DNA from: an uncultured Saprospiraceae bacterium
GTDB taxonomy: Bacteria > Bacteroidota > Bacteroidia > Chitinophagales > Saprospiraceae
Direction: 5' to 3'
Length of the DNA: 64,000 nt
Assembly (NCBI GenBank): GCA_937950315.1
Contig: CALFDU010000114.1
Coordinates: 1-64,000, forward strand
A program made the translations under genes and the position numbers. The notes beneath the pieces are model-generated. The model saw nothing but the letters and a program-made list of their open reading frames with translations. It searched no databases and was not told the origin of the DNA. Below, piece by piece: positions 1-64,000 of this stretch. How positions within the stretch are numbered: position 1 is the stretch's first letter; each line of letters starts with the position of its first letter.

Positions 1-1389
1 AGCAACAACTGCTGCAACAAAATCAGGTGGATTGATTCCGAAATATCCAGCGACACAAACTCCTACTGCAGCAGCCATCCTAGCAGACAGTAATTCTTCT
101 TTGTCCGTCATGTTTGGCCTAAATTGCTTCTTCAATAAATCATGAGAAATCGAACTAGAGATCACCAACAACAAACCTGCCGCTGTTGACAATGCTGCCG
201 CCAATCCTCCCGCTGCAACCAAGGCAACCACCCAGTTGGGCAATTTGGCAATTTCAGGATTGGCAAGAACCATGATGTCTCTATCAATCGTCAGTTCATT
301 CCCTTTCCAATTGTTGGGTATTGCCACTGTATTGTTGAATGCAACATTGGAATCATCATAGTACTGAATCTGCCCGTCATTGTTCTTATCGGTATAGGTC
401 AGCAACCCTGTTTTTTCCCAATTGGAAAACCAAGCAGGCATCTCGCTGTAAGCTTGGTTGTTGACGGTATTGATTAAGTTGGTACGAGCAAATGCCGCTA
501 TTGCAGGAGCCGTCGTATATAATATTGCAATAAACAACAAAGCATATCCTGCTGACTTTCTTGCATCACGCACTTTGGGCACAGTAAAGAATCTAACTAT
601 AACATGAGGCAATCCCGCTGTACCAGCCATCAGAGCAAGTGTAATTGCAAAAACATCCAAGGTAGATTTTCGCCCAGAGGTATAGGCCGCAAATCCTAGT
701 TCTTCGTGTAGACCATTTAATTTATCGAGCAAGTATCCTCCATCTTGCAATGTCGAACCAAATCCCAATTGAGGAATCGGATTGTTGGTCATCTGGATTG
801 AAATAAAAATTGCAGGTACCATAAAGGCAAATATCAAAACACAATATTGGGCAACCTGTGTATAAGTAATTCCTTTCATTCCTCCCAATACCGCATAGAA
901 AAACACAATGGCCATCCCGATAATCACCCCACTGTCGATCGATACTTCCAAAAACCGAGAAAACACCACACCCACTCCGCGCATCTGTCCAGCCACATAG
1001 GTAAAAGAAACCATCAACGCACATATTACTGCAACAGTCCGAGCCAAATTGGAATAATAGCGATCACCTATAAAATCTGGAACAGTAAATTTTCCAAACT
1101 TCCGCAAATATGGAGCGAGCAACAAGGCAAGCAAAACATATCCACCCGTCCAACCCATCAAATAAACTGCTCCATCATATCCTGCAAAGGAAATAATTCC
1201 TGCCATCGATATGAATGAAGCCGCAGACATCCAATCGGCTGCTGTTGCCATACCGTTCATGATGGGAGGCACTCCTCCACTTGCTACATAAAAATCTTTC
1301 GTACTTCCTGCTCTCGACCAAATAGCAATCCCAATGTATAAGGCAAATGTTGCCGCTACGAGAATATATGTCCATGTCTGAATACTCAT
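1..1389 (-). CDS. Sodium:solute symporter (SSF family), 3' end cut off by window edge
   Basis: The frame is open from the ATG at 1389 to the left edge (463 codons, no stop), so the C-terminus lies outside. The translation begins MSIQTWTYILVAATFALYIG and shows repeated hydrophobic segments. It carries the SSF-like stretch AADWMSAASFISMAG near the N-terminus and VAAGGLAAALSTAAGLLLV near residues 390-420. This fits the subgroup of sodium/solute (often acetate-like) symporters that are encoded with a DUF4212 partner. It would be an inner-membrane transporter using the sodium gradient; the substrate cannot be read from sequence. It starts one base after the stop of the DUF4212 gene, so the two are surely co-transcribed. 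Confidence 0.88.
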   Translation of the reverse strand, partial: MSIQTWTYILVAATFALYIGIAIWSRAGSTKDFYVASGGVPPIMNGMATAADWMSAASFISMAGIISFAGYDGAVYLMGWTGGYVLLALLLAPYLRKFGKFTVPDFIGDRYYSNLARTVAVICALMVSFTYVAGQMRGVGVVFSRFLEVSIDSGVIIGMAIVFFYAVLGGMKGITYTQVAQYCVLIFAFMVPAIFISIQMTNNPIPQLGFGSTLQDGGYLLDKLNGLHEELGFAAYTSGRKSTLDVFAITLALMAGTAGLPHVIVRFFTVPKVRDARKSAGYALLFIAILYTTAPAIAAFARTNLINTVNNQAYSEMPAWFSNWEKTGLLTYTDKNNDGQIQYYDDSNVAFNNTVAIPNNWKGNELTIDRDIMVLANPEIAKLPNWVVALVAAGGLAAALSTAAGLLLVISSSISHDLLKKQFRPNMTDKEELLSARMAAAVGVCVAGYFGINPPDFVAAVVA

Positions 1390-1390
1390 A

Positions 1391-1642
1391 TCAATCCTCG
1401 TTTACATCAAATTCAACATCCAATCGATTCATCAACCATACATAGATGAAGATCAAAATAACAAATACATAAATAGAACCTTGCTGGGCAAACCAAAACC
1501 CAAGTGGGAATCCACCAATTTTTATGGTATTCAATTGGTCTACGAATAAAATTCCCGCGCCATAAGAGACAACAAACCAGATACCCAGTAAAAATAGCAA
1601 GTACCTAATATTGCGCTTCCAATATTCTTGAGCTGATTTCAT
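1391..1642 (-). CDS. DUF4212 small membrane subunit of a sodium:solute symporter
   Basis: This 83-residue protein has two hydrophobic segments (about residues 13-33 and 53-70) and a charged N-terminus (MKSAQEYWKRNIRYLL). That layout is typical of DUF4212, the small protein found immediately upstream of one group of SSF symporters. It lies directly upstream of, and one base from, the symporter gene, which strongly supports the assignment. It is thought to be an accessory subunit in the inner membrane; its biochemical role is not established. The intergenic region 1643-1826 upstream should hold its promoter, but I could not pick a clear one. Confidence 0.85.
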   Translation of the reverse strand: MKSAQEYWKRNIRYLLFLLGIWFVVSYGAGILFVDQLNTIKIGGFPLGFWFAQQGSIYVFVILIFIYVWLMNRLDVEFDVNED

Positions 1643-1826
1643 GTTTTAGAATTGATATGCTTTCAGTCACTTAATATACATGAAAGAATTGAAATCATCG
1701 CATCTGTCAAAAATTTATTGACAATGAGTAGACTTCATAAACAAATATTAACGCCATTAAAAAACAACATATTTGGCATCTAAGAATTACATTTTAATAT
1801 TCTACCTTTGTTTTTCAATTTAGAAA

Positions 1827-3047
1827 ATGAAGGTCGCTGTTATTGGAGGTGGAGCTGCAGGATTCTTTGCGGCAATTAATGTGAAAAATAACTTTCCGCA
1901 AGCGGAAGTAAGTTTGCTTGAGAAATCTACAAAGACGCTCTCCAAGGTGAAGATATCCGGCGGAGGTAGATGCAACGTCACCAATGGATCCTCGTCCATC
2001 AGAGAACTCAGCGATGCTTATCCTCGGGGTGGAAAAAAAATGAAAAGCTTACTTAAGGTTTTTAGTACTCCTGACACTCAAGAATGGTTTACTTCACGTG
2101 GCGTTCCCTTGTACACCCAGGACGACAATCGCGTATTCCCTACTTCAAATAAATCAGACAGCATCATCGATTGTTTTATGGATGAGGTCCAAAATCTAGG
2201 AATCCTGCTAAGACTTCAATCAAGTGTTCAAGCTATCAACACAATCGATGACAAAATTGAATTGGTCATCAATGACAAAGAGAAAGAAATCTATGACAAA
2301 GTCATTATTGCAACTGGAGGATCTCCCAAGAAAAGAGGATTCGATTGGTTGGAAGCCATCGGACATGAGATCATCGAACCCATCCCTTCTCTCTTCACTT
2401 TCAATATGCCCAACGAAGAAATTATAAAATTGATGGGTGTTGTCAGCCCCAATGCGCTGGTGAAAATCCAAGGTACAAAACTAAAATCATCTGGACCCTT
2501 GTTGATTACACATTGGGGAATGAGCGGTCCGGCCATTTTAAAACTATCAGCATTCGGAGCGCGTGAATTGTTTGACAAAGACTACACCTTTTCCATCCAG
2601 GTTAACTGGATCAACATTCAGAATCACGATCTCGTTTTTGACGAGCTTGAAAAAATCGGTAAGGAAAATCCCAAAAAAGGATTATCGAAAATAAAACCCT
2701 TTAAGCTACCTTCGAGGTTATGGAATTTTTTGATTGAAAAAACCGACCTTGATCTGGAAAAACCGTGGGGCGAGCTTGGTAGAAAATCATTCAATCGCCT
2801 TGTGACCCACCTCACCAATGACATCTATCACGTAAGTGGAAAAACAACGTTCAAAGAAGAGTTTGTTACTTGTGGAGGAATAAGTTTGGCAGACATCAAC
2901 TTTAAAACCATGGAAAGTAGAAAATGTAAAAACCTATACTTTGCAGGTGAAGTCATCGATATCGATGGCATTACAGGAGGCTACAATTTTCAAGCAGCTT
3001 GGACTACCGCCTTTGTTGCCTCAAAACTCCAATCAATCGAATCTTAA
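1827..3047 (+). CDS. FAD-dependent oxidoreductase, HI0933/YhiN (BaiN-like) family
   Basis: A 406-residue cytosolic flavoprotein. The N-terminus has the dinucleotide-binding motif GGGAAG at residues 7-12. The family hallmark SGGGRCNVTN is at residues 44-53, and the C-terminus has the FAD-contacting stretch LYFAGEVIDIDGITGGYNFQ, as expected for this family of about 400 residues. Members are annotated as NAD(P)/FAD-dependent oxidoreductases or aminoacetone oxidase-like; the substrate here is unknown. It is divergent from the symporter operon. A -7-like element TACCTTTG lies at 1803-1810, 17 bases before the ATG. The gene appears monocistronic. Confidence 0.9.
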   Translation: MKVAVIGGGAAGFFAAINVKNNFPQAEVSLLEKSTKTLSKVKISGGGRCNVTNGSSSIRELSDAYPRGGKKMKSLLKVFSTPDTQEWFTSRGVPLYTQDDNRVFPTSNKSDSIIDCFMDEVQNLGILLRLQSSVQAINTIDDKIELVINDKEKEIYDKVIIATGGSPKKRGFDWLEAIGHEIIEPIPSLFTFNMPNEEIIKLMGVVSPNALVKIQGTKLKSSGPLLITHWGMSGPAILKLSAFGARELFDKDYTFSIQVNWINIQNHDLVFDELEKIGKENPKKGLSKIKPFKLPSRLWNFLIEKTDLDLEKPWGELGRKSFNRLVTHLTNDIYHVSGKTTFKEEFVTCGGISLADINFKTMESRKCKNLYFAGEVIDIDGITGGYNFQAAWTTAFVASKLQSIES

Positions 3048-3162
3048 ATTGTAAGCCAAAGACCCAAAACAATCTAAAAGAACTTATCTTTATTACAGTT
3101 ATTTGTCTTGAGGCAAAAATTGAAGCTTATCAGAGCATCGACCTATGATTCTATTTTTGGAT

Positions 3163-3184
3163 GCTTGCGCAAATATTTATAACT
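3163..3184 (+). repeat. Intergenic copy of a GCTTsCGCAAATATTT motif
   Basis: The sequence GCTTGCGCAAATATTTATAA occurs between the flavoprotein and the DUF1801 gene. Near-identical copies, with GCTTCCGC, occur at 24750-24767 and 38311-38328, and an inverted copy is at 38358-38373. All these copies lie in intergenic DNA. Its role is unknown. Confidence 0.5.
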
Positions 3185-3244
3185 GAATGCAAAATGATAC
3201 ATTGGTTTAAGTGAATAAAATCTTGGAATATAAAACTCGTGGCA

Positions 3245-3613
3245 ATGGTTGATGATTTCATTTTGAGACAGAAAGGGAGTCAACAAGAAATATTGGCGCA
3301 CTTTCATGACGTATTTATAAATGAACTCGGCTTACAAGCAAAACTTGCTTATGGCATTCCTTTCTATTACAAAAGAAAAAGAATCTTCTACATGAATCCA
3401 AAGAAGAATGGAACCGTAGATCTAGCCTTTGTACGTGGCATTGAAATGAGCAATGCCAATGACTTAATGGAATTAAAAGACAGAAAACATATTATGACGA
3501 TTGAAATTCAAGACATCAAAAGTATGCCCTACCAAGGTATTATGGAAAACATCCAAGAAGCCATCTTCCTTGATGAAACTTCACTCACCAACATCAGATC
3601 AAAAAATAAATAA
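3245..3613 (+). CDS. DUF1801 (YdhG-like) protein
   Basis: About 122 residues, cytosolic, with no signal peptide. The pattern VDDFILRQ...L..FHDVF....GLQAKLAYGIPFYY followed by IFYMNPKKNGTVDLAFVRG matches the small DUF1801 fold. I chose the ATG at 3245; an in-frame GTG two codons upstream (3239) is an alternative. The stop codon overlaps the start of the downstream cupin gene by one base (TAATG), so the two are translationally linked. Function is unknown; DUF1801 proteins are often grouped with other small stress- or phosphate-related unknowns. Confidence 0.65.
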   Translation: MVDDFILRQKGSQQEILAHFHDVFINELGLQAKLAYGIPFYYKRKRIFYMNPKKNGTVDLAFVRGIEMSNANDLMELKDRKHIMTIEIQDIKSMPYQGIMENIQEAIFLDETSLTNIRSKNK

Positions 3614-3987
3614 TGAAACAACCACACTTTAATCTTAGATCCAAATTCAATAAAGTAGAAAAGTATTTTTCTCCAAAGGTGATCGGTGAAGTCAATGATG
3701 TCTTTATTAAAATTGCTAAAATAAAAGGCGATGAAATACCTTGGCACAACCACAAGGATGAAGATGAATTGTTTTATATCGTAGAAGGCTCACTGCTATT
3801 TGAAGTTGAGAACGAAGATGCATTCACCATGAACCAAGGTGATCTTTTTATAGTGAAGCGAGGCGTGAATCACAAAGTATCTGCTACAGAAGAATGCAAA
3901 ATCATGCTCATCGAAAACAAATCAACAGCACACACAGGTGACGTTGTGACTGATGTTACCAAGAGCATTCAAGACCAGTTAACATGA
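3613..3987 (+). CDS. Cupin-domain protein
   Basis: A 124-residue single cupin. The first cupin motif is visible as WHNHKDEDELFYIVEG, with metal-binding His, His and Glu in the usual spacing. The second motif is visible as GDLFIVKRGVNHKV, with the C-terminal His ligand. It would form a small cytosolic beta-barrel that binds a metal and possibly a sugar or small acid; the substrate cannot be predicted. It overlaps the DUF1801 gene by one base and the VanZ-like gene by four bases (ATGA), so the three form one operon. Confidence 0.82.
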   Translation: MKQPHFNLRSKFNKVEKYFSPKVIGEVNDVFIKIAKIKGDEIPWHNHKDEDELFYIVEGSLLFEVENEDAFTMNQGDLFIVKRGVNHKVSATEECKIMLIENKSTAHTGDVVTDVTKSIQDQLT

Positions 3988-4349
3988 TAAAATATAAGTT
4001 CTTTTGGCTGAGTCTTATCATTTTATTTTTTTCACTTTTCTATCCATTTGAAGGAAATAAATCAGGTCCTGGGTATGATAAAGTTGTGCACATTCTCCTA
4101 TTTGCATTCGTATCTGTAAATGCATATTTCTATTTCTCTAAGGACAAAAAACAATTGATCCTCGTACTTGCTATCATTGCATCCCTTCCTGTTCTCACCG
4201 AAGTCATTCAGCATTTTATTCCTTATCGAAATTTTGACTGGAAGGATATTATTGCAGACTATGTGGGCTTGGTCGTTGGATGGGGCATTTTTGTATTGTT
4301 AAAAAAACCAATCATTGGGATCTACAAGTTGCTCGGTGATGAGTATTGA
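3984..4349 (+). CDS. VanZ-like membrane protein
   Basis: A 121-residue inner-membrane protein with about four hydrophobic segments. The conserved pattern GYDKVVHILLFAFVS, then LTEVIQHFIPYRNFDWKDIIADYVGLVVG, is that of the VanZ-like family (DKxxHxxxF, then E..Q...P.R...W.D...D..G...G). The family is named after a teicoplanin-resistance protein, but most members are of unknown function, so no antibiotic role is implied. It is the last gene of the DUF1801-cupin-VanZ operon, with an ATGA overlap to the cupin gene. Confidence 0.8.
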   Translation: MIKYKFFWLSLIILFFSLFYPFEGNKSGPGYDKVVHILLFAFVSVNAYFYFSKDKKQLILVLAIIASLPVLTEVIQHFIPYRNFDWKDIIADYVGLVVGWGIFVLLKKPIIGIYKLLGDEY

Positions 4350-4558
4350 TCCGATTCTTACTGCTCAAGGCAAATATTGATACTGGAAATAAAAAGACCA
4401 TTGCCCAGACTAAAAGGAGAATAGTACCAAAATGAACTTTCATTAAAACAGAGCATATCCAAAAAGCACTGAAAATTCAGAATAATTGCCTTTCCAATCT
4501 CTACAATCCATCTCCAAATTGATATTTTTAATTAATTTCCACTTTCAAAATTTATCAT

Positions 4559-5017
4559 ATGGTTATTCACGATTTATTTTCCAACCAAGGACTAAATGCA
4601 ACAATCCAACGCATTGAAAATCTTAGCCCTTCTTCAAAAGCAATTTGGGGCAAAATGACGGTTGACCAAATGCTAGCTCATTGCTGTGTTAGCTATAAAA
4701 TGACCTACACGGATGACTACCCTACACTTGGCGGATTTACCAAATTGATGCTAAAACTATTTATAAAGAAAGCGGTGGTCGGACCCAAGCCCTATCCAAA
4801 AAATGGACGTACAGCTCCAGATTTTATAATCAATGATGAGAAGGATTTTGAAACAGAGAAAGAAGCATTGTTGGGATATCTCCAAAAAACACACCAGTTG
4901 GGTAGAGAACATTTTGAACAAAAAGAATATAGATCTTTTGGAAAATTATCATCCGAAGAATGGAACACTCTCTTTTCCAAACATATTGATCATCACCTCA
5001 CTCAATTTGGCGTGTAA
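4559..5017 (+). CDS. DUF1569 (DinB-like fold) protein
   Basis: 152 residues, cytosolic. The N-terminal pattern IENLSPSSKAIWGKMTVDQMLAHC and the C-terminal HIDHHLTQFG resemble DUF1569 proteins. These have a DinB-type four-helix bundle with conserved histidines that may bind a metal. The biochemical role is unknown. The final TAATG overlaps the next gene's start by one base, so they are likely co-expressed. The 209-base stretch before it (4350-4558) shows no gene. Confidence 0.7.
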   Translation: MVIHDLFSNQGLNATIQRIENLSPSSKAIWGKMTVDQMLAHCCVSYKMTYTDDYPTLGGFTKLMLKLFIKKAVVGPKPYPKNGRTAPDFIINDEKDFETEKEALLGYLQKTHQLGREHFEQKEYRSFGKLSSEEWNTLFSKHIDHHLTQFGV

Positions 5018-5346
5018 TGACAAAAGACATTAAAACAAAAGAGCTAAAGCATTTTGATATTTGTGGGTCAGAAATAGATGATGCAGAACCAGGAAAAATG
5101 TTTGGCCACCCTGTCTATAAATTAAACAAAAAAGCCTTTGTTTGTTACTTTCATGGGGACATGGTATTCAAACTTGATCCTGAAACCAAAGAAGCTGCAC
5201 TCAAATTAAAAGGCAGTATGCTCTTTGATCCATCAGGAAAAAAGAGACCTATGAAAGAATGGGTGCAACTTACTTATTCGCACAAGAAAAAGTGGCAAGA
5301 GCTTTCTGTTGCTGCTGCCGACTATGTTTTGAGTCTTCAGAAGTAA
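5017..5346 (+). CDS. Small YjbR/TfoX-like protein
   Basis: 109 residues, no signal peptide or membrane segment. The core PGKMFGHPVYKLNKKAFVCY, then MVFKLDPETKEAAL and KKRPMKEWVQL, resembles the small alpha/beta fold shared by MmcQ/YjbR and TfoX N-terminal domain proteins. I cannot place it confidently in one family. It overlaps the DUF1569 gene by one base, and together they form a two-gene unit of unknown function. Confidence 0.6.
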   Translation: MTKDIKTKELKHFDICGSEIDDAEPGKMFGHPVYKLNKKAFVCYFHGDMVFKLDPETKEAALKLKGSMLFDPSGKKRPMKEWVQLTYSHKKKWQELSVAAADYVLSLQK

Positions 5347-5637
5347 CATCATTGTAAGCAATGACTCATTTCTTATCTTGCAAACAAAGATCAAATCAAT
5401 TTATCATCGTATATAGTAAAGAATATTTTTTGGAAAAAAGAGAAGTTCTTCGTGGTCCAAAATCTATCTCAAAAGTGAAGACGGTGACTGAAATCAAATT
5501 ACAAAGTTACCGCGTTTATTGAATTTACACTAGACTGTAGTAGCATTGTGGACTTCACTAGCCCCTTTGTAGATAGGGGCAACTAGGGTTTGCATACGTT
5601 CTATTGGTCATATAGGTAGAACCTAACTTCCACAATC

Positions 5638-6012
5638 ATGAAAATCCAAATCATTCTAACTACCGTTCTGTTTTTCTCCTTTAATATTCTTATTGCGTCC
5701 AACATTGAAGACAATCATTCTTCAATCATAGATAATGACATGGTTACCATGACATTGGAGTTCAACGATCATTCAAACTTATTTGAACAGACACAGTACA
5801 AACAATCAGAAAACTGTATTACCATGCAATTTCAAAAAAAAATAGACATGATTCAGGTTTTTGATCTGAATGGAGAGATTGAGATGATGCTCCCAGTATC
5901 TTCTACTAAGGTAAATCTCGGGCTAAGCTTATTTGAATCTGCCACCTATAAACTAGGGTTTATCATAGAAGGCGAGAGTAAGATCCATTATGCAAACATT
6001 TCCATCAACTAA
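5638..6012 (+). CDS. Small secreted protein consisting largely of a T9SS type A CTD-like segment
   Basis: 124 residues with an N-terminal signal peptide (MKIQIILTTVLFFSFNILIA). The last 55 residues look like the type A C-terminal sorting domain of T9SS cargo. The segment IQVFDLNGEIE parallels the common IxIYDxxGK strand, LGLSLFESATYKLGF parallels the LSxLxxGxYxxxI strand, and the end is ANISIN. Almost no passenger remains between the signal peptide and this segment. It stands alone, with 291 bases of apparently empty DNA upstream and a clear terminator downstream. It may be a real small exported protein or the remnant of a larger cargo gene. Confidence 0.6.
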   Translation: MKIQIILTTVLFFSFNILIASNIEDNHSSIIDNDMVTMTLEFNDHSNLFEQTQYKQSENCITMQFQKKIDMIQVFDLNGEIEMMLPVSSTKVNLGLSLFESATYKLGFIIEGESKIHYANISIN

Positions 6013-6036
6013 GAAATAATCAATTTTCGACAACCC

Positions 6037-6068
6037 AAAAAGGCTGTGGTTTAACCATAGCCTTTTTT
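6037..6068 (+). terminator. Intrinsic terminator after the small secreted protein
   Basis: AGGCTGTGGTT at 6041-6051 pairs with AACCATAGCCT at 6053-6063, with one G-U pair and the innermost pairs open. It is followed by a run of T at 6063-6068. Confidence 0.8.
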
Positions 6069-6560
6069 ATGTTTTCTGCTTTGGTACAGTTTACCGCAGC
6101 TAATACACCTAAAGCGTGCTTCTTCTCTACATATACAATGTAAATAAAAATAAATCGACTTTGTAAAGCAGCGAATTTCCCCAACGAGAGTTTACATAAG
6201 GAACATCACGACGTAGTCTTTGAAAGTGCTTTCAAACTATTCAATACTAGTCAAACGAAACGAGAACTTCCCGTACTTGCTTCAGTAGCTTGTATGTTGT
6301 TATCCCATGCAACATATTCATAAGATTTCCAACCTAAGCATTGGTTGTTGAATACATTTCAACGACCAAACCAAAACCTATTCTGGACATTTTGCTCAGA
6401 ATACAAGAAGATTATTTAGTACTTAAATATAATCGCCACCCAGATTATAGTTTATTTGTTAAATAAGAGAGAGGGCTCAGGGGCGGACCAACTTGTGAAG
6501 TATGTCTGCCCCTTTTTACCCGTCATGGAGTTATCATTTGTCAATACCAAATTTCAAAAC
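6069..6560. other. Gene-free stretch
   Basis: About 490 bases between the two terminators contain no convincing gene in any frame; the longest open stretches are short and lack starts. One further hairpin, AGGGGCGGAC at about 6479 pairing with GTCTGCCCCT followed by TTTT (6479-6517), looks like another plus-strand terminator. That hints at an unseen short transcript or a decayed gene upstream of it. Confidence 0.5.
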
Positions 6561-6595
6561 AAAAAAAGAGACAGAATGAATCACTCTGCCTCTTC
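6561..6595 (-). terminator. Intrinsic terminator of the BNR/P-domain gene
   Basis: Read on the minus strand, AAGAGGCAGAGTGA is followed by TTCATTCTGTCTC and a run of seven T, a long stem with a small loop. It lies 27 bases beyond the stop codon at 6622. Confidence 0.8.
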
Positions 6596-6621
6596 TTAAT
6601 TATTTCTTGTCTTAATTGCCC

Positions 6622-9600
6622 TTATTCAGGACAACCTTCATTGCTTATTTCAAATTCAGTAGCCGCTTCAGTGGAGAAGCCATTTTGTAATTCGACATCA
6701 CCTTCTGCACTATACAAGACATTAATTGGACCAACCAATTCTTGACTAGACTCCAAATCTCCTGATGTAAAGTATGACTCATCTGTAGTTAGCATATCAT
6801 TCAATTTATTGGCACCAGCATAGTCAGGTGGACAATCACCAGACTCAATAATCAAACACCAACTCTGGATAGATCCAACTAAACCTCCTGCAACATCTGA
6901 TACAACAAGCTCCCAAGTTCCAGCTCTATCTTCTCCATTAAATGCTGACAAGAGCTGCTCAGGATTGTAGTCTCCAGAATAAGCAGGGGTTGTGCCATTG
7001 CATACTCCTTCCACTGTACCATTGGTCGATTCATCATCAAAAGTACAATTGATATCATCATCCCCGCAGCCAAATGTTGAACCAGGAACTCCTGGCTGAT
7101 TAAACAACTCTACTTCTGTTCCTGTATCAACATGTCTCAAGATTGCAACTAAATCACCTACATATGTGTGAGCAATGTCAATCTCAACATTTACATCAGT
7201 AATAAATCCTCCAACTCCTAGCTCTACAACGGAAACAACACCTGCTGGATCATCATCGGGAATGTCAACTACTGCATCATTACAGTTATTTTCTATTTCT
7301 ATATCTATACACCAACCATCTAAAATCCCTTCATCTTGTGTTTCTGCATCTGACAATGACAAAACCCAATCCCCAGAAGCTTCCATACCAATAAAAGCAG
7401 ACAACGGATCAGCCGGATTATAATCACCAGCATAAGTTGGATCAGCAATATCACAGAGATCTTCAATAGGCCCATTGATGGATTCGTCATCAAAAGTACA
7501 ATCCATGTTACCTTGACCACAACCAAAACCTGAAGCCGGAACACCCGGACGATCAAACAAAACAACAGAAACACCTCCATGGGTTAGTGTTGCTTGTACA
7601 TCACCCATCCAAGCATGAGTTATTTCTAAATCAATGTTAACATCTGTTATGGTTCCTATTTCATTTAAATTGATAGTAGTAGAAACTCCAGCAATATCTC
7701 CATCAGGAATAACCAATTCTGGAGTCGCACAATTTTCTGGCACCGGCATCTCAAGCAAATCAACCTTCCATAACCCTCGACCATATGTTGCAATATATAA
7801 TATACCGTTTCGAGGCTCGACTTCTGTTACAGAAACATTAGGCATAGCGGCATTCACCAAACTCCATGTCCCTCCTGTAGTATTGTCTTTGAAATAAAGT
7901 CCAGGATTCATACCCACATACATGGCATCTTCGCTATCATTTTCATAAGCCACACATTGCGAACCAATGGCCGGTAAGTTTGAACTAATGTCCACCCATG
8001 TTGAACCACCATCTGTAGACTCTACGATTTTCTCAGAAGCTCCTGATATTGTTAAGCTTACTCGGTTGGGATCAGTAGGATGAATAGCTATATAAGTTGC
8101 GTCACCAAAAGCAATGGTAGGTGTAACGTCAGTCCATGAAGTTCCACCATCAGTGGTTTTATAAATATCATGCGAAAAGGCAATATAGATGGTTTGATTG
8201 TCTGAAGGTGCAATCTTCATTTCAAAAATCAATCCGTTATCAAAATCAGAAATTGGATCCCAGCTATCCGCGCCATCAGTACTTTTGTAAACATCAAATT
8301 TGGCTTGATACACTGTATTGGGGTCCACAGGATCTTGTTCAGTCGGCGTAATCCAAGCTCCTTGACCGCCTGGAGTTTGTGTAGTAAATATATTTGTGGT
8401 TCCTCCATTGATGGATTTATACAAACTTCCAAATTGTACGTTTCCATATGTAATTTCCGCATTACTCCAATCAATGAATGTCTCCATCCCATCTGCACCC
8501 AACCAATCATGCCATACACCTGACTTAACGACTCCTGTGCCATTATCTTGAGACCCACCTCCTACTCTATCTACTTCAGTCTGAGAAGCTCCGATTCTAT
8601 AAAATTGTCTTATTCCTAGTCCCTGAGACCTATCAACCCATGAGGTAGCATCGTCGTCTGAATAAAACAAACCTCCATCTGTTGCAGAAAAGAATCGATC
8701 GCCGTGATATATCAATTGATCAATATCCGCATGAATAAATGGATCACTATTATTTAAATTCCAAGTACCAGACCTCGTAAAAGTCAATCCGCCATCTGTA
8801 GATTTATAACATTCCGTTCCTGCAACATGGATAATATCAGTGTCAGTTGGAGAAACTGCAATATCCATATCCCGTGGCCCTTGACCATCTTGGACTGTCA
8901 AATCATAGCCCATCACATTATTTGTTCCATCAAAGGTGATAATGGTAGAAAATGAATTACCACTATTTGTTGATTTATACAATCCTTGAAATCCTCCTCC
9001 TTGTTCTTCTAATACAAAAAGATCATCAGGAGCTGCAGGCGAAACCGCAAGCATAATTGTATTACTACTGCTAGTTCCCCAAGTACCACCTGAAGTCAAG
9101 TCAGAGAAAGACACTCCTGTATCTGTTGATCTACGGATAAACCCATTACCCGAAATATAAATGGTAGATGGGTCTCCTGGCTTAAAATCTAGATCATGTA
9201 CATCCGATGATTGATCATCTACAACAACCCAACTGTCACCCGAATCAGCCGACCTCCATGTCTGGCCAAAAAACCTTCCTGTGGCAAACATAATGGTTGC
9301 ATCTGTTGGATGCCTCTTAATGTCAATAAACCAATCGTTGGTTGGACCCGATGAAGCAGTCCAAGTAACTCCTTGATCAGTAGATCTAAAGATTCCACTA
9401 CCTGCAGTACCCACCACATAATCATTGGCATTTGCATGATTAATGTTAACACACAAAACTTCTAAATCTGCTTCCTGATCGTAAATCGGAGCCCAAGTAA
9501 CCCCTAAATCAAAACTATGCCATACACCACCACCTGGTGAACAGACCAAAATATGATTCTCATTTGAATCATGGACGTCAATATTGGTTAACCTCCCGAT

Positions 9601-9972
9601 ATGGGACGACCAAGTTGATGTATTGACGGCTGACAAGGGTCCCATTTCTGTAAATGGCCCAGACACTGATCTATTTATTTGATCCTGTTCTTTAAATTTT
9701 TTAAACTCTTTTGCAGCTTCAGCATTGCTGATGATTCTTCCATTTTCATCTAAGTTTCTACGGCTCCATTCTTGCCATCTTTTAAACGGTTTGTAGCCGA
9801 TACCTCTTTGAGTACCATTCTCTTTGTAATAGTTTTCACCAATTTCAGAAAGTTCTTGAAAAGTTTTGTCAGTCGTGATACTCTGCTTCAAATAATCATC
9901 ATGATTTTGAGCAACACTCACACTGCACATAAATACGAAAATAAGCGCAAGGCTATGCGTTAAAAATTTCAT
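6622..9972 (-). CDS. Secreted BNR/sortilin-like beta-propeller protein with two P domains and a GC-type C-terminal sorting region
   Basis: I start it at the ATG at 9972 because the following residues form a clean signal peptide (MKFLTHSLALIFVFMCSVSVAQ). An in-frame ATG at 10017 would put 15 residues in front of it. The N-terminal two thirds hold about ten BNR/sortilin-type repeats (STDxGxTW, for example STDQGVTW, STDGGLTF, TTDGGTSW, STDGGSTW), indicating a beta-propeller. Two homologous P/proprotein-convertase-type domains follow, both with FDRPGVP or FNQPGVP and CTFDDES signatures. The last 70 residues contain an LQNGF strand and end in Gly-Cys-Pro-Glu. This resembles the so-called coathanger-stack/GC C-terminal sorting regions of Saprospiraceae exported proteins. 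It is probably cell-surface or extracellular; the ligand is unknown. Confidence 0.85.
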   Translation of the reverse strand: MKFLTHSLALIFVFMCSVSVAQNHDDYLKQSITTDKTFQELSEIGENYYKENGTQRGIGYKPFKRWQEWSRRNLDENGRIISNAEAAKEFKKFKEQDQINRSVSGPFTEMGPLSAVNTSTWSSHIGRLTNIDVHDSNENHILVCSPGGGVWHSFDLGVTWAPIYDQEADLEVLCVNINHANANDYVVGTAGSGIFRSTDQGVTWTASSGPTNDWFIDIKRHPTDATIMFATGRFFGQTWRSADSGDSWVVVDDQSSDVHDLDFKPGDPSTIYISGNGFIRRSTDTGVSFSDLTSGGTWGTSSSNTIMLAVSPAAPDDLFVLEEQGGGFQGLYKSTNSGNSFSTIITFDGTNNVMGYDLTVQDGQGPRDMDIAVSPTDTDIIHVAGTECYKSTDGGLTFTRSGTWNLNNSDPFIHADIDQLIYHGDRFFSATDGGLFYSDDDATSWVDRSQGLGIRQFYRIGASQTEVDRVGGGSQDNGTGVVKSGVWHDWLGADGMETFIDWSNAEITYGNVQFGSLYKSINGGTTNIFTTQTPGGQGAWITPTEQDPVDPNTVYQAKFDVYKSTDGADSWDPISDFDNGLIFEMKIAPSDNQTIYIAFSHDIYKTTDGGTSWTDVTPTIAFGDATYIAIHPTDPNRVSLTISGASEKIVESTDGGSTWVDISSNLPAIGSQCVAYENDSEDAMYVGMNPGLYFKDNTTGGTWSLVNAAMPNVSVTEVEPRNGILYIATYGRGLWKVDLLEMPVPENCATPELVIPDGDIAGVSTTINLNEIGTITDVNIDLEITHAWMGDVQATLTHGGVSVVLFDRPGVPASGFGCGQGNMDCTFDDESINGPIEDLCDIADPTYAGDYNPADPLSAFIGMEASGDWVLSLSDAETQDEGILDGWCIDIEIENNCNDAVVDIPDDDPAGVVSVVELGVGGFITDVNVEIDIAHTYVGDLVAILRHVDTGTEVELFNQPGVPGSTFGCGDDDINCTFDDESTNGTVEGVCNGTTPAYSGDYNPEQLLSAFNGEDRAGTWELVVSDVAGGLVGSIQSWCLIIESGDCPPDYAGANKLNDMLTTDESYFTSGDLESSQELVGPINVLYSAEGDVELQNGFSTEAATEFEISNEGCPE

Positions 9973-10320
9973 AGTTGGGGTTATGATTTTTAAAAAAATT
10001 ATGTTGAGATCTTCCAATTTACAATCAAAAAAATCAACTTCCTAGGAAAACGGGTACAAAAAATATGCGGCATTTTCTGATCCTAAAAAATAGATGATTT
10101 TTTATCATTGAAAACCATAGGAGAAAAATTTTACAAAATTTTCTATAATTCAACAACTATAGTCATTGACGCTCTTGTAAAGAAGAAAACTCAAAGAAAT
10201 TATTTTTTGAAAAAAAAATTTAAAAATTTTCAACCGGCATCCTTAAATTACAAATTCTATTACTTCATTATCAATATTTGAAGCTTTTTAATTAACTTCC
10301 ATAAAACTAAATTAGAGACA
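9973..10320. other. Divergent promoter region, no gene seen
   Basis: This very AT-rich 348-base gap separates two divergently transcribed exported-protein genes and must hold both promoters. Several A/T tracts are visible, but no perfect TAnnTTTG element. The closest is AATATTTG shortly before the S9 peptidase start. Confidence 0.5.
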
Positions 10321-12750
10321 ATGAAAGAGCTACTTTTGTGCCTAGCTATGTTATTAACTTTACACCTAGAAGCACAGATAGACCTAGGCTATCAAACTCC
10401 CCACAAAGACATCCTTGACCTTGCAGATGCACCTCTCCCTCCCCGTTTTATGATGAATGATGAGGCAACCATTGGAATACTCTTTTCAAGAAGCAATTTC
10501 AAAACCATCGAAGAACTTTCAGAAAAAGAAATGCGTCTAGCCGGATTGAGAATCAATCCTAAAACAAACATCTCAAGTAGAACACGATACTACACCAAAA
10601 TTGAGATCCTCGATATTAAAAGTGGTACCGTTCACCCAATATCAGGTATACCAGATCGCGCACGATTTGCAAACCTAAGATGGTCACCCGACCAGAAAAA
10701 AATGTCATTCACAACCACAGAGGTTGACGGTGTTGCGTTATGGGTCATTGACATTGAAAATAAAAGCGGAAAACAAATAACGAACGCCAATATCAATGCC
10801 AACATGCGTGGCTCTATTGTATGGATGAAAGATAGCGAAAGCATACTCTACAGAAAAACCATCAACAAAGGTTCTTTGATAAATGCCTCAGAAGCCATTC
10901 CCACAGGACCTACGATCTCAGAAAATGATGGAAAAAAAGCGCAAAATAGAACCTATCAAGATCTTCTTAAAAACAAAACCGATGAACACAACTTCGAACA
11001 ATTGGCAACTGGAGAAATATGGAAGGTAGACCTAAACGGAAATGAAACCAAATGGAAAGAAGCTGGTATGTATAGTGCAACGAGCGTTTCACCAGACGGT
11101 AACTATGTACTTATTAGCGAAATTCAAAGACCATTTTCATACATTGTACCCTACTTCAGATTTCCAGTTAACTATACACTATATGATCAAAACGGAAAAT
11201 TGGTCAAAGAGTTTTTAAGCGTCCCTCTTATCGAAGATCTGCCAAAAGGATTCATGTCATGCAGAAAAGGACCTCGATCTTTGGATTGGAGAGATGACAG
11301 ACCGGCGACGCTAGTATGGGCAGAAGCTTTGGATGGTGGCGACCCAGAAAAGGAAGTTGAACATAGAGATGCTGTCTACCAACTAGATGCTCCTTTTACC
11401 AGCAAGCCAACACATCTTTTAAATACCCTTAATAGATACAGTTACATCGAGTGGAGTGATGATGAACTTGCCGTTGCACACGACTACTGGTGGAACAACA
11501 GAAATACAAAGTCATATACTTTCAATCCCTCCGACAATAAGCAAGAACCAAAAATAATCGTTGACAGAAACTACCAAGATCAATACAACGATCCAGGAAG
11601 ATTTATAACCAAGCAAAATAGATTTGGCAAAGATGAAATCTATAAAAAAGATGGAAAGGTTTACTTAATTGGAGAAGGATTTTCAGACGAAGGAGTATAT
11701 CCTTTTGTCGATGAACTAAATCTGGAAACAGGTCAGAAAGAAAGAAAATACCAGGCAAGTGACAAAGACAAACTAGAGCGATTGTGGTTTGCCATCAACA
11801 TGGATGAAGGAAAAATTCTTTCCTTGATTCAATCTCCTACTGAATATCCCAACTACTATGTCAGAGACATCAATGATGGTTCAGCGACACCGATTACCTC
11901 ATTTGAAAATCCTTTCAAAGCACTCGAGGATGTTTCGAAAGAGTTGATCAACTACAAAAGAGATGATGGAGTAGAATTATCAGCGACACTATATTTGCCG
12001 AAAGGCTACAATAAAAAATCTGGTGAAAAACTCCCTATGCTGATGTGGGCTTACCCGCGAGAATTTAAAGATGCAAGCACAGCAGGTCAAGTTACATCTT
12101 CAGCCAATGAGTTCACTTATCCATATTACGGATCGCCTGTTTTTTGGGTAAATAGAGGTTATGCTGTATTGGATGATGCAGCATTCCCAATCATAGGACA
12201 AAATGAAGAAGAACCAAATGACACATTCATTCCACAATTGGTAGCCAATGGGAAAGCGGCCATTGATGCAGTGGACAAACTGGGTTATATCGACAGAGAA
12301 AGAGTTGGTGTAGGAGGACATTCGTATGGTGCATTTATGACCGCAAATCTACTATCCCACTCCAATCTATTCGCAGCAGGAATCGCGAGAAGCGGCGCTT
12401 ACAATAGAACCTTGACCCCGTTTGGATTTCAATCAGAAGAAAGAAATTATTGGGAGGCACCCAACATCTATTATGAAATGTCTCCATTCATGCATGCTGA
12501 CAAAATGAAATCACCATTATTACTGATTCATGGGCAAGCGGATAATAATTCAGGAACCTACCCAATGCAAAGCGAACGATACTTCAACGCCCTAAAAGGC
12601 CTTGGCGCAACAGTAAGACTCGTTATGCTCCCCAAGGAAAGCCACGGTTACTCAGCTAGAGAGTCAGTCATGCATGTTCTTTGGGAACAAGATCAATGGT
12701 TGGAAAAATATGTAAAAAACAAAAATATGGCTGTCCAAGAAAAACCATAA
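10321..12750 (+). CDS. Secreted S9 family (prolyl oligopeptidase-type) serine peptidase
   Basis: 809 residues with a signal peptide (MKELLLCLAMLLTLHLEAQ). The N-terminal two thirds form a beta-propeller-like region (for example RWSPDQKKMSFTT, SVSPDGNYVLIS). The C-terminal alpha/beta-hydrolase domain carries the nucleophile motif GGHSYGAF. By position the catalytic triad is Ser668, Asp741 (GQADNN) and His775 (ESHGYS). The organisation resembles glutamyl endopeptidase/acylaminoacyl-peptidase-like S9 enzymes. It probably cleaves peptides in the periplasm. It is a single gene, divergent from the BNR protein, with a strong terminator behind it. Confidence 0.9.
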   Translation: MKELLLCLAMLLTLHLEAQIDLGYQTPHKDILDLADAPLPPRFMMNDEATIGILFSRSNFKTIEELSEKEMRLAGLRINPKTNISSRTRYYTKIEILDIKSGTVHPISGIPDRARFANLRWSPDQKKMSFTTTEVDGVALWVIDIENKSGKQITNANINANMRGSIVWMKDSESILYRKTINKGSLINASEAIPTGPTISENDGKKAQNRTYQDLLKNKTDEHNFEQLATGEIWKVDLNGNETKWKEAGMYSATSVSPDGNYVLISEIQRPFSYIVPYFRFPVNYTLYDQNGKLVKEFLSVPLIEDLPKGFMSCRKGPRSLDWRDDRPATLVWAEALDGGDPEKEVEHRDAVYQLDAPFTSKPTHLLNTLNRYSYIEWSDDELAVAHDYWWNNRNTKSYTFNPSDNKQEPKIIVDRNYQDQYNDPGRFITKQNRFGKDEIYKKDGKVYLIGEGFSDEGVYPFVDELNLETGQKERKYQASDKDKLERLWFAINMDEGKILSLIQSPTEYPNYYVRDINDGSATPITSFENPFKALEDVSKELINYKRDDGVELSATLYLPKGYNKKSGEKLPMLMWAYPREFKDASTAGQVTSSANEFTYPYYGSPVFWVNRGYAVLDDAAFPIIGQNEEEPNDTFIPQLVANGKAAIDAVDKLGYIDRERVGVGGHSYGAFMTANLLSHSNLFAAGIARSGAYNRTLTPFGFQSEERNYWEAPNIYYEMSPFMHADKMKSPLLLIHGQADNNSGTYPMQSERYFNALKGLGATVRLVMLPKESHGYSARESVMHVLWEQDQWLEKYVKNKNMAVQEKP

Positions 12751-12771
12751 ACTAAGATTAAAATTATAATT

Positions 12772-12806
12772 AAAAGGCTCGATGAGTTGTTCTCATCGAG
12801 CCTTTT
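12772..12806 (+). terminator. Strong, probably bidirectional terminator
   Basis: AAAAGGCTCGATGAG, a TTGTT loop and CTCATCGAGCCTTTT form a perfect 15-base stem. T-rich tracts follow on both strands. It separates the S9 peptidase from the convergent gene ending at 12861. Confidence 0.9.
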
Positions 12807-12860
12807 GATTACAACAAAATTTGGTTAAACAATTCGAGTACCACTCAAACAACAATAAAC

Positions 12861-15350
12861 TTATTGCACGGTAAATTCGTATTTCCCAAATACAGGATTT
12901 CCATCTTCCGTCATCCCTTGAATGACAACAACATAATCTCCCACTTCATCACAGGTGAAAAAATCAATTTCATTGCTGGCATTGGCTTGAACGAAAGGTT
13001 CCCAGTGAAGCGTTGTTCGAGAGTCAAATGTAGTGTCTTTAATATTTTGAATATCATATTTAGGCACATAAAATTCTCTATTCTTTGAGTAGCCAATTCT
13101 ATTGACATGCATAATCCCATTTTGTTTTATACTTGAAACACCAGTCATAGATCTTGTATAAACCAAAATGGCAGGGGCAGGTAGTTGTCCATCAATTGAA
13201 ATCAAAGAATAAAAATCTATAAAATGGATTCTCTCAGGTGCTAGATTATGTAAAACAGATATATCAACGATCATATCGTCTACGAGGATCATTACATTTT
13301 GACTTGATCCACCAGAATCCCTTCTTAAAGTTGGTGAACCTCCACTAGCAGAAACTGTTTCTTGAAATGGTGTGCCCCCTATCCTCAATCCAGGAGTCAT
13401 ACTCAATAATTGAAGAACACTTCCATTTGGCGTTAGATAATCGATGGAGTCCAATATTATTCTTTGATTCAAAACCACTGCACGACTATCCAGTTTCTCC
13501 ATAGCAGTCATATTTTTTCTTAGTTTTTTTGCTGTCACAGTCACGCTAGACAACTCGATACTAAGATCACCATACAAACTTTTTTCATCGACCAATTGCA
13601 TGTATTTATCATTGTACATTGCAAATTGATTTTCTGAAAAATGAATACCGTAAGGTTTCGCCAATTCCTCAACATCAATATATGCCTCCCGCTCTAAATG
13701 AATATCCAACAATTTAGATCCTACCAATTTATTCGCATTCTTCTTTTTCTTCTTTAGTTTTTCTTGATTGGCAAATTCTCTCCTTCCTTGAAGCACCACA
13801 GCTGTGCTATCAAAATAATGAATGTTTTCAAACAAAAAATTACCAAGTGAATCTGTATCCAATTCTAAAAATTGAACATCATCACCCATAACAGTTAGGT
13901 ATACTTTTGCTTCCTGTCTTGTATCAGTATTTTCTTTGGTGATATGTCCTTTGAAATTAAATCCATATTCCGGTAAATGATTGAGCTCAGGAAAATCATT
14001 TTCGCTTAATTGCTTCCATGTAAATCTCCTCCAACCTTGCGTCATCATCAATATATCTAAAAGTCTTTTCGTTGATTTTTTTTCATTTGAAAAATAAAAA
14101 CCTGCTTGTTCTACCTTTCCTCTCAAATCAGAATTCAATAAGATCCAGGACTTAATATTTTCACTATAATCTCCTATATCTTGAAATTCATCATTAACCA
14201 CAGCCAATGATAAATCACAAGGAACATCCTTGCCATAATAATCTTTTAATTCAGTTTTTAAACTCACCTTTTCTCTTACGCCATAACTTGGTGCTCCTCC
14301 AATAATCTGAATTGAATGACTATTTTTCCTGCTTTCGATGAATACAAGTCGTTCACATAGCGGTTCTCTTAACGCATTAAAAAGTGTAAACTGCGCTACT
14401 CCATCTGGCAAAGAATCTTTTGATATCTTTATTTCTCCAAGTTGCTTCTCTGATTGGATATTACCTGCATAAAAAAGACTTCCTCGCATTTGTCCTACAA
14501 TATATAAATCCTGAATCCCTTCTTTTTTATTTGTAGAAAGCTGAATCATAATATCATCTTCGGTCTGATTCAATACTTTCATTACATACCCTTTTTCTAA
14601 AATTTCTGGTAATGAAAAATTGTACACCTCAGATTCAAACTCGATTTCTGCTACATACTCTTCAGATAAATCCGGTGTTATTTCAAAAAACCCCAATCCA
14701 AATTTTAAGGTTTTTAGATAAGCAACGACCTCTCCATTCTTGTTTACAACTCTTCCGCTTACAGAAACGCCATTACCTGTTTTTTTATCCAAGGCCTTGA
14801 AACCAACTCGACTTGAAAGTCCATCTACAAGATCTCCTCCTTCAGGAAAAAACAAGAACTCAACATCTAGCGCATCATTTAAGTCTTCCTTGATTTTTGC
14901 CTCTGATTGAGCTCCTATGATTTTAATATTCGTTTTGAAAAAGAATGATTCATCAAAATTCCCCATAAAATTGGTATAAGCTCGAATCGTATAATCACCA
15001 ATTGGTAGATCTAGTGGCAATTCAAAATCTCCATTTCCACTTCCTGCTTGTATCAGGATGTTCTTTTTAATGACCACTCGCTTAGACTGATCAATCAATT
15101 CAACATAAACTACAGAGGAAATCTCACTGGACAACATTGTATTGGCATCTCTCAAATATACTTTATACCAAACATCCTCACCAGCCAAATAAATCTGGCG
15201 ATCAGTATGTACATATACTTTTTCTTGAGGATATATAGATGCACACCTTTCTAGTTTTTCTTCTAGTTCTGGAATAAATGAATCACTTACATAATAGAAT
15301 CCAGAGCAAATTAGTACAAGCAGAAATAAGCGGAAGAAGCTATTTTTCAT
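12861..15350 (-). CDS. Large exported macroglobulin-like protein with a TonB-plug-like C-terminal domain
   Basis: 829 residues; N-terminal hydrophobic signal (MKNSFFRLFLLVLICSGFYY). The segment PQEKVYVHTDRQIYLAGEDV at residues 42-61 is typical of MG2-like beta-sandwich domains in Bacteroidota. Several further beta-sandwich or carboxypeptidase-regulatory-like regions follow. Near residues 645-700 the stretch LQLLSMTPGLRIGG, then VMILVDDMIVD and PERIHFIDFY, resembles the plug domain of TonB-dependent receptors, but no 22-strand barrel follows. The family is recurrent in this phylum and its function is unknown. A periplasmic or outer-membrane position is inferred. It is monocistronic as far as I can see. 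Confidence 0.75.
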   Translation of the reverse strand: MKNSFFRLFLLVLICSGFYYVSDSFIPELEEKLERCASIYPQEKVYVHTDRQIYLAGEDVWYKVYLRDANTMLSSEISSVVYVELIDQSKRVVIKKNILIQAGSGNGDFELPLDLPIGDYTIRAYTNFMGNFDESFFFKTNIKIIGAQSEAKIKEDLNDALDVEFLFFPEGGDLVDGLSSRVGFKALDKKTGNGVSVSGRVVNKNGEVVAYLKTLKFGLGFFEITPDLSEEYVAEIEFESEVYNFSLPEILEKGYVMKVLNQTEDDIMIQLSTNKKEGIQDLYIVGQMRGSLFYAGNIQSEKQLGEIKISKDSLPDGVAQFTLFNALREPLCERLVFIESRKNSHSIQIIGGAPSYGVREKVSLKTELKDYYGKDVPCDLSLAVVNDEFQDIGDYSENIKSWILLNSDLRGKVEQAGFYFSNEKKSTKRLLDILMMTQGWRRFTWKQLSENDFPELNHLPEYGFNFKGHITKENTDTRQEAKVYLTVMGDDVQFLELDTDSLGNFLFENIHYFDSTAVVLQGRREFANQEKLKKKKKNANKLVGSKLLDIHLEREAYIDVEELAKPYGIHFSENQFAMYNDKYMQLVDEKSLYGDLSIELSSVTVTAKKLRKNMTAMEKLDSRAVVLNQRIILDSIDYLTPNGSVLQLLSMTPGLRIGGTPFQETVSASGGSPTLRRDSGGSSQNVMILVDDMIVDISVLHNLAPERIHFIDFYSLISIDGQLPAPAILVYTRSMTGVSSIKQNGIMHVNRIGYSKNREFYVPKYDIQNIKDTTFDSRTTLHWEPFVQANASNEIDFFTCDEVGDYVVVIQGMTEDGNPVFGKYEFTVQ

Positions 15351-15644
15351 TAATCATAATTAATTTCAATAATTTAATATAACACAAAAAAATTGAAAAA
15401 ATATCACCAAATCCCTCTTTGTCCCAATATGTAAAACCATAATATTCAAACCTTACTTCTACAAAAACAACCTACCAAAAGACATGAAAATCCACAATTA
15501 AAGCTATGAACATGACGATCTATCCAATGAAAGCAATGCTACATGGCCGAATATTTCACAATGTAATTACATCGTCAACTTTAGCAACTTGGAAAAAATT
15601 GAAAAAAAGACAAAAATAAGACCGCTTAAGAGAATCCATAACTA

Positions 15645-16226
15645 ATGTTTATTCATACTTTTAGTTCCGATATGAAGAAACAACTAGACTTTCTAATACA
15701 AGGAGTCAAAAACATCAAAGAAGTAGGAGCGCTCACAAGAAGTGGACCTATTCTTTGTAAAAAAATGATCTCTCCTGTACCAAGTGACAAAGATGTTATT
15801 GTAGTTGAATTAGGCGCAGGAGACGGTGTAATAACCAGGCACCTTCTCAAAAAAATCACTCCAAACTCTAAAGTAATCTCCATTGAGTTAAATGAAAAAC
15901 TATACATTAAGCTCAATAGTATTGACGATCAAAGACTCCATGCATTCAACGATACCATCGAAAATTTGGATAAAATCTTACTTGATCTTGGAATTGAGAA
16001 AATCGACTACTTGGTATCGGCAATACCTTTTCTGATTATGGACAATGACTTTGTATCTGCTTTTTTGAACAAATACAAAACATACATCAAACCAAACGGA
16101 GCTTTTACGCAAGTTCACTACGCAATCAAAAGAAAATTCTACGAAGAAATCTTTGGGAACGCAAAAGTGCACTTCGTACCTGCCAATGTACCACCCGCTG
16201 TTGTTATTGAATCAAAAATTGTCTAA
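15645..16226 (+). CDS. Class I SAM-dependent methyltransferase, phospholipid N-methyltransferase/rRNA-dimethylase-like
   Basis: 193 residues. The SAM-binding motif VVELGAGDGVITRHL is near residues 51-65, followed by an acidic strand end (ISIELNEKL). The N-terminus (FLIQGVKNIKEVGALTRSGP) resembles the FLxxFLxxPxxxGAxxPSS region of PmtA-like phospholipid methyltransferases. The alternative, an rRNA adenine dimethylase relative, is less likely given the short length. An in-frame ATG at 15672 could be the true start. The stop lies 8 bases before the ABC-F gene, so they are probably co-transcribed. Confidence 0.72.
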   Translation: MFIHTFSSDMKKQLDFLIQGVKNIKEVGALTRSGPILCKKMISPVPSDKDVIVVELGAGDGVITRHLLKKITPNSKVISIELNEKLYIKLNSIDDQRLHAFNDTIENLDKILLDLGIEKIDYLVSAIPFLIMDNDFVSAFLNKYKTYIKPNGAFTQVHYAIKRKFYEEIFGNAKVHFVPANVPPAVVIESKIV

Positions 16227-16234
16227 GACAAAAA

Positions 16235-18079
16235 ATGCAGTTCTTAAAACTAAACCAAGTAAATAAATCATACGGAGAAAAAGTCCTCTTTAAAGATTTA
16301 AACATGACCATCTCCAAAGGTCAGAAAATTGCATTGATCGCAAGAAACGGATCTGGTAAATCAACCCTACTAAGAATCATTGCTGGAGAAGAAGCAGGCG
16401 AAGGGGAAAATGCATCCATAGAAATTGCAACAAATATAAAAATCTCCTTTCTTAAGCAAGAACCTGAATTTCAGAAAGATGATACTGTACTCGATGCCAT
16501 CTATGATTCTGAAAATCCCAAAATCCAACTACTTAAAGATTATGAGAAGGCAAGCATCCTCAATGACCAAGATGCTATCCAAAAAATCATGCTGGCAATC
16601 GATGATCTCAAGGCCTGGGATTTTGACGCTAAGATTAAAGAAACACTCGGTAAACTCAATATCAAAAACCTACAACAACCTGTTCAGCAACTTTCTGGTG
16701 GTCAAAGAAAAAGAGTAGCTCTTGCCAAACTCATGATTGAAGAACCTGAGTTCATCATCATGGATGAGCCAACAAACCACCTTGACCTTGATATGATTGA
16801 GTGGCTAGAAGAATATTTGTCAGCAGACAAAATCACACTTCTAATGGTCACACACGATAGATATTTCCTTGAAAGAATCTGTAACGAAATCATTGAAATC
16901 GACAACGGCAATGTATTTACCTACCGTGGCAACTATTCTGACTTCCTTGAAAAGAAAGCGGCAAGAATTGAAAACGAAGCTGCCAATTTTGGAAAACTTA
17001 AAAAGCTATTTAAAAAAGAATTGGCTTGGGTCCGTCGCCAGCCTTCCGCAAGAGGCACCAAAGCAAAATCAAGAGTTGATAAGTTTCACGATATTAAGTC
17101 ACAGGTGAAATCACATAATCCGGATGAAGAAATGCAACTGCATGTCCAAACCAACAGGCTAGGTGGCAAAATACTAGAAGCTCATGCAATTGGTAAATCA
17201 TTTGAAGATATAAAAATCGTTCACGAATTTTCTTACAAATTTAGAAAGGGAGAAAGACTTGGTATTGTCGGTCCAAACGGAAGTGGTAAATCTACTTTCA
17301 TCAACTTATTGACCAAACGACTAAGACCCGATAGTGGAAAAATAGTCGTTGGTGATACCGTTACTTTTGGTTATTACCACCAAGAAGGACTAAACCTCGA
17401 AACAGACCAAAGAGTCATCGATGTCATCAGAGATGTTGCTGAATACATCCCACTAGACAAAGGAAAAAAGTTAACCGCAGAACAATTACTCGAACGATTT
17501 TTATTCCCGAGACCGCAGCAACAAGTATATGCATCCAAATTAAGCGGAGGAGAAAGAAGAAGGCTTTATCTCTTAAGAGTACTTATGGCCAATCCAAACT
17601 TTTTAATCCTAGATGAACCTACCAACGATCTTGACATCATCACACTGAATATCCTTGAAGAATATCTGATGTCATTCCCTGGATGCCTGATCATTGTTTC
17701 ACACGATAGATTTCTCCTGGACAAACTTGTTGAACATCTCTTTATCCTAGACGGTAGTGGCAACATCAAAGACTACAATGGAAAGTATTCTGAATACCGA
17801 CAAATTAAGAAAGCCGAAAAATATGCTCTACCAAAAGAAGAAAAAGTTGTCTCAGAGGAAGTAGTCGATCAGAAGGAGCGGAAGAAACGAAAAAACAAAC
17901 TCAACAATCTCGAAAAGAAAATCAATCAATTGGAAGAGAAAAAGAAAAACATCGAGAAAAAATTTGAAGACACTTCCCTAGAGATGGATAAAATTCAAGA
18001 ATTATCAAAAGAACTTCAGCAAATCAATTCAGAACTAGAAGAAACAGAAAATGAATGGTTGGAGTTATCGGAAGATTAA
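16235..18079 (+). CDS. ABC-F family ATPase, Uup-like
   Basis: 614 residues with two ATP-binding cassettes and no membrane segments. Walker A motifs are at residues 36-44 (ARNGSGKST, Lys42) and around Lys352 (GPNGSGKST). Signature motifs LSGGQ and LSGGE precede the Walker B sequences IIMDEPTNHLD and LILDEPTNDLD. The last 60-70 residues are a highly charged coiled coil (KLNNLEKKINQLEEKKKNIE), the C-terminal extension typical of Uup. ABC-F proteins act on the ribosome or, for Uup, on branched DNA; the coiled-coil end favours Uup. The end overlaps the convergent DUF6155 gene by four bases. Confidence 0.92.
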   Translation: MQFLKLNQVNKSYGEKVLFKDLNMTISKGQKIALIARNGSGKSTLLRIIAGEEAGEGENASIEIATNIKISFLKQEPEFQKDDTVLDAIYDSENPKIQLLKDYEKASILNDQDAIQKIMLAIDDLKAWDFDAKIKETLGKLNIKNLQQPVQQLSGGQRKRVALAKLMIEEPEFIIMDEPTNHLDLDMIEWLEEYLSADKITLLMVTHDRYFLERICNEIIEIDNGNVFTYRGNYSDFLEKKAARIENEAANFGKLKKLFKKELAWVRRQPSARGTKAKSRVDKFHDIKSQVKSHNPDEEMQLHVQTNRLGGKILEAHAIGKSFEDIKIVHEFSYKFRKGERLGIVGPNGSGKSTFINLLTKRLRPDSGKIVVGDTVTFGYYHQEGLNLETDQRVIDVIRDVAEYIPLDKGKKLTAEQLLERFLFPRPQQQVYASKLSGGERRRLYLLRVLMANPNFLILDEPTNDLDIITLNILEEYLMSFPGCLIIVSHDRFLLDKLVEHLFILDGSGNIKDYNGKYSEYRQIKKAEKYALPKEEKVVSEEVVDQKERKKRKNKLNNLEKKINQLEEKKKNIEKKFEDTSLEMDKIQELSKELQQINSELEETENEWLELSED

Positions 18080-18582
18080 AAAATCTCTCGTATCCGATTT
18101 CGAACCTCTCTTACAATATTAGACTTTTCCCGGATCCCCTCTACCCGATCTTTGAAATCGTCTTCCATTAAATTTTCCTTGATCAATTTTACTGCTTTCT
18201 CAAATGTCCCGCAGATATTATTTACCAATACATCAGAGTAGAATTGATATTCATCCATGAAGTCCAAAGCTGTTTCACTAGTGAACAAATAAATATCTAT
18301 CATTTCGTAATCCAGGATGGTCGATTTCCTAGTTTCGGATAATATTTTATTTACCTTCTGAATTCTCGGTCGGCGAGGCTTGCGATAACTTTTGGTCATA
18401 TATTTTTTGGCGATCTCACTTTTCGCTTTCGCAAATATTCTTTCTCGATCCTTTTCCGAACCCATATCCATTTTATAGAATCGCTTAACCTCATCGAGTT
18501 TGGTATAGACCCTCAATAACTCCTCACGCAATTCCTCCTCGCCCAAAGAATGCACAAACTTTTTAAAACTTGATAACCTCAT
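18076..18582 (-). CDS. DUF6155-like protein
   Basis: 168 residues, highly charged, mostly helical in appearance, with no signal peptide. The pattern LGEEELREELLRVYTKLDEVKRFYKM near the N-terminus, followed by a conserved helical middle (DFMDEYQFYSDVLVNNICGTF), resembles DUF6155 proteins of Bacteroidota. Their function is unknown. It is convergent with the ABC-F gene and overlaps its last four bases. It is followed upstream by 246 bases without a recognisable gene. Confidence 0.65.
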   Translation of the reverse strand: MRLSSFKKFVHSLGEEELREELLRVYTKLDEVKRFYKMDMGSEKDRERIFAKAKSEIAKKYMTKSYRKPRRPRIQKVNKILSETRKSTILDYEMIDIYLFTSETALDFMDEYQFYSDVLVNNICGTFEKAVKLIKENLMEDDFKDRVEGIREKSNIVREVRNRIREIF

Positions 18583-18828
18583 GCAACGAAATTAGGAAAG
18601 AAGCGATACATTAAGAAGTATGTAAATAATAATATGAGAATAAGATTATCGCAAAAAGGCTATAAAGCGTTGGTTATTTGTTCAATTTTCTGCCACGTAG
18701 TCTTAAAAACTAAATAATAAAAGAATTTCTTAACACTAGAGAAGCGTATAGTGGAAGGAAATCGTTAATTTAATACAGCATTGTAATCCCAGGTTCTTTC
18801 ATTTACATCTAACCAAAGTCAACTTCTA

Positions 18829-19881
18829 ATGAAAACCAATACAATATTGCTGAGTATTGCTATTTGTCTATCCTGCTTTGCACTCAAAGCTCAAGACCTG
18901 CATTATTCCAATTACAACTATGCACCCCTCTATTTAAACCCCGCCACTACTGGTGGATTTAATGGAAGCATACGAGTAGGCGCATCGCATAGAGACCAAT
19001 TCAGAACATTCATCGGTGAAGCCTATCAATCAACCATGATTTTTGCTGATAGCCCTATCTCATTTATTGTAAATGAAAAAATGTGGCTAGGTGTTGGCAT
19101 CAATCTATTTTCAGATAAAGTTGGAGATCTCGGATTTGGCATGAGTGGCATAACTGGAAGCGCTGCCTTTCATTACTCATTAGATGACAAATACAATACG
19201 GTCTTTGCCGTTGGAGTACAATATGGAATGGTCCAACGAAAAATTGGCAACGAAACCAATGCCGTATGGGCTGACGAATTGCCTTTAGGCGCCATGAGAA
19301 GCCAAGACCAAAACCTGTTGCAAAATTTTAATGCCACTTTCGCCGATATCAACGTAGGTGCCACAATGAAACATTGGTTATCCAAATCCAATTTATGGGA
19401 AGTAGGCATATCTGCACACCATCTCAACGATGGAAAATTCAGGTTCTCCAATTCAAGCTTCGAAAACAGAATCAAGCCGAGATTCAATGCTTTCACCAGC
19501 CTACAAATACAGACTTCTTCTAAATTTCAAATTACCCCAGCTGCCTATTTTTCCCAATACGACAATGTATCAAATTTACAAGTGCAACTAAACACCAAAA
19601 CCTTAATCAAAGGTAAAAAGAAGAAAAAAGGCAATGCAGAAAAACTACGTAGCCAATCTTTCCTTACGCTAGGAATCGGGTATCGCATAGGTGATGCAGT
19701 TCAATTTTTTGCAGGAGGCATTCACAAAAGTTGGGAATTTGGACTTAGCTACGACCTTACAACTTCGTCTGCCTTTAGATACAACAATACCGTGGGTGGC
19801 CTAGAATTGGGCGTAAAAAAATACATCACCATCCATCAAAAACCAGAAATCAAAATCATTAAAATTTGCCCAAGGGTATAA
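18829..19881 (+). CDS. PorP/SprF family T9SS-associated outer-membrane protein
   Basis: 350 residues with a signal peptide ending SCFALKAQ. The mature start QDLHYSNYNYAPLYLNPATTGGFNG contains the family hallmark (Q..HYS.......NPA..G), followed by a beta-barrel-like alternation to the end. PorP/SprF proteins sit in the outer membrane and are usually encoded next to a large type B T9SS cargo, which they help anchor or export. Here the cargo is two genes downstream. The next gene starts 10 bases after the stop, so it heads a three-gene operon. A lysine-rich insert (KKKKKG) lies near residue 264. Confidence 0.9.
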   Translation: MKTNTILLSIAICLSCFALKAQDLHYSNYNYAPLYLNPATTGGFNGSIRVGASHRDQFRTFIGEAYQSTMIFADSPISFIVNEKMWLGVGINLFSDKVGDLGFGMSGITGSAAFHYSLDDKYNTVFAVGVQYGMVQRKIGNETNAVWADELPLGAMRSQDQNLLQNFNATFADINVGATMKHWLSKSNLWEVGISAHHLNDGKFRFSNSSFENRIKPRFNAFTSLQIQTSSKFQITPAAYFSQYDNVSNLQVQLNTKTLIKGKKKKKGNAEKLRSQSFLTLGIGYRIGDAVQFFAGGIHKSWEFGLSYDLTTSSAFRYNNTVGGLELGVKKYITIHQKPEIKIIKICPRV

Positions 19882-19891
19882 ATAACTTTCG

Positions 19892-20737
19892 ATGAAACAA
19901 TTTATTCAACTCATTGTATTCTCATTGCTTTGCTTTTCGGCTTTGCAAGTCCATGCACAAGATCTCCACCGTAAAAATGGAGACCTTCCCTGCCTCAATA
20001 AAAACTTCAATCTTGTCGTTCATATCGCAGTAGATTCTCTCAACAGAGATCCTATTGTCGCAGAAGCATTCGTAAATAAAATGTTGATTGAAACCTCTGA
20101 ATACTTCTCCCCTATTTGTGTCTCATTCACAGCATGCGAAATTCAAATCATTGAAAACAACTATTCATATGCCAACTTACAAGATTCTCCGATTTCCGTA
20201 GAAGAAAGAGTCGAAAAAATGGAAGTGCTCTTCAGTAAAGAAAGAAGAATCAATTTATTCATCGTTGACTCCATCCAAAATGTAGATTGTGGAATTGGTC
20301 AATTCGAAGGAATCACAACCAGAGACGACGCGAATATGGTCATTGAACTTTTCAATTGTCCAGACCTTAAAGATTCTCAAAATTTAGCACACCAAATAGG
20401 ACATCTATTTGGACTTTACGACACTTTCAATGACAACGCAGATTTAGAACTCGTCGATGGAAGTAACTGCCAGACTGCCGGAGATTTTATTTGCGACACC
20501 CCTGCTGATCCTTATGGAAAAATGATTCCCGTTCCCAGCGAACCAGGCGTATTTCTAGTAGGAAATTATGAATCAAATTGCGAATTTATATTCAATGGCC
20601 AAGATGAAAATGGCGAATACTGGCAACCCGATATGGGGAATATTATGTCAGCCTACCCTTGTAAGTGTGGCTTTACACGCCAACAGTATTTCAAAATGGT
20701 AGAGGTATACAATAATTCAGAATTTAAAAATTATTAA
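19892..20737 (+). CDS. Exported M43 (pappalysin-like) metalloprotease homologue, probably catalytically dead
   Basis: 281 residues with a signal peptide ending SALQVHAQ. The region LAHQIGHLFGLYDTF (residues 165-179) aligns with the M43 zinc motif HExxHxxGxxH. Here the catalytic Glu is Gln168 and the third zinc ligand is Asp177. The following CQTAGDFICDTPADP and the Met-turn-like GNIMSAYPCKCGFTRQQ are also M43-like. His167 and His171 remain, so metal could still bind, but ordinary proteolysis is unlikely. It lacks an obvious sorting domain. It lies between the PorP/SprF gene and a type B cargo (one base apart), suggesting a structural or binding role at the cell surface. Confidence 0.8.
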   Translation: MKQFIQLIVFSLLCFSALQVHAQDLHRKNGDLPCLNKNFNLVVHIAVDSLNRDPIVAEAFVNKMLIETSEYFSPICVSFTACEIQIIENNYSYANLQDSPISVEERVEKMEVLFSKERRINLFIVDSIQNVDCGIGQFEGITTRDDANMVIELFNCPDLKDSQNLAHQIGHLFGLYDTFNDNADLELVDGSNCQTAGDFICDTPADPYGKMIPVPSEPGVFLVGNYESNCEFIFNGQDENGEYWQPDMGNIMSAYPCKCGFTRQQYFKMVEVYNNSEFKNY

Positions 20738-20738
20738 G

Positions 20739-23700
20739 ATGACCAAGTACATATATACAAGCATAGCATTATGTTGTTTGGCATTCGTAAGTCATCTTAA
20801 TGCACAGACAGCAAGTGTACAGACTGGCTGCATACCACTTACTGTTCAGTTCACAGGACCAGCCGCTGGTGGATACTTTTGGGATTTCGATGATGGAGCC
20901 AGCTCCGATCTTCAAAACCCAGATCATATTTTCACCAACGCAGGAGATTATAACGTAGAATTGTATACTTCTCAAGGCGGAACACTGGTTGGCTCGATTC
21001 CGATCACCGTTTACCCAGATTTAATCATCAATATCCAAACAGACTCAATATCTGGATGTATTCCTATGGATGTCACGTTTAGTCCCAACATCGTCAAGGA
21101 CGATGACATAACCATCACCAGCTACCTTTGGACGTTTGGTGATGGAGGTTCATCCACACAAACTCAGCCTACTTACACCTACAATTCTGAAGGTGTGTTT
21201 CCTGTAAGTCTTAAAGTAACAACCTCAATCGGAGAATGTGACAAGACCGAAGTTTTTCCTGACTTCATAACAGTAACAGGTGTTCAAGCCAAATTTACTT
21301 CCAACAAATTTTCTTCTTGTGCATCGCCAGATGTATTTACCTTCACCAATAACACCGATCAATTACCCGGCAATACCTATTCTTGGGACTTTGGCAATGG
21401 AGAAACCTTTGATGGATACCAACCCCCACCAATAAATTACCTAGACGACGGTTTGTATGAAATTGTGCTATCCGTCACCTCCACTACAGGATGTGTCTCT
21501 ACTGCAAGAAGAAACATAAATATAGGCCCACCGATCATTCTATTCGATTTTGACTCAATCGCCTGTCTAGAATCTTATAAAACCTTATTCAACAATACCA
21601 TTGCTGACGAACACATTTGGGATTTTGGACAAAGTAGTGATAGCACAATAACCGCCGTCAATACAGACTTAGCCAATCCTTCTGTGATGTTTGAAAACTT
21701 AGGAGAATACGAGGTCTCTTATCAAGCGGTGTCATTTTTAGGCTGTACGTCAGACACTACTTTTTCTCTGTTCGTAGATGAAGTAAATCCCAATTTCTCC
21801 ATTGGCCCAGATGTTACTTGTGGAGATTCTTTTACCGTTATTCTAGAAGCAGAGGAACTAAATTATTCTCAATATACTTGGATTGATTTCAATGGAGAAA
21901 ACAGTGACTTAGTGACAACCTCACCGCTCACAACGGATTCATATGTATCTCCAGTCCGTGATTCATTTTACGTCAATTACCCAGACACCTTGAGTTATTT
22001 CTTAGAAGTAACCTCACAGTTTGGTTGTACAGACTCTTTAGAAAAAGATTTAATCATAAGAAAACCAGAAGCATACTTTATCCCAGATGTCTTGATTGGC
22101 ATCGCTCCATTGACAGTCAATTTCACTGATTTAAGTTTTTCAGAACATCCTATTGTTTTATGGGAATGGGATTACGGCGACGGAACTACTGAATCATTTA
22201 CTTCTCCTACCAACCCTTCACACACCTATACCGAAGGGGGAATTTATTATGTCAGACTCACCATCACCAATGAGCATGGTTGCGTAGATAGTTCAGAATT
22301 AATTGAAATTGAAGTCATAGGACTCGCAGATGGACTAGGCAATCCAGGTGGCGGACCACTTGTTACTGCCAACGGTATGGTAGGCAATTTCTCTATATGT
22401 GTTGGAGACACAGTAGAAGTAATATTTTTCAACCCCGCTCCTACACTCTTAGACTTCCACTTTGACTCAGATGATGGTCGTTTTAATCATTGTTGGTTGC
22501 GAGACACCGTACGATATGTTTATGAGTATCCTGGAGTATTTCCTATGGATTACGTCATTGAATACAAAGACTTTATTCTCCTAGAAGGCACCGTAGGAGA
22601 CTTGACTGTCAACGGTGCGCACGCACAGATTGGCTATCAGACCGACTGTGAAAACATATACGATGTGGAGTTTGAATCCAAAAGCATCAATGCCAATGAT
22701 TACGAATGGCTCATCGATGGACAGACAGTGAGTAATTCACAATCATTTGATCACACATTTTCTTCCCTAGGAAGACATGCAGTCGAATTAAGAGTTTCCA
22801 ATATTGGAAGCAATTGTCCGCCACATATAGATACCACCAGCGTATTCATCAAAGACATAAAAGCAGATTTTATCGTCGAGAAAAACCTCTGTGACTCAAC
22901 CTTATACATACTCGATGCCTCTCCTAGCATTGACGTTCATGACATTTGCCATGAAGGATATCTATGGAACTTTGATTTCCACAGACCAAGAGAAGTCGGA
23001 GAAGACACGCTGTATCATCAATTCCCCCCAGGAAGACAAAAAATAAAATTAACAACAGAAGATATCAATGGCTGCAAAGACTCAATCACAAAATGGGTGA
23101 ATGTTTATGGAGCCACACCAGACTTTGCGCTCGATAGTTTTGTTTGTTTGCCATTCAATAGTGATTTCATGGATCAATCTATAGCTGACACAACCATCGT
23201 TGATTGGTCATGGAGCTTTGGCGCCAATGAACAAAATCCAAGCTACCAATTTACCGAAGCAGATACCATCAATGGGTTCCCTGCAGTACAACTCGTATTG
23301 ACAGATGCCATTGGATGTATGGACAGTATAGAGAAAGTATATGAATTTTACGAACCAACCTCCTTGGTAAGTATAAATCGAGGACCCATCATATGCGTAG
23401 GAGCCTCTGTAGAATTTTCTGCAGAAGACTTTACAGAACAAGGTTCATTCCTAAATTACTCATGGGATTTTGGTCAATACGGAACGACCTCTGAAGACAT
23501 GCCTGAAATCACTTTTACCGATCCTGGAGAAACGGAAGTAAATCTCACATTCACAGAAGCATCCTCCGGCTGCACCGGCGACACAACATTAATCATTGAG
23601 GCTGTCCCTATCCCTATTGCAGGCTTCACCACCTCAGTAGATTCTCTAGATGTTCTGTGTCATCCAGAAACCATCGAGTTCAGTAATCAATCGATAACAG

Positions 23701-24644
23701 AAGGCCCAGTATTTACAACATGGGATTTTGGAAACGGCGTTTCATCAGGATTGGAAGATCCTGCCATCACATATGAAAAAGGCACTTATGAAATGAGCAT
23801 GATTGTGCGTTCGGTCTATGGATGCTCGGATACCATTACGCGCTCATTTACATTGGTAGGACCTGAGGGTGAAGCCAATATTGACAAAACATCCGTCTGC
23901 ATTGGAGAAGAAATTACACTTTCGATCAGCGACACGATAGATGTCAATTCTTACACTTGGGATTTTGGAGATGGTGTAACCATTGACAATCAATCACCTG
24001 TATCTCATGCATACACACTCCCTTCTATGGAAACCAATGTCAATTTAATTTTGAGAACCACTGAGACCGGATGTGAACTAGTAAGAACGATTCCGATCAC
24101 ACTAGCAGAGGTATTTGCCGACTTTGAATTTGGTGAACAGAACGGTTTCTGTGATGGAGAATTCACTCTTCAAGATCTATCATTAGGTGTCAATTCCTAC
24201 GAATGGATCTTTGGAGATCAATCCTCTTCAAGCGCCAATCCTACTTTTGATTTTATAGATCCTGGCCCAATCAATGTTTCGCTATTGGTCAGTGACAATG
24301 CAACGGGTTGTGAGCACAGTGCTGTAAAAGAATTTACCCTAGAAGGAGTCTCCGCAGAAAGTGGAATGCCAAATGTCTTCAGTCCCAATGGTGACCAAAG
24401 AAATGATTTCTTCAATGTCGTTACAGAAGATCCGATGAACCAAGAGGGTGTTGAAATCATCGAATTCAAAGTATACAACCGATGGGGCAAACTGATATAC
24501 AACAATGATGACCCAAGCCAAGGTTGGAACGGAATCTTTAATGGAGAACCAGCGCCTGCCGAGGTCTACTCATATTACATCGAATACAGCATCAATGGAT
24601 GTAGCAATAAAAACATTAAAGGGAACATTACCCTCGTAAGATAA
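20739..24644 (+). CDS. Giant PKD-repeat cell-surface protein with T9SS type B (gliding-associated) C-terminal domain
   Basis: 1301 residues with a signal peptide ending SHLNAQ. About twelve PKD-like repeats are visible through their core motif, for example WDFDDGAS, WTFGDGGS, WDFGNGET, WDYGDGTT, WDFGNGVS and WDFGDGVT. The last 90 residues form a type B CTD: MPNVFSPNGDQRNDFF, then FKVYNRWGKLIY, WNGIFNGEPAPAEVY and the end KGNITLVR. It would be exported across the outer membrane by T9SS and probably held at the surface by the PorP/SprF protein two genes upstream. Regularly spaced cysteines suggest disulfides. The ligand is unknown. Confidence 0.93.
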   Translation: MTKYIYTSIALCCLAFVSHLNAQTASVQTGCIPLTVQFTGPAAGGYFWDFDDGASSDLQNPDHIFTNAGDYNVELYTSQGGTLVGSIPITVYPDLIINIQTDSISGCIPMDVTFSPNIVKDDDITITSYLWTFGDGGSSTQTQPTYTYNSEGVFPVSLKVTTSIGECDKTEVFPDFITVTGVQAKFTSNKFSSCASPDVFTFTNNTDQLPGNTYSWDFGNGETFDGYQPPPINYLDDGLYEIVLSVTSTTGCVSTARRNINIGPPIILFDFDSIACLESYKTLFNNTIADEHIWDFGQSSDSTITAVNTDLANPSVMFENLGEYEVSYQAVSFLGCTSDTTFSLFVDEVNPNFSIGPDVTCGDSFTVILEAEELNYSQYTWIDFNGENSDLVTTSPLTTDSYVSPVRDSFYVNYPDTLSYFLEVTSQFGCTDSLEKDLIIRKPEAYFIPDVLIGIAPLTVNFTDLSFSEHPIVLWEWDYGDGTTESFTSPTNPSHTYTEGGIYYVRLTITNEHGCVDSSELIEIEVIGLADGLGNPGGGPLVTANGMVGNFSICVGDTVEVIFFNPAPTLLDFHFDSDDGRFNHCWLRDTVRYVYEYPGVFPMDYVIEYKDFILLEGTVGDLTVNGAHAQIGYQTDCENIYDVEFESKSINANDYEWLIDGQTVSNSQSFDHTFSSLGRHAVELRVSNIGSNCPPHIDTTSVFIKDIKADFIVEKNLCDSTLYILDASPSIDVHDICHEGYLWNFDFHRPREVGEDTLYHQFPPGRQKIKLTTEDINGCKDSITKWVNVYGATPDFALDSFVCLPFNSDFMDQSIADTTIVDWSWSFGANEQNPSYQFTEADTINGFPAVQLVLTDAIGCMDSIEKVYEFYEPTSLVSINRGPIICVGASVEFSAEDFTEQGSFLNYSWDFGQYGTTSEDMPEITFTDPGETEVNLTFTEASSGCTGDTTLIIEAVPIPIAGFTTSVDSLDVLCHPETIEFSNQSITEGPVFTTWDFGNGVSSGLEDPAITYEKGTYEMSMIVRSVYGCSDTITRSFTLVGPEGEANIDKTSVCIGEEITLSISDTIDVNSYTWDFGDGVTIDNQSPVSHAYTLPSMETNVNLILRTTETGCELVRTIPITLAEVFADFEFGEQNGFCDGEFTLQDLSLGVNSYEWIFGDQSSSSANPTFDFIDPGPINVSLLVSDNATGCEHSAVKEFTLEGVSAESGMPNVFSPNGDQRNDFFNVVTEDPMNQEGVEIIEFKVYNRWGKLIYNNDDPSQGWNGIFNGEPAPAEVYSYYIEYSINGCSNKNIKGNITLVR

Positions 24645-24676
24645 ATTCTAGATTTTAAATCTAGAAGATGCTAGAA

Positions 24677-24718
24677 AAATGGTGCACATGGAAAAGTTCA
24701 TGCGCACCATTTAATTTT
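24677..24718 (+). terminator. Terminator of the PorP-PKD operon
   Basis: AAATGGTGCACATG pairs with CATGCGCACCATTT with one mismatch, followed by a T-rich tail. Just upstream is a separate palindrome, TCTAGATTTTAAATCTAGA, near 24648-24666. Confidence 0.75.
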
Positions 24719-24749
24719 TAGTTACCATAGTCTTCTCTCTCATATTCCC

Positions 24750-24767
24750 GCTTCCGCAAATATTTCC
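24750..24767 (+). repeat. Intergenic GCTTCCGCAAATATTT copy
   Basis: A 16-base match to 38311-38326, and a one-base-different match to the copy at 3163. It lies between the PKD gene and the SRPBCC gene. Confidence 0.5.
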
Positions 24768-24923
24768 TACCTGCAAAATATATGGCCATGCTGCAGTCAC
24801 TAAATTCCACAAGTCATATTTCTTAGTAACAATTATTTCAACAAACCTTTTTCTTAATCATCATATTCCAAAACTCGTACCTTCGCAAAAAAAAATCGAT
24901 CCACAAAAAGTCATTTAATTCCT

Positions 24924-25358
24924 ATGAAAAAATCTGACCACCCTATTATAACAAAACAAATTTTTAATACTTCCAAAGAACAACTTTGGAATGCCATCAC
25001 CTCACCAGAAAAAATGAAACAGTGGTATTTTGAAATCATGCCTGACTTCAAACCAGAAGTTGGATTCAAAACCAATTTTCGCATCTCAGTAGAAGACAGA
25101 CAGTACACCCACCAATGGGAAGTAACCGAAGTCGTCAAACAAGAAAGGATTAGGTACAACTGGAATTACAAAGAACATCCAGGTGATAGCTATGTTGATT
25201 TTGAGATCAAAACCAAGGAACACCAACTTGAATTAATCGTCACCTGTCAAATTACAGAAGACTTCCCCCAAGATCTTCCTGAATTTAAAAGAGAAAGTGC
25301 AATCGCTGGTTGGAGCTATCTCATCCAAGACAGCTTGGTCAAATTCTTAGAAAAATAA
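24924..25358 (+). CDS. SRPBCC/AHSA1-like protein
   Basis: 144 residues, cytosolic. The start IITKQIFNTSKEQLWNAITSPEKMKQWYF, the central GFKTNFRI and the C-terminal ESAIAGWSYLIQDSLVKFLE fit the START-like fold of the activator-of-Hsp90-ATPase (AHSA1) family. Such proteins bind hydrophobic ligands; the ligand is unknown. A -7-like element TACCTTCG at 24878-24885 precedes the ATG by about 40 bases. Confidence 0.8.
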   Translation: MKKSDHPIITKQIFNTSKEQLWNAITSPEKMKQWYFEIMPDFKPEVGFKTNFRISVEDRQYTHQWEVTEVVKQERIRYNWNYKEHPGDSYVDFEIKTKEHQLELIVTCQITEDFPQDLPEFKRESAIAGWSYLIQDSLVKFLEK

Positions 25359-25590
25359 GAGAGTGGAGTTTCGCATTCCAGACTTATCTCCACCCCCTTA
25401 ACAAACAGTGTAATTTATTCAAACCAAATAATAATCAAACTACCCCTATAATGCTTCCCAAAGCCGAAACCCCTAGTCAGATAGACTTTAGTTTTGCCTC
25501 AAGCCGTGACAAAGACTTTCCAGTATTTATTTCTCCCTTCTCAATAAATTCTTACATTTAGTCACATAAGACATATAAAAATAAAGCCCT

Positions 25591-25929
25591 ATGGCATTTA
25601 GCGAATTTCTGGTCGAAAGAGTAAGAGAAAGATTCAAAAACATTTCCAATGTAGAAGAAAGAAAAATGATGGGAGGACTCATCTTCATGGTCAATGACAA
25701 GATGTGTCTGGGTGTGGATATTGATAAAAAAACAAATCTCGATAGATTGATGGTTAGAGTTGGCAAACTTGCGTACGAAGACTTACTAAAAAAAACAGGA
25801 AGCAAAAAAATGGATTTCACTGGTAAAGTGATGAGAGGATTTCTTTTCGTAGACCCCGAAGGATTTGACATGGAAGAAGACCTAGACTTCTGGATCGAAA
25901 AAGCCTTAGAATTCAATAAACTATTGTAA
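25591..25929 (+). CDS. TfoX/Sxy N-terminal domain protein
   Basis: 112 residues, the usual size of stand-alone TfoX N-terminal domains. The pattern ERKMMGGLIFMVNDKMCLGV, then LMVRVG and VMRGFLFVDPEGF, is characteristic. TfoX in gamma-proteobacteria regulates competence, but the short homologues in Bacteroidota have no established role. It ends one base before the aminotransferase start, so the two are co-transcribed. Confidence 0.8.
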   Translation: MAFSEFLVERVRERFKNISNVEERKMMGGLIFMVNDKMCLGVDIDKKTNLDRLMVRVGKLAYEDLLKKTGSKKMDFTGKVMRGFLFVDPEGFDMEEDLDFWIEKALEFNKLL

Positions 25930-25930
25930 T

Positions 25931-27064
25931 ATGGATTGCCAAAAACACTTATTCAGCCTTCACCCCGATGTACATTATCTCAACAACGCTTACAAAGGAC
26001 CATTATTGAAATCAGGCGAACAAGCAGCCATACATGCCTTACAAAGAGGCAGAAATCCATCTGATATGAACATTGGTCATTTCTTTGACCTTGTGGAAGA
26101 AGTGAGAACCCTTTACGGGAAATTGGTCAATTGCAATGCATCACAAGTAGCCATTGTCCCATCTACATCCTACGGATTTGCTTCAGCCCTTAACAACGTC
26201 AAACCTAAAACCAATGGCAAGGCCATTACAATAGAAGATGAATTTCCAAGTGATTTTTTTGCAATAAAAAAATGGTGCGATACCCATGACAACAAATTGG
26301 AAATCATAGGACCAGGTACAGATGATAGAAATAACATTGCAGATTCCTGGAATGAAAAAATCCTAAATAGCATCAATGAATCAACTTCAGTAGTCATCAT
26401 TTCATCTGTACATTGGGCCAATGGAATCAATTTTAACTTAAAATCCATCGGTTCTAAATGCAAAGAAATGGGTGCAATTTTCATAGTTGATGGAACCCAA
26501 TCAGTGGGCAGCCAGACCATGGACGTTCAAGCATTCAATATAAATGTTTTAGTAACCGCAGCTTATAAATGGTTATTAGGTCCTTATTCTCTTTGTTTGG
26601 TTTACCTAGATGATAATTTTAACAATGGAACACCACTTGAGGAATCATGGATGAATAGAACCAACGCCAGAGACTTTAGCAATTTAGCAAATTACGACCC
26701 CAATTATCAACCCAATGCAGCAAGGTACAACATGGGTGAAAGCAGTAATTTCATCTTGATGCCTATCGCCAAAGAAGGACTTCGTCAAATTCTAAATTGG
26801 AACACAGAGGAAATTCAATCATACGCAACCAATCTATCAAAACCCCTTTTTGATTTCTTAAACGCCAACAACAAATCTTTTTCAAATCATCTTTTCTCTT
26901 TACCCATGCCCAAAAACATCAATCGAGAAAAACTACATGAAAATTTGCGCAAGCGAAACATTATACTCTCTCAAAGAGGGGAATCACTCAGAGTATCTGT
27001 CAATATCTACAATGATGAAAATGATATAGCAAGTCTCATCGAGGCGATCAAACTTGCTATGTAA
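25931..27064 (+). CDS. Class V aminotransferase-fold PLP enzyme
   Basis: 377 residues, cytosolic. The PLP-binding lysine is Lys213 in AAYKWLLGPY. It is preceded by the cofactor-binding VDGTQSVGSQTMDV and by SSVHWANG. The overall length and N-terminus (YLNNAYKGPLLKSG) match the cysteine desulfurase/kynureninase-like branch. No desulfurase Cys loop is evident, so a true IscS/SufS role is unlikely; the substrate is unknown. It is co-transcribed with the TfoX-like gene and convergent with the gene ending at 27088. Confidence 0.85.
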   Translation: MDCQKHLFSLHPDVHYLNNAYKGPLLKSGEQAAIHALQRGRNPSDMNIGHFFDLVEEVRTLYGKLVNCNASQVAIVPSTSYGFASALNNVKPKTNGKAITIEDEFPSDFFAIKKWCDTHDNKLEIIGPGTDDRNNIADSWNEKILNSINESTSVVIISSVHWANGINFNLKSIGSKCKEMGAIFIVDGTQSVGSQTMDVQAFNINVLVTAAYKWLLGPYSLCLVYLDDNFNNGTPLEESWMNRTNARDFSNLANYDPNYQPNAARYNMGESSNFILMPIAKEGLRQILNWNTEEIQSYATNLSKPLFDFLNANNKSFSNHLFSLPMPKNINREKLHENLRKRNIILSQRGESLRVSVNIYNDENDIASLIEAIKLAM

Positions 27065-27087
27065 AATATGACAAACAATTAAAGGAT

Positions 27088-28704
27088 TTATCTTCGTCTA
27101 TCTCTACCCTTTGGTTCAGGCGTTAATCGATATAGAATACCAAGCCCCAAACCTAATTGGTGGATTTTTTGTTCGTATGGACCTTTATTCCCTTCCAAGT
27201 TTTGTAAAGGGAATCTATATCTAGGCTTTAAAATTACATCCATACGTTTCCCTACTTTTTTAGTTACACTCATGGTTGTCCACAAGCCCATCTGACCATC
27301 ACCAAAAAATACATTGTGAAACATACCTTCTCCTTCCTCTGAATTACTAAAAGTTAGATCTTCTTTCAGGTAAGCGCCATTAAGCTTACTATAAAAATTC
27401 ATATCGGCACCTACCATAACTTGAAATTTCATATTACGCCCTTCCGTGCCATATCCAATGCCAATTGGTAGATTAAACATCAATTGGCTATTGTACAACC
27501 TTTGATCAATTTCTGTAGTTACGGTAACAGGCACTTCTGCTCTTTCAGTCGATATGATTTCACCAGCAGCATTTTCTATTACAGCTACATCCACTGTTTG
27601 AATAGATGTTTCCTCAGTGATACTCTTTACTCTTATCCTTTCATTCAATGCAAAAAACTGAATTCCGGTGCTTACCAAAAGTCCGCTTTTGTGTTTCATC
27701 AACAATGAAATATCAGATCCATACGACTCAATAGGCTTTACTGCAGATTTCCTAAAATCTTGGTATGCAGCGTCATCAGTAAGTATCACAGTTGGAGCAT
27801 AAACACCACTTAAACTTGCCTCAACGAAAGGGACCCAAGCCTTAGATTTTGACTTCTTTCTTCGCTCTCTTTCACGATCTTTTTTCTCCTGTTCTCTATC
27901 AATTTTTCCTTTATCAACCTTGACTCCATCGTCTTCATTGCCTGCCACAATTGCAACTTCTTCACCTACTAAACTTTCCTTTTGCTCAACCAATTCATCA
28001 CCAACAAATTCCGACTTAGATACTTCCTCCCTTTCGCTTATTACCTCCTCGTTTAATTGTTCTTCAACAGCCATTTCCTCTTCAACAACAACTTCTTCTC
28101 GTACCTCTTCTGTTTTGTTCAAGATAGACAAAGCTCCTGACATAGGTAAAGCTTCTTCTTTGATTTCATTAAACTCTTGATCAGTTATTCCCTGTTCCAC
28201 TATACTTACTGGAATGTTAGATTTTCTTTTTTCATCAACCGTGGTATTTCTACCACTGACCTTTGACTTACTTTCCTGACTTACCTTCTGGTAATCTAAG
28301 GCAACTTTCGTTTCATTCATTCCTTCATCAACAGAAACATTGGTTGAATTTTGATCGACCTGATCTTCTTCATTCAGATTATGGTCTGTATTAGTTTGGG
28401 CATTTTGTTCTTCAATGATTGGCTGTTCATCTTGTAGATTCAAGTTCTGTTGCTTAGCTATTACTTCAGTCTTATTATTCACTGAAGAAGTATCATCTTT
28501 TTCATTGAAAGACATTTTATCCGACCATGTAAACAAGGAAGCGATCGCCCCAACACCCAAGAAGATCCAAAAAATAATTCTTCGCTTCTTTTTCTTTTTC
28601 TTTAAATGAGGTTCTATCTCTGCCCACAACTCATCACCATCGATAGGAGGTCTTTCATTTCCAAATTTATCGCTGATGTTTTTATTATATTCTGACTTCT
28701 TCAT
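27088..28704 (-). CDS. Trans-envelope protein: cytosolic tail, one membrane helix, charged linker and C-terminal beta-barrel-like domain (sigma-factor partner)
   Basis: I start it at the ATG at 28704 (538 residues, five bases after the sigma factor stop). An in-frame ATG at 28734 would overlap the sigma gene. The N-terminus is about 35 charged residues (DGDELWAEIEPHLKKKKKKR), then one hydrophobic helix (IIFWIFLGVGAIASLF). A roughly 230-residue acidic/lysine-rich low-complexity linker (EEVREEVVVEEEMAVEEQ) follows, and then about 250 residues of alternating beta-strand pattern resembling an outer-membrane barrel domain. Position behind an ECF sigma factor suggests the cytosolic tail acts as an anti-sigma-like binder. 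This is inference; no known anti-sigma domain is recognisable. Confidence 0.7.
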   Translation of the reverse strand: MKKSEYNKNISDKFGNERPPIDGDELWAEIEPHLKKKKKKRRIIFWIFLGVGAIASLFTWSDKMSFNEKDDTSSVNNKTEVIAKQQNLNLQDEQPIIEEQNAQTNTDHNLNEEDQVDQNSTNVSVDEGMNETKVALDYQKVSQESKSKVSGRNTTVDEKRKSNIPVSIVEQGITDQEFNEIKEEALPMSGALSILNKTEEVREEVVVEEEMAVEEQLNEEVISEREEVSKSEFVGDELVEQKESLVGEEVAIVAGNEDDGVKVDKGKIDREQEKKDRERERRKKSKSKAWVPFVEASLSGVYAPTVILTDDAAYQDFRKSAVKPIESYGSDISLLMKHKSGLLVSTGIQFFALNERIRVKSITEETSIQTVDVAVIENAAGEIISTERAEVPVTVTTEIDQRLYNSQLMFNLPIGIGYGTEGRNMKFQVMVGADMNFYSKLNGAYLKEDLTFSNSEEGEGMFHNVFFGDGQMGLWTTMSVTKKVGKRMDVILKPRYRFPLQNLEGNKGPYEQKIHQLGLGLGILYRLTPEPKGRDRRR

Positions 28705-28708
28705 CTTC

Positions 28709-29248
28709 TTAATTTGCTTTTTTATAATAATCAAACTCTTCCTCCAAAATACTTCTTAGGGCCTTCTTTGCCCTTGTCAAGAAGGTTCTAGAACTACTTT
28801 CCCCTACATTCAAAAATCCTGCAATCTCTTTATGAGAATATCCATCGATTACTGCTAGACTAAATACAATTCTATGATTCTCTGGCAACCGTTGCAGTAA
28901 ATTCATAATGTCTTCCACATGTAAATCCATCAGAGCACTTGGTAATGTATAAATGACTTCCATTTCTGTATTTAATTCTTCTACTATCTTTTGTTTTTTG
29001 GAAGATAGTGCTGTATTGATGGCTATCCTTTTGCACCAAGCACGAAACGGAATTTCTTCTGTTGCTTTACAGGTATCCATGTTATTAAAAATCTTAATCA
29101 AAGATTCTTGCAATAGATCCTTGGCTTGTTCAAGATTAAAATCGGCATAACGCTTACATATGGAATAGAGCATCGGTGAGATAAGATCCATCATCTCCCG
29201 CTGCGCCCTGCGATCCAACTGTTTACATTTTTTTATTAGTTTTTCCAC
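28709..29248 (-). CDS. ECF-type RNA polymerase sigma factor
   Basis: 179 residues. The sigma-70 region 2 core is visible (RRAQREMMDLISPMLYSICK, then AKDLLQESLIKIFNN and FRAWCKRIAINTAL). Region 4 has the helix-turn-helix (LPENHRIVFSLAVIDGYSHK, then EIAGFLNVGESSSRTFLTRA). It directs RNA polymerase to a specific promoter set. It starts 10 bases after the stop of the upstream lipoprotein and ends five bases before the trans-envelope gene, so the three appear to form one operon. Confidence 0.92.
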   Translation of the reverse strand: MEKLIKKCKQLDRRAQREMMDLISPMLYSICKRYADFNLEQAKDLLQESLIKIFNNMDTCKATEEIPFRAWCKRIAINTALSSKKQKIVEELNTEMEVIYTLPSALMDLHVEDIMNLLQRLPENHRIVFSLAVIDGYSHKEIAGFLNVGESSSRTFLTRAKKALRSILEEEFDYYKKAN

Positions 29249-29258
29249 GGCAGTTCCT

Positions 29259-30995
29259 CTAGTTGGTTCTCTTTAGTTTAAAACTGCCTTCAACATCAAC
29301 TTGCTGACCTCCCACATCAACTGCAGTACCGGTAAGACTTCCCTCAACAAACTCACCATCATCTACCAAAACATCTAATGTAAGATTCGGCGCTACTGAA
29401 TTCACAAATAACTCATTGGTGAAAATAGGATCTAAGAAACCAGACAACTCAATCGCAGAAGTATATGTTCCAACGCCACTGTATTCTTCTATATCCAATA
29501 AAAACTCATGCTCAAATGCCATCCCATGAACCACCCACCAATTGGTACCAGTATTGTCCTTTTCAATGAAATCAACAGGACTAGTCCAAAATTCCTGACC
29601 ATCTATACTAACATTAAAATACTCAAGCAAGTCTTCACAAATTACCTCCTGCCCCAAATCAACATCTCCAAATTCTGTAAAAACAAGAGAGTCACTTACA
29701 AGTTGTTCTGCACTTGAATATGCTTGAATACTCAACACTGGAAATTCAACACATTTAAGCCCTATATCAGCATTTACCAACCCATCTACCACCTCAAATA
29801 TTCTTGTGTTACTTGGATAACTTACCGAAATATATCCTGAATCTAATAATGCACTATTGCAATCTATGATTTGACCAGAGATATTCAATATGTATTCATT
29901 GACCGTAACGTCTAAATATACATCACCCAAATAATGATGATTGGAAAATGGTCCGACAGTCTCTCCAAAAATTTCATTTCCACATAAATCAATAATAGAA
30001 AAATACATCTCAGTTTCCGTAGGCACCGACCCACAGAAATATCCATCCAAATCTGTATATCCAAAATAGGTGTAATGAGTACTTAAATCTTCAACTTGAA
30101 CCTTGAGGTAACTCGAGAAAGTTGAATCGGCATTGAATACTGTTCCTGAAAGACAAATCGCCCTGAGAGGTCTGGCGATACAGATGTAACCAGGTTTTGA
30201 AATATTGCACTCATAATAAATACCCACTTTAGTACAATTGTCTATCGGAAACCATTGCTCTTCCTCCAAATCAAACAAATAAATCGTCAATTCATCAGGA
30301 GCATCATCCAAAAGTTCATCTGGAATTTTGAAATTGACTTTCATGGTTTCACCTTCAGCAATCAACAACTCTTCTTCTCCGTCACTGAACTCAGTCACCA
30401 TCATACCAAACGTCTCCAAAACCTCCTCATTGCCATCTTCATCAACGGTAGACAAAGAGCCAGGCATTTGATTTCCAAATTCATCGCTTGTCGGATCAAT
30501 ATATCTAGAAAATAATTCTGCCTCCCCTTCAGCTAAATCCCCATTCTCATCAACAAGCATCCCAGCTGGAACAACAATCTCTAAATCTTCCCCGACAGTA
30601 AAATTGTTGGCTTCATCCGTTTTAATCAAAGAAGCCTCTCCTTTTTCAACCATCGTGATTTCAACAAACGACCCAGCATCTGCTCGAAAATCTGATGTCG
30701 CTATTCCTAAAAAATAAGTGCTTTGCTCCGCGGTTATCAAAGCCTTTGACTTTTCTACAATTATGTTATCGAAACTAAAATTACCTTGACCATTGGTCGT
30801 TTTACTGTTATCTCCTACCGAAACAGGAACACCGGAAAGCCCATTCCCTTCCTCATCCAACACCCTTCCACTCAAAGAACTTTCAACAAATACTTTTGTT
30901 TCAGGTCTATCTACTGTTACCTCAAACACATCCAACTCTTCTCGACAAGAGCTGGCGCATACCAGGAACATCAATGCTAAGAGTCTTATTTTCAT
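29259..30995 (-). CDS. Lipoprotein with carboxypeptidase-regulatory-like domain
   Basis: I start it at the ATG at 30995 because a lipoprotein signal follows directly (MKIRLLALMFLVCASSC); an upstream in-frame start at 31031 would bury it. Residues 40-110 form a carboxypeptidase-regulatory-like beta-sandwich (SGRVLDEEGNGLSGVPVSVG, then TTNGQGNFSF). A central VPAGMLVDENGDLAEGEAEL region and further beta-rich domains follow to residue 578. It is probably anchored in the outer membrane. It is the first gene of the putative operon with the ECF sigma factor, which suggests a surface-sensing or sigma-regulated function. I do not recognise a specific family for the full protein. Confidence 0.75.
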   Translation of the reverse strand: MKIRLLALMFLVCASSCREELDVFEVTVDRPETKVFVESSLSGRVLDEEGNGLSGVPVSVGDNSKTTNGQGNFSFDNIIVEKSKALITAEQSTYFLGIATSDFRADAGSFVEITMVEKGEASLIKTDEANNFTVGEDLEIVVPAGMLVDENGDLAEGEAELFSRYIDPTSDEFGNQMPGSLSTVDEDGNEEVLETFGMMVTEFSDGEEELLIAEGETMKVNFKIPDELLDDAPDELTIYLFDLEEEQWFPIDNCTKVGIYYECNISKPGYICIARPLRAICLSGTVFNADSTFSSYLKVQVEDLSTHYTYFGYTDLDGYFCGSVPTETEMYFSIIDLCGNEIFGETVGPFSNHHYLGDVYLDVTVNEYILNISGQIIDCNSALLDSGYISVSYPSNTRIFEVVDGLVNADIGLKCVEFPVLSIQAYSSAEQLVSDSLVFTEFGDVDLGQEVICEDLLEYFNVSIDGQEFWTSPVDFIEKDNTGTNWWVVHGMAFEHEFLLDIEEYSGVGTYTSAIELSGFLDPIFTNELFVNSVAPNLTLDVLVDDGEFVEGSLTGTAVDVGGQQVDVEGSFKLKRTN

Positions 30996-31114
30996 GTTAA
31001 TCGTTTTGTTGTTTATACCCCTTAGACTCAATACTTACCAGAAACGCTACAGGCATATCCTAATATAATGTAGAATCTGCGTAATCCTATTATTATAGCC
31101 ACAATAGCACGCAT

Positions 31115-31150
31115 AAAAAAAGGCTGGTTCGCATGATGAACCAACCTTTA
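31115..31150 (-). terminator. Terminator of the barrel paralogue at 31223
   Basis: Read on the minus strand, AAAGGTTGGTTC, a short loop and GAACCAGCCTTTTTTT form a strong stem with a T-run. It separates the barrel genes from the sigma operon. Confidence 0.88.
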
Positions 31151-31222
31151 AACTTGATTTTATTTATTTTATTTTTCTAACCATCCTACATTTTCTGTAA
31201 TCAGAATAGAACCTTTAGACAC

Positions 31223-31747
31223 CTAGCTTGGGATCAGATATCCTATCTTAAAAACCATAATCCCTGTCTGTTCATAACTTGCACCAAGTATCAAACTATC
31301 TTTGATTTGCAAATAACTCCCAAGACTATATCCCAACTTAAAGTTATTCTCTATAAGCATTGATATTCCTCCAGAAGACCATCTTGCATAAATTTCTTCG
31401 GTAACGAGAGAGGCTCCAGGCAAAAAACTGAAATACCACCTTACTTTTTTATCTGATTGCAGCACATAAATTCTAGGACCAAACAAAAGACTTGTCACAT
31501 ATGTATTTCTAATTTCAGGCAAAGAAAAATAAGATACAGAAGCTTGTCCTTCCCAAGAAAATCTTTCTTTTTTGACCATCTCCAGATTGTAAGCTATATT
31601 AACTCCTACATTCGAAACATTTGGTCCCGTTGGATAACCAAAGCTTACTGCATGGTTGATTTTCACCAAATTCTCCTCTTGACTGAAACCATCATGTATG
31701 ACAGTCAAAAACAAACACACAGACACGATGAGTTTAATCAATTTCAT
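31223..31747 (-). CDS. Small outer-membrane beta-barrel-like protein (paralogue 1)
   Basis: 174 residues with a signal peptide ending VIHDGFSQ. The mature part alternates polar and hydrophobic residues as in a small barrel. It shares RFSWEGQASVSYF, VTSLLFGPRIYVL, RWYFSFLPG and LILGASYEQTG with its upstream neighbour (paralogue 2), so the two arose by tandem duplication. It is about 33 bases from that gene and shares its direction. No named family is recognised and the function is unknown. Confidence 0.7.
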   Translation of the reverse strand: MKLIKLIVSVCLFLTVIHDGFSQEENLVKINHAVSFGYPTGPNVSNVGVNIAYNLEMVKKERFSWEGQASVSYFSLPEIRNTYVTSLLFGPRIYVLQSDKKVRWYFSFLPGASLVTEEIYARWSSGGISMLIENNFKLGYSLGSYLQIKDSLILGASYEQTGIMVFKIGYLIPS

Positions 31748-31780
31748 TGAAGTGATTTAGAAATAATCAAAAATTACAGT

Positions 31781-32344
31781 TTACAATTTACTATTTGGAA
31801 TCTTATATCCCACCTTAAAAACCAAAGCCCCATACTGCTCATAAGAAGCACCAAAAATCAGTCGATCTCTAAATTGCAAATAGCTTCCAACATTATATCC
31901 AATCTTCAATGATGCCTCCCTTCTAAGCACTATTTGATCAGCTTCACTAAATCCATATTCTTGATCGTCGACAAAAGCAATTCCTGGCAAAAAACTAAAA
32001 TACCATCTTATATTTCTTTCAGGTTTCATAATGTAAACCCTAGGACCAAACAAAAGACTAGCGACAAATGTATTTCCTCCATCATGAGCAAAAATCCCAC
32101 TATCCTCATCGTAAGATGCATAATAAGCAGATGCTTGACCCTCCCATGAAAATCTATCTTTTTTGATGATCTCCATGTTGTATCCAAGATAAATACCAAG
32201 ATCTGGTGCATCAAAAATTGTAGCAGGATAACCTAAAAAAATAGTATGGGCAATATCCGAATTATCATTTTTCTGAGAAAAGCTTTCCGTAAGATTGAAA
32301 ATAGACAACAATGCCACAACGACTAGAAATTTTATGTATTCCAT
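31781..32344 (-). CDS. Small outer-membrane beta-barrel-like protein (paralogue 2)
   Basis: 187 residues with a signal peptide ending LTESFSQ. It is clearly homologous to paralogue 1 along the whole length (RFSWEGQASAYYA, VASLLFGPRVYIM, RWYFSFLPGIAF, LIFGASYEQYGALVFKVGY). It has an extra loop of about 12 residues after SAYYASYDEDSG. It precedes paralogue 1 in the direction of transcription. Function is unknown; an outer-membrane position is inferred from the signal peptide and strand pattern. Confidence 0.7.
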   Translation of the reverse strand: MEYIKFLVVVALLSIFNLTESFSQKNDNSDIAHTIFLGYPATIFDAPDLGIYLGYNMEIIKKDRFSWEGQASAYYASYDEDSGIFAHDGGNTFVASLLFGPRVYIMKPERNIRWYFSFLPGIAFVDDQEYGFSEADQIVLRREASLKIGYNVGSYLQFRDRLIFGASYEQYGALVFKVGYKIPNSKL

Positions 32345-32410
32345 GATTTTATTTACTTATTTAATTTTAAAATTAATTTCAAACAAAGAACCAAAAACAA
32401 ATCAAACGAA

Positions 32411-33094
32411 TTAGTTCCTTCTCTTCGATTTTTTTGACTTTTTTGAACGCTTTCCCTCGGGTAATGGATACTTCAATTTTATATTATAATTAAAGAAAGG
32501 GAAATTCCTTGTCCCTGGCGCTCTCCCAATTCCTACCAATCTATTGGTCATTGCATCTTCTGGTATATTCTCATACCGCACGCGAAAATTTTGAACTCCA
32601 ATTGAATATGAAAACTCCATCAACATAGGACTATCCTCAAAGCGATGTTCATATCCTAGTTCAAATCCAAATGCAATGGTTCTTCTATATCGCTTAAGAT
32701 TTATCAACTGTTCAAAGGAATTGTCAAATCGGCCCAGCCATACCTTTTCATACATTGAAACCCGCTTAAACAAAACAGTCGGACCAACATAAAATCTCGA
32801 ACTCATATAATTTTTAAGGCTAGATTGAAATCGCATTCCACTCTTATCAGTCGCACCAAAGTCACTAATGGTCGGTTCTGCAGAAAACAACAAAAACCCT
32901 CCTTGAATATCCAGGTGAGTTCTTTTATATAAATTACGATCATAACCTACCTGAATCCCAGCTGGCAAAATAATCAATGCCCCTGGATTGAGATAAAAGT
33001 AATGTTTTGATAAACCAATCTCTGGTTCAGCTTCTTGAGCTTTTACATCATTGATTAATAATAAAAGCACAAAAAATAATAGTGCTCTAGTCAC
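32411..33094 (-). CDS. Outer-membrane beta-barrel-like protein with a basic C-terminal tail
   Basis: 227 residues, starting with GTG at 33094. The signal peptide (TRALLFFVLLLLINDVKAQ) is clear. The mature region shows barrel-like strands (LSKHYFYLNPGALIILPAGI, THLDIQGGFLLFSA, IAFGFELGYEH). It ends in an unusual lysine/arginine-rich tail (GKRSKKSKKSKRRN). Its start overlaps the last eight bases of the upstream lipoprotein gene, so it is the last member of a three-gene operon with two LVIVD-like lipoproteins. No family is recognised. Confidence 0.68.
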   Translation of the reverse strand: MTRALLFFVLLLLINDVKAQEAEPEIGLSKHYFYLNPGALIILPAGIQVGYDRNLYKRTHLDIQGGFLLFSAEPTISDFGATDKSGMRFQSSLKNYMSSRFYVGPTVLFKRVSMYEKVWLGRFDNSFEQLINLKRYRRTIAFGFELGYEHRFEDSPMLMEFSYSIGVQNFRVRYENIPEDAMTNRLVGIGRAPGTRNFPFFNYNIKLKYPLPEGKRSKKSKKSKRRN

Positions 33095-33872
33095 GCAATG
33101 AGTATTCTCCTATTTTAGAAATGTTATTAATGTCTGTGTAATCAAATTGATGCAAAGTATCCTGACCGACAACCATCAATAATCCACTTGCAGGTATTAA
33201 ATCAAATGCACTAAAATCTTCTGACTTATAAATCAATTCCGGATTTATTGGATTCGAAAGCTCAAACGCAGTCAACCCTTTTGTTTTTTCACAAACAAAT
33301 AAGTATTCTCCGTCCAAAGCGATTCCTTTCGGATCCTCCATAAAAATTGTATTGACCAAAACCGGATTTTCCAAATCCTCCAAATCAAATACTCTCATCT
33401 GATCATCCAAAGCAGGTCTCCAACAAGTTTCAAAAGAAGAATCATTATCCAACGTTACATAAGCATATTCTTCGTTCGCAGTTACCGGGTCTAAAAAGCA
33501 AGAAAACTGATCAAACTCATCATAACTTGTTTCACTCCTAAAGTTTGGAATCCCATCATTACCAATCGTATAAATAAACATCCCTTCTTGAGATCCAACA
33601 AATAAATTGTCCCCCGTAATGAAAAGCGATTCAACAACAAAATTTACATCCTGCTCATCCAGCAACTCTGGCTTAGATGGATCACTCAAACTCAAGGTTT
33701 TTAATTGGCCATTTCCTAACACGTAAAGAAAATTACCAAGCGTAAGCATGTTGGCATACGAACCAGAAAGCACCTCTCCTGTACTTGATCCGATCCCCTC
33801 AGTTAGTACTGAATCTTGTTCACAAGAACTCACAAAAAACACAATCGCTAATAGATATATTAAATTCTTCAT
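33087..33872 (-). CDS. LVIVD-repeat-like lipoprotein
   Basis: 261 residues with a lipoprotein signal (MKNLIYLLAIVFFVSSC). The body shows repeated units such as LYVLGNGQLKTLSLSDPSKP, LFVCEKTKGLTAFELSNPIN and MVVGQDTLHQFDYTDINNIS, the LVIVD/beta-propeller-type pattern (xLYVxxxxGLxxxDxSNPxxP). It should be anchored to the outer membrane by its lipid. It overlaps its upstream neighbour by four bases (ATGA) and its downstream neighbour by eight bases. Confidence 0.75.
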   Translation of the reverse strand: MKNLIYLLAIVFFVSSCEQDSVLTEGIGSSTGEVLSGSYANMLTLGNFLYVLGNGQLKTLSLSDPSKPELLDEQDVNFVVESLFITGDNLFVGSQEGMFIYTIGNDGIPNFRSETSYDEFDQFSCFLDPVTANEEYAYVTLDNDSSFETCWRPALDDQMRVFDLEDLENPVLVNTIFMEDPKGIALDGEYLFVCEKTKGLTAFELSNPINPELIYKSEDFSAFDLIPASGLLMVVGQDTLHQFDYTDINNISKIGEYSLRD

Positions 33873-34429
33873 ATTCTACATTCTGGATTTGATAAAATGG
33901 CTGTATCCCACCCAATTACAATACCAGCATCTGGATCAACACATTCAAAGAAACCGGTATAATTTGGTGGAAACAAAGACACTATTGAATTCTCTCCGCT
34001 CTCTCCAAAAAAATCAGGAATCAGCTGAGTTTCCTCAAAATTAAAATATGCCAAACCTAAGTTTGAAGCATCCGCTCCAAGTAAAAATGTTTTCAGATCA
34101 CTACCATGGTTTGCATATAGATATTGATCTTTTAATGTAAAGTCTGTATTTCCTGGTATTTGTATAAATGAAAGCTTGATTGGATTGGATGGATCTGTAT
34201 TATCCACTACATGAATTCCTTTAAACCGCTCATTGATTAACAAGTAAGGAGCTGCATAAACTATCTTGCCCAAATTTTCAAATCCTCTAGCCTCTTGTAC
34301 TTCAACCACATTTTCTTCTTCTGATATATATATTGGCTTTAAGCCCTCAAAAGATTGACTTTCTACAATGGGACTTTCGATGCAACTCGACAACCAAACC
34401 AAAGAGAATAAGAGTAAAAATCTATGCAT
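33869..34429 (-). CDS. Short LVIVD-like lipoprotein, first gene of operon
   Basis: 186 residues with a lipoprotein signal (MHRFLLLFSLVWLSSC). One or two LVIVD-like units are visible (YLLINERFKGIHVVDNTDPS, LYANHGSDLKTFLLGA). It is shorter than typical members of about 400 residues. It may be one propeller half that works with the next lipoprotein, whose gene it overlaps by four bases. Confidence 0.65.
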   Translation of the reverse strand: MHRFLLLFSLVWLSSCIESPIVESQSFEGLKPIYISEEENVVEVQEARGFENLGKIVYAAPYLLINERFKGIHVVDNTDPSNPIKLSFIQIPGNTDFTLKDQYLYANHGSDLKTFLLGADASNLGLAYFNFEETQLIPDFFGESGENSIVSLFPPNYTGFFECVDPDAGIVIGWDTAILSNPECRI

Positions 34430-34586
34430 TTTCGTGTATTTGATGGTTTAACGACCCCATTAAGCATTTGGTTGGCCAATTGATTTAATTTTGTAGCATT
34501 AATTTAAAAATCTAACCTTACGATGACAACAACCAATTCACTTGACCGTTAAAAAGACATCAATGGTAATCAATGTAAGATTATCA

Positions 34587-35006
34587 ATGAAATTCTTCTC
34601 TACCTGTATTTTTCTGTCTTTTTCTTTCTTAAGCTTAAGCCAAATGTCAATTTTAGAGTTCAACGTGACAAATTTTGAAGAACAAAAAGGACAATTAATC
34701 GTCAGTATTTTTGACGATCCACAAGGTTTTCCAATAAAGGGAAAGGAATTTAAATTATTATATATTGATGAAATTCAAACTGATGGCACTTCAATCAGCA
34801 TCGAAATGCCAACTGGTGATTATGCAATAGCCTTACTCCATGACCGCAACAAGGATGGAGAATGCAATTTCAACTTTATAGGAATACCAACAGAAGCGTA
34901 CGACTTCTCACAAAACGTGCGACCAATTATCAGCGCTCCTAGCTTTGAAGAAACCAAATTTCATCTCGCTGGGACCAAATCAATTGAGATAAAATTGATC
35001 CAATAA
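34587..35006 (+). CDS. DUF2141 exported protein
   Basis: I start it at the ATG at 34587, where a signal peptide begins (MKFFSTCIFLSFSFLSLSQ). The frame is open from a TTG at 34542, but that would mask the signal. The mature 120 residues match DUF2141 (GQLIVSIFDDPQGFP, then MPTGDYAIALLHDRNKDGEC, then GIPTEAYDFSQN). The invariant DxNxDG-like turn may bind calcium. It is periplasmic or exported, function unknown. A -7-like TAATTTTG lies at 34486-34493. Confidence 0.82.
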   Translation: MKFFSTCIFLSFSFLSLSQMSILEFNVTNFEEQKGQLIVSIFDDPQGFPIKGKEFKLLYIDEIQTDGTSISIEMPTGDYAIALLHDRNKDGECNFNFIGIPTEAYDFSQNVRPIISAPSFEETKFHLAGTKSIEIKLIQ

Positions 35007-35008
35007 AT

Positions 35009-35047
35009 AAGCCCTAAAAACACCAATGCGCTTCTAGGGCTTATAAA
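35009..35047 (+). terminator. Probable terminator after DUF2141 gene
   Basis: AAGCCCTA and TAGGGCTT pair around an 18-base interval. A T/A-rich tail without a pure T-run follows. Confidence 0.55.
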
Positions 35048-35171
35048 TTTATTTTATATGCTCGCTATCCAAAAGAATCAAAAGGAAAGCAATCCAAATT
35101 CTTTAATAGATTTATCCATCCAGTAAAGACCTCCAATAAAAAAATCGAGGATAATAGACTTCTTTTGCAAT

Positions 35172-35672
35172 CTACTTAGAAGACAATTCAGCTAATATTT
35201 CGTCAAGCTCATACTCATCACCAGCCGTATAACCATTGTGTGAGTATACAATCTCTCCAGAACCATCTACAATAAAAGTCTGAGGTACCGTTCTAAATTC
35301 AAGCGCTGTTAGGCAATCTGAATTCACATCAGAAAGCACGGTAAAGTCCCACCCCTTGGTAGTAACCTCAGCAGGAACCTTTGCCAAACCTCTAGCATTA
35401 TCAATGGTAATCGCTAACACTTCAACATTGTAATCGTTCTGCCAGTCTTCATAAAAGTCTGAAAATGCATCCAATTCAGCCTTACATGGCGTACACCATG
35501 TCGCCCAGAAGCTTAAAACGACCAATTTCCCTTCTTCTAGATAATCCTGAACATCAACAGATTGACCGTCAAGTGTCTTAAGGGGTAAAGAAGGAAGCTT
35601 GTTTTCTGTCGTGGTGAAACCACTTGAAATAGTAAAAATTAGAGAAAGAATGAGTAGATTTAATTGTTTCAT
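35172..35672 (-). CDS. TlpA-like periplasmic thioredoxin
   Basis: 166 residues with a signal peptide (MKQLNLLILSLIFTISSGFT). The thioredoxin fold carries the active site WATWCTPCKAE, with Cys60 and Cys63. The cis-Pro region is FRTVPQTFIVDG. It would act as a thiol-disulfide reductase or an electron carrier for extracytoplasmic proteins. It is divergent from the DUF6029-Omp28 operon, whose second member also carries a Cys-Pro-x-Cys motif, which suggests a functional link. Confidence 0.88.
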   Translation of the reverse strand: MKQLNLLILSLIFTISSGFTTTENKLPSLPLKTLDGQSVDVQDYLEEGKLVVLSFWATWCTPCKAELDAFSDFYEDWQNDYNVEVLAITIDNARGLAKVPAEVTTKGWDFTVLSDVNSDCLTALEFRTVPQTFIVDGSGEIVYSHNGYTAGDEYELDEILAELSSK

Positions 35673-35796
35673 CTTAATATATTGTACTTTTTTATGAATT
35701 CAATTTAGGTGAAATATACACTTAAACCCAGCCGATTTAAACCTTTTAAGGAATGTTTAACCGGCCAACATTGCAAATGTTAATTTAATTTTGATA

Positions 35797-37476
35797 ATGA
35801 ACCTACGAATTGCTTATTTAATTTTTATTTCTGTCATCATGACCACAGTTGGATTTGGTCAAGAAAAGGGAGTATTTTCAGGAGGATTTCAGAGTAACGC
35901 CAACTTTTTCATACGAGATTCACTCATTGGAGCGGCCAACATTCCTCAATACGACAAACAATTATACGGCGCCGAAGCATGGCTAAATCTAGGATATAGA
36001 ATCAATGGCTATTCAGCTGGAATTAGATTTGATCTTTTCAATAATTCCAACTTATTAGATCCCAATAGTTCTTATACAGACCAAGGTATTGGAAGATGGT
36101 ATATCGCCAAGCAGTTAGACAAGCTAGGAATCACCGTTGGTTATATATACAATCAGATTGGTGCAGGCTCAATTTTTAGAGCCTATGAACAAAGACCACA
36201 ATTAATAGACAATGCACTCGTAGGTGCGCAATTAACCTATGACGTCGCAGAAGAATGGGAATTGACAGCCTTCACTGGAAGACAACGTGATTTATTCAAT
36301 TCGTTCGATTCCGTACTTAAAGGCGCCAAATTTGAAGGGTACAAATCTTTTGGCGATAGCATCCGAGTAAACTTTGCACCTGGTGTCGGTTTTGTAAATA
36401 GAACGCTTGATGATGTTACCATGAATAAGGTAATAGGAATTGTTCAAGACTATCTTGGTGATGAACGATTCGAACCTACCTACAATGTGTACCTAGGGTC
36501 AATATACAACACCATGACCTATAAAAACTTTTCATGGTATGTTGAAGCAGCATACAAAAGTCCAGACACTTTCAGAGATCCTACTTTACTAAAAACAGAA
36601 TTTAATGGAAGTAGAAGTTTCGGAAGATTCCACAGGCAAGAAGGCACCATGTTCTATACCAGCCTTAGTTATGCAAAAAACAAATTCGGAATTACAGTAG
36701 AAGGAAAGCGAACTGAAAATTTCAACTTCAGAGTGGACCCTACTCTTACTCGAAATTTTGGCCAGGTAAATTTCTTACCTCCAATGAACAGAGTAAATAC
36801 CTATAGGTTAACTGCTAGATATTCACCGGCTACCCAAGATTTGAGTGAGCTTGCAACACAGGTTGATATCAAGTATAGAATCATGAAAAACCTTAATGTC
36901 AACTTGAACTTTTCCAACATTACAGATTTATCAACAGACTTACTCCTCTATAGAGAAATATACTTTGAAACCATTTACAAGATCAAGCGTAAGTGGAGAA
37001 TGACCGGAGGTGTTCAATTGCTTACATACAACCAAGAAATTTATGAAGTAAAGCCAGATGTTCCGTTGGTAGAAACCATCGTACCTTATTTTGATATCCA
37101 ATATAAGATTGATAAGAAAAAATCCATTAGGTTTGAATCACAATATATGCTCATCGGAGATGATGAAAAAGCTGGAGCTAAACAAGATTTTGGTGATTGG
37201 GTATTTGGACTGATAGAATACAATGTTGCCCCTCATTGGTCGCTGGTTGTTTCTGATATGTACAATATCGTTCCAGGAAAATCTTCTCCTGTTGATGAAA
37301 ACGGAGATAAATTAAGTCTACATTACCCGAGATTTGACATATTTTATAACAATAAGAGCAATAGATATGGCTTATCTTATATCAAACAAGTCGAAGGTAT
37401 CGTTTGTACAGGTGGTATCTGTAGATTAGAACCTGCATTCAGTGGTATGCGATTTTCAGTAAATTCAACATTTTAA
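35797..37476 (+). CDS. DUF6029 porin-like outer-membrane protein
   Basis: 559 residues from the ATG at 35797; the frame extends to a TTG two codons upstream. The signal peptide ends VIMTTVGFGQ. The mature protein is strand-rich throughout (GAEAWLNLGYRINGYSAGIR, WYIAKQLDKLGITVGYIYNQ, RFSVNSTF at the C-terminus), ending in Phe as many outer-membrane barrels do. It resembles DUF6029 proteins of Bacteroidota, which are commonly found beside Omp28-like lipoproteins. The stop is three bases before the next start. A -7-like TAATTTTG at 35786-35793 sits unusually close to the ATG. Confidence 0.78.
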   Translation: MNLRIAYLIFISVIMTTVGFGQEKGVFSGGFQSNANFFIRDSLIGAANIPQYDKQLYGAEAWLNLGYRINGYSAGIRFDLFNNSNLLDPNSSYTDQGIGRWYIAKQLDKLGITVGYIYNQIGAGSIFRAYEQRPQLIDNALVGAQLTYDVAEEWELTAFTGRQRDLFNSFDSVLKGAKFEGYKSFGDSIRVNFAPGVGFVNRTLDDVTMNKVIGIVQDYLGDERFEPTYNVYLGSIYNTMTYKNFSWYVEAAYKSPDTFRDPTLLKTEFNGSRSFGRFHRQEGTMFYTSLSYAKNKFGITVEGKRTENFNFRVDPTLTRNFGQVNFLPPMNRVNTYRLTARYSPATQDLSELATQVDIKYRIMKNLNVNLNFSNITDLSTDLLLYREIYFETIYKIKRKWRMTGGVQLLTYNQEIYEVKPDVPLVETIVPYFDIQYKIDKKKSIRFESQYMLIGDDEKAGAKQDFGDWVFGLIEYNVAPHWSLVVSDMYNIVPGKSSPVDENGDKLSLHYPRFDIFYNNKSNRYGLSYIKQVEGIVCTGGICRLEPAFSGMRFSVNSTF

Positions 37477-37479
37477 ACA

Positions 37480-38301
37480 ATGACTAGATTAATATTCATC
37501 TTTTCCTTATTATTTCTTGCTTCGTGCACAGAAGTACCCGTAAATGTTCCTGAGCCAACGGCACCAGATACAGAAAAAGTTGTTTTGATAGAAGAAATAA
37601 CTGGTGTAGATTGCCCTAACTGCCCAGCTGGAGCAGCCAAAATTGCAAGCTTGATTGAGCAATTTGATGGTAATGTGATCGGTGTCTCGATTCATGGTAG
37701 TTTTTTAGCATCACCACTCAGTAATAGCCAATATGATTTTCGATCAGAAACAGCCGATGACTTAGAAGCACATTTAAAACCATGGTTTGGAAAACCAGCT
37801 GCTGTGATTAATAGAATTCAACAAGAAGGACAATCTGAATTTGCCATTTCCTCGGTAGATTTATGGTCTCAACTTGTTGTCGCTGAGTTAGAAAAACCTC
37901 AGACGGCTGCCGTAGTCATCAACCATGAATACGATCCTAGCACAAGAGACTTAACAATAGATGTAGAAATCGAACCATGGATTGACCTTAGCGGTGATAT
38001 CAGAATATCAATCATGCTTACAGAAAGTCATGTCATTGATGCACAAAAAGATCAATCAGAAATTATTCCAGATTATGAACACAACCACATGCTTAAGACC
38101 ATGTTGACGGCATTCGATGGTGATGGTCTGACTAGTGAAGTTTTGGCCTTCAATAAATTAAATAGAAACTACAGTTATACCTTACCTGAAGACGATGGAC
38201 TTTGGATTCCAGAAAACATGGACATCATCGCCTTCGTTTCTGTTGTTACGCCTACCAGCAAGGAAATTTTACAAGCAGCCCAGGTACACATTATAGAGTA
38301 G
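37480..38301 (+). CDS. Omp28-like lipoprotein with thioredoxin-like Cys motif
   Basis: 273 residues with a lipoprotein signal (MTRLIFIFSLLFLASC). The segment VLIEEITGVDCPNCPAGAAK contains the C-P-N-C motif seen in Omp28-related proteins, which adopt a thioredoxin-like fold. A beta-rich C-terminal region follows. It is likely lipid-anchored in the outer membrane. It is co-transcribed with the DUF6029 gene and sits next to a divergent TlpA-like thioredoxin, a plausible redox partner. Confidence 0.82.
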   Translation: MTRLIFIFSLLFLASCTEVPVNVPEPTAPDTEKVVLIEEITGVDCPNCPAGAAKIASLIEQFDGNVIGVSIHGSFLASPLSNSQYDFRSETADDLEAHLKPWFGKPAAVINRIQQEGQSEFAISSVDLWSQLVVAELEKPQTAAVVINHEYDPSTRDLTIDVEIEPWIDLSGDIRISIMLTESHVIDAQKDQSEIIPDYEHNHMLKTMLTAFDGDGLTSEVLAFNKLNRNYSYTLPEDDGLWIPENMDIIAFVSVVTPTSKEILQAAQVHIIE

Positions 38302-38310
38302 CATTTTTAC

Positions 38311-38373
38311 GCTTCCGCAAATATTTATACACATCTGATTCTCAAAAACAGTTAAAAAAATATTTGCGGAAGC
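38311..38373 (+). repeat. Inverted pair of GCTTCCGCAAATATTT motifs
   Basis: GCTTCCGCAAATATTT at 38311-38326 is the exact reverse complement of 38358-38373, giving a 16-base perfect stem with a 31-base loop directly behind the Omp28-like gene. It is the only place in the window where the dispersed motif occurs as an inverted pair. It may act as a transcription end or a mobile repeat. Confidence 0.6.
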
Positions 38374-38596
38374 TCATAAAAAAATCACCCAAGCACTCCT
38401 AGAATTTAGCTTCAATTCTCCCAAAAAAATAAATTGCATCTCTAAGCAGTTTACAAGCATTTGCGCAAGCGAGATAATCACAAAACCAAAACTCTACCGG
38501 CTTAAAATAATTCCCTCCAATTCCAATCATGTTACCTCCATAAGGGTGGGTATCGCCAAAGACAAAAAAAGTGTTTACCATCACTTTATTAATTCC

Positions 38597-38629
38597 ATTA
38601 ATAGTATAGTCTAAAACGATACTATTAAT
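38597..38629 (+). promoter_or_regulatory. Perfect inverted repeat abutting a start codon
   Basis: ATTAATAGTAT (38597-38607) and ATACTATTAAT (38619-38629) are exact reverse complements separated by 11 bases. The right arm ends at the base before the ATG of the next small gene. It could be an operator or a hairpin that hides the translation start. Confidence 0.5.
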
Positions 38630-38863
38630 ATGATCTCTGTTTCCATAAATAATTCAAACCTCGGTATACTGAAAGTAAAAGATTCAGACGGTTACGTTAT
38701 TTATGCCAACGAGCAATTTAGACATATCGACTATCTATTTGATCTTGACCTTGATCTATACCTAATCCACCTCCGGATAGAAAACAAAAACTACTACGAG
38801 ATCCTTCAATTACAAGAGATCAATTCCACACTTGAAATCAAGATTGGATCGCGAATATTCTAA
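38630..38863 (+). CDS. Small hypothetical protein
   Basis: 77 residues, no signal peptide or membrane helix, acidic centre (FDLDLDLYLIHLRIENKNYY). Codon choice resembles the neighbouring genes. The upstream inverted repeat and a downstream hairpin near 38989-39012 support a real transcript. I do not recognise a family. It could still be a chance frame. Confidence 0.42.
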   Translation: MISVSINNSNLGILKVKDSDGYVIYANEQFRHIDYLFDLDLDLYLIHLRIENKNYYEILQLQEINSTLEIKIGSRIF

Positions 38864-39101
38864 GCATCCTTCTTAGTTTATACATTTCACCAACCAACCA
38901 TTCCTCTTTTATCACAAATCAGCTTTACTTACTCAGAGTATTTTACAAAACGTAAAATATTCATCTACCCATTTACCAAAAACATGAAAAAACAGGCGAA
39001 ACACGCTGTTTATTTGAATTATCAAACAAAAAGTTGTTTACGTTCTTGATTTCAAAACCACTATTAGTAACAATCATATTATTAATGAAAATCATAGAAC
39101 A

Positions 39102-39923
39102 ATGAAACCAAAACACTTTTTATTATTCACCTTGGGCATGTTTTTAGTAACCCTAATAGCCTGCTCAAAAGATTCTGACGGTCTTGATGAGGACTTCTCT
39201 CCTATAAGCACCACCGAAAGAAGCAAAGACCAACTTAGAATACGGTACGACATGAGCACATCGCAAAACATCAAACCAACAACCGGCACCATTCAAGACT
39301 TATGCCCTCTTGACATCAAAATTCTGACAGTCCCAAGCAGTACATCTTCCGTCTCAACGACCATGGGTCCAGATGGTCAAGTTTGCATGAGCTTTATTGA
39401 TGAAGTTCTAGAACCAGGTGGTAAAAAATCAAGACCAGGGAGGGGAAACAAAACCACGACCAAATACTGTAATGGTGTCCTCTCATTTACCGATACAGAT
39501 GGAACAAAAACCGTCGTTGACGCAGAATTAGATGTAAGTATGTTTCAATCCATTTACCAAAGCTATTACTACACAGAAGAACAACAAGATAGCGCCATGA
39601 ATGTGATGATTCTAGATGCACAAAAAGAAGGCGCAACGGTCACTACAAATGGAAACGCATTGACCATCACTCAAGTCGATGAAGAAGGCAATACAGAAAC
39701 CGTCGTATACGACATTGAAAACCACGTAGTAGTTTCCTCCTCACATGTAGATCCAAATGGAAATGTCAAAACCAAAACCACCCTTGGTTACAGATGCACT
39801 CCCGATGGAAGAGTCGTCCCAGACTACGTTATTAGTTACGACTACAACGACAACATGATTTGCTCAGATCCAATCTACAACATCGAGCAAGTAAAATTTG
39901 ACAATTTCCAAATCACCCTTTAA
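39102..39923 (+). CDS. Hypothetical lipoprotein
   Basis: 273 residues with a lipoprotein signal (lipobox LIAC, near residue 21) and an acidic linker after the cysteine. The mature protein contains an RPGRGNKTTTKY basic patch and a repeated beta pattern with DEEGNTETVVYDIENHV, DPNGNVKTKTTLGY and ISYDYNDNM. These resemble short YD/RHS-like or MORN-like strands, though I cannot assign a family. It is followed 32 bases later by a lipase-like gene, so it probably heads an operon. Confidence 0.65.
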   Translation: MKPKHFLLFTLGMFLVTLIACSKDSDGLDEDFSPISTTERSKDQLRIRYDMSTSQNIKPTTGTIQDLCPLDIKILTVPSSTSSVSTTMGPDGQVCMSFIDEVLEPGGKKSRPGRGNKTTTKYCNGVLSFTDTDGTKTVVDAELDVSMFQSIYQSYYYTEEQQDSAMNVMILDAQKEGATVTTNGNALTITQVDEEGNTETVVYDIENHVVVSSSHVDPNGNVKTKTTLGYRCTPDGRVVPDYVISYDYNDNMICSDPIYNIEQVKFDNFQITL

Positions 39924-39955
39924 TCACATTATTAACAAACAATAAAACAATCATT

Positions 39956-41248
39956 ATGAAACAATATATAACACTTCTATTCTGCTTCTTCACCATTTTC
40001 AGTTTCGCTCAAGACAAGACAGTGCATTTGGTGCATGGTCTTGGAGGAGATGATGAAAGTTGGTCAGAATTTGAATCTATAATTCAAGAAGAATGCCCAG
40101 GCACCAAAACTTCAACCTTCTTTAATCCATCAAATGCAGGCCTAGATTTTTATTCTCAAGGACTAAGAAAAGACTTTAAAGACTATGGCATCAATGAAAT
40201 TGATATTGCCATCGGCCATAGTTTTGGTGGATTGAGCCTACGTGATCTTGACAACGAAGGATATTTTGGTGGCTATATGACAGTGGGTACTGTTCATGAC
40301 GGTTCACCATTGGCAGATTCAAATTTGGATGGTTCATTTGATGCATGGATAGATAATACATGCAAAGAAGTAATCACCGAACCAATTACTGCGATGAATA
40401 GATTAAATTTATTGTACATCGCTCCAGGCCTTTTAAATGGATTTTTTGAAGATTTATTTTGCAATAAAATACTTGATGCACTAAGAGACAAAGCCGAACC
40501 ATTTGTAGGTGGTGGAGAAAGTGTAAGAGATCTTATAGATGATGGATATGCAGCCAATCTACCTGCGGCATCTATTCCAGGTATTGGAATTGTTTGCACA
40601 ACTAAAGGCCATCCATTTTGGGACCTTTTGGATGGAGGAGACCTTATCTCCTTACCTGGTAACATGACTGTAGAGGTTGCTGCGACTCAAGTTGAACTAA
40701 TTGCAAAATCATCAAGTAGAACACTTCACATACTTTCAACAATAACATTTAATCCAATACTAAAAACGAGACTAAGAAATGCCTCAAAGGAATTTAAGGA
40801 TTCTTATCTCTGGATGCAAAGTACTGAAGCCGCTTGGAATGAATTAATAGGTGCAGGTGGCGGAGTAGACTGGGTAGAGCAAGAAAATTCCAATTGGGAC
40901 TGTGACTGCATTGACATCAACACTAGCCAACCAGTCCCATGTACAAATTTAGGCTCATCAGACGATATAGAAATCAATGATATCGGTCCAGACTTCACTT
41001 GCAATCCTGACAGTGATTGTTGGGTAACTACAACAAACATAATTCCAGTATTCGGAGAAGATCTTCCATCTGATGGCCTCATACCCTTGAACAGACAATA
41101 CCTGCCAGGTTCTATTTATGATGAATTGGTTACAGATGTAAGCCACTTTGAACAACCTGGAAATCAGGGCGTGCAAAATTTAATTCTGAGTAAATTCAGA
41201 TCACAATTAATATTAGATAATTCATTTAAAATTTCAAATTGCTTATGA
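39956..41248 (+). CDS. Exported alpha/beta-hydrolase (lipase/PGAP1-like)
   Basis: 430 residues with a signal peptide ending FSFAQ. The oxyanion-type motif VHLVHGLGGDDESW is followed by the nucleophile elbow IAIGHSFGGLSL, with Ser89 as predicted nucleophile. The rest of the catalytic triad is not certain from sequence alone; HFEQPGN near the C-terminus is a candidate for the His. A Cys-rich segment (WDCDCIDINTSQPVPC) suggests disulfides. It would act on lipids or esters in the periplasm or outside the cell. Its stop codon overlaps the next gene's start (ATGA). Confidence 0.75.
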   Translation: MKQYITLLFCFFTIFSFAQDKTVHLVHGLGGDDESWSEFESIIQEECPGTKTSTFFNPSNAGLDFYSQGLRKDFKDYGINEIDIAIGHSFGGLSLRDLDNEGYFGGYMTVGTVHDGSPLADSNLDGSFDAWIDNTCKEVITEPITAMNRLNLLYIAPGLLNGFFEDLFCNKILDALRDKAEPFVGGGESVRDLIDDGYAANLPAASIPGIGIVCTTKGHPFWDLLDGGDLISLPGNMTVEVAATQVELIAKSSSRTLHILSTITFNPILKTRLRNASKEFKDSYLWMQSTEAAWNELIGAGGGVDWVEQENSNWDCDCIDINTSQPVPCTNLGSSDDIEINDIGPDFTCNPDSDCWVTTTNIIPVFGEDLPSDGLIPLNRQYLPGSIYDELVTDVSHFEQPGNQGVQNLILSKFRSQLILDNSFKISNCL

Positions 41249-42453
41249 AAAAGTTATTCCTATTTTCAATTTTAATTATTTTATTAACCAGTAGCTGCAG
41301 GCGAGAAAACAATAATTTACCAGAAGAAATTGTCTGGAGTTATGCCATAGAATCAGCAGATTCAGAAGAAGCATCCTTTATCTATGACCCAATCATTTAT
41401 GACAACATTGTGGTTATTCCAAGATTCTCTTTCAGAGATAATATTGGAGAATTAATAGCCTTAGACAAAGTAACAGGAGAAGTTATATGGAAATGGCAAG
41501 AAGCTCATGACAAGTATGACAAGGATGGTTTTTCTCAAGTTAGTTATGTCTACGATGGTATTCTAGCCATTGGTGACAACAACTACACCGCTGGCCTTAA
41601 TATTTATACAGGAGAAACCATCTGGGAAAACTTAGATAACGTTTGGGGGTATACCGCTATCAATGGGGTCAAAGATCAAATATTCAAATCGGCCTATATA
41701 CTTAACGATCGATTTTGGATACAAAAGGGAAATATCTATACAGGAGAATGGGAGACAATTTATGAACAGGCAAGAGATTCGGAATACCTATTAGATACTG
41801 ACGCACCTAAATCCTTTGAATGGGAAGGAAAGGTATATTTGACATTTAACGAGACGCACTGGAAACCAGCGCCAAATCATGAAACAAATTATTTTTTAAA
41901 CCTGTATAATATTACTGATGACAGTCTTGTATGGAGAACCGATACCATACCTACCAATTATGAAATAAGTCATACTCCAGGAATTTTACCTCCATTCACA
42001 GAAGGCAAATTGATGCTTGCAAACGAAGTTCTATATGCTTACAATATTAAAGATGGGTCATTAGATTGGAAAAAATCCTATGAAAACAGTCTCAATCTCT
42101 CAACGAGACTACAAGCAGAAAATGGAAGGGTGTATGCACACAATAGCGACGGTTATTTCCTTTGTGTTGATGTCCACACCGGTGATGAATACTATAGAAC
42201 TACAACAGGTGGAACTCCAAGCACAATTGAACTTTTCGAAAACAAGGTGATCATGTCTGGAATCGGAACAGCCAATGGAAGTGAACTTATGGTCTTAAAT
42301 AAAACCAATGGAATTATAGAACAAAGATTTACACCACCCATCGAAAGTAGTGGAGCAACAAGCAGATTTCAATTTGTATTGGCTGTAGACAAAGAAACGG
42401 GATGGGCCTATACTGCAGATTACCAAAATGTATTCTGCTATAACTTAGAATAA
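41245..42453 (+). CDS. PQQ-like beta-propeller lipoprotein
   Basis: Starts at the ATG at 41245, which overlaps the upstream stop. A lipoprotein signal follows (MKKLFLFSILIILLTSSC). The body has PQQ/propeller-type repeats (LIALDKVTGEVIWKWQ, GLNIYTGETIWENL, LYAYNIKDGSLDWKKSY, YFLCVDVHTGDEYYR), as in PQQ-binding-like beta-propellers and BamB-like proteins. There are no obvious catalytic residues, so it is more likely a binding or scaffold protein on the outer membrane. It is the last gene of the operon. Confidence 0.78.
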   Translation: MKKLFLFSILIILLTSSCRRENNNLPEEIVWSYAIESADSEEASFIYDPIIYDNIVVIPRFSFRDNIGELIALDKVTGEVIWKWQEAHDKYDKDGFSQVSYVYDGILAIGDNNYTAGLNIYTGETIWENLDNVWGYTAINGVKDQIFKSAYILNDRFWIQKGNIYTGEWETIYEQARDSEYLLDTDAPKSFEWEGKVYLTFNETHWKPAPNHETNYFLNLYNITDDSLVWRTDTIPTNYEISHTPGILPPFTEGKLMLANEVLYAYNIKDGSLDWKKSYENSLNLSTRLQAENGRVYAHNSDGYFLCVDVHTGDEYYRTTTGGTPSTIELFENKVIMSGIGTANGSELMVLNKTNGIIEQRFTPPIESSGATSRFQFVLAVDKETGWAYTADYQNVFCYNLE

Positions 42454-42477
42454 TTAAACTTGAAAATAGGAATAGAG

Positions 42478-42511
42478 AGGTCTGTTGTATTTTTTACAAC
42501 GGGCCTTTTTT
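42478..42511 (+). terminator. Terminator of the lipase/propeller operon
   Basis: AGGTCTGTTGTA, a T-rich loop and TACAACGGGCCTTTTTT form a stem (with G-U pairs) followed by a T-run. Confidence 0.8.
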
Positions 42512-42774
42512 CAATCCGAAATTGAACATTGTGTTTTTATATTTCGCTTTTGGTAACTGTTTGATTCATAAAAACAGATTTCAGCCATTCAGAGGAATTG
42601 ATAATTAACCTGACAACCTGATAGATTCTAAATACCTAGTACCACTTAAAGTCAATCTATTATATACAATTCTTTTAGGTCAATTTTCCATGACTATCTA
42701 GTAGGATATGGCTCAAAAACTTGTCATTTAAATCAATAACTCTTCTAGATATGTTGGTAAAATAAGCAGGCCTC
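42512..42774. other. Gene-free stretch upstream of the pheT promoter
   Basis: I see no gene, repeat or RNA here. The base composition is AT-rich intergenic. Confidence 0.5.
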
Positions 42775-42808
42775 TTTTGACCAAAAACAGACTATTATCT
42801 TAACTTTG
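42775..42808 (+). promoter_or_regulatory. pheT promoter (Bacteroidota type)
   Basis: TTTTG at 42775-42779, then a 21-base spacer and TAACTTTG at 42801-42808, match the Bacteroidota -33/-7 consensus (TTTG and TAnnTTTG). Transcription would start about 20-25 bases before the GTG at 42839. Confidence 0.65.
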
Positions 42809-42838
42809 TCGCCACATTTAAACTAAACAACGAGCGAC

Positions 42839-45277
42839 GTGAAGATATCTCTAAATTGGTTGAAGACTTATTTACCATTGGATATGGAACCGGTAAAAAT
42901 CGGGGAAATCCTTACAGACATTGGTCTTGAGGTTGAAGGAATGGACCAAATTGAATCCATCGAAGGTGGACTAGAAGGCTTGGTCATTGGTAAGATCTTA
43001 ACATGTGAGAAGCACTCCAATGCGGATACGCTTCAAGTAACTACTGTAGATGTCGGAGCAGAGGAGCCTCTGCATATCGTATGCGGTGCACCAAATTGTG
43101 CTGCAGGTCAGACTGTCGTTGTTGCTACTCATGGAACCACCATCTATCCCACAAATGGAGAATCGTTCAAAATCAAGAAAGGGAAAATAAGAGGTGAAGT
43201 ATCAGAAGGAATGATCTGCGCAGAAGATGAAATCGGTATGGGACAATCGCATGATGGTATCATCGTACTTGATGAAGAAGTTACTCCTGGCACCAAAGCA
43301 AAAGACCACTTTAAGATAAGTACTGATTATGTCTATGAAATTGGGCTTACGCCAAATAGATGTGATGCTACTTCACACATAGGAGTTGCAGAAGACTTAT
43401 TGGCTTACCTAAAAATTAACCACGACTTCCAAGAACCAATCGACTACCCAAATCTTGCCAACTTTCAAGTAGAGGCTACTACCCTTCCCTTTAAGATCAA
43501 GGTTGAAAATGAAAAGTCTTGTCCAAGATATTGTGGCATCACGATTTCTAATGTAGAGATCAAACCATCGCCGCAATGGTTAAAGGATAACTTAAATGCG
43601 ATTGGTGTAAAACCAATCAACAATATCGTAGACATCACCAACTTTGTACTTCACGAATATGGCCAACCTCTTCACGCGTTTGATGCAGACAAAGTAACGG
43701 GTCAAGAAATCATTGTGACAAATTTGCCGGAAGGCACACCTTTCATCACACTCGATGAAAAGGAAAGAAAATTAAGAGAAGAAGACTTGATGATATGTGA
43801 TGGTGAGAAAAAACCAATGTGTATTGCAGGTGTTTTTGGAGGACTAAATTCTGGAGTAACAGACAATACAAAAAATATCTTTTTGGAGTCCGCACATTTT
43901 GAAGCGGGGAACACAAGAAGAACAAGTACTGCCCACTTATTAAGAACAGATGCTGCCAAAGTTTTTGAAAAAGGAAGTGATCCTAATATTACCATAAAGG
44001 CATTGAAAAGAGCAGCATTGTTGATAGAAGAATTATCTGGAGGAAAGATAAGTTCGGAAATTTATGACCACTATCCAGTAGAAATAAAGCGTCAACAAAT
44101 CGAACTACATTACGCTAAGGTAAATAGCATGATCGGCGTGGACATTCCAAAAGACAGTGTACACAATATACTTGCTGCCATGAATATGGAATTAAAGCCC
44201 ATTGACAATGAAAGTATCTTGGTAAAAGTACCGACCAACAAATGCGAAGTACTCAGAGAAGTTGATTTGATTGAGGAAGTATTAAGAATCTATGGCTTCA
44301 ATAAAGTACCAATTCCAACAACGATTAAATCAAGCATAACATATAAGGAATATCCTTCCAAAAGAGATGTCAAAGAAAGAATATCAGACTTCTTGAGTTC
44401 GAATGGATTTAATGAAATGATGGGATTGTCTTTGATTGAATCGAAAAATGTATTGGAGCATTTGAATATCAAAGATGAACAATTGGTCTACATCAACAAT
44501 ACATCAAATATCCATCTGAACATCATGAGACCAGAGGCTATGGTCAGTGGGTTGGTAAGCGTTTTGCACAATCACAACTACTCACAAAAAGACTTGGCCT
44601 TATACGAATTTGGGAAAACGTATCAGACCGATGGAGATGGATTCATAGAGAATCAATATATGTCTATATATATCACCGGATCATCTTCCAGTGAGCACTG
44701 GGAAAACAAACCAGGTGAAAACAATTTATACGCCATAAAGAAGTGGGTAAATTGGATGCTGGAAAGAATTGGAATTGCTTCTTATCAGGTGGGTGAAGTT
44801 GAAGGAGCAAAATGGGATTATGGCATGTGCTATAAGAGAGGCAAAAATGAGATTGTATCCTTTGGTGCAGTAGGAGCAGATGTGCTTGAGGCAATGGATA
44901 TAAAGACAGACGTATTCTGTGCCATTTTCAATATGGACAACATCTATAAATTCACATCCAACAACAAACTACAAGTTGCAGAGATATCTAAATTTCCATC
45001 CATGCAGAGAGATCTTGCCTTGGTATTGGATGAAGATGTGCAATTTGATGGAGTACAAGCTGCTTGTAAGAAGCTGAAATCCAAGATTTTACAACAAATC
45101 TCCTTGTTTGATGTGTATAAGAGCGAAAAACACCTAGGCAAAGGGAAAAAATCATACGCCGTTAAATTCATGTTCCAGGACCTAAAAAATACTTTAAAAG
45201 ATAAGGCTGTCGATAAGGAGGTGAATCAATTGGTTAAGATTTTTGAACAAGATCTAGGAGCTTCTATCAGATCATAG
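42839..45277 (+). CDS. pheT: Phenylalanine--tRNA ligase beta subunit
   Basis: 812 residues, starting at GTG. The typical PheT start (MKISLNWLKTYLPLDMEPVK) is followed by the EMAP-like tRNA-binding domain (LVIGKILTCEKHSNADTLQV, residues 46-65). Then come the B3/B4 and B5 domains (NNIVDITNFVLHEYGQPLHA, and HYAKVNSMIGVDIP onward) and the ferredoxin-fold anticodon-binding domain at the C-terminus (KFPSMQRDLALVLDEDV, then YAVKFMFQD). Length is normal for the bacterial subunit of the alpha2-beta2 enzyme that charges tRNA-Phe. pheS is not in the window, so the two subunits are unlinked here. Confidence 0.97.
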   Translation: MKISLNWLKTYLPLDMEPVKIGEILTDIGLEVEGMDQIESIEGGLEGLVIGKILTCEKHSNADTLQVTTVDVGAEEPLHIVCGAPNCAAGQTVVVATHGTTIYPTNGESFKIKKGKIRGEVSEGMICAEDEIGMGQSHDGIIVLDEEVTPGTKAKDHFKISTDYVYEIGLTPNRCDATSHIGVAEDLLAYLKINHDFQEPIDYPNLANFQVEATTLPFKIKVENEKSCPRYCGITISNVEIKPSPQWLKDNLNAIGVKPINNIVDITNFVLHEYGQPLHAFDADKVTGQEIIVTNLPEGTPFITLDEKERKLREEDLMICDGEKKPMCIAGVFGGLNSGVTDNTKNIFLESAHFEAGNTRRTSTAHLLRTDAAKVFEKGSDPNITIKALKRAALLIEELSGGKISSEIYDHYPVEIKRQQIELHYAKVNSMIGVDIPKDSVHNILAAMNMELKPIDNESILVKVPTNKCEVLREVDLIEEVLRIYGFNKVPIPTTIKSSITYKEYPSKRDVKERISDFLSSNGFNEMMGLSLIESKNVLEHLNIKDEQLVYINNTSNIHLNIMRPEAMVSGLVSVLHNHNYSQKDLALYEFGKTYQTDGDGFIENQYMSIYITGSSSSEHWENKPGENNLYAIKKWVNWMLERIGIASYQVGEVEGAKWDYGMCYKRGKNEIVSFGAVGADVLEAMDIKTDVFCAIFNMDNIYKFTSNNKLQVAEISKFPSMQRDLALVLDEDVQFDGVQAACKKLKSKILQQISLFDVYKSEKHLGKGKKSYAVKFMFQDLKNTLKDKAVDKEVNQLVKIFEQDLGASIRS

Positions 45278-45354
45278 GTCTTTTGGCCTGAAAACTAATG
45301 GCTTACGCATAGTTCTTGTCAAGTCATTTATAGGTAAATCCCCTTTATTTAATT

Positions 45355-45362
45355 TATCTTTG
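45355..45362 (+). promoter_or_regulatory. -7 element of the 6S-like RNA
   Basis: TATCTTTG matches TAnnTTTG and lies just before the predicted 5' end of the RNA. No clean -33 element was found at the right distance. Confidence 0.45.
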
Positions 45363-45365
45363 TAC

Positions 45366-45535
45366 CAGAATTAATACACTGCGTCCTTTGCAGAAAGCTG
45401 AAAAGGCCGTTTAAAAGTTAATTTATTAGATAGATATTGTGAAAATGCCTTAAAACAAAGGGCATTAGGAAAGAAGACACTACGAAAGGCAGGGGAAGAC
45501 AGAATAGGATGTGTCCAACAAAATTTAATTTGAAT
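45366..45535 (+). ncRNA. ssrS: Probable 6S RNA
   Basis: Between pheT and rny is a 426-base gap with no gene on the coding strand. A folded candidate of about 170 bases follows a TATCTTTG element. The ends can pair: TTAA with TTAA, ACAC (45376-45379) with GTGT (45511-45514), and GTCC with GGAT. That leaves a large central open region. A distal hairpin AATGCC...GGGCATT lies near 45444-45466. A long closing stem, central bubble and distal hairpin are the 6S layout, and I recall 6S RNA being placed upstream of rny in relatives. 6S RNA binds the housekeeping polymerase and damps transcription in stationary phase. Boundaries are approximate; no covariance model was run. Confidence 0.5.
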
Positions 45536-45703
45536 AAAGCATATATATAGCTTTAAGGGAGAAAAAAACCTACACAAAGCATTCAAAATCAATATAAAAT
45601 ATTGATTATCCGTCCAAAATAGCATATTTCAAGAGGACAGGTATTAAAACATATTCCACAAGATTTTACGATATCTATTGTCACTTTTATAAATATATAG
45701 ACA

Positions 45704-47365
45704 ATGGAGACTTTTATTTTACCTATTGCAGGAATTCTTGTAGGGTGTATCGTTGGATATTTAATATCCAATGGGATCATCAAGAAATCCAGTCAGGGGA
45801 GCATTGATGCTGCCAACAAAAAAGCAGACCTCACAATTCAAGAAGCCAAGATCACAGCGGAAAGAAAATTGACTGAGGCACAATCTAAAGCCGACAAACT
45901 ACTTTCGCAAGCTGAATCTAGCAATGAAAAAATCAAACAGAAAAAGATTAGAGAGGCGAAAGACAAATACTCTAAACTAAAGACAGACTACGAAAAGTAC
46001 AAATCAGACTTTAAACTTGAAATGAAGGACAAAGAAATGGCCTTGAAAAGTTTAGAAAAAGATTTAGGAACAAAAGAAAAAGATCTTAAAAACGAAGCAG
46101 AGACGGTTGAAAGTAGAGCTAGTGAGATCAGCGCTATCAAGAAAAACCTTGATAAACAATTACAGATAATTTCTAAAAAGAAATTAGACCTAGAGCAGGC
46201 AAATGAAAAACACATCAAAGCGCTAGAAACAGTTGCCAAACTTTCGGAAGAAGATGCCAAGGAACAACTACTAGAAGCTGTAAAAGCGAAGGCTGAAAAT
46301 GATGCACTTTCATTAGAAAAAGACATCATCATTGATGCCAAAGAAAGAGCAAACAAAGAAGCTAAGAAAATCATTATTCAGACGATTCAAAGAATGTGTG
46401 CTGAGTATACGATTGAAAATACCGTATCAGTATTTAACCTACCATCCGATGACATCAAAGGCCAAATCATTGGCAGAGAAGGAAGAAACATTAGAGCGAT
46501 CGAGGCTGCAACAGGTGCGGAAATCATAGTAGATGATACACCAGAAGCAATCATCATTTCTAGTTTTGATCCAATCAGAAGAGAAACCTGTAGATTGTCT
46601 CTTAAGAGATTGGTAGCAGATGGTAGAATCCACCCTGCAAAAATCGAAGAGACTGTTGCTAAAGTCCAAAAGCAACTAGAAGAGCAAATCAAAGAAATCG
46701 GTGAAAGAACTGTTATTGACCTTGATATTCACGGATTGAATGCATACATCACAAGAATGATCGGACGTATGAGATTCAGATCTTCATATGGTCAGAATCT
46801 ATTGAAGCACTCTATCGAAACTGCCAACTTATGTGCAGTCATGGCAGCAGAGCTTGGCTTGAGTCCTAAGCAGATAAAGATGGCTAAGAGAGCGGGTCTA
46901 TTACACGATATAGGAAAGGTTGCAGACGAAGAGTCAGAGTTACCACACGCACTGTTGGGAATGCAGATGCTTGAAAAGAACAAAGAGCATGCTGTTGTAT
47001 TGAATGCTGTCGGAGCTCACCACGATGAGATTGAAATGAACAACATCATCTCCCCTATCGTTCAAGCTTGTGATGCAATATCAGGAGCAAGACCAGGTGC
47101 ACGTAGAGAGATCCTTGAAAGTTACCTAAAGAGAATCGGAGAGCTTGAGGATTTGGCCTTGGGTTATGAAGGTGTACAAAAAGCGTATGCTATTCAGGCA
47201 GGAAGAGAATTAAGAGTAATTGTTGCATCAGACAAGGTTACAGATGCATACACAGATGACTTGGCATTCATGATTTCTCAGAAAATTATGGATGAAATGC
47301 AGTACCCAGGACAAGTAAAGGTTACAGTTATCAGAGAAACAAGAGCTACAGCGGTAGCAAAGTAA
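45704..47365 (+). CDS. rny: Ribonuclease Y
   Basis: 553 residues. An N-terminal membrane helix ([18 protein letters not shown]) is followed by a long charged coiled coil (about residues 35-215). Then come a KH domain ([20 protein letters not shown]) and an HD phosphohydrolase domain with the metal-binding pair His401-Asp402 in LLHDIGK. The end ([14 protein letters not shown]) is typical. It is somewhat longer than the usual 510-525 residues because of the coiled coil. It would be a membrane-bound endoribonuclease that starts mRNA decay. It is transcribed behind the 6S-like RNA and ends in a strong terminator. Confidence 0.96.
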
Positions 47366-47385
47366 TAAATAAATCTTCTATTACT

Positions 47386-47417
47386 AGGGGCTTCAATGAC
47401 ATTGAAGCCCCTTTTTT
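47386..47417 (+). terminator. Terminator of rny
   Basis: AGGGGCTTCAATG pairs with CATTGAAGCCCC and is followed by six T. Confidence 0.92.
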
Positions 47418-47450
47418 GTACCCGCAGTATAGCTTATTACATTATCTCCA

Positions 47451-47488
47451 TTGGGTTGCCAAAAACAACCCAAGTTGTCTTACTTTTG
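47451..47488 (+). promoter_or_regulatory. icmF promoter (Bacteroidota type)
   Basis: TTG at 47455-47457, a 23-base spacer and TACTTTTG at 47481-47488 fit the -33/-7 consensus. The promoter lies downstream of an earlier in-frame ATG at 47416, which rules that ATG out and supports the start at 47512. Confidence 0.65.
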
Positions 47489-47511
47489 TTCTGTCTTTAA
47501 AACCAAATGAG

Positions 47512-50500
47512 ATGCAAGAAATTAAGGTATATCAGCCTATCAATAAAGTAAGGATATTAACAGCAGCCTCTTTATTTGACGGTCATGATGCGGCGATCAA
47601 TATTATGCGTAGAATTATGCAGCGTAGTGGTGCTGAAATCATTCACCTTGGTCATAACAGATCAGCGCAAGAAATTGTAAGAACTGCTATCCAAGAAGAT
47701 ACGCAAGCCATCGCCATTACCTCTTACCAAGGAGGGCACAATGAGTTTTTCAAATACATCTATGACTTGCTTCAAGAAAACGGAGCAGGCCACATCAAAA
47801 TTTTTGGAGGAGGTGGAGGAACCATTCTGCCTGAAGAGATTGCAGACCTTGAAAGCTATGGTATCACCAAAATATACTCCCCTGATGATGGGCGAACATT
47901 GGGACTACAAGGAATGATCAATGATGTGCTAGAAAAAAGTGATTTTCCTGTGGGAGAAAAACTAGAAGTTGGAATCAAAGATTTAGAAGCCGGAAGGATT
48001 ACGAGTATTGCCAGGGTTATTTCAGCAGCAGAGAACTTTGCTGACAACCACGAAGGATTGTTCAATGAAGTAGAAGCCAAATCAAAAGAAAATACTACTC
48101 CAGTTTTAGGAATTACAGGAACAGGAGGTGCGGGTAAATCTTCCATGGTAGACGAACTAGTAAGAAGATTCACCTTGGATTTTTCTGATAAGAGAATTGC
48201 CATTATATCAGTCGATCCTTCTAAAAGAAAAACAGGTGGCGCTCTACTAGGTGATCGAATTAGAATGAACTCGATCAACACCGATCAAGTTTATATGCGT
48301 TCGCTTGCCACTAGACAATCCAATCTTGCCCTATCAAAACATATCAAAACGGCGCTTGATGTTATCAAAGTAGCTGGATTTGATATGATCATTTTGGAAA
48401 CATCTGGGATTGGACAATCGGATACAGAAATTGTTGATCATTCTGACCTGAGCATGTATGTGATGACGCCAGAATATGGAGCGGCAACACAGTTAGAAAA
48501 AATAGATATGCTTGACTTTGCCAATGTCATTGCAATCAATAAGTTTGATAAGAAAGGCGCGCTGGATGCATTGAGAGATGTAAAAAAGCAATTCAGAAGA
48601 AATCACAATGACTGGGAAATCACCGACGAAGAAATTCCTGTTTATGGAACAATTGCATCGCAGTTTAATGACCCAGGGACCAATGAGTTGTACTTAAAAC
48701 TCATTACTACCATCAATGAAAAAACAAAGGCAAACTTTGAGTCTACACTACAATTAAGAACGGGTGATAGTGAGAAGATTTATATCATTCCTCCGAAGAG
48801 AGTAAGATATCTTTCAGAAATTGTTGAAGGAAATCAAAGATATGGAAGTCATGTTGAGCAACAAGCACAGATTGCTTCTAAATTGTATGCTTTGGACAAG
48901 GTGATTAAAGAAGTTACACTTTCTAGCGGCACCGAAGCCCTTCAAGAGCAATATGATCAATTGTGGAAACACCTAGATGCGGATAATATTGATATACTAC
49001 AAAATTGGGAAGCAAAGAAAGCCAGCTACAAGGAGAAAATATTCAAGTTTCAGGTACGAAACAAGACGATAGAAATTCCTACACATACCAAATCATTGAG
49101 CCAGCAATATATTCCTAAGGTGGCACTGCCAAGGTATCATGATTGGGGAGACATCTTGAGATGGAGCTTACAAGAAAATGTACCAGGAGAATTCCCATAC
49201 ACAGCTGGAGTTTATCCATTTAAAAGAAAAGGAGAAGATCCTACAAGGATGTTTGCAGGAGAAGGAGGACCAGAAAGGACCAACAAGAGATTTCATTACG
49301 TGTCTCTAGATATGCCAGCTAAGAGGTTGTCGACAGCATTTGACTCTGTGACCTTATATGGGGAAGATCCAGGGCATAGGCCTGATATCTATGGAAAGAT
49401 AGGAAACTCCGGAGTAAGTATCTGTTGCCTTGATGATGCAAAGAAATTGTATTCTGGTTTTGATCTTTGTGATCCAGCTACATCTGTATCAATGACAATC
49501 AATGGACCAGCTGCAACCATTTGTGCATTCTTCATGAATGCGGCGATTGACCAACAGTGTGAGAAATACATAACAGAGCATGGACTAGAAAACAAAGTGG
49601 AAGCCGCTTTTCAAAAGAAATACGATAGCAAAGGATTGAAACGTCCGAGTTACCTTGGAGATTTACCGAAGGGAAATGATGGCCTAGGATTGATGTTGCT
49701 GGGATTGACCGGTGACGAGGTATTGGATGCAGATATATACAAAGAGATGAAAGCAAAAGCGCTTTCTTCTGTAAGAGGAACAGTTCAAGCAGATATACTT
49801 AAGGAAGATCAAGCACAGAACACTTGTATTTTTTCAACAGAGTTTTCGTTGAAATTGATGGGTGATATGCAGCAAAATTTCATCAACAATAAGGTGAGAA
49901 ACTTCTACTCAGTATCTATTTCAGGTTATCACATAGCGGAAGCGGGAGCCAATCCAATTACCCAATTGGCATTTACATTGGCGAATGGATTTACCTTTGT
50001 AGAGTACTACTTATTTAGAGGGATGGACATCAACGACTTTGCGCCAAACCTATCTTTCTTCTTCTCCAATGGTATCGATCCTGAGTATGCCGTAATCGGA
50101 AGAGTAGCGAGAAAAATTTGGGCGAAAGCCATGAAATTAAAATACGATGCCAATAAGCGATCACAGATGTTAAAGTATCACATACAGACATCGGGTAGAT
50201 CCCTGCATGCGCAAGAAATATCTTTTAATGATATCAGAACTACTCTTCAGGCATTGTATGCAATCTATGACAATTGTAATTCACTACACACCAATGCCTA
50301 CGATGAAGCGATTACTACACCAACAGAAGAAAGTGTAAGAAGAGCAATGGCCATTCAGTTGATCATCAACAAAGAACTAGGACTTGCGAAGAATGAGAAT
50401 CCACTTCAAGGTGCTTTTATTATCGAAGAGCTGACGGACTTGGTTGAAGAAGCGGTGTATGCAGAATTTGATCGCATAACGGATAGAGGGGGCGTATTGG

Positions 50501-50874
50501 GTGCCATGGAAACAATGTATCAACGAGGTAAGATTCAGGAAGAAAGCTTGTACTATGAGACATTGAAGCACAATGGAGACTATCCGGTGGTAGGTGTAAA
50601 TACATTCTTATCTAAGGAAGGTTCTCCTACTGTTATTCCAAAAGAAGTGATACGCGCAACGGATGAGGAAAAGCAGGAGCAGATTAGGACATTGGAAAAT
50701 ATGAGTAAAGCCAATGAAGCAATACTTGCGTCAAGCCTAAAAGAATTACAGGCAGCTGCGATGAACAATGAAAATGTATTTGAAAAACTGATGGAATGTT
50801 CTAAAGTAGCTTCGCTGGGGCAGATAACCAATGCATTGTACAAAGTAGGAGGCCAGTATAGAAGAAATATGTAA
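47512..50874 (+). CDS. icmF: Fused isobutyryl-CoA mutase (IcmF): B12 domain, GTPase chaperone and mutase
   Basis: 1120 residues from the ATG at 47512. The N-terminal cobalamin-binding domain has DGHDAA, with the cobalt-ligating His25. The central MeaB-like G-protein chaperone has the P-loop GTGGAGKSS (residues 203-211) and a NKFDKKG specificity motif. The C-terminal mutase barrel has [20 protein letters not shown] and [12 protein letters not shown]. This order is the hallmark of IcmF, which interconverts isobutyryl-CoA and n-butyryl-CoA (or related acyl-CoAs) using adenosylcobalamin. The GTPase domain loads and protects the cofactor. It has its own promoter and is not in an operon with the methylmalonyl-CoA mutase encoded convergently downstream. 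Confidence 0.94.
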
Positions 50875-50953
50875 AAAAAAAGCACCCGCAAAAAAAATGC
50901 GGATGCGCAACCATTTTAAATGGTTTTCTGTGGTTTATCTTAGTTCAAAGATA
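50872..50953 (-). ncRNA. Possible small RNA sharing an element with the dodecin 3'-UTR
   Basis: On the minus strand a TATCTTTG promoter-like element (50946-50953) is followed by AACCACAGAAAACC, a small palindrome AACCATTTTAAATGGTT (as read on the plus strand) and a hairpin GCATCCGCA...TGCGGGTGC ending in eight T. This would give a transcript of about 70 bases. The same AACCACAGAAAACC-palindrome-hairpin-T-run order recurs behind dodecin (51017-51068). It could equally be only a second terminator. Confidence 0.35.
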
Positions 50954-51016
50954 TCATTAATACGCAAGATTAATGGTCGGGGTCATCAAGAAAACGAATT
51001 GCTGTTAAATAAAAAA

Positions 51017-51047
51017 AGCGTCTACCTAATAAAGGCAGACGCTTAAC
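51017..51047 (-). terminator. Terminator of dodecin gene
   Basis: Read on the minus strand, AGCGTCTGCC, TTTATTA and GGTAGACGCT are followed by seven T. It lies 27 bases after the stop codon. Confidence 0.8.
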
Positions 51048-51073
51048 CAATTAAGGTTTTCTGTGGTTAAATC

Positions 51074-51274
51074 TTATCCAACCTCAAAAGTTACTTTAAG
51101 GTTTACTCTGAATTCAGATACAGCGCCTTTCTTTACTACAACACTCTGTGATTGTACGTAAGCAGACTTGATGTTATTAATTGATTTTGATGCTTTTTTA
51201 ATCGCTTTTTGGGTAGCATCTTCCCAGCTTTTGGTTGAGTTTGATAGTATTTCTATCACTTTCATTACAGCCAT
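51074..51274 (-). CDS. Dodecin
   Basis: 66 residues from the ATG at 51274, the normal dodecin size. An upstream in-frame start at 51370 would add 32 residues of low-complexity sequence and is rejected. The sequence (MAVMKVIEILSNSTKSWEDA, then TQKAIKKASKSINNIKSAYV and EFRVNLKVTFEV) matches dodecin, including the strand-helix-strand pattern and the WED segment whose Trp stacks on flavin. Dodecins form hollow dodecamers that store or buffer flavins. It lies between two B12-dependent mutases and is read in the same direction as the MBL hydrolase gene. Confidence 0.92.
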   Translation of the reverse strand: MAVMKVIEILSNSTKSWEDATQKAIKKASKSINNIKSAYVQSQSVVVKKGAVSEFRVNLKVTFEVG

Positions 51275-51378
51275 AGTAGTCTTATTTAAAATTATAAAAA
51301 GGTAAAAATACATATTAAAATAATTTATAATATGTATTGATCGACTTTTAATATAAATTTTAAGATTCAAGACTGAGA

Positions 51379-52428
51379 TTACACTTTAAAGTCGTAAGAA
51401 TAACCTTCATCAGGGATTATAAATCCATCTGGATCGAAGCCTTCTTCTTTCATCGCTTTCTTGAGTGCATTTTGTGCTATGAACATACCATCATCGGCCA
51501 ATGGAAAGGTACCAAAATGCTTGGCAATGGATTGTTTGGACTGTATATCGTGGTGCACTTGCAATGCTTGGGCAGGTGAAATATGAATTGGACCCATAAA
51601 CCACTCCGGCTGATAAGCTCCAATCGGAATCAAGCACAAATCAATCGGTCCGTACTTATCTCCAAATTCTTTAAAATTGGATCCATAGCCTGTATCTCCT
51701 ACAAAGTATAATTTGTGCATATTGAATTGCATTAGGAAACCACACCACAAGGTTGTGTTTCTATCAAAAAGCCCTCTGCTAGAAAAGTGATTGGCTGGGG
51801 TTGGCATCACGGTCATCTCCCCTACTGAGGTTTCTTGGAACCAATCCAACTCTTCTACTTCTTTGGCGCCTAGTTTGATCAATGAAGACTTCATGCCCAA
51901 TGGCACAATGTACCTAGGATTGAATTTCTTGATAAGGTCTTTGTTAGTATTGGTATCAAAGTGATCGTAATGGTTGTGACTTAATAAAACCAGATCAATC
52001 TGAGGGAGGTCTTCAAACTTCACTCCTGGTGGTCTCATTCTGTGTGGACCAGCAAATTGAAAAGGGCTACACCTATAAGACCAAATGGGATCAGTCAAAA
52101 TATTGAGTCCACCATATTGAATCAAGAAGGTACTGTGGTTCACAAAAGTAATCTTCACCTCATCTATCGCTACTCTATCTGGCAAAGTTTCTTCTCTCAC
52201 AAAGGTCTCGTAGTTCTTTTTCCATGGACCTGGATTTCTTTCTTTCATGTATTTCATGCCATCGGAAGATCCTTTGGCCGAACGACGGCTTGGATTCTGA
52301 AAGCGTTTTCCATTGAAGTGATCCGACTTTGGTCCTTTGTAGTTGGGGCCTGAAAGAAAGTATCCAAAGAGGAAAACCAAGGAGAAAAATATTGCTACTA
52401 CTAGGAGTAGTGCTAAAATAAAATTCAT
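51379..52428 (-). CDS. MBL-fold hydrolase, NAPE-PLD-like
   Basis: 349 residues. An N-terminal membrane helix (ILALLLVVAIFFSLVFLFGYF) anchors the protein, probably facing the periplasm. The metal-binding motif is HNHYDH, with His151, His153, Asp155 and His156. NHSTFLIQYGGLNILTDPIW, ANHFSSRG and YFVGDTGYG follow. The overall pattern matches NAPE-PLD-like metallo-beta-lactamase-fold phosphodiesterases. A lipid or phosphodiester substrate is likely but not proven. The start codon follows the stop of the mutase gene with no intervening base. Confidence 0.87.
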   Translation of the reverse strand: MNFILALLLVVAIFFSLVFLFGYFLSGPNYKGPKSDHFNGKRFQNPSRRSAKGSSDGMKYMKERNPGPWKKNYETFVREETLPDRVAIDEVKITFVNHSTFLIQYGGLNILTDPIWSYRCSPFQFAGPHRMRPPGVKFEDLPQIDLVLLSHNHYDHFDTNTNKDLIKKFNPRYIVPLGMKSSLIKLGAKEVEELDWFQETSVGEMTVMPTPANHFSSRGLFDRNTTLWCGFLMQFNMHKLYFVGDTGYGSNFKEFGDKYGPIDLCLIPIGAYQPEWFMGPIHISPAQALQVHHDIQSKQSIAKHFGTFPLADDGMFIAQNALKKAMKEEGFDPDGFIIPDEGYSYDFKV

Positions 52429-54531
52429 TTATAGTAAGTCGATGATGTCTATGGCTGCTTTACTAATGACCGTACCCGGTCCGAAAACGGCGGCAACACC
52501 TTGTTCAAATAAAAACGGATAATCTTGTGGAGGAATCACACCACCAACAATTACTAAAATATCTTCTCTGCCCAATGCTTTCAATGCAGCAAGTGTGGCA
52601 GGCACCAAAGTCTTATGTCCTGCTGCCAACGAAGATATTCCTAAAATATGAACATCATTTTCTGCTGCTTGTTTAGCAGCTTCTTCAGGCGTCTGGAACA
52701 ATGGACCAATGTCTACATCAAATCCTACATCTGCAAAACTGGTTGCAATCACCTTTGCTCCCCTATCGTGTCCGTCTTGTCCTAATTTGGCGATCATAAT
52801 TCGCGGACGTCTTCCAGATTTGGTTTGAAATTCTTTGGCTTTTTCTCTTGCGGTATTGAAACTCTTGTCCATTTTAATTTCATTTGAATAGACGCCACTG
52901 ATTAATTTATGGCTTGCCTTGAACCTTCCAAATTCTTTTTCTAATGCAGAAGATATTTCACCGAGTGTTGCATCATGCCTTGCCGCTTCTACGGCCAATG
53001 AAAGCAAGTTGCCACCATTTTTGGTTCCTTCTTCTAAGGCTTGTAAGGCTTCATTGACTTTGACTGCATCTCTGTTGGCTTTGGTACGGTTGATCCGATC
53101 GATTTGTTCTTTACGTACTTTAGAAGTATCGACAGAAAGAATCGGTATTTCTGTTTCTTCTTTTTGGTTGAACATGTTGACACCAATGATCTTATCTTCT
53201 CCGCTATCGATTCTTGCTTGTTTTTTGGCAGCAGCAGCTTCGATGTTCATTTTTGGAATGCCTTTTTCGATGGCGGCAGTCATGCCTCCTAGTTTCTCTA
53301 TTTCTAATATGTGTGCCCATGCTTTTTGGACCAATTCCTCTGTGAGTTTTTCAATATAAAACGAACCAGCGGTTGCATCGACAATGTCTGTTACTCCTGC
53401 TTCTTTTTGTAAAATTAATTGAGTGTCTCTTGCAATTTTTGCTGAGTAATCTGTTGGCAAGGCTAGTGCTTCATCCAGTGCATTGGTGTGCAATGATTGC
53501 GTGCCTCCCAATGTTGCAGCCGTTGCTTCAATGGCTGTACGGGCTACATTGTTATATGGATCTTGTGCCGTGAGACTGTAACCACTCGTCTGGCTATGTG
53601 TTCTCAATGCGAGAGACTTTTTATTTTCAGGATTGTATTGCTTGACAATTCTCGCCCATAAAATTCTACCCGCTCTCATCTTGGCTACTTCCATAAACAT
53701 TTGCATGCCAATGCCCCAAAAGAAAGAAAATCGAGGAACAAAATCGTCTACTTTCAAACCAGCCTTCATGCCTGCCTTGATGTATTCCCAGCCATCTGCC
53801 AACGTATATGCCAACTCCAAATCGGCAGGCGCACCTGCTTCATGTATATGGTAACCGCTGATACTGATAGAATTAAATTTGGGAGCATGTTGCGAGGTGA
53901 ACTCAAAAATATCTGAGATGATTCTCATGGAGGGAGCAGGAGGATAAATGTAAGTATTCCTCACCATGAATTCCTTTAATATGTCGTTTTGGATCGTACC
54001 ACTCAATTTATCAACCGACACGCCTTGACGTTCTGCTGCCACAATGAAAAATGCCATGATAGGAATCACTGCGCCATTCATGGTCATAGAAACAGACATA
54101 CTATCCAATGGTATCCCATCAAAAAGTATCTGCATATCCTCAACTGTGTCAATCGCTACTCCGGCCATACCGACATCACCCGAAACGCGGGGATGATCAG
54201 AATCATATCCCCGATGGGTTGCCAGATCAAAAGCCACAGACAATCCTTTCTGACCGGCTGCTAGATTTTTACGATAAAATTCATTGCTTTTTGCTGCGGT
54301 ACTAAATCCTGCATATTGCCTAATAGTCCAAGGTCTACCGACATACATGCTTGCATAGGGTCCACCAAGGTAAGGAGGTGCTCCAGATACAAACTGCTGC
54401 AAAGAAGATTTTTCTTCATTGCTGTAAAATTTCAATATCTGAATTTCTTCGGGGCTAAGGTAAGCTTCTGTTGCCTTTGCTGATTCACGGCCTGCAGCCG
54501 AATCAAACTCGTATCCTGACAAATTTTTCAT
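52429..54531 (-). CDS. scpA: Methylmalonyl-CoA mutase, single-subunit type
   Basis: 700 residues. The N-terminal barrel has [20 protein letters not shown] and [18 protein letters not shown], matching the methylmalonyl-CoA mutase signature with its Tyr and Arg residues. The C-terminal cobalamin domain carries [13 protein letters not shown], with cobalt-ligating His588. It interconverts L-methylmalonyl-CoA and succinyl-CoA with adenosylcobalamin. The length matches single-chain mutases such as Sbm/ScpA; no small subunit gene is adjacent. It starts only 20 bases after the stop of the large SprB-repeat gene and is followed directly by the MBL hydrolase. Confidence 0.95.
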
Positions 54532-54551
54532 TATCAGTAAATGTAAAAAGA

Positions 54552-57500
54552 TTATCTGGTAAGGGTTATGCTTCCTTTGAAGTATTGTACTTCATCATCG
54601 ACAAATTCTACCTCGATGATATAAACATATACTCCTACGGCTGCATCATCACCATTGAATTGACCATCCCATGAGTTTTCGTCTAGGATTTCATTGCCTG
54701 GTAGAATGTCTTCTGCTGAATGCATAAGATTGCCCCATCGGTCATAGATATAAAAGCTATTGATCTGCCTGACACCTGGACCAGTAAATGGATGGAAAAT
54801 ATCATGCATTCCATCTCGGTCTGGAGTGAAAATGTTAGGCGCCCAGACGTTCCTTACCGTTTTGATATCTACAAAAACTTCTGCTCTTGTTGCACATCCA
54901 TTGACATCAGTCACATCTGCAAAATAGAAGGATGGTACAGTAGGTGTAATATTGATGGAGCTACAATCGTCGGTTAAGCATTCCCATTCACCGACATCTG
55001 ACGACCAGATGATGGTATCTATTGGATTTGGACCCGTTATAATAGCATCGATCTCAGCACTATCATCTCCAAGGTTTAATTCCAAAGGCGATTCTCCTAG
55101 ATCCACAGTAATCGGATCTGGTTGATCGACAAATATCTCAATCATTTCTTCAATGGAACAACCTGCGCTATCGGTTACATTAAAACTAAAGCCACCAGCA
55201 GTTGCTGTAAAACAGGAATCGACCGGCGTGTTTACTCCAAAATTGGTTTGGTACATATACCCATTGCCTGATCCACCGCTCACTTCTTCAAAACATATTA
55301 AAGTAGTTCCACCACTGCAAGGTATTGGTTCAACAGGTGCAAGAGATACTATAATTGGTGTCGCTGCAACAACCTCTTCTGTTAACTCGGCGGTACATCC
55401 TGAGGAATCAGTTACTTGAATAACATATACACCAGGAGGCACTTGATTGGCAATATTTGTTGTAGAAATTTCAGGCGTCCAAGTGTATTCAAATCCACCT
55501 GTACCTCCACTTCCAAATACCTCAATTACAGCTGAAGTATCTGCAAAACAACTTACACCCGCAGTCTGTCCTAATTCTAGTAACAAGCTATCAGGTTCTG
55601 TCAGTTCGATTTCTATTTCTTGTTCGCAATTATTATCATCTGTTACCGACACGGTAAAAAATCCAGGTCCAAGATCAGATAAGGTATTGGTTGTTTCTCC
55701 TGTCTCCCATTGATATCCATAATCTCCAGCAACGGTTCCTCCATTCAAGGCAAGTTCTATGAGACCATCTTCTAGTCCATTACAACTTGGATCTTGGATT
55801 ATTGCATTGATAGGATCTATGATTATTTCTTCTCCGTTTGGTATTTCGATCGAAATGGTATCTGTAGGACAGCCATCAAAAGCGTATACAAACAACTCTC
55901 CTGAAATCAAATCATTGGGTTCGCTCAATTCTCCAAAACTCGTAGACACAACATCTCCGTTTCCATCCAACCAGAAGTAGGTGAATTCAGTTTCTCCAGA
56001 TGGGCTATTGCTAGCTGTGGCAATGGCACTACCATCGTTTCCGTTAAAGCAACTTACTCCTCCAATCAGATCTACTGTTATGTCTGCTTGAGGTGGGTTT
56101 TCTAAAGTAATCATTGTGTCCAATTCGCAACCATCCGCATCTGTTACTGTCACTACATATACTCCTGCTGTAAGATCTTGTGCAAGGTTAAATGTTAAAT
56201 CCTCATCGTGCGCCCAAGCAAAGGTCGGCGAACCTGCGCCACCTACAATTGACACTTCAATTTCGCCATTATCTCCACCAAAACAATCTGGGTTTGATTC
56301 TACTGTATCGAAAATAAAGGTACCTGCACCACTAATGGTGACATCTACCATTTCGGAACAATCTTGATCGGTGTCTGTAGCTATTACTGTAAATGTCCCA
56401 GCGCTCAGGCCGTCTATAAAAGCATCCGTACCAATCTCATTACCTGCAGCATCAAGCCATGAGTAAGTTATATTGCCTGAAGTCGCCGTAATTTCTGCTT
56501 GTGCTGATCCAGAATCTGAAGCTGCGCCGCATCCTACTTCATCAACCACTTCTGCTGAAAGACCCAAAGATCCTGCAACAGTAAAGTCGACATCCAACGT
56601 ATTGGTACATAAATTTTCATCAGTGACAGTAATCGTATAAGTTCCACCGGAAGGAACTGTTATACTTAAATCTGTTTCACCGGTGCTCCACAAAGGAGAA
56701 AGTGCTCCGACACCTCCGTTGATTTCAACTTCCACTTCACCACCATTTCCACTACAATCAAAATCATTCTGGTTTACCAATTCTATTTCAATTTCTGGGG
56801 CATCTCCCGTAACCTCAAATTCTACTTCTACTCTACATCCGTCGTTGTTGAAGAAGAATCCTTCATAAAATCCAGCTTCGATATTAAAGAATCTAATATT
56901 GTCTATACTAGGATCATCTGCGTTTGGAAAATATCCGTATGGTTGTTGTTCTCCATCGTCATTCATAAACATTGGAAAAGTATCCAAGGAAGCTGCTTGA
57001 TTTATATCACCTATTATTTCAACGGTTGCCAGATCTCCAAAGCATTCGATTTCTTGTATGATATCGATTTCAAAAAATCCTTCTGTTTCTGCTTCGATGA
57101 TAACTTCGATATCTTGTTCACAACCCATATCATCTCTGATGTTTATCAAAAATGTGCCAGGATCTAATCCTACAAATTCTCCTTGCATCATTAGTTGTTG
57201 ATCGAAAAAATATGAATCACCGTTTACAGGAGTTCCTCCAGTCACAATCAATGTTATACTACCATCCAAGGAACCACCACAAGTTGCATCTTCTTTTATC
57301 ACTGTTATATCCAATGGAAAGGTCTCAAGTGTTACCGGTTGTGAAACCGCTTGACAACCATTCGCATCTGTTACTGTAACGGTATAACTACCTTCAGGTA
57401 AATCTTCTAATTCGCTAGAAAAAAGTCCATTACTCCATTCAAAAATATAAGGTGTGGCACCACCGAACGCAAATGCCTCTATGTCTCCGGTAAATCCAGG

Positions 57501-58355
57501 ACATGGAATTTCATTTACAACGATTACATCAACCGTTAGATCCGGTGCGGCAATTATATCTATTTCTCCTTGACCAAAAGGGATGGAAGTTCCTGTTGCA
57601 TCCATCAAGTCAATGAAGTATAATCCAGGTTCGAGGTCTGTGAGATTTACGATATCATCTGGACCGGTGAGCGTACCAGAATCAATGGGTCCACTAGGGC
57701 CTTCAACATTGTAGGTGTAAGGTGCAGTTCCACCACAGGCAGAAAATTGAATGGAACCAGAACTGCCTGTTGTTCCGCAGGCGTTGGTTGTTAAATATAA
57801 ATCTTGACATTCGATACATAGCTCGCCTCCTGTCAATCCAAAATCAATATCTTCAAGTTCGGCACAAATGGTACCATCTGGTAATTCAAAAGCAATTTCT
57901 AATTCTACGGAACTACTGTTGATGTCCCATTGAGAACATTCATCAGGGTCCCCTATTACTTCGAAAAACAATTTAAAAATTGCCGTATTTGGTGGTAAGG
58001 TTTGTCCTTCTCCATTTCCGTTTGTCCAGATAAGTGGAAGGCTACCTGTTTCTTGAGCTGCGGTAGTGAAATTTCCATCTACCAAACCGATCAAAGGAGA
58101 TCCTGTATTGTCAACGGATTGAAATTCAATTACGTTGGGATTGTAGTTTAGTGAATATTGAAATGTAAGCACGTCAGTAAATCCAGTTACGAAGCATTCT
58201 ACAAAAAACTCATCTCCAGGTAGCAGGGGTGTAGATACAATCTGGAAGTCCCAACTGAGACCAGCCGAAAGTGCATCACAATCTTGACTTTTAAGGCTAT
58301 TACTGGAAACCAATAATAAGGCAATAAATAAAAGAAGCCTTCTCACTACGCTCAT
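54552..58355 (-). CDS. Giant SprB-repeat surface adhesin with cohesin-like N-terminus and T9SS type B CTD
   Basis: 1267 residues with a signal peptide ending SSNSLKSQ. Residues 25-175 resemble a cohesin-like beta-sandwich ([20 protein letters not shown], then [11 protein letters not shown]). About nine or ten SprB-type repeats follow (for example [14 protein letters not shown]...[13 protein letters not shown], then [40 protein letters not shown] and [18 protein letters not shown]). The C-terminal 95 residues are a type B sorting domain ([55 protein letters not shown]). It would be exported by T9SS to the cell surface. A TATATTTG -7 element is at 58381-58388. Confidence 0.92.
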
Positions 58356-58380
58356 GTAACTTTGTTTTGAAATTGCGGCT

Positions 58381-58388
58381 CAAATATA
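58381..58388 (-). promoter_or_regulatory. -7 element upstream of the SprB-repeat gene
   Basis: On the minus strand TATATTTG matches TAnnTTTG, 25 bases before the ATG at 58355. No good -33 element was found. Confidence 0.4.
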
Positions 58389-58583
58389 GCCATAATCAAA
58401 TGTGAATATGTCCTATATGATGATTCAATTTTACGCTATTGTAATCTAGAAATGGAGTACTAGATAATATACGCTTAAAAGTTGTCTTTCGTTGCACCCA
58501 AATGCAAGTAAATTTTGAATCAACTTGAAAGCAGATATCAAGAAAATAAAACACGAAAATAGCTAAGAATATTGGGTAAAAAA

Positions 58584-58623
58584 TAAAAAAGTCCCTGTAG
58601 TAAATACAGGGACCGTTTTTTAA
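58584..58623 (-). terminator. Terminator of the thioredoxin-SPOR gene
   Basis: GTCCCTGTA and TACAGGGAC form a perfect stem with flanking A/T runs on both sides. It lies about 55 bases beyond the stop codon at 58679. Confidence 0.88.
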
Positions 58624-58678
58624 TTGCATAAATGGTCCTTGGGATGGGATTTCATTTATAAAATATGTCAAATAGGAA

Positions 58679-59461
58679 TTAATACACGATTGAGTCAATC
58701 TGAAAGTCTCTTTTCAGGATTGTTTGGAAGCTAGTAGCCTCCGATTCTGAGCCAAAATTGCCCATCAAAACACGATACCACACGGCTCCATCTCGATAAT
58801 CATTCAAAACGATGATTTCTTCAAGGAATTCTTCTCTGATTTCCGTCACTTTTCTCAGTGCTGCTTCGTAGTTATTGTAATCACCTACTTGTATTCTGTA
58901 GGTACTTTTATTGCTATTGGTAGACCTATATTCTTTGTATTTATCTTCTTTTGGCGCTTGAATATTGGCGCTTTTGTTGGGACTTTGGTTGAAATAGTGG
59001 TTTTGAACCACTTTCGTGTCCTTCTGTATGTGAAAAGTCAATAAATTCATCAATTTGCTTCTTGAGAGTGTTTCTTGCACTCTTTCGACCAATTCGCCTT
59101 CAGAATTGAAGATTAATAGGGTCGGAAGTACTGAAATTTGGTATTTTTCCTTGATTGAGAAGCCTTCTTTGGTATCAATATCGACTTTGATAGACACATA
59201 ATTGGTATTTAAGGTAGAAACGACCTCTTTGTCCTTGAAAGTGGTGCTTTCCATCCATTTACATGGTGTACACCAATTGGCGTAAAAGTCAACAAAAAAT
59301 AGCTTTCCTTCATCGGTAGCCCTTTGCTTGGCTAGTTCAAAAGCTTCAGATGTGAAGTCAATGGAAGAGGCTCCCCCATTTGATGCTTGTAGGCCAGAGG
59401 CAACAAACAACATAAGAAGAGAAACGTATAATGACTTCTGAATTTTATAAAGCAATTTCAT
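58679..59461 (-). CDS. Exported thioredoxin-SPOR fusion protein
   Basis: I start it at the ATG at 59461 (260 residues), which gives a clean signal peptide (MKLLYKIQKSLYVSLLMLFV). A start at 59488 adds nine residues. Residues 30-150 are a thioredoxin-like domain with the active site ANWCTPCKWM (Cys64, Cys67) and cis-Pro region SVLPTLLIF. After a polar linker, the C-terminal 75 residues resemble a SPOR domain (YRIQVGDYNNYEAALRKVTE, then VWYRVLMGNFGSESEA). SPOR domains bind denuded peptidoglycan at division sites, so the fusion could place a thiol reductase at the septum. This is inference. Confidence 0.82.
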   Translation of the reverse strand: MKLLYKIQKSLYVSLLMLFVASGLQASNGGASSIDFTSEAFELAKQRATDEGKLFFVDFYANWCTPCKWMESTTFKDKEVVSTLNTNYVSIKVDIDTKEGFSIKEKYQISVLPTLLIFNSEGELVERVQETLSRSKLMNLLTFHIQKDTKVVQNHYFNQSPNKSANIQAPKEDKYKEYRSTNSNKSTYRIQVGDYNNYEAALRKVTEIREEFLEEIIVLNDYRDGAVWYRVLMGNFGSESEATSFQTILKRDFQIDSIVY

Positions 59462-59718
59462 AATACTAGTGTTTACATTATTCAGCAATTTTTGCTGTTA
59501 TACCCATAGTTTGCAAAGTCCATGCCATACATTAAAAATTTTCATAATATGTTTCTGTATATTTGACGTAAGTATCAGGTAATCAATGACTTAAATGAAA
59601 AATTTTACCCTTTCGGCAAATATTAAAACTGATGAAATAAAGGAATTACTTCCATCATGGGCGGTAATTATGAATTATGGTTTAACTTGCGTTGAAACTG
59701 ATCTAACAGAATAAGAAA

Positions 59719-60717
59719 ATGTCAAATATAACTGCCGCAATAACAGGTATAGGTAGCTATACCCCACCCGATAAGCTTACCAACGCAGATCTAGAAAAGA
59801 TGGTTGAAACAAACCATGAATGGATCGTATCACGAACTGGAATCGAAGAAAGGAGAATCCTGAAAGGAGAAGGCAAAGCGACTTCTTTTATGGGAGCTGA
59901 AGCAGTAAAAAACTTGCTAGAAAAGACGGGCACGGATCCATTGGATATAGACCTTATAATATGTGGTACTGTAACTGGAGATATGGTTTTTCCTGATACG
60001 GCCAATCAAATCGGCATAAAATCAGGATGTACCAATTCGTTTGGGTTTGATATCAATGCTGCGTGTTCTGGCTTTGTATACTCAATAAATACGGGGGCTC
60101 AATTCATTGAAACTGGAAAATATAAGAAGGTAATCGTAGTAGGAGCCGATATGATGTCTTCTATCGTTGATTATGAAGATAGAGCTACATGTATTTTGTT
60201 TGGGGATGCTGCAGGAGCGGTGTTGCTTGAGCCAAATGAAGAAGGATATGGCATACAAGACAGTATATTAAGAGCTGACGGAAGTGGTGTTGATTATTTG
60301 AACTTGAAGGCGGGAGGTTCATTGATGCCTGCGTCGCATGAAACGGTAGATAAGAGGCTTCATTACGCATATCAAGAAGGCCGAGTTGTATTTAAGCATG
60401 CTGTAAAAGGGATGGTGAGTGCTACCAAAGACCTATTAAAGAACAATAATTTAAAATCTGAGGATATCGACTGGATCGTTCCTCACCAAGCAAACCAAAG
60501 AATTTTGGAATCGGTGGCCAATATGATGGATTTCCCATTGGAAAAGGTGCTGATTAACATTGCCAAATATGGAAATACAACTTCCGCAACTATTCCATTG
60601 TGTATGGCAGAATTTGAATCTAGGTTCAAAAAAGGTGATAAAATGGTTCTTACTGCCTTTGGAGGTGGATTTACATGGGGATCAACCTTGGTTACCTGGG
60701 CATATGACGGAAAGTAA
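59719..60717 (+). CDS. fabH: Beta-ketoacyl-ACP synthase III
   Basis: 332 residues of the FabH family. The catalytic triad by position is Cys116 (INAACSGFVYS), His256 (VPHQANQRI) and Asn286 (YGNTTSATIPL). The C-terminal GGGFTWGST also fits. It condenses acetyl-CoA (or branched acyl-CoA) with malonyl-ACP to start fatty acid synthesis. It leads a run with efp, accB and accC. A TATATTTG element at 59558-59565 is a possible promoter, though 150 bases from the start. Confidence 0.96.
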   Translation: MSNITAAITGIGSYTPPDKLTNADLEKMVETNHEWIVSRTGIEERRILKGEGKATSFMGAEAVKNLLEKTGTDPLDIDLIICGTVTGDMVFPDTANQIGIKSGCTNSFGFDINAACSGFVYSINTGAQFIETGKYKKVIVVGADMMSSIVDYEDRATCILFGDAAGAVLLEPNEEGYGIQDSILRADGSGVDYLNLKAGGSLMPASHETVDKRLHYAYQEGRVVFKHAVKGMVSATKDLLKNNNLKSEDIDWIVPHQANQRILESVANMMDFPLEKVLINIAKYGNTTSATIPLCMAEFESRFKKGDKMVLTAFGGGFTWGSTLVTWAYDGK

Positions 60718-60774
60718 TTAGGGGCGGGACATTCTATTGATTATCTTCGCGGGAAATTTTAACATTTTAAGAAA

Positions 60775-61341
60775 ATGGCAAATACATCTGAAATCAGAAA
60801 CGGACTTTGTATAAACTATAAGAATGATGTTTATTCTGTGGTTGAGTTTTTACATGTGAAACCTGGAAAAGGTCCTGCATTTGTACGTACCAAATTAAAG
60901 AGTATGACAAATGGAAAGGTTATTGATAATACATTTCCGTCTAGTCATAAAATTGACATAGTAAGAGTTGAAAGGAGAAATTTTCAATATCTTTATAAAG
61001 ATGATCAAGGTTTTCATTTTATGAACAACGAAACCTATGAGCAGATTTTCATAGCTGAGAATTTTATTGAAAATGCTCAATATATGAAGGAAGGGATTAC
61101 GGTAGAAATCCTTTATCATGCAGAAGAAGATAGACCACTAACCGTTGACTTGCCTCAATATACAGTTGTAGAAATTACTTATACTGAGCCAGGAGAAAAA
61201 GGTAACACGGCAACCAATGCATCAAAACCTGCAACAATTGAAACTGGGGCTGAGATTAAAGTACCAATCTTTATTAACGAAGGAGATAAAGTGAAAATCG
61301 AAACAGCAACAGGTAATTATATTGAAAGATCAAAAGGATAA
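60775..61341 (+). CDS. efp: Elongation factor P
   Basis: 188 residues of the three-domain EF-P fold. The N-terminal domain loop [13 protein letters not shown] contains Lys32, the position usually modified or tipped toward the ribosomal peptidyl-transferase centre. The central OB domain and the C-terminal [12 protein letters not shown] end are typical. It relieves ribosome stalling at polyproline. A -7-like TATCTTCG at 60742-60749 suggests it can be transcribed separately from fabH. accB follows two bases after its stop. Confidence 0.96.
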
Positions 61342-61343
61342 AA

Positions 61344-61844
61344 ATGACTTTTAAAGAAATCAAAGACTTAATAAAGTTAGTTACGGACTCTGACCTTACG
61401 GAATTCAAAATGAAAAACGATGGTTTAGAGCTCACAATCAAGACCAAAAATTTTGAAAAGGGTGGTCATATGGTAAGTGCTCCTGTCGTTACAATGGCAT
61501 CTGCACCAGTTCCTCAACCAGCTGTTCAAGCTGCACCTATACAAGTGACAGAAACAGCAGCAAATGGAGCTGGAGAACCAGCGCCTGCTGCATCAAGCAA
61601 TCTAATAGAAATCAAATCACCAATTATTGGTACATTTTATAGATCACCTTCTCCTGACAAGCCTGCTTTTCTTAAGGTAGGAGACTCTGTTTCAAAAGGA
61701 GACATTGTATGTATTGTTGAAGCAATGAAGTTGTTCAACGAGATAGAAAGTGAAGTGAGTGGAAAAGTAGTAAAGGTACTTGTGGAAGATGCTCAACCTG
61801 TTGAGTATGACACACCTTTATTTCTTTTAGACCCAGCTGGGTAA
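61344..61844 (+). CDS. accB: Biotin carboxyl carrier protein of acetyl-CoA carboxylase
   Basis: 166 residues. The C-terminal biotinyl domain contains [11 protein letters not shown], with Lys129 as the biotinylation site. An Ala/Pro-rich linker ([20 protein letters not shown]) separates it from the N-terminal helix. It carries CO2 from biotin carboxylase (AccC) to the carboxyltransferase. It is translationally coupled in a tight run between efp and accC. Confidence 0.96.
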
Positions 61845-61864
61845 ACCCTTTATAAGACCGACCT

Positions 61865-63220
61865 ATGTTTAAAAAAATACTAATTGCCAATCGTGGTGAA
61901 ATTGCATTGCGTGTTATACGTACATGTAAAGAGATGGGTATTAAGACTGTAGCCATCTATTCTTCAGCAGATGCAGAAAGCTTACATGTAAGGTTTGCAG
62001 ATGAAGCCGTAAAAATTGGGCCACCAAGTTCTACAGAATCATATTTAAGTATTCCCAAAATCATGGCAGCGGTAGAAATTACCAATGCAGATGCTATCCA
62101 TCCTGGATATGGTTTCCTATCAGAGAATGCATCATTTGCGGAAGTAACTGAAGAGTATGGGGTAAAATTTTTAGGCCCTTCAGCAGCTATGATCCGATCA
62201 ATGGGAGATAAGATTACTGCCAAAGAAACAATGATCAAGGCAGGTGTACCAGTAATTCCTGGTTCGGATGGATTGCTAAAAAATGTGGCTGCTGGAATAA
62301 AACTAGCCAATGAAATCGGTTATCCTGTCATCATCAAAGCGACAGCTGGTGGTGGTGGAAAAGGAATGAGAGTCATCTGGGCGGATGAGGAATTTGAAGC
62401 TGCATGGGATAGTGCCAAAAAGGAAGCAAGTGCTTCATTTGCCAATGATGGTATTTACATGGAGAAGTTTATTGAAAACCCTCGTCACGTAGAATTCCAG
62501 ATCATAGGAGACCAGCATGGAAATGTGGTTCACTTATCAGAAAGAGATTGTACCATTCAGAGAAGACATCAAAAATTATTAGAAGAATGTCCTTCTACTG
62601 TGCTTACTAAAAAACTAAGAAAAGAAATGGGTGAGGCTGCCATTGCTGCAGGAAAATCCATCAATTACGAAGGTGTCGGTACGGTCGAATTCCTCGTAGA
62701 TAAGCACAAGCAATTTTACTTCATGGAGATGAACACACGTATACAGGTAGAACATCCTGTTACGGAGGAAGTAATCGACCATGACTTGATCAAAGAGCAA
62801 ATAAAGGTTGCTGCTGGTGAACCATTAACAGGCAAAAACTATTTCCCAACGATGCATGCGATGGAAGCAAGAATCAATGCGGAAGACCCCTTTAATGATT
62901 TCAGACCGAGCCCAGGAAAGATTACCTCATTCCACAGTCCTAAAGGACATGGTGTTAGAGTTGACACTCATGTTTACGCAGGTTATTCGGTCCCTCCATA
63001 TTACGATTCATTGATTGCCAAGCTTATATGTAAGGCTCAGACAAGGGAGGATTGTATTAAAAAAATGAAAAGAGCGCTTGATGAGTTTATTGTAGAAGGA
63101 ATTAAGACTACGATTCCTTTCCACAGAGCGCTGATGGATGATGAAAGGTTTCTTTCTGGCAAGTACGATACAGGATTTTTAGAAGAATTTGTCCTTGAAG
63201 AGCCAGAAATCAAGGAGTAA
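61865..63220 (+). CDS. accC: Acetyl-CoA carboxylase biotin carboxylase subunit
   Basis: 451 residues, normal length. The ATP-grasp loop [10 protein letters not shown] includes Lys166, and the biotin carboxylase signature [10 protein letters not shown]-like region, [18 protein letters not shown] and EARINAED are all present. It carboxylates biotin on AccB using ATP and bicarbonate. It follows accB by 20 bases and precedes an ABC exporter gene by 15 bases. Confidence 0.97.
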
Positions 63221-63235
63221 TTCCGTTATAGATTC

Positions 63236-64000
63236 ATGGCAAATTTATTTACTCTTCTTAGGCATCTAGGTCCATACAAGAAGTATGTATTTGCCACCAT
63301 AGTATCTCAAATTTTATTGGCTGTGTTTACGGTGATCAGTATTCCTATGATCATTCCATTTTTTCAGGTCCTATTCAACGAAGAAACAAAGGTATATGAA
63401 GAACCTGTCAGTGTATGGGAAGGCGCCGATTGGTTGGAGTATACTTTCAATAATTTCATAGCACAATACGATCGATTAGATGCCTTGTTGTATATCTGCA
63501 TAGGCATTGTTACCATCTTTTTACTCAAAAACTTATTTCGCTATCTCTCATTGTTCTTTATCAATCCAGCAAGAAATGGGATTGTCAAAGATCTAAGATC
63601 GGGCATGTTTAAGCATTTGATTAATATTCCAATTCATCAATTAAAAACACATAAGAGAGGTGATATTATTACTCGACTTACGTCGGATGCGCAGGAGGTA
63701 GAATGGAGTATACTTCAAGTACTTGATGCATTCATCAAGGCGCCATTGACCATCATTGGTAGTTTGGCTTTCATGCTTTACATCTCACCCAATCTGACCA
63801 TGTTTGTTTTTGTATTAATGATTTTTACGGTTGTGATTATCGGATCGATATCGAAAACATTGAAGAGGGAATCCAAAGGTATTCAAGAAACGCTCTCTGC
63901 CATGACCTCCAATATTGATGAAACTGTGACAGGCATGGACAATGTCCGATCATTTAACGTGCAGGAACGTTGGATAGAAAAATTTGAGAAAGAGAATCAA
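63236..64000 (+). CDS. MsbA-like ABC exporter, N-terminal part (cut off by window edge)
   Basis: The frame is open from the ATG at 63236 to the right edge (255 codons). The translation begins MANLFTLLRHLGPYKKYVFA and has several membrane helices, then the intracellular-loop pattern KTHKRGDIITRLTSDAQEVE and SKGIQETLSAMTSNIDETVT. These are typical of the transmembrane domain of half-size ABC exporters such as MsbA. The ATP-binding domain lies beyond the window. Substrate is unknown; lipid or lipopolysaccharide export is plausible. It follows accC closely and may be co-transcribed. Confidence 0.85.
   Translation, partial: MANLFTLLRHLGPYKKYVFATIVSQILLAVFTVISIPMIIPFFQVLFNEETKVYEEPVSVWEGADWLEYTFNNFIAQYDRLDALLYICIGIVTIFLLKNLFRYLSLFFINPARNGIVKDLRSGMFKHLINIPIHQLKTHKRGDIITRLTSDAQEVEWSILQVLDAFIKAPLTIIGSLAFMLYISPNLTMFVFVLMIFTVVIIGSISKTLKRESKGIQETLSAMTSNIDETVTGMDNVRSFNVQERWIEKFEKENQ

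Follow-up and report, generated by a model that had tools for sequence, protein, structure and literature searches.

Organization of the Locus

Within the window, the whole 64,000-nucleotide stretch of DNA analyzed here, three tightly packed genes on the minus strand encode, in order, a lipoprotein, an ECF sigma factor, and a trans-envelope protein of the Dma (dual membrane-spanning anti-sigma) type, with the same coordinates that the original prediction had assigned to them:

29259 to 30995, minus strand: lipoprotein of 578 amino acids, with a lipobox at Cys17 followed by REEL (open reading frame and lipobox)
28709 to 29248, minus strand: ECF sigma factor of 179 amino acids, Das-like (PF08281 and PF04542 matches)
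27088 to 28704, minus strand: Dma-like trans-envelope protein of 538 amino acids, a putative anti-sigma factor (open reading frame, homologs after sigma factor genes, structural model, and a profile match at 8.6e-97)

The lipoprotein gene runs from an ATG at 30995 to a stop at 29259 (N-terminal part, ...LVCASSC-REELD), the sigma factor gene from a GTG at 29248 to a stop at 28709, and the gene for the trans-envelope protein from an ATG at 28704 to a stop at 27088; the gaps within the operon are 10 and 4 nt. Residues of the trans-envelope protein are numbered after removal of a 10-residue TTG extension of its reading frame. The sigma factor is recognized by both PF08281 (2.4e-13) and PF04542 (2.5e-9).

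Architecture of the Trans-Envelope Protein

Four parts follow one another along the trans-envelope protein:

28579 to 28704, minus strand: cytosolic tail, residues 1-42, with helices at 5-14 and 23-35, a near-invariant W27, and a basic stretch before the membrane helix (alignment and AlphaFold2)
28507 to 28593, minus strand: inner-membrane helix, residues 38-66 of the model (hydrophobicity and AlphaFold2)
27841 to 28506, minus strand: periplasmic linker, residues 67-288, predicted to be disordered over 67-263 with a helix at 266-285 (AlphaFold2)
27124 to 27840, minus strand: predicted C-terminal OmpA-like beta-barrel, about residues 289-527 (AlphaFold2 and fold search)

The only hydrophobic stretch of the protein comprises residues 43-61, and the AlphaFold2 model (33-row alignment) has helices at 5-14, 23-35, and 38-66. 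Its pLDDT lies below 50 over residues 67-263, as for a long disordered tether, and at 84-97 in 19 of the 24 ten-residue blocks of the barrel region (291 to 530), the five others having values of 58-81. A fold search with the model returned NspA, OmpA, and OprF at Z 16-18; the barrel is accordingly predicted to lie in the outer membrane, and a soluble C-terminal domain was ruled out by the model together with the fold search. The original prediction of a cytosolic tail, one inner-membrane helix, and a barrel-like C-terminal domain within a single chain is thus supported by the predicted architecture; its linker of roughly 230 residues is long, as proposed, but about 220 residues separate the membrane helix from the barrel.

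A tryptophan occupies the position of W27 in 46 of 48 aligned homologs, the truncated proteins L062, L081, and L082 having been left out of this family alignment beforehand. The profile match at 8.6e-97 is not independent, since the window protein is among the 48 rows of the profile. Pfam gave nothing for the trans-envelope protein at E ≤1 and NCBIfam nothing above its cut-off, so that neither library detected a known anti-sigma domain. Searching PDB sequences with the family profile returned nothing meaningful (E ≥0.027 for the best five matches, with CnrY not among them), and a single-sequence scan of the genome contigs found no relative.

Linkage of the Sigma Factor and the Trans-Envelope Protein

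Across 60 genomes (the organism's own and 59 relatives), an ECF sigma factor gene lies directly upstream and on the same strand at 49 of 51 Dma-like genes, these being the distinct genes among 58 rows, seven of which were second pieces of a gene. One of the two exceptions is at a contig edge, and the other has two genes between the sigma factor gene and the match. Because a sigma factor gene precedes 49 of the 51 homologous genes, the arrangement goes beyond chance. Among the 80 closest relatives of the sigma factor in named genome records, the next protein carries the N-terminal segment in 75 cases, the barrel in 49, and both in 47; five loci that could not at first be parsed were recovered by taking the reading frame of the match. 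The suggestion that such sigma-adjacent proteins recur in the phylum is supported. At 28 of the 80 loci the segment is present but no barrel was detected, suggesting that the N-terminal segment is the sigma-linked part. Two apparent natural fusions of sigma factor and barrel (L126 and L188; Dma3-like) were rejected, as in each the reading frame of the barrel protein had been extended upstream across the sigma factor gene.

These 28 loci also bear on the proposal that the protein has a structural role, tethering the two membranes, and is co-regulated with the sigma factor by chance without inhibiting it. The silence of Pfam and NCBIfam on anti-sigma domains would suit such a protein, but a tether would have no need of the N-terminal segment after Das-like sigma factor genes where a barrel is not detected, and loss of Dma1 or Dma2 in Bacteroides thetaiotaomicron works via the cognate sigma factor (PMC13088901); a purely structural role is thus very improbable.

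In a fast tree, the window sigma factor clusters with those of Tannerella and Parabacteroides that are encoded next to barrel proteins, and is separated (branch support 87) from 15 further sigma factors of its own genome. In that genome, Dma-like matches number eight, seven of them near full-length and one cut near a contig start. Pairwise distances of sigma factors and barrels correlate (r 0.83, 47 pairs), with none of 2000 permutations as high; within genomes r falls to 0.39, and part of the correlation therefore reflects species relatedness. The tail (residues 1-42) co-varies weakly with the sigma factor (r 0.355), and no co-variation was seen within same-genome pairs (r -0.09, 35 pairs).

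The Lipoprotein

Three domains were delineated in the lipoprotein:

30642 to 30887, minus strand: domain 1, residues 37-118, transthyretin-like/CarboxypepD_reg fold (PF13620 at 3e-8; fold match at Z 11.7; SusC NTE domain at Z 11.1)
30165 to 30638, minus strand: domain 2, residues 120-277, predicted ZU5/GAIN-like fold, without HF[ST] (model and fold search)
29907 to 30164, minus strand: domain 3, residues 278-363, predicted second transthyretin-like domain (model and fold search)

The model was built on six sequences and is poor over the last 200 residues; in places it resembles Gram-positive pilins and surface adhesins. The fold matches of domain 2 have middling scores, with ankyrin ZU5 at Z 9.1 (rmsd 3.7, 129 aligned) and the GAIN domain of BAI3 at Z 8.4 (rmsd 3.2, 127 aligned). 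Of the 43 collected lipoproteins, several of them fragmentary, 21 have HF[ST] near the end of this domain; the tripeptide is absent from the window lipoprotein, which has SKPGY at that place. The protein is probably located at the outer membrane and perhaps at the cell surface. By a loose home-made rule, a charged motif follows the lipobox cysteine in 36 of 40 operon lipoproteins (three of the 43 have no recognizable lipobox) compared to 17 of the 31 remaining lipoproteins encoded at these loci, which is only suggestive of a surface export signal. The published rule calls for two acidic residues after a positive or polar one (PMC5080379); the C-R-E-E of the window fits it, but one place before its optimum.

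A member of this lipoprotein family occupies position -2 at 32 of the 51 Dma-like sites, as detected with a profile made from 27 lipoproteins of those same sites. Conversely, 30 of 34 lipoprotein genes in 11 genomes (the organism's own and 10 others) are followed on the same strand, at a distance of less than 4 kb, by a Dma-like gene, and the remaining four run off contig ends. This count took 57 of 82 rows, leaving out weaker rows and one second piece, a choice that could only lower the number linked. Nine of the 19 sites without the family carry another lipoprotein sharing a ZU5-like-domain stretch, and at two Parabacteroides loci NigD-like lipoproteins come after. Distances between lipoproteins correlate with those of the barrel (r 0.73) and of the sigma factor (r 0.66; 25 pairs), with none of 2000 permutations as high; for the barrel, r falls to 0.49 within genomes (12 pairs). 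On the sigma factor tree, presence of the lipoprotein requires four changes among 129 labeled rows. The lipoprotein thus looks like a dedicated third component of the system. No lipoprotein partner for Dma-type proteins was found in the literature searched (the 2024 PNAS Dma1 and B. fragilis EcfO papers being outside that search), and such a dedicated partner looks new.

Whether this component provides the input of the system or is its product can be weighed from the same data. That it is the input is our tentative reading, held at somewhat under an even chance. It may instead be a mere co-transcribed target of an anti-sigma-controlled operon, e.g., a surface adhesin produced once the sigma factor has become active; genes near dma2 are strongly up in a dma2 mutant and their deletion is without effect on vesicle production (PMC13088901), and the adhesin-like parts of the lipoprotein model agree with this. 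The first place in the operon, the strict linkage, and the co-divergence with the barrel suit a partner better, while still being compatible with a target, and we regard this alternative as possible though well short of an even chance.

The Upstream Region

Upstream of the lipoprotein gene lies the following element:

31023 to 31051, minus strand: putative ECF promoter, TGTAGC-N18-GTCTA

Of 29 lipoprotein operons, 12 are preceded by the sequence TGCAGCG (four of these 12 being near orthologs within one genus), whereas it is absent from all 126 upstream regions taken from other genes; L058 and L071 (lipoproteins cut short) and L065 (start misplaced) were left out of this count. After shuffling of the upstream sets, the most frequent 7-mer, whatever its sequence, reached 9 on average and 13 at most, and hence the 12 of 29 counts only via the comparison with other genes. 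A two-box pattern, TGYARC-N18-RTCTW, is found at 24 of 75 named loci, the same sequences from whose inspection it was devised, and, among the 29 lipoprotein operons, only in that of the window. Genome-wide it occurs at chance level (eight matches and eight with the reversed control), and only the window's match has an open frame of >102 codons starting ≤400 nt downstream. The pattern TGYAGCGWWT-N6-16-TWWAT gave three matches in the genome, one of them at a related operon on contig C6, and five with the reversed control. No targets of the sigma factor elsewhere in its own genome were demonstrable by these pattern searches; a promoter at this site and autoregulation of the operon are suggested.

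Proposed Mechanism of Signaling

Gene order, protein architecture, barrel fold, and the linkage of both sigma factor and lipoprotein are supported by computation, and the operon probably encodes a signaling system of the Dma/Das type. The trans-envelope protein would function as a single-chain anti-sigma factor, the two-helix cytosolic tail of which, we infer, binds the ECF sigma factor and keeps it inactive. The single inner-membrane helix would serve as the anchor, with the disordered tether crossing the periplasm to the OmpA-like barrel in the outer membrane, where the lipoprotein, as a dedicated partner, would contact the barrel and provide its input. A change at the surface, be it a ligand, damage, or a barrel no longer intact, would then free the sigma factor, either through conformational pulling or because the chain is cleaved, for transcription of its own operon.

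A different source of the signal is conceivable. The barrel might have no ligand and simply report on outer-membrane assembly, with an uninserted barrel or envelope damage leading to cutting of the tether, regulated intramembrane proteolysis, and liberation of the sigma factor; the lipoprotein would then be a product of the regulon. In Phocaeicola vulgatus, the sigma factor gene of a comparable pair is induced 33-fold by a toxin whose exposure resembles envelope stress, and the regulon is turned on when the anti-sigma gene is disrupted (PMC9308784); moreover, a linker that is long and predicted to be disordered would be open to proteases. Such an assembly sensor leaves unexplained both the presence of the lipoprotein family beside these barrels wherever the downstream side is visible in the 11 genomes and the ZU5-like stretch in other lipoproteins at nine of the 19 sites lacking the family, and we consider it rather unlikely. 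Both this and the co-transcribed target can be accommodated by a Dma-type core.

The input reading also has a more specific form, in which the lipoprotein is a surface sensor whose ZU5/GAIN-like domain, which would self-cleave at HF|[ST] in many relatives, gates the path from barrel through tether to sigma factor; the non-covalent pair within this domain would separate or shift on ligand binding or pull, and the window copy would be a derived, non-cleaving one. Improbable as this form is, if true it would give bacteria an outer-membrane equivalent of the GAIN signaling of adhesion receptors, coupled directly to transcription.

Through Dma proteins, a transcription factor is connected with the outer membrane by one chain, and the recurrence of the lipoprotein family beside the barrels in 11 genomes offers a concrete candidate for the missing Dma input. 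The matched triplets of sigma factor, barrel, and lipoprotein form a natural set for locating contacts by co-variation, and the promoter-like motif, not yet specific enough in this genome, may make the regulons of such sigma factors searchable.

Comparison With Known Systems

The mechanism had been anticipated to be new or poorly described; this did not hold, as the same layout has been published for the Dma family (PMC13088901) and for an 'unusual' anti-sigma factor of P. vulgatus (PMC9308784). The trans-envelope protein is of an already known type, matching the Dma proteins that act with Das sigma factors. No paper on anti-sigma factors in Saprospiraceae was found in the literature search. 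Dma proteins of B. thetaiotaomicron consist of an N-terminal cytosolic segment, a membrane helix, a disordered tether, and a C-terminal barrel; Dma2 has these four parts in the same order and an adjacent ECF21 sigma factor, and its loss, like that of Dma1, acts through the cognate sigma factor (PMC13088901). The window protein likewise has a tail, one helix, a disordered tether, a predicted barrel, and an adjacent ECF sigma factor gene. Against 12 Bacteroidales proteins, the barrel profile (the 48-row alignment, window included) scored a probability of 99.6 and E 1.6e-23, with only the barrel covered. Three Dma proteins are named in B. thetaiotaomicron, Dma1 and Dma2 being paired with Das1 and Das2 (PMC13088901), whereas the present genome has seven near full-length copies and one cut copy. 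The window operon further differs by opening with a CarboxypepD_reg/ZU5-like lipoprotein; the neighbors in the dma2 operon are BT_1555 to BT_1557, and what Dma proteins sense is not known according to the discussion of the Dma2 paper (PMC13088901).

In P. vulgatus, M0N98_03760/03761 encode a sigma factor and, after it, a large anti-sigma factor whose chain is predicted to cross the periplasm and terminate in a barrel of the outer membrane; the pair probably responds to envelope stress, and a B. fragilis pair is cited alongside (PMC9308784). The sigma/anti-sigma layout is that of the window, but a lipoprotein partner is not mentioned in the available part of that paper. CnrY provides a precedent for inactivation of an ECF sigma factor by a two-helix cytoplasmic domain, but it works with a separate sensor, CnrX (PMC4598750). 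The lipoprotein recalls other systems in its folds: that of domain 1 is common to a SusC N-terminal extension, and domain 2 resembles GAIN domains as well as ZU5 domains, the type present in PIDD and NLRP1/CARD8. The HF[ST] of the 21 homologs is the sequence at which PIDD self-cleaves after its ZU5 domains, whereas the window lipoprotein lacks the tripeptide and its likeness rests on a predicted fold. With Pfam and NCBIfam, neither the lipoprotein nor the trans-envelope protein gave a FecR or TonB-receptor match above cut-off, the SusC/RagA match of the lipoprotein (E 0.087) covering the N-terminal fold only. As in the FecA/FecR/FecI system, an outer-membrane signal would reach an ECF sigma factor; that system divides receptor and anti-sigma factor between two proteins, whereas the chain encoded in the window has both ends.

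Organization of the Operon

The three genes are tightly spaced on the minus strand, with 10 nt between the lipoprotein and sigma factor genes and 4 nt between the latter and the gene of the third protein:

29259-30995, minus strand, lipoprotein gene, first of the operon
28709-29248, minus strand, ECF sigma factor gene, matching both sigma-70 region models
27088-28704, minus strand, third-protein gene (538 residues), with no Pfam or NCBIfam match above cut-off

The operon ends after the third gene, as the next gene downstream (25931-27064) lies on the opposite strand; on the upstream side, the nearest minus-strand gene lies 227 bases from the start of the lipoprotein gene. By sequence, SigW is the nearest solved relative of the sigma factor (3.8e-12), and the lipoprotein carries a CarboxypepD_reg domain (PF13620, 3e-8). 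A pair of adjoining small proteins that resemble each other is encoded on the minus strand at 31223-31747 and 31781-32344; both begin like signal peptides and match PagL weakly, below cut-off. Upstream of them follow a 227-residue protein and an LVIVD-repeat lipoprotein-like protein, and these genes perhaps constitute a separate outer-membrane cluster.

Predicted Architecture of the Third Protein

An AlphaFold2 model built on a 33-row alignment placed helices at residues 5-14, 23-35, 38-66 (the membrane helix) and 266-285, and a predicted barrel at about residues 289-527. Its mean pLDDT of 66.8 is lowered by the disorder of residues 67-263; within residues 291-530, 19 of 24 ten-residue blocks scored 84-97, with lower values at 301-310, 441-470 and 501-510. 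Foldseek returned OmpA first (E 7e-8) and NspA fourth (E 1e-6), and a second structure aligner gave Z scores of 16-18 against NspA, OmpA and OprF. The model and these fold matches favor the original prediction that the C-terminal part would be a barrel rather than a soluble periplasmic domain. Within the cytosolic tail (residues 1-42), W27 was nearly invariant (46 of 48 aligned proteins), the sole such residue apart from the start.

Linkage to ECF Sigma Factors

Relatives of the third protein were present in 26 of 60 genomes (its own, counted here, and 59 relatives). The linkage to sigma genes anticipated for homologues in other genomes was borne out: among the 51 separate homologue genes listed, 49 have an ECF sigma gene immediately before them in the same orientation, the two exceptions being one at a contig edge and one at locus L041 (G027:C91). 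The latter has the order sigma factor, Dma-like protein (550 residues), lipoprotein (592 residues) and second Dma-like protein (464 residues); one sigma factor may thus be common to two trans-envelope proteins.

In the reverse approach, seven aligned sigma factors served to scan named genome records, and the best 80 of at least 575 confirmed relatives were kept, nearly all from records titled Bacteroidota. The downstream protein contained the N-terminal segment at 75 of these 80 loci (E < 0.01), the barrel at 49 (E < 1e-3) and both at 47; neither was found at three, two of which had no reachable open frame while one was borderline (0.029). At 28 of the 80 the segment occurred without a detected barrel; a contig end truncates three of these 28, and some of the 28 proteins, at 409-512 residues, leave room for a diverged, undetected barrel. 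Given this distribution, the segment appears to be the sigma-associated part and the barrel the more exchangeable one, a pattern expected of an anti-sigma segment. In the window's own genome, the genes of Das-like sigma factors at loci L086 and L098 precede genes for short proteins of 135 and 177 residues, each having a tail and a single membrane helix; these are apparently barrel-less anti-sigma versions. Loci L116 and L138 stand in records titled Treponema and Polynucleobacter, yet are of the Bacteroidota type; L116 and L118, the latter belonging to a Bacteroidia record, have identical sigma factors, and hence the contigs of L116 and L138 are probably mis-binned.

The Lipoprotein

With a 27-row profile drawn from the homologue sites themselves, the lipoprotein was detected two genes before the barrel gene (position -2) in 32 of the 51 sites. 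It was present in five of the 80 best-matching named loci, all titled Saprospiraceae. Across 11 genomes (own and 10 others), 30 of 34 lipoprotein matches were followed at less than 4 kb by a Dma-like gene in the same orientation, and the other four run off contig ends. On a fast sigma factor tree, in which 70 of 151 inner branches are weak, lipoprotein presence required four changes over 129 labelled rows, or eight if the own genome's 26 other sigma factors, whose neighbors were unlabelled, are scored as negative; all five rows closest to the window sigma factor have the lipoprotein, and no strongly supported branch holds the trait. Distances correlated between lipoprotein and barrel (r 0.73, 25 pairs; 0.49 within genomes, 12 pairs), lipoprotein and sigma factor (r 0.66), and sigma factor and barrel (r 0.83, 47 pairs; 0.39 within genomes, 35 pairs), the drop within genomes indicating that part is due to species relatedness. 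At nine of the 19 sites without this lipoprotein at -2 (among them L033, L044 and L055), a second lipoprotein family of roughly 300-350 residues was found downstream of the barrel gene (eight at +1, one at +5); its profile matches residues 117-254 of the window lipoprotein (129-266 in a longer frame; i-E 1.5e-5).

The AlphaFold2 model of the lipoprotein (six sequences, mean pLDDT 69) was fair to good at about residues 41-360 and poor further on. Residues 39-118 are predicted to be transthyretin-like (Z 11.7 with carboxypeptidase D, 11.1 with the SusC N-terminal extension), while 120-277 would resemble ankyrin ZU5 (Z 9.1) and the BAI3 GAIN domain (Z 8.4), followed by a second transthyretin-like domain. 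A weak, below-cut-off FAM171 N-terminal Pfam match fell in the ZU5-like region of two homologues. The tripeptide HF[ST] was found in 22 of 43 collected lipoproteins, several of them fragments, and in 21 of the 22 it lies close to where the ZU5-like domain ends, in the context V-x-HF[ST]-x-W (e.g., L037, L049, L182), the remaining one being elsewhere. These 21 resemble the HF/S site immediately after the ZU5 domains of PIDD at which that protein is described to cleave itself (PMC3210808). As a lead, HF[ST] is thus a candidate self-cleavage site in the homologues; the window lipoprotein has SKPGY at this point instead.

Putative Autoregulation

A promoter-like site precedes the operon:

31051-31023, minus strand, putative promoter TGTAGC-N18-GTCTA upstream of the lipoprotein gene

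The pattern TGYARC-N17-19-RTCTW, counted in the same sequences from which it was derived, occurred in 24 of 75 named loci without lipoprotein, always with a spacing of 18, against 27 of 3000 random windows. Among 29 lipoprotein operons it was found in that of the window alone (4 of 1160 random windows), and across the own genome it was no commoner than its control. The heptamer TGCAGCG lies upstream of 12 of the 29, four of them near orthologues; of 126 regions upstream of other genes at the same loci, 0 contained it. Its weight rests on this comparison, since near orthologues are included and shuffled sets yielded a heptamer with an average count of 9 (maximum 13). Autoregulation is probable from these sequence patterns.

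Proposed Mechanism and Relationship to Dma Proteins

Most likely, the two-helix tail would wrap the sigma factor, by analogy with CnrY (PMC4598750), the barrel and lipoprotein would form the outer-membrane end of the system, and a surface event would free the sigma factor. The lipoprotein may serve as sensor or be a product, and release may occur by pull or by proteolysis.

The own genome contains 14 matches to the family profile, seven of them near full-length (three being profile rows) and an eighth, near a contig start, covering the barrel half only. In a phylum sample, at least 108 of 247 genomes had a match at 1e-4; with a maximum of six candidates scored per genome, this number is a minimum. 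The Dma proteins of Bacteroides thetaiotaomicron are described as comprising an N-terminal sigma-binding domain, a membrane helix, a long disordered tether and a C-terminal barrel; their genes adjoin those of ECF21 sigma factors (Das), and their reported occurrence is solely in Bacteroidota (PMC13088901). According to the same source, loss of Dma1 relieves das1 repression and das2 is required for the dma2 phenotype. A Phocaeicola vulgatus pair with this layout is reported to be toxin-induced, probably via envelope stress (PMC9308784). A barrel profile taken from the family alignment matched that of 12 Bacteroidales proteins with a probability of 99.6, and with the shared layout this places the third protein with the Dma proteins, as a putative sigma-binding protein whose partner may belong to ECF21.
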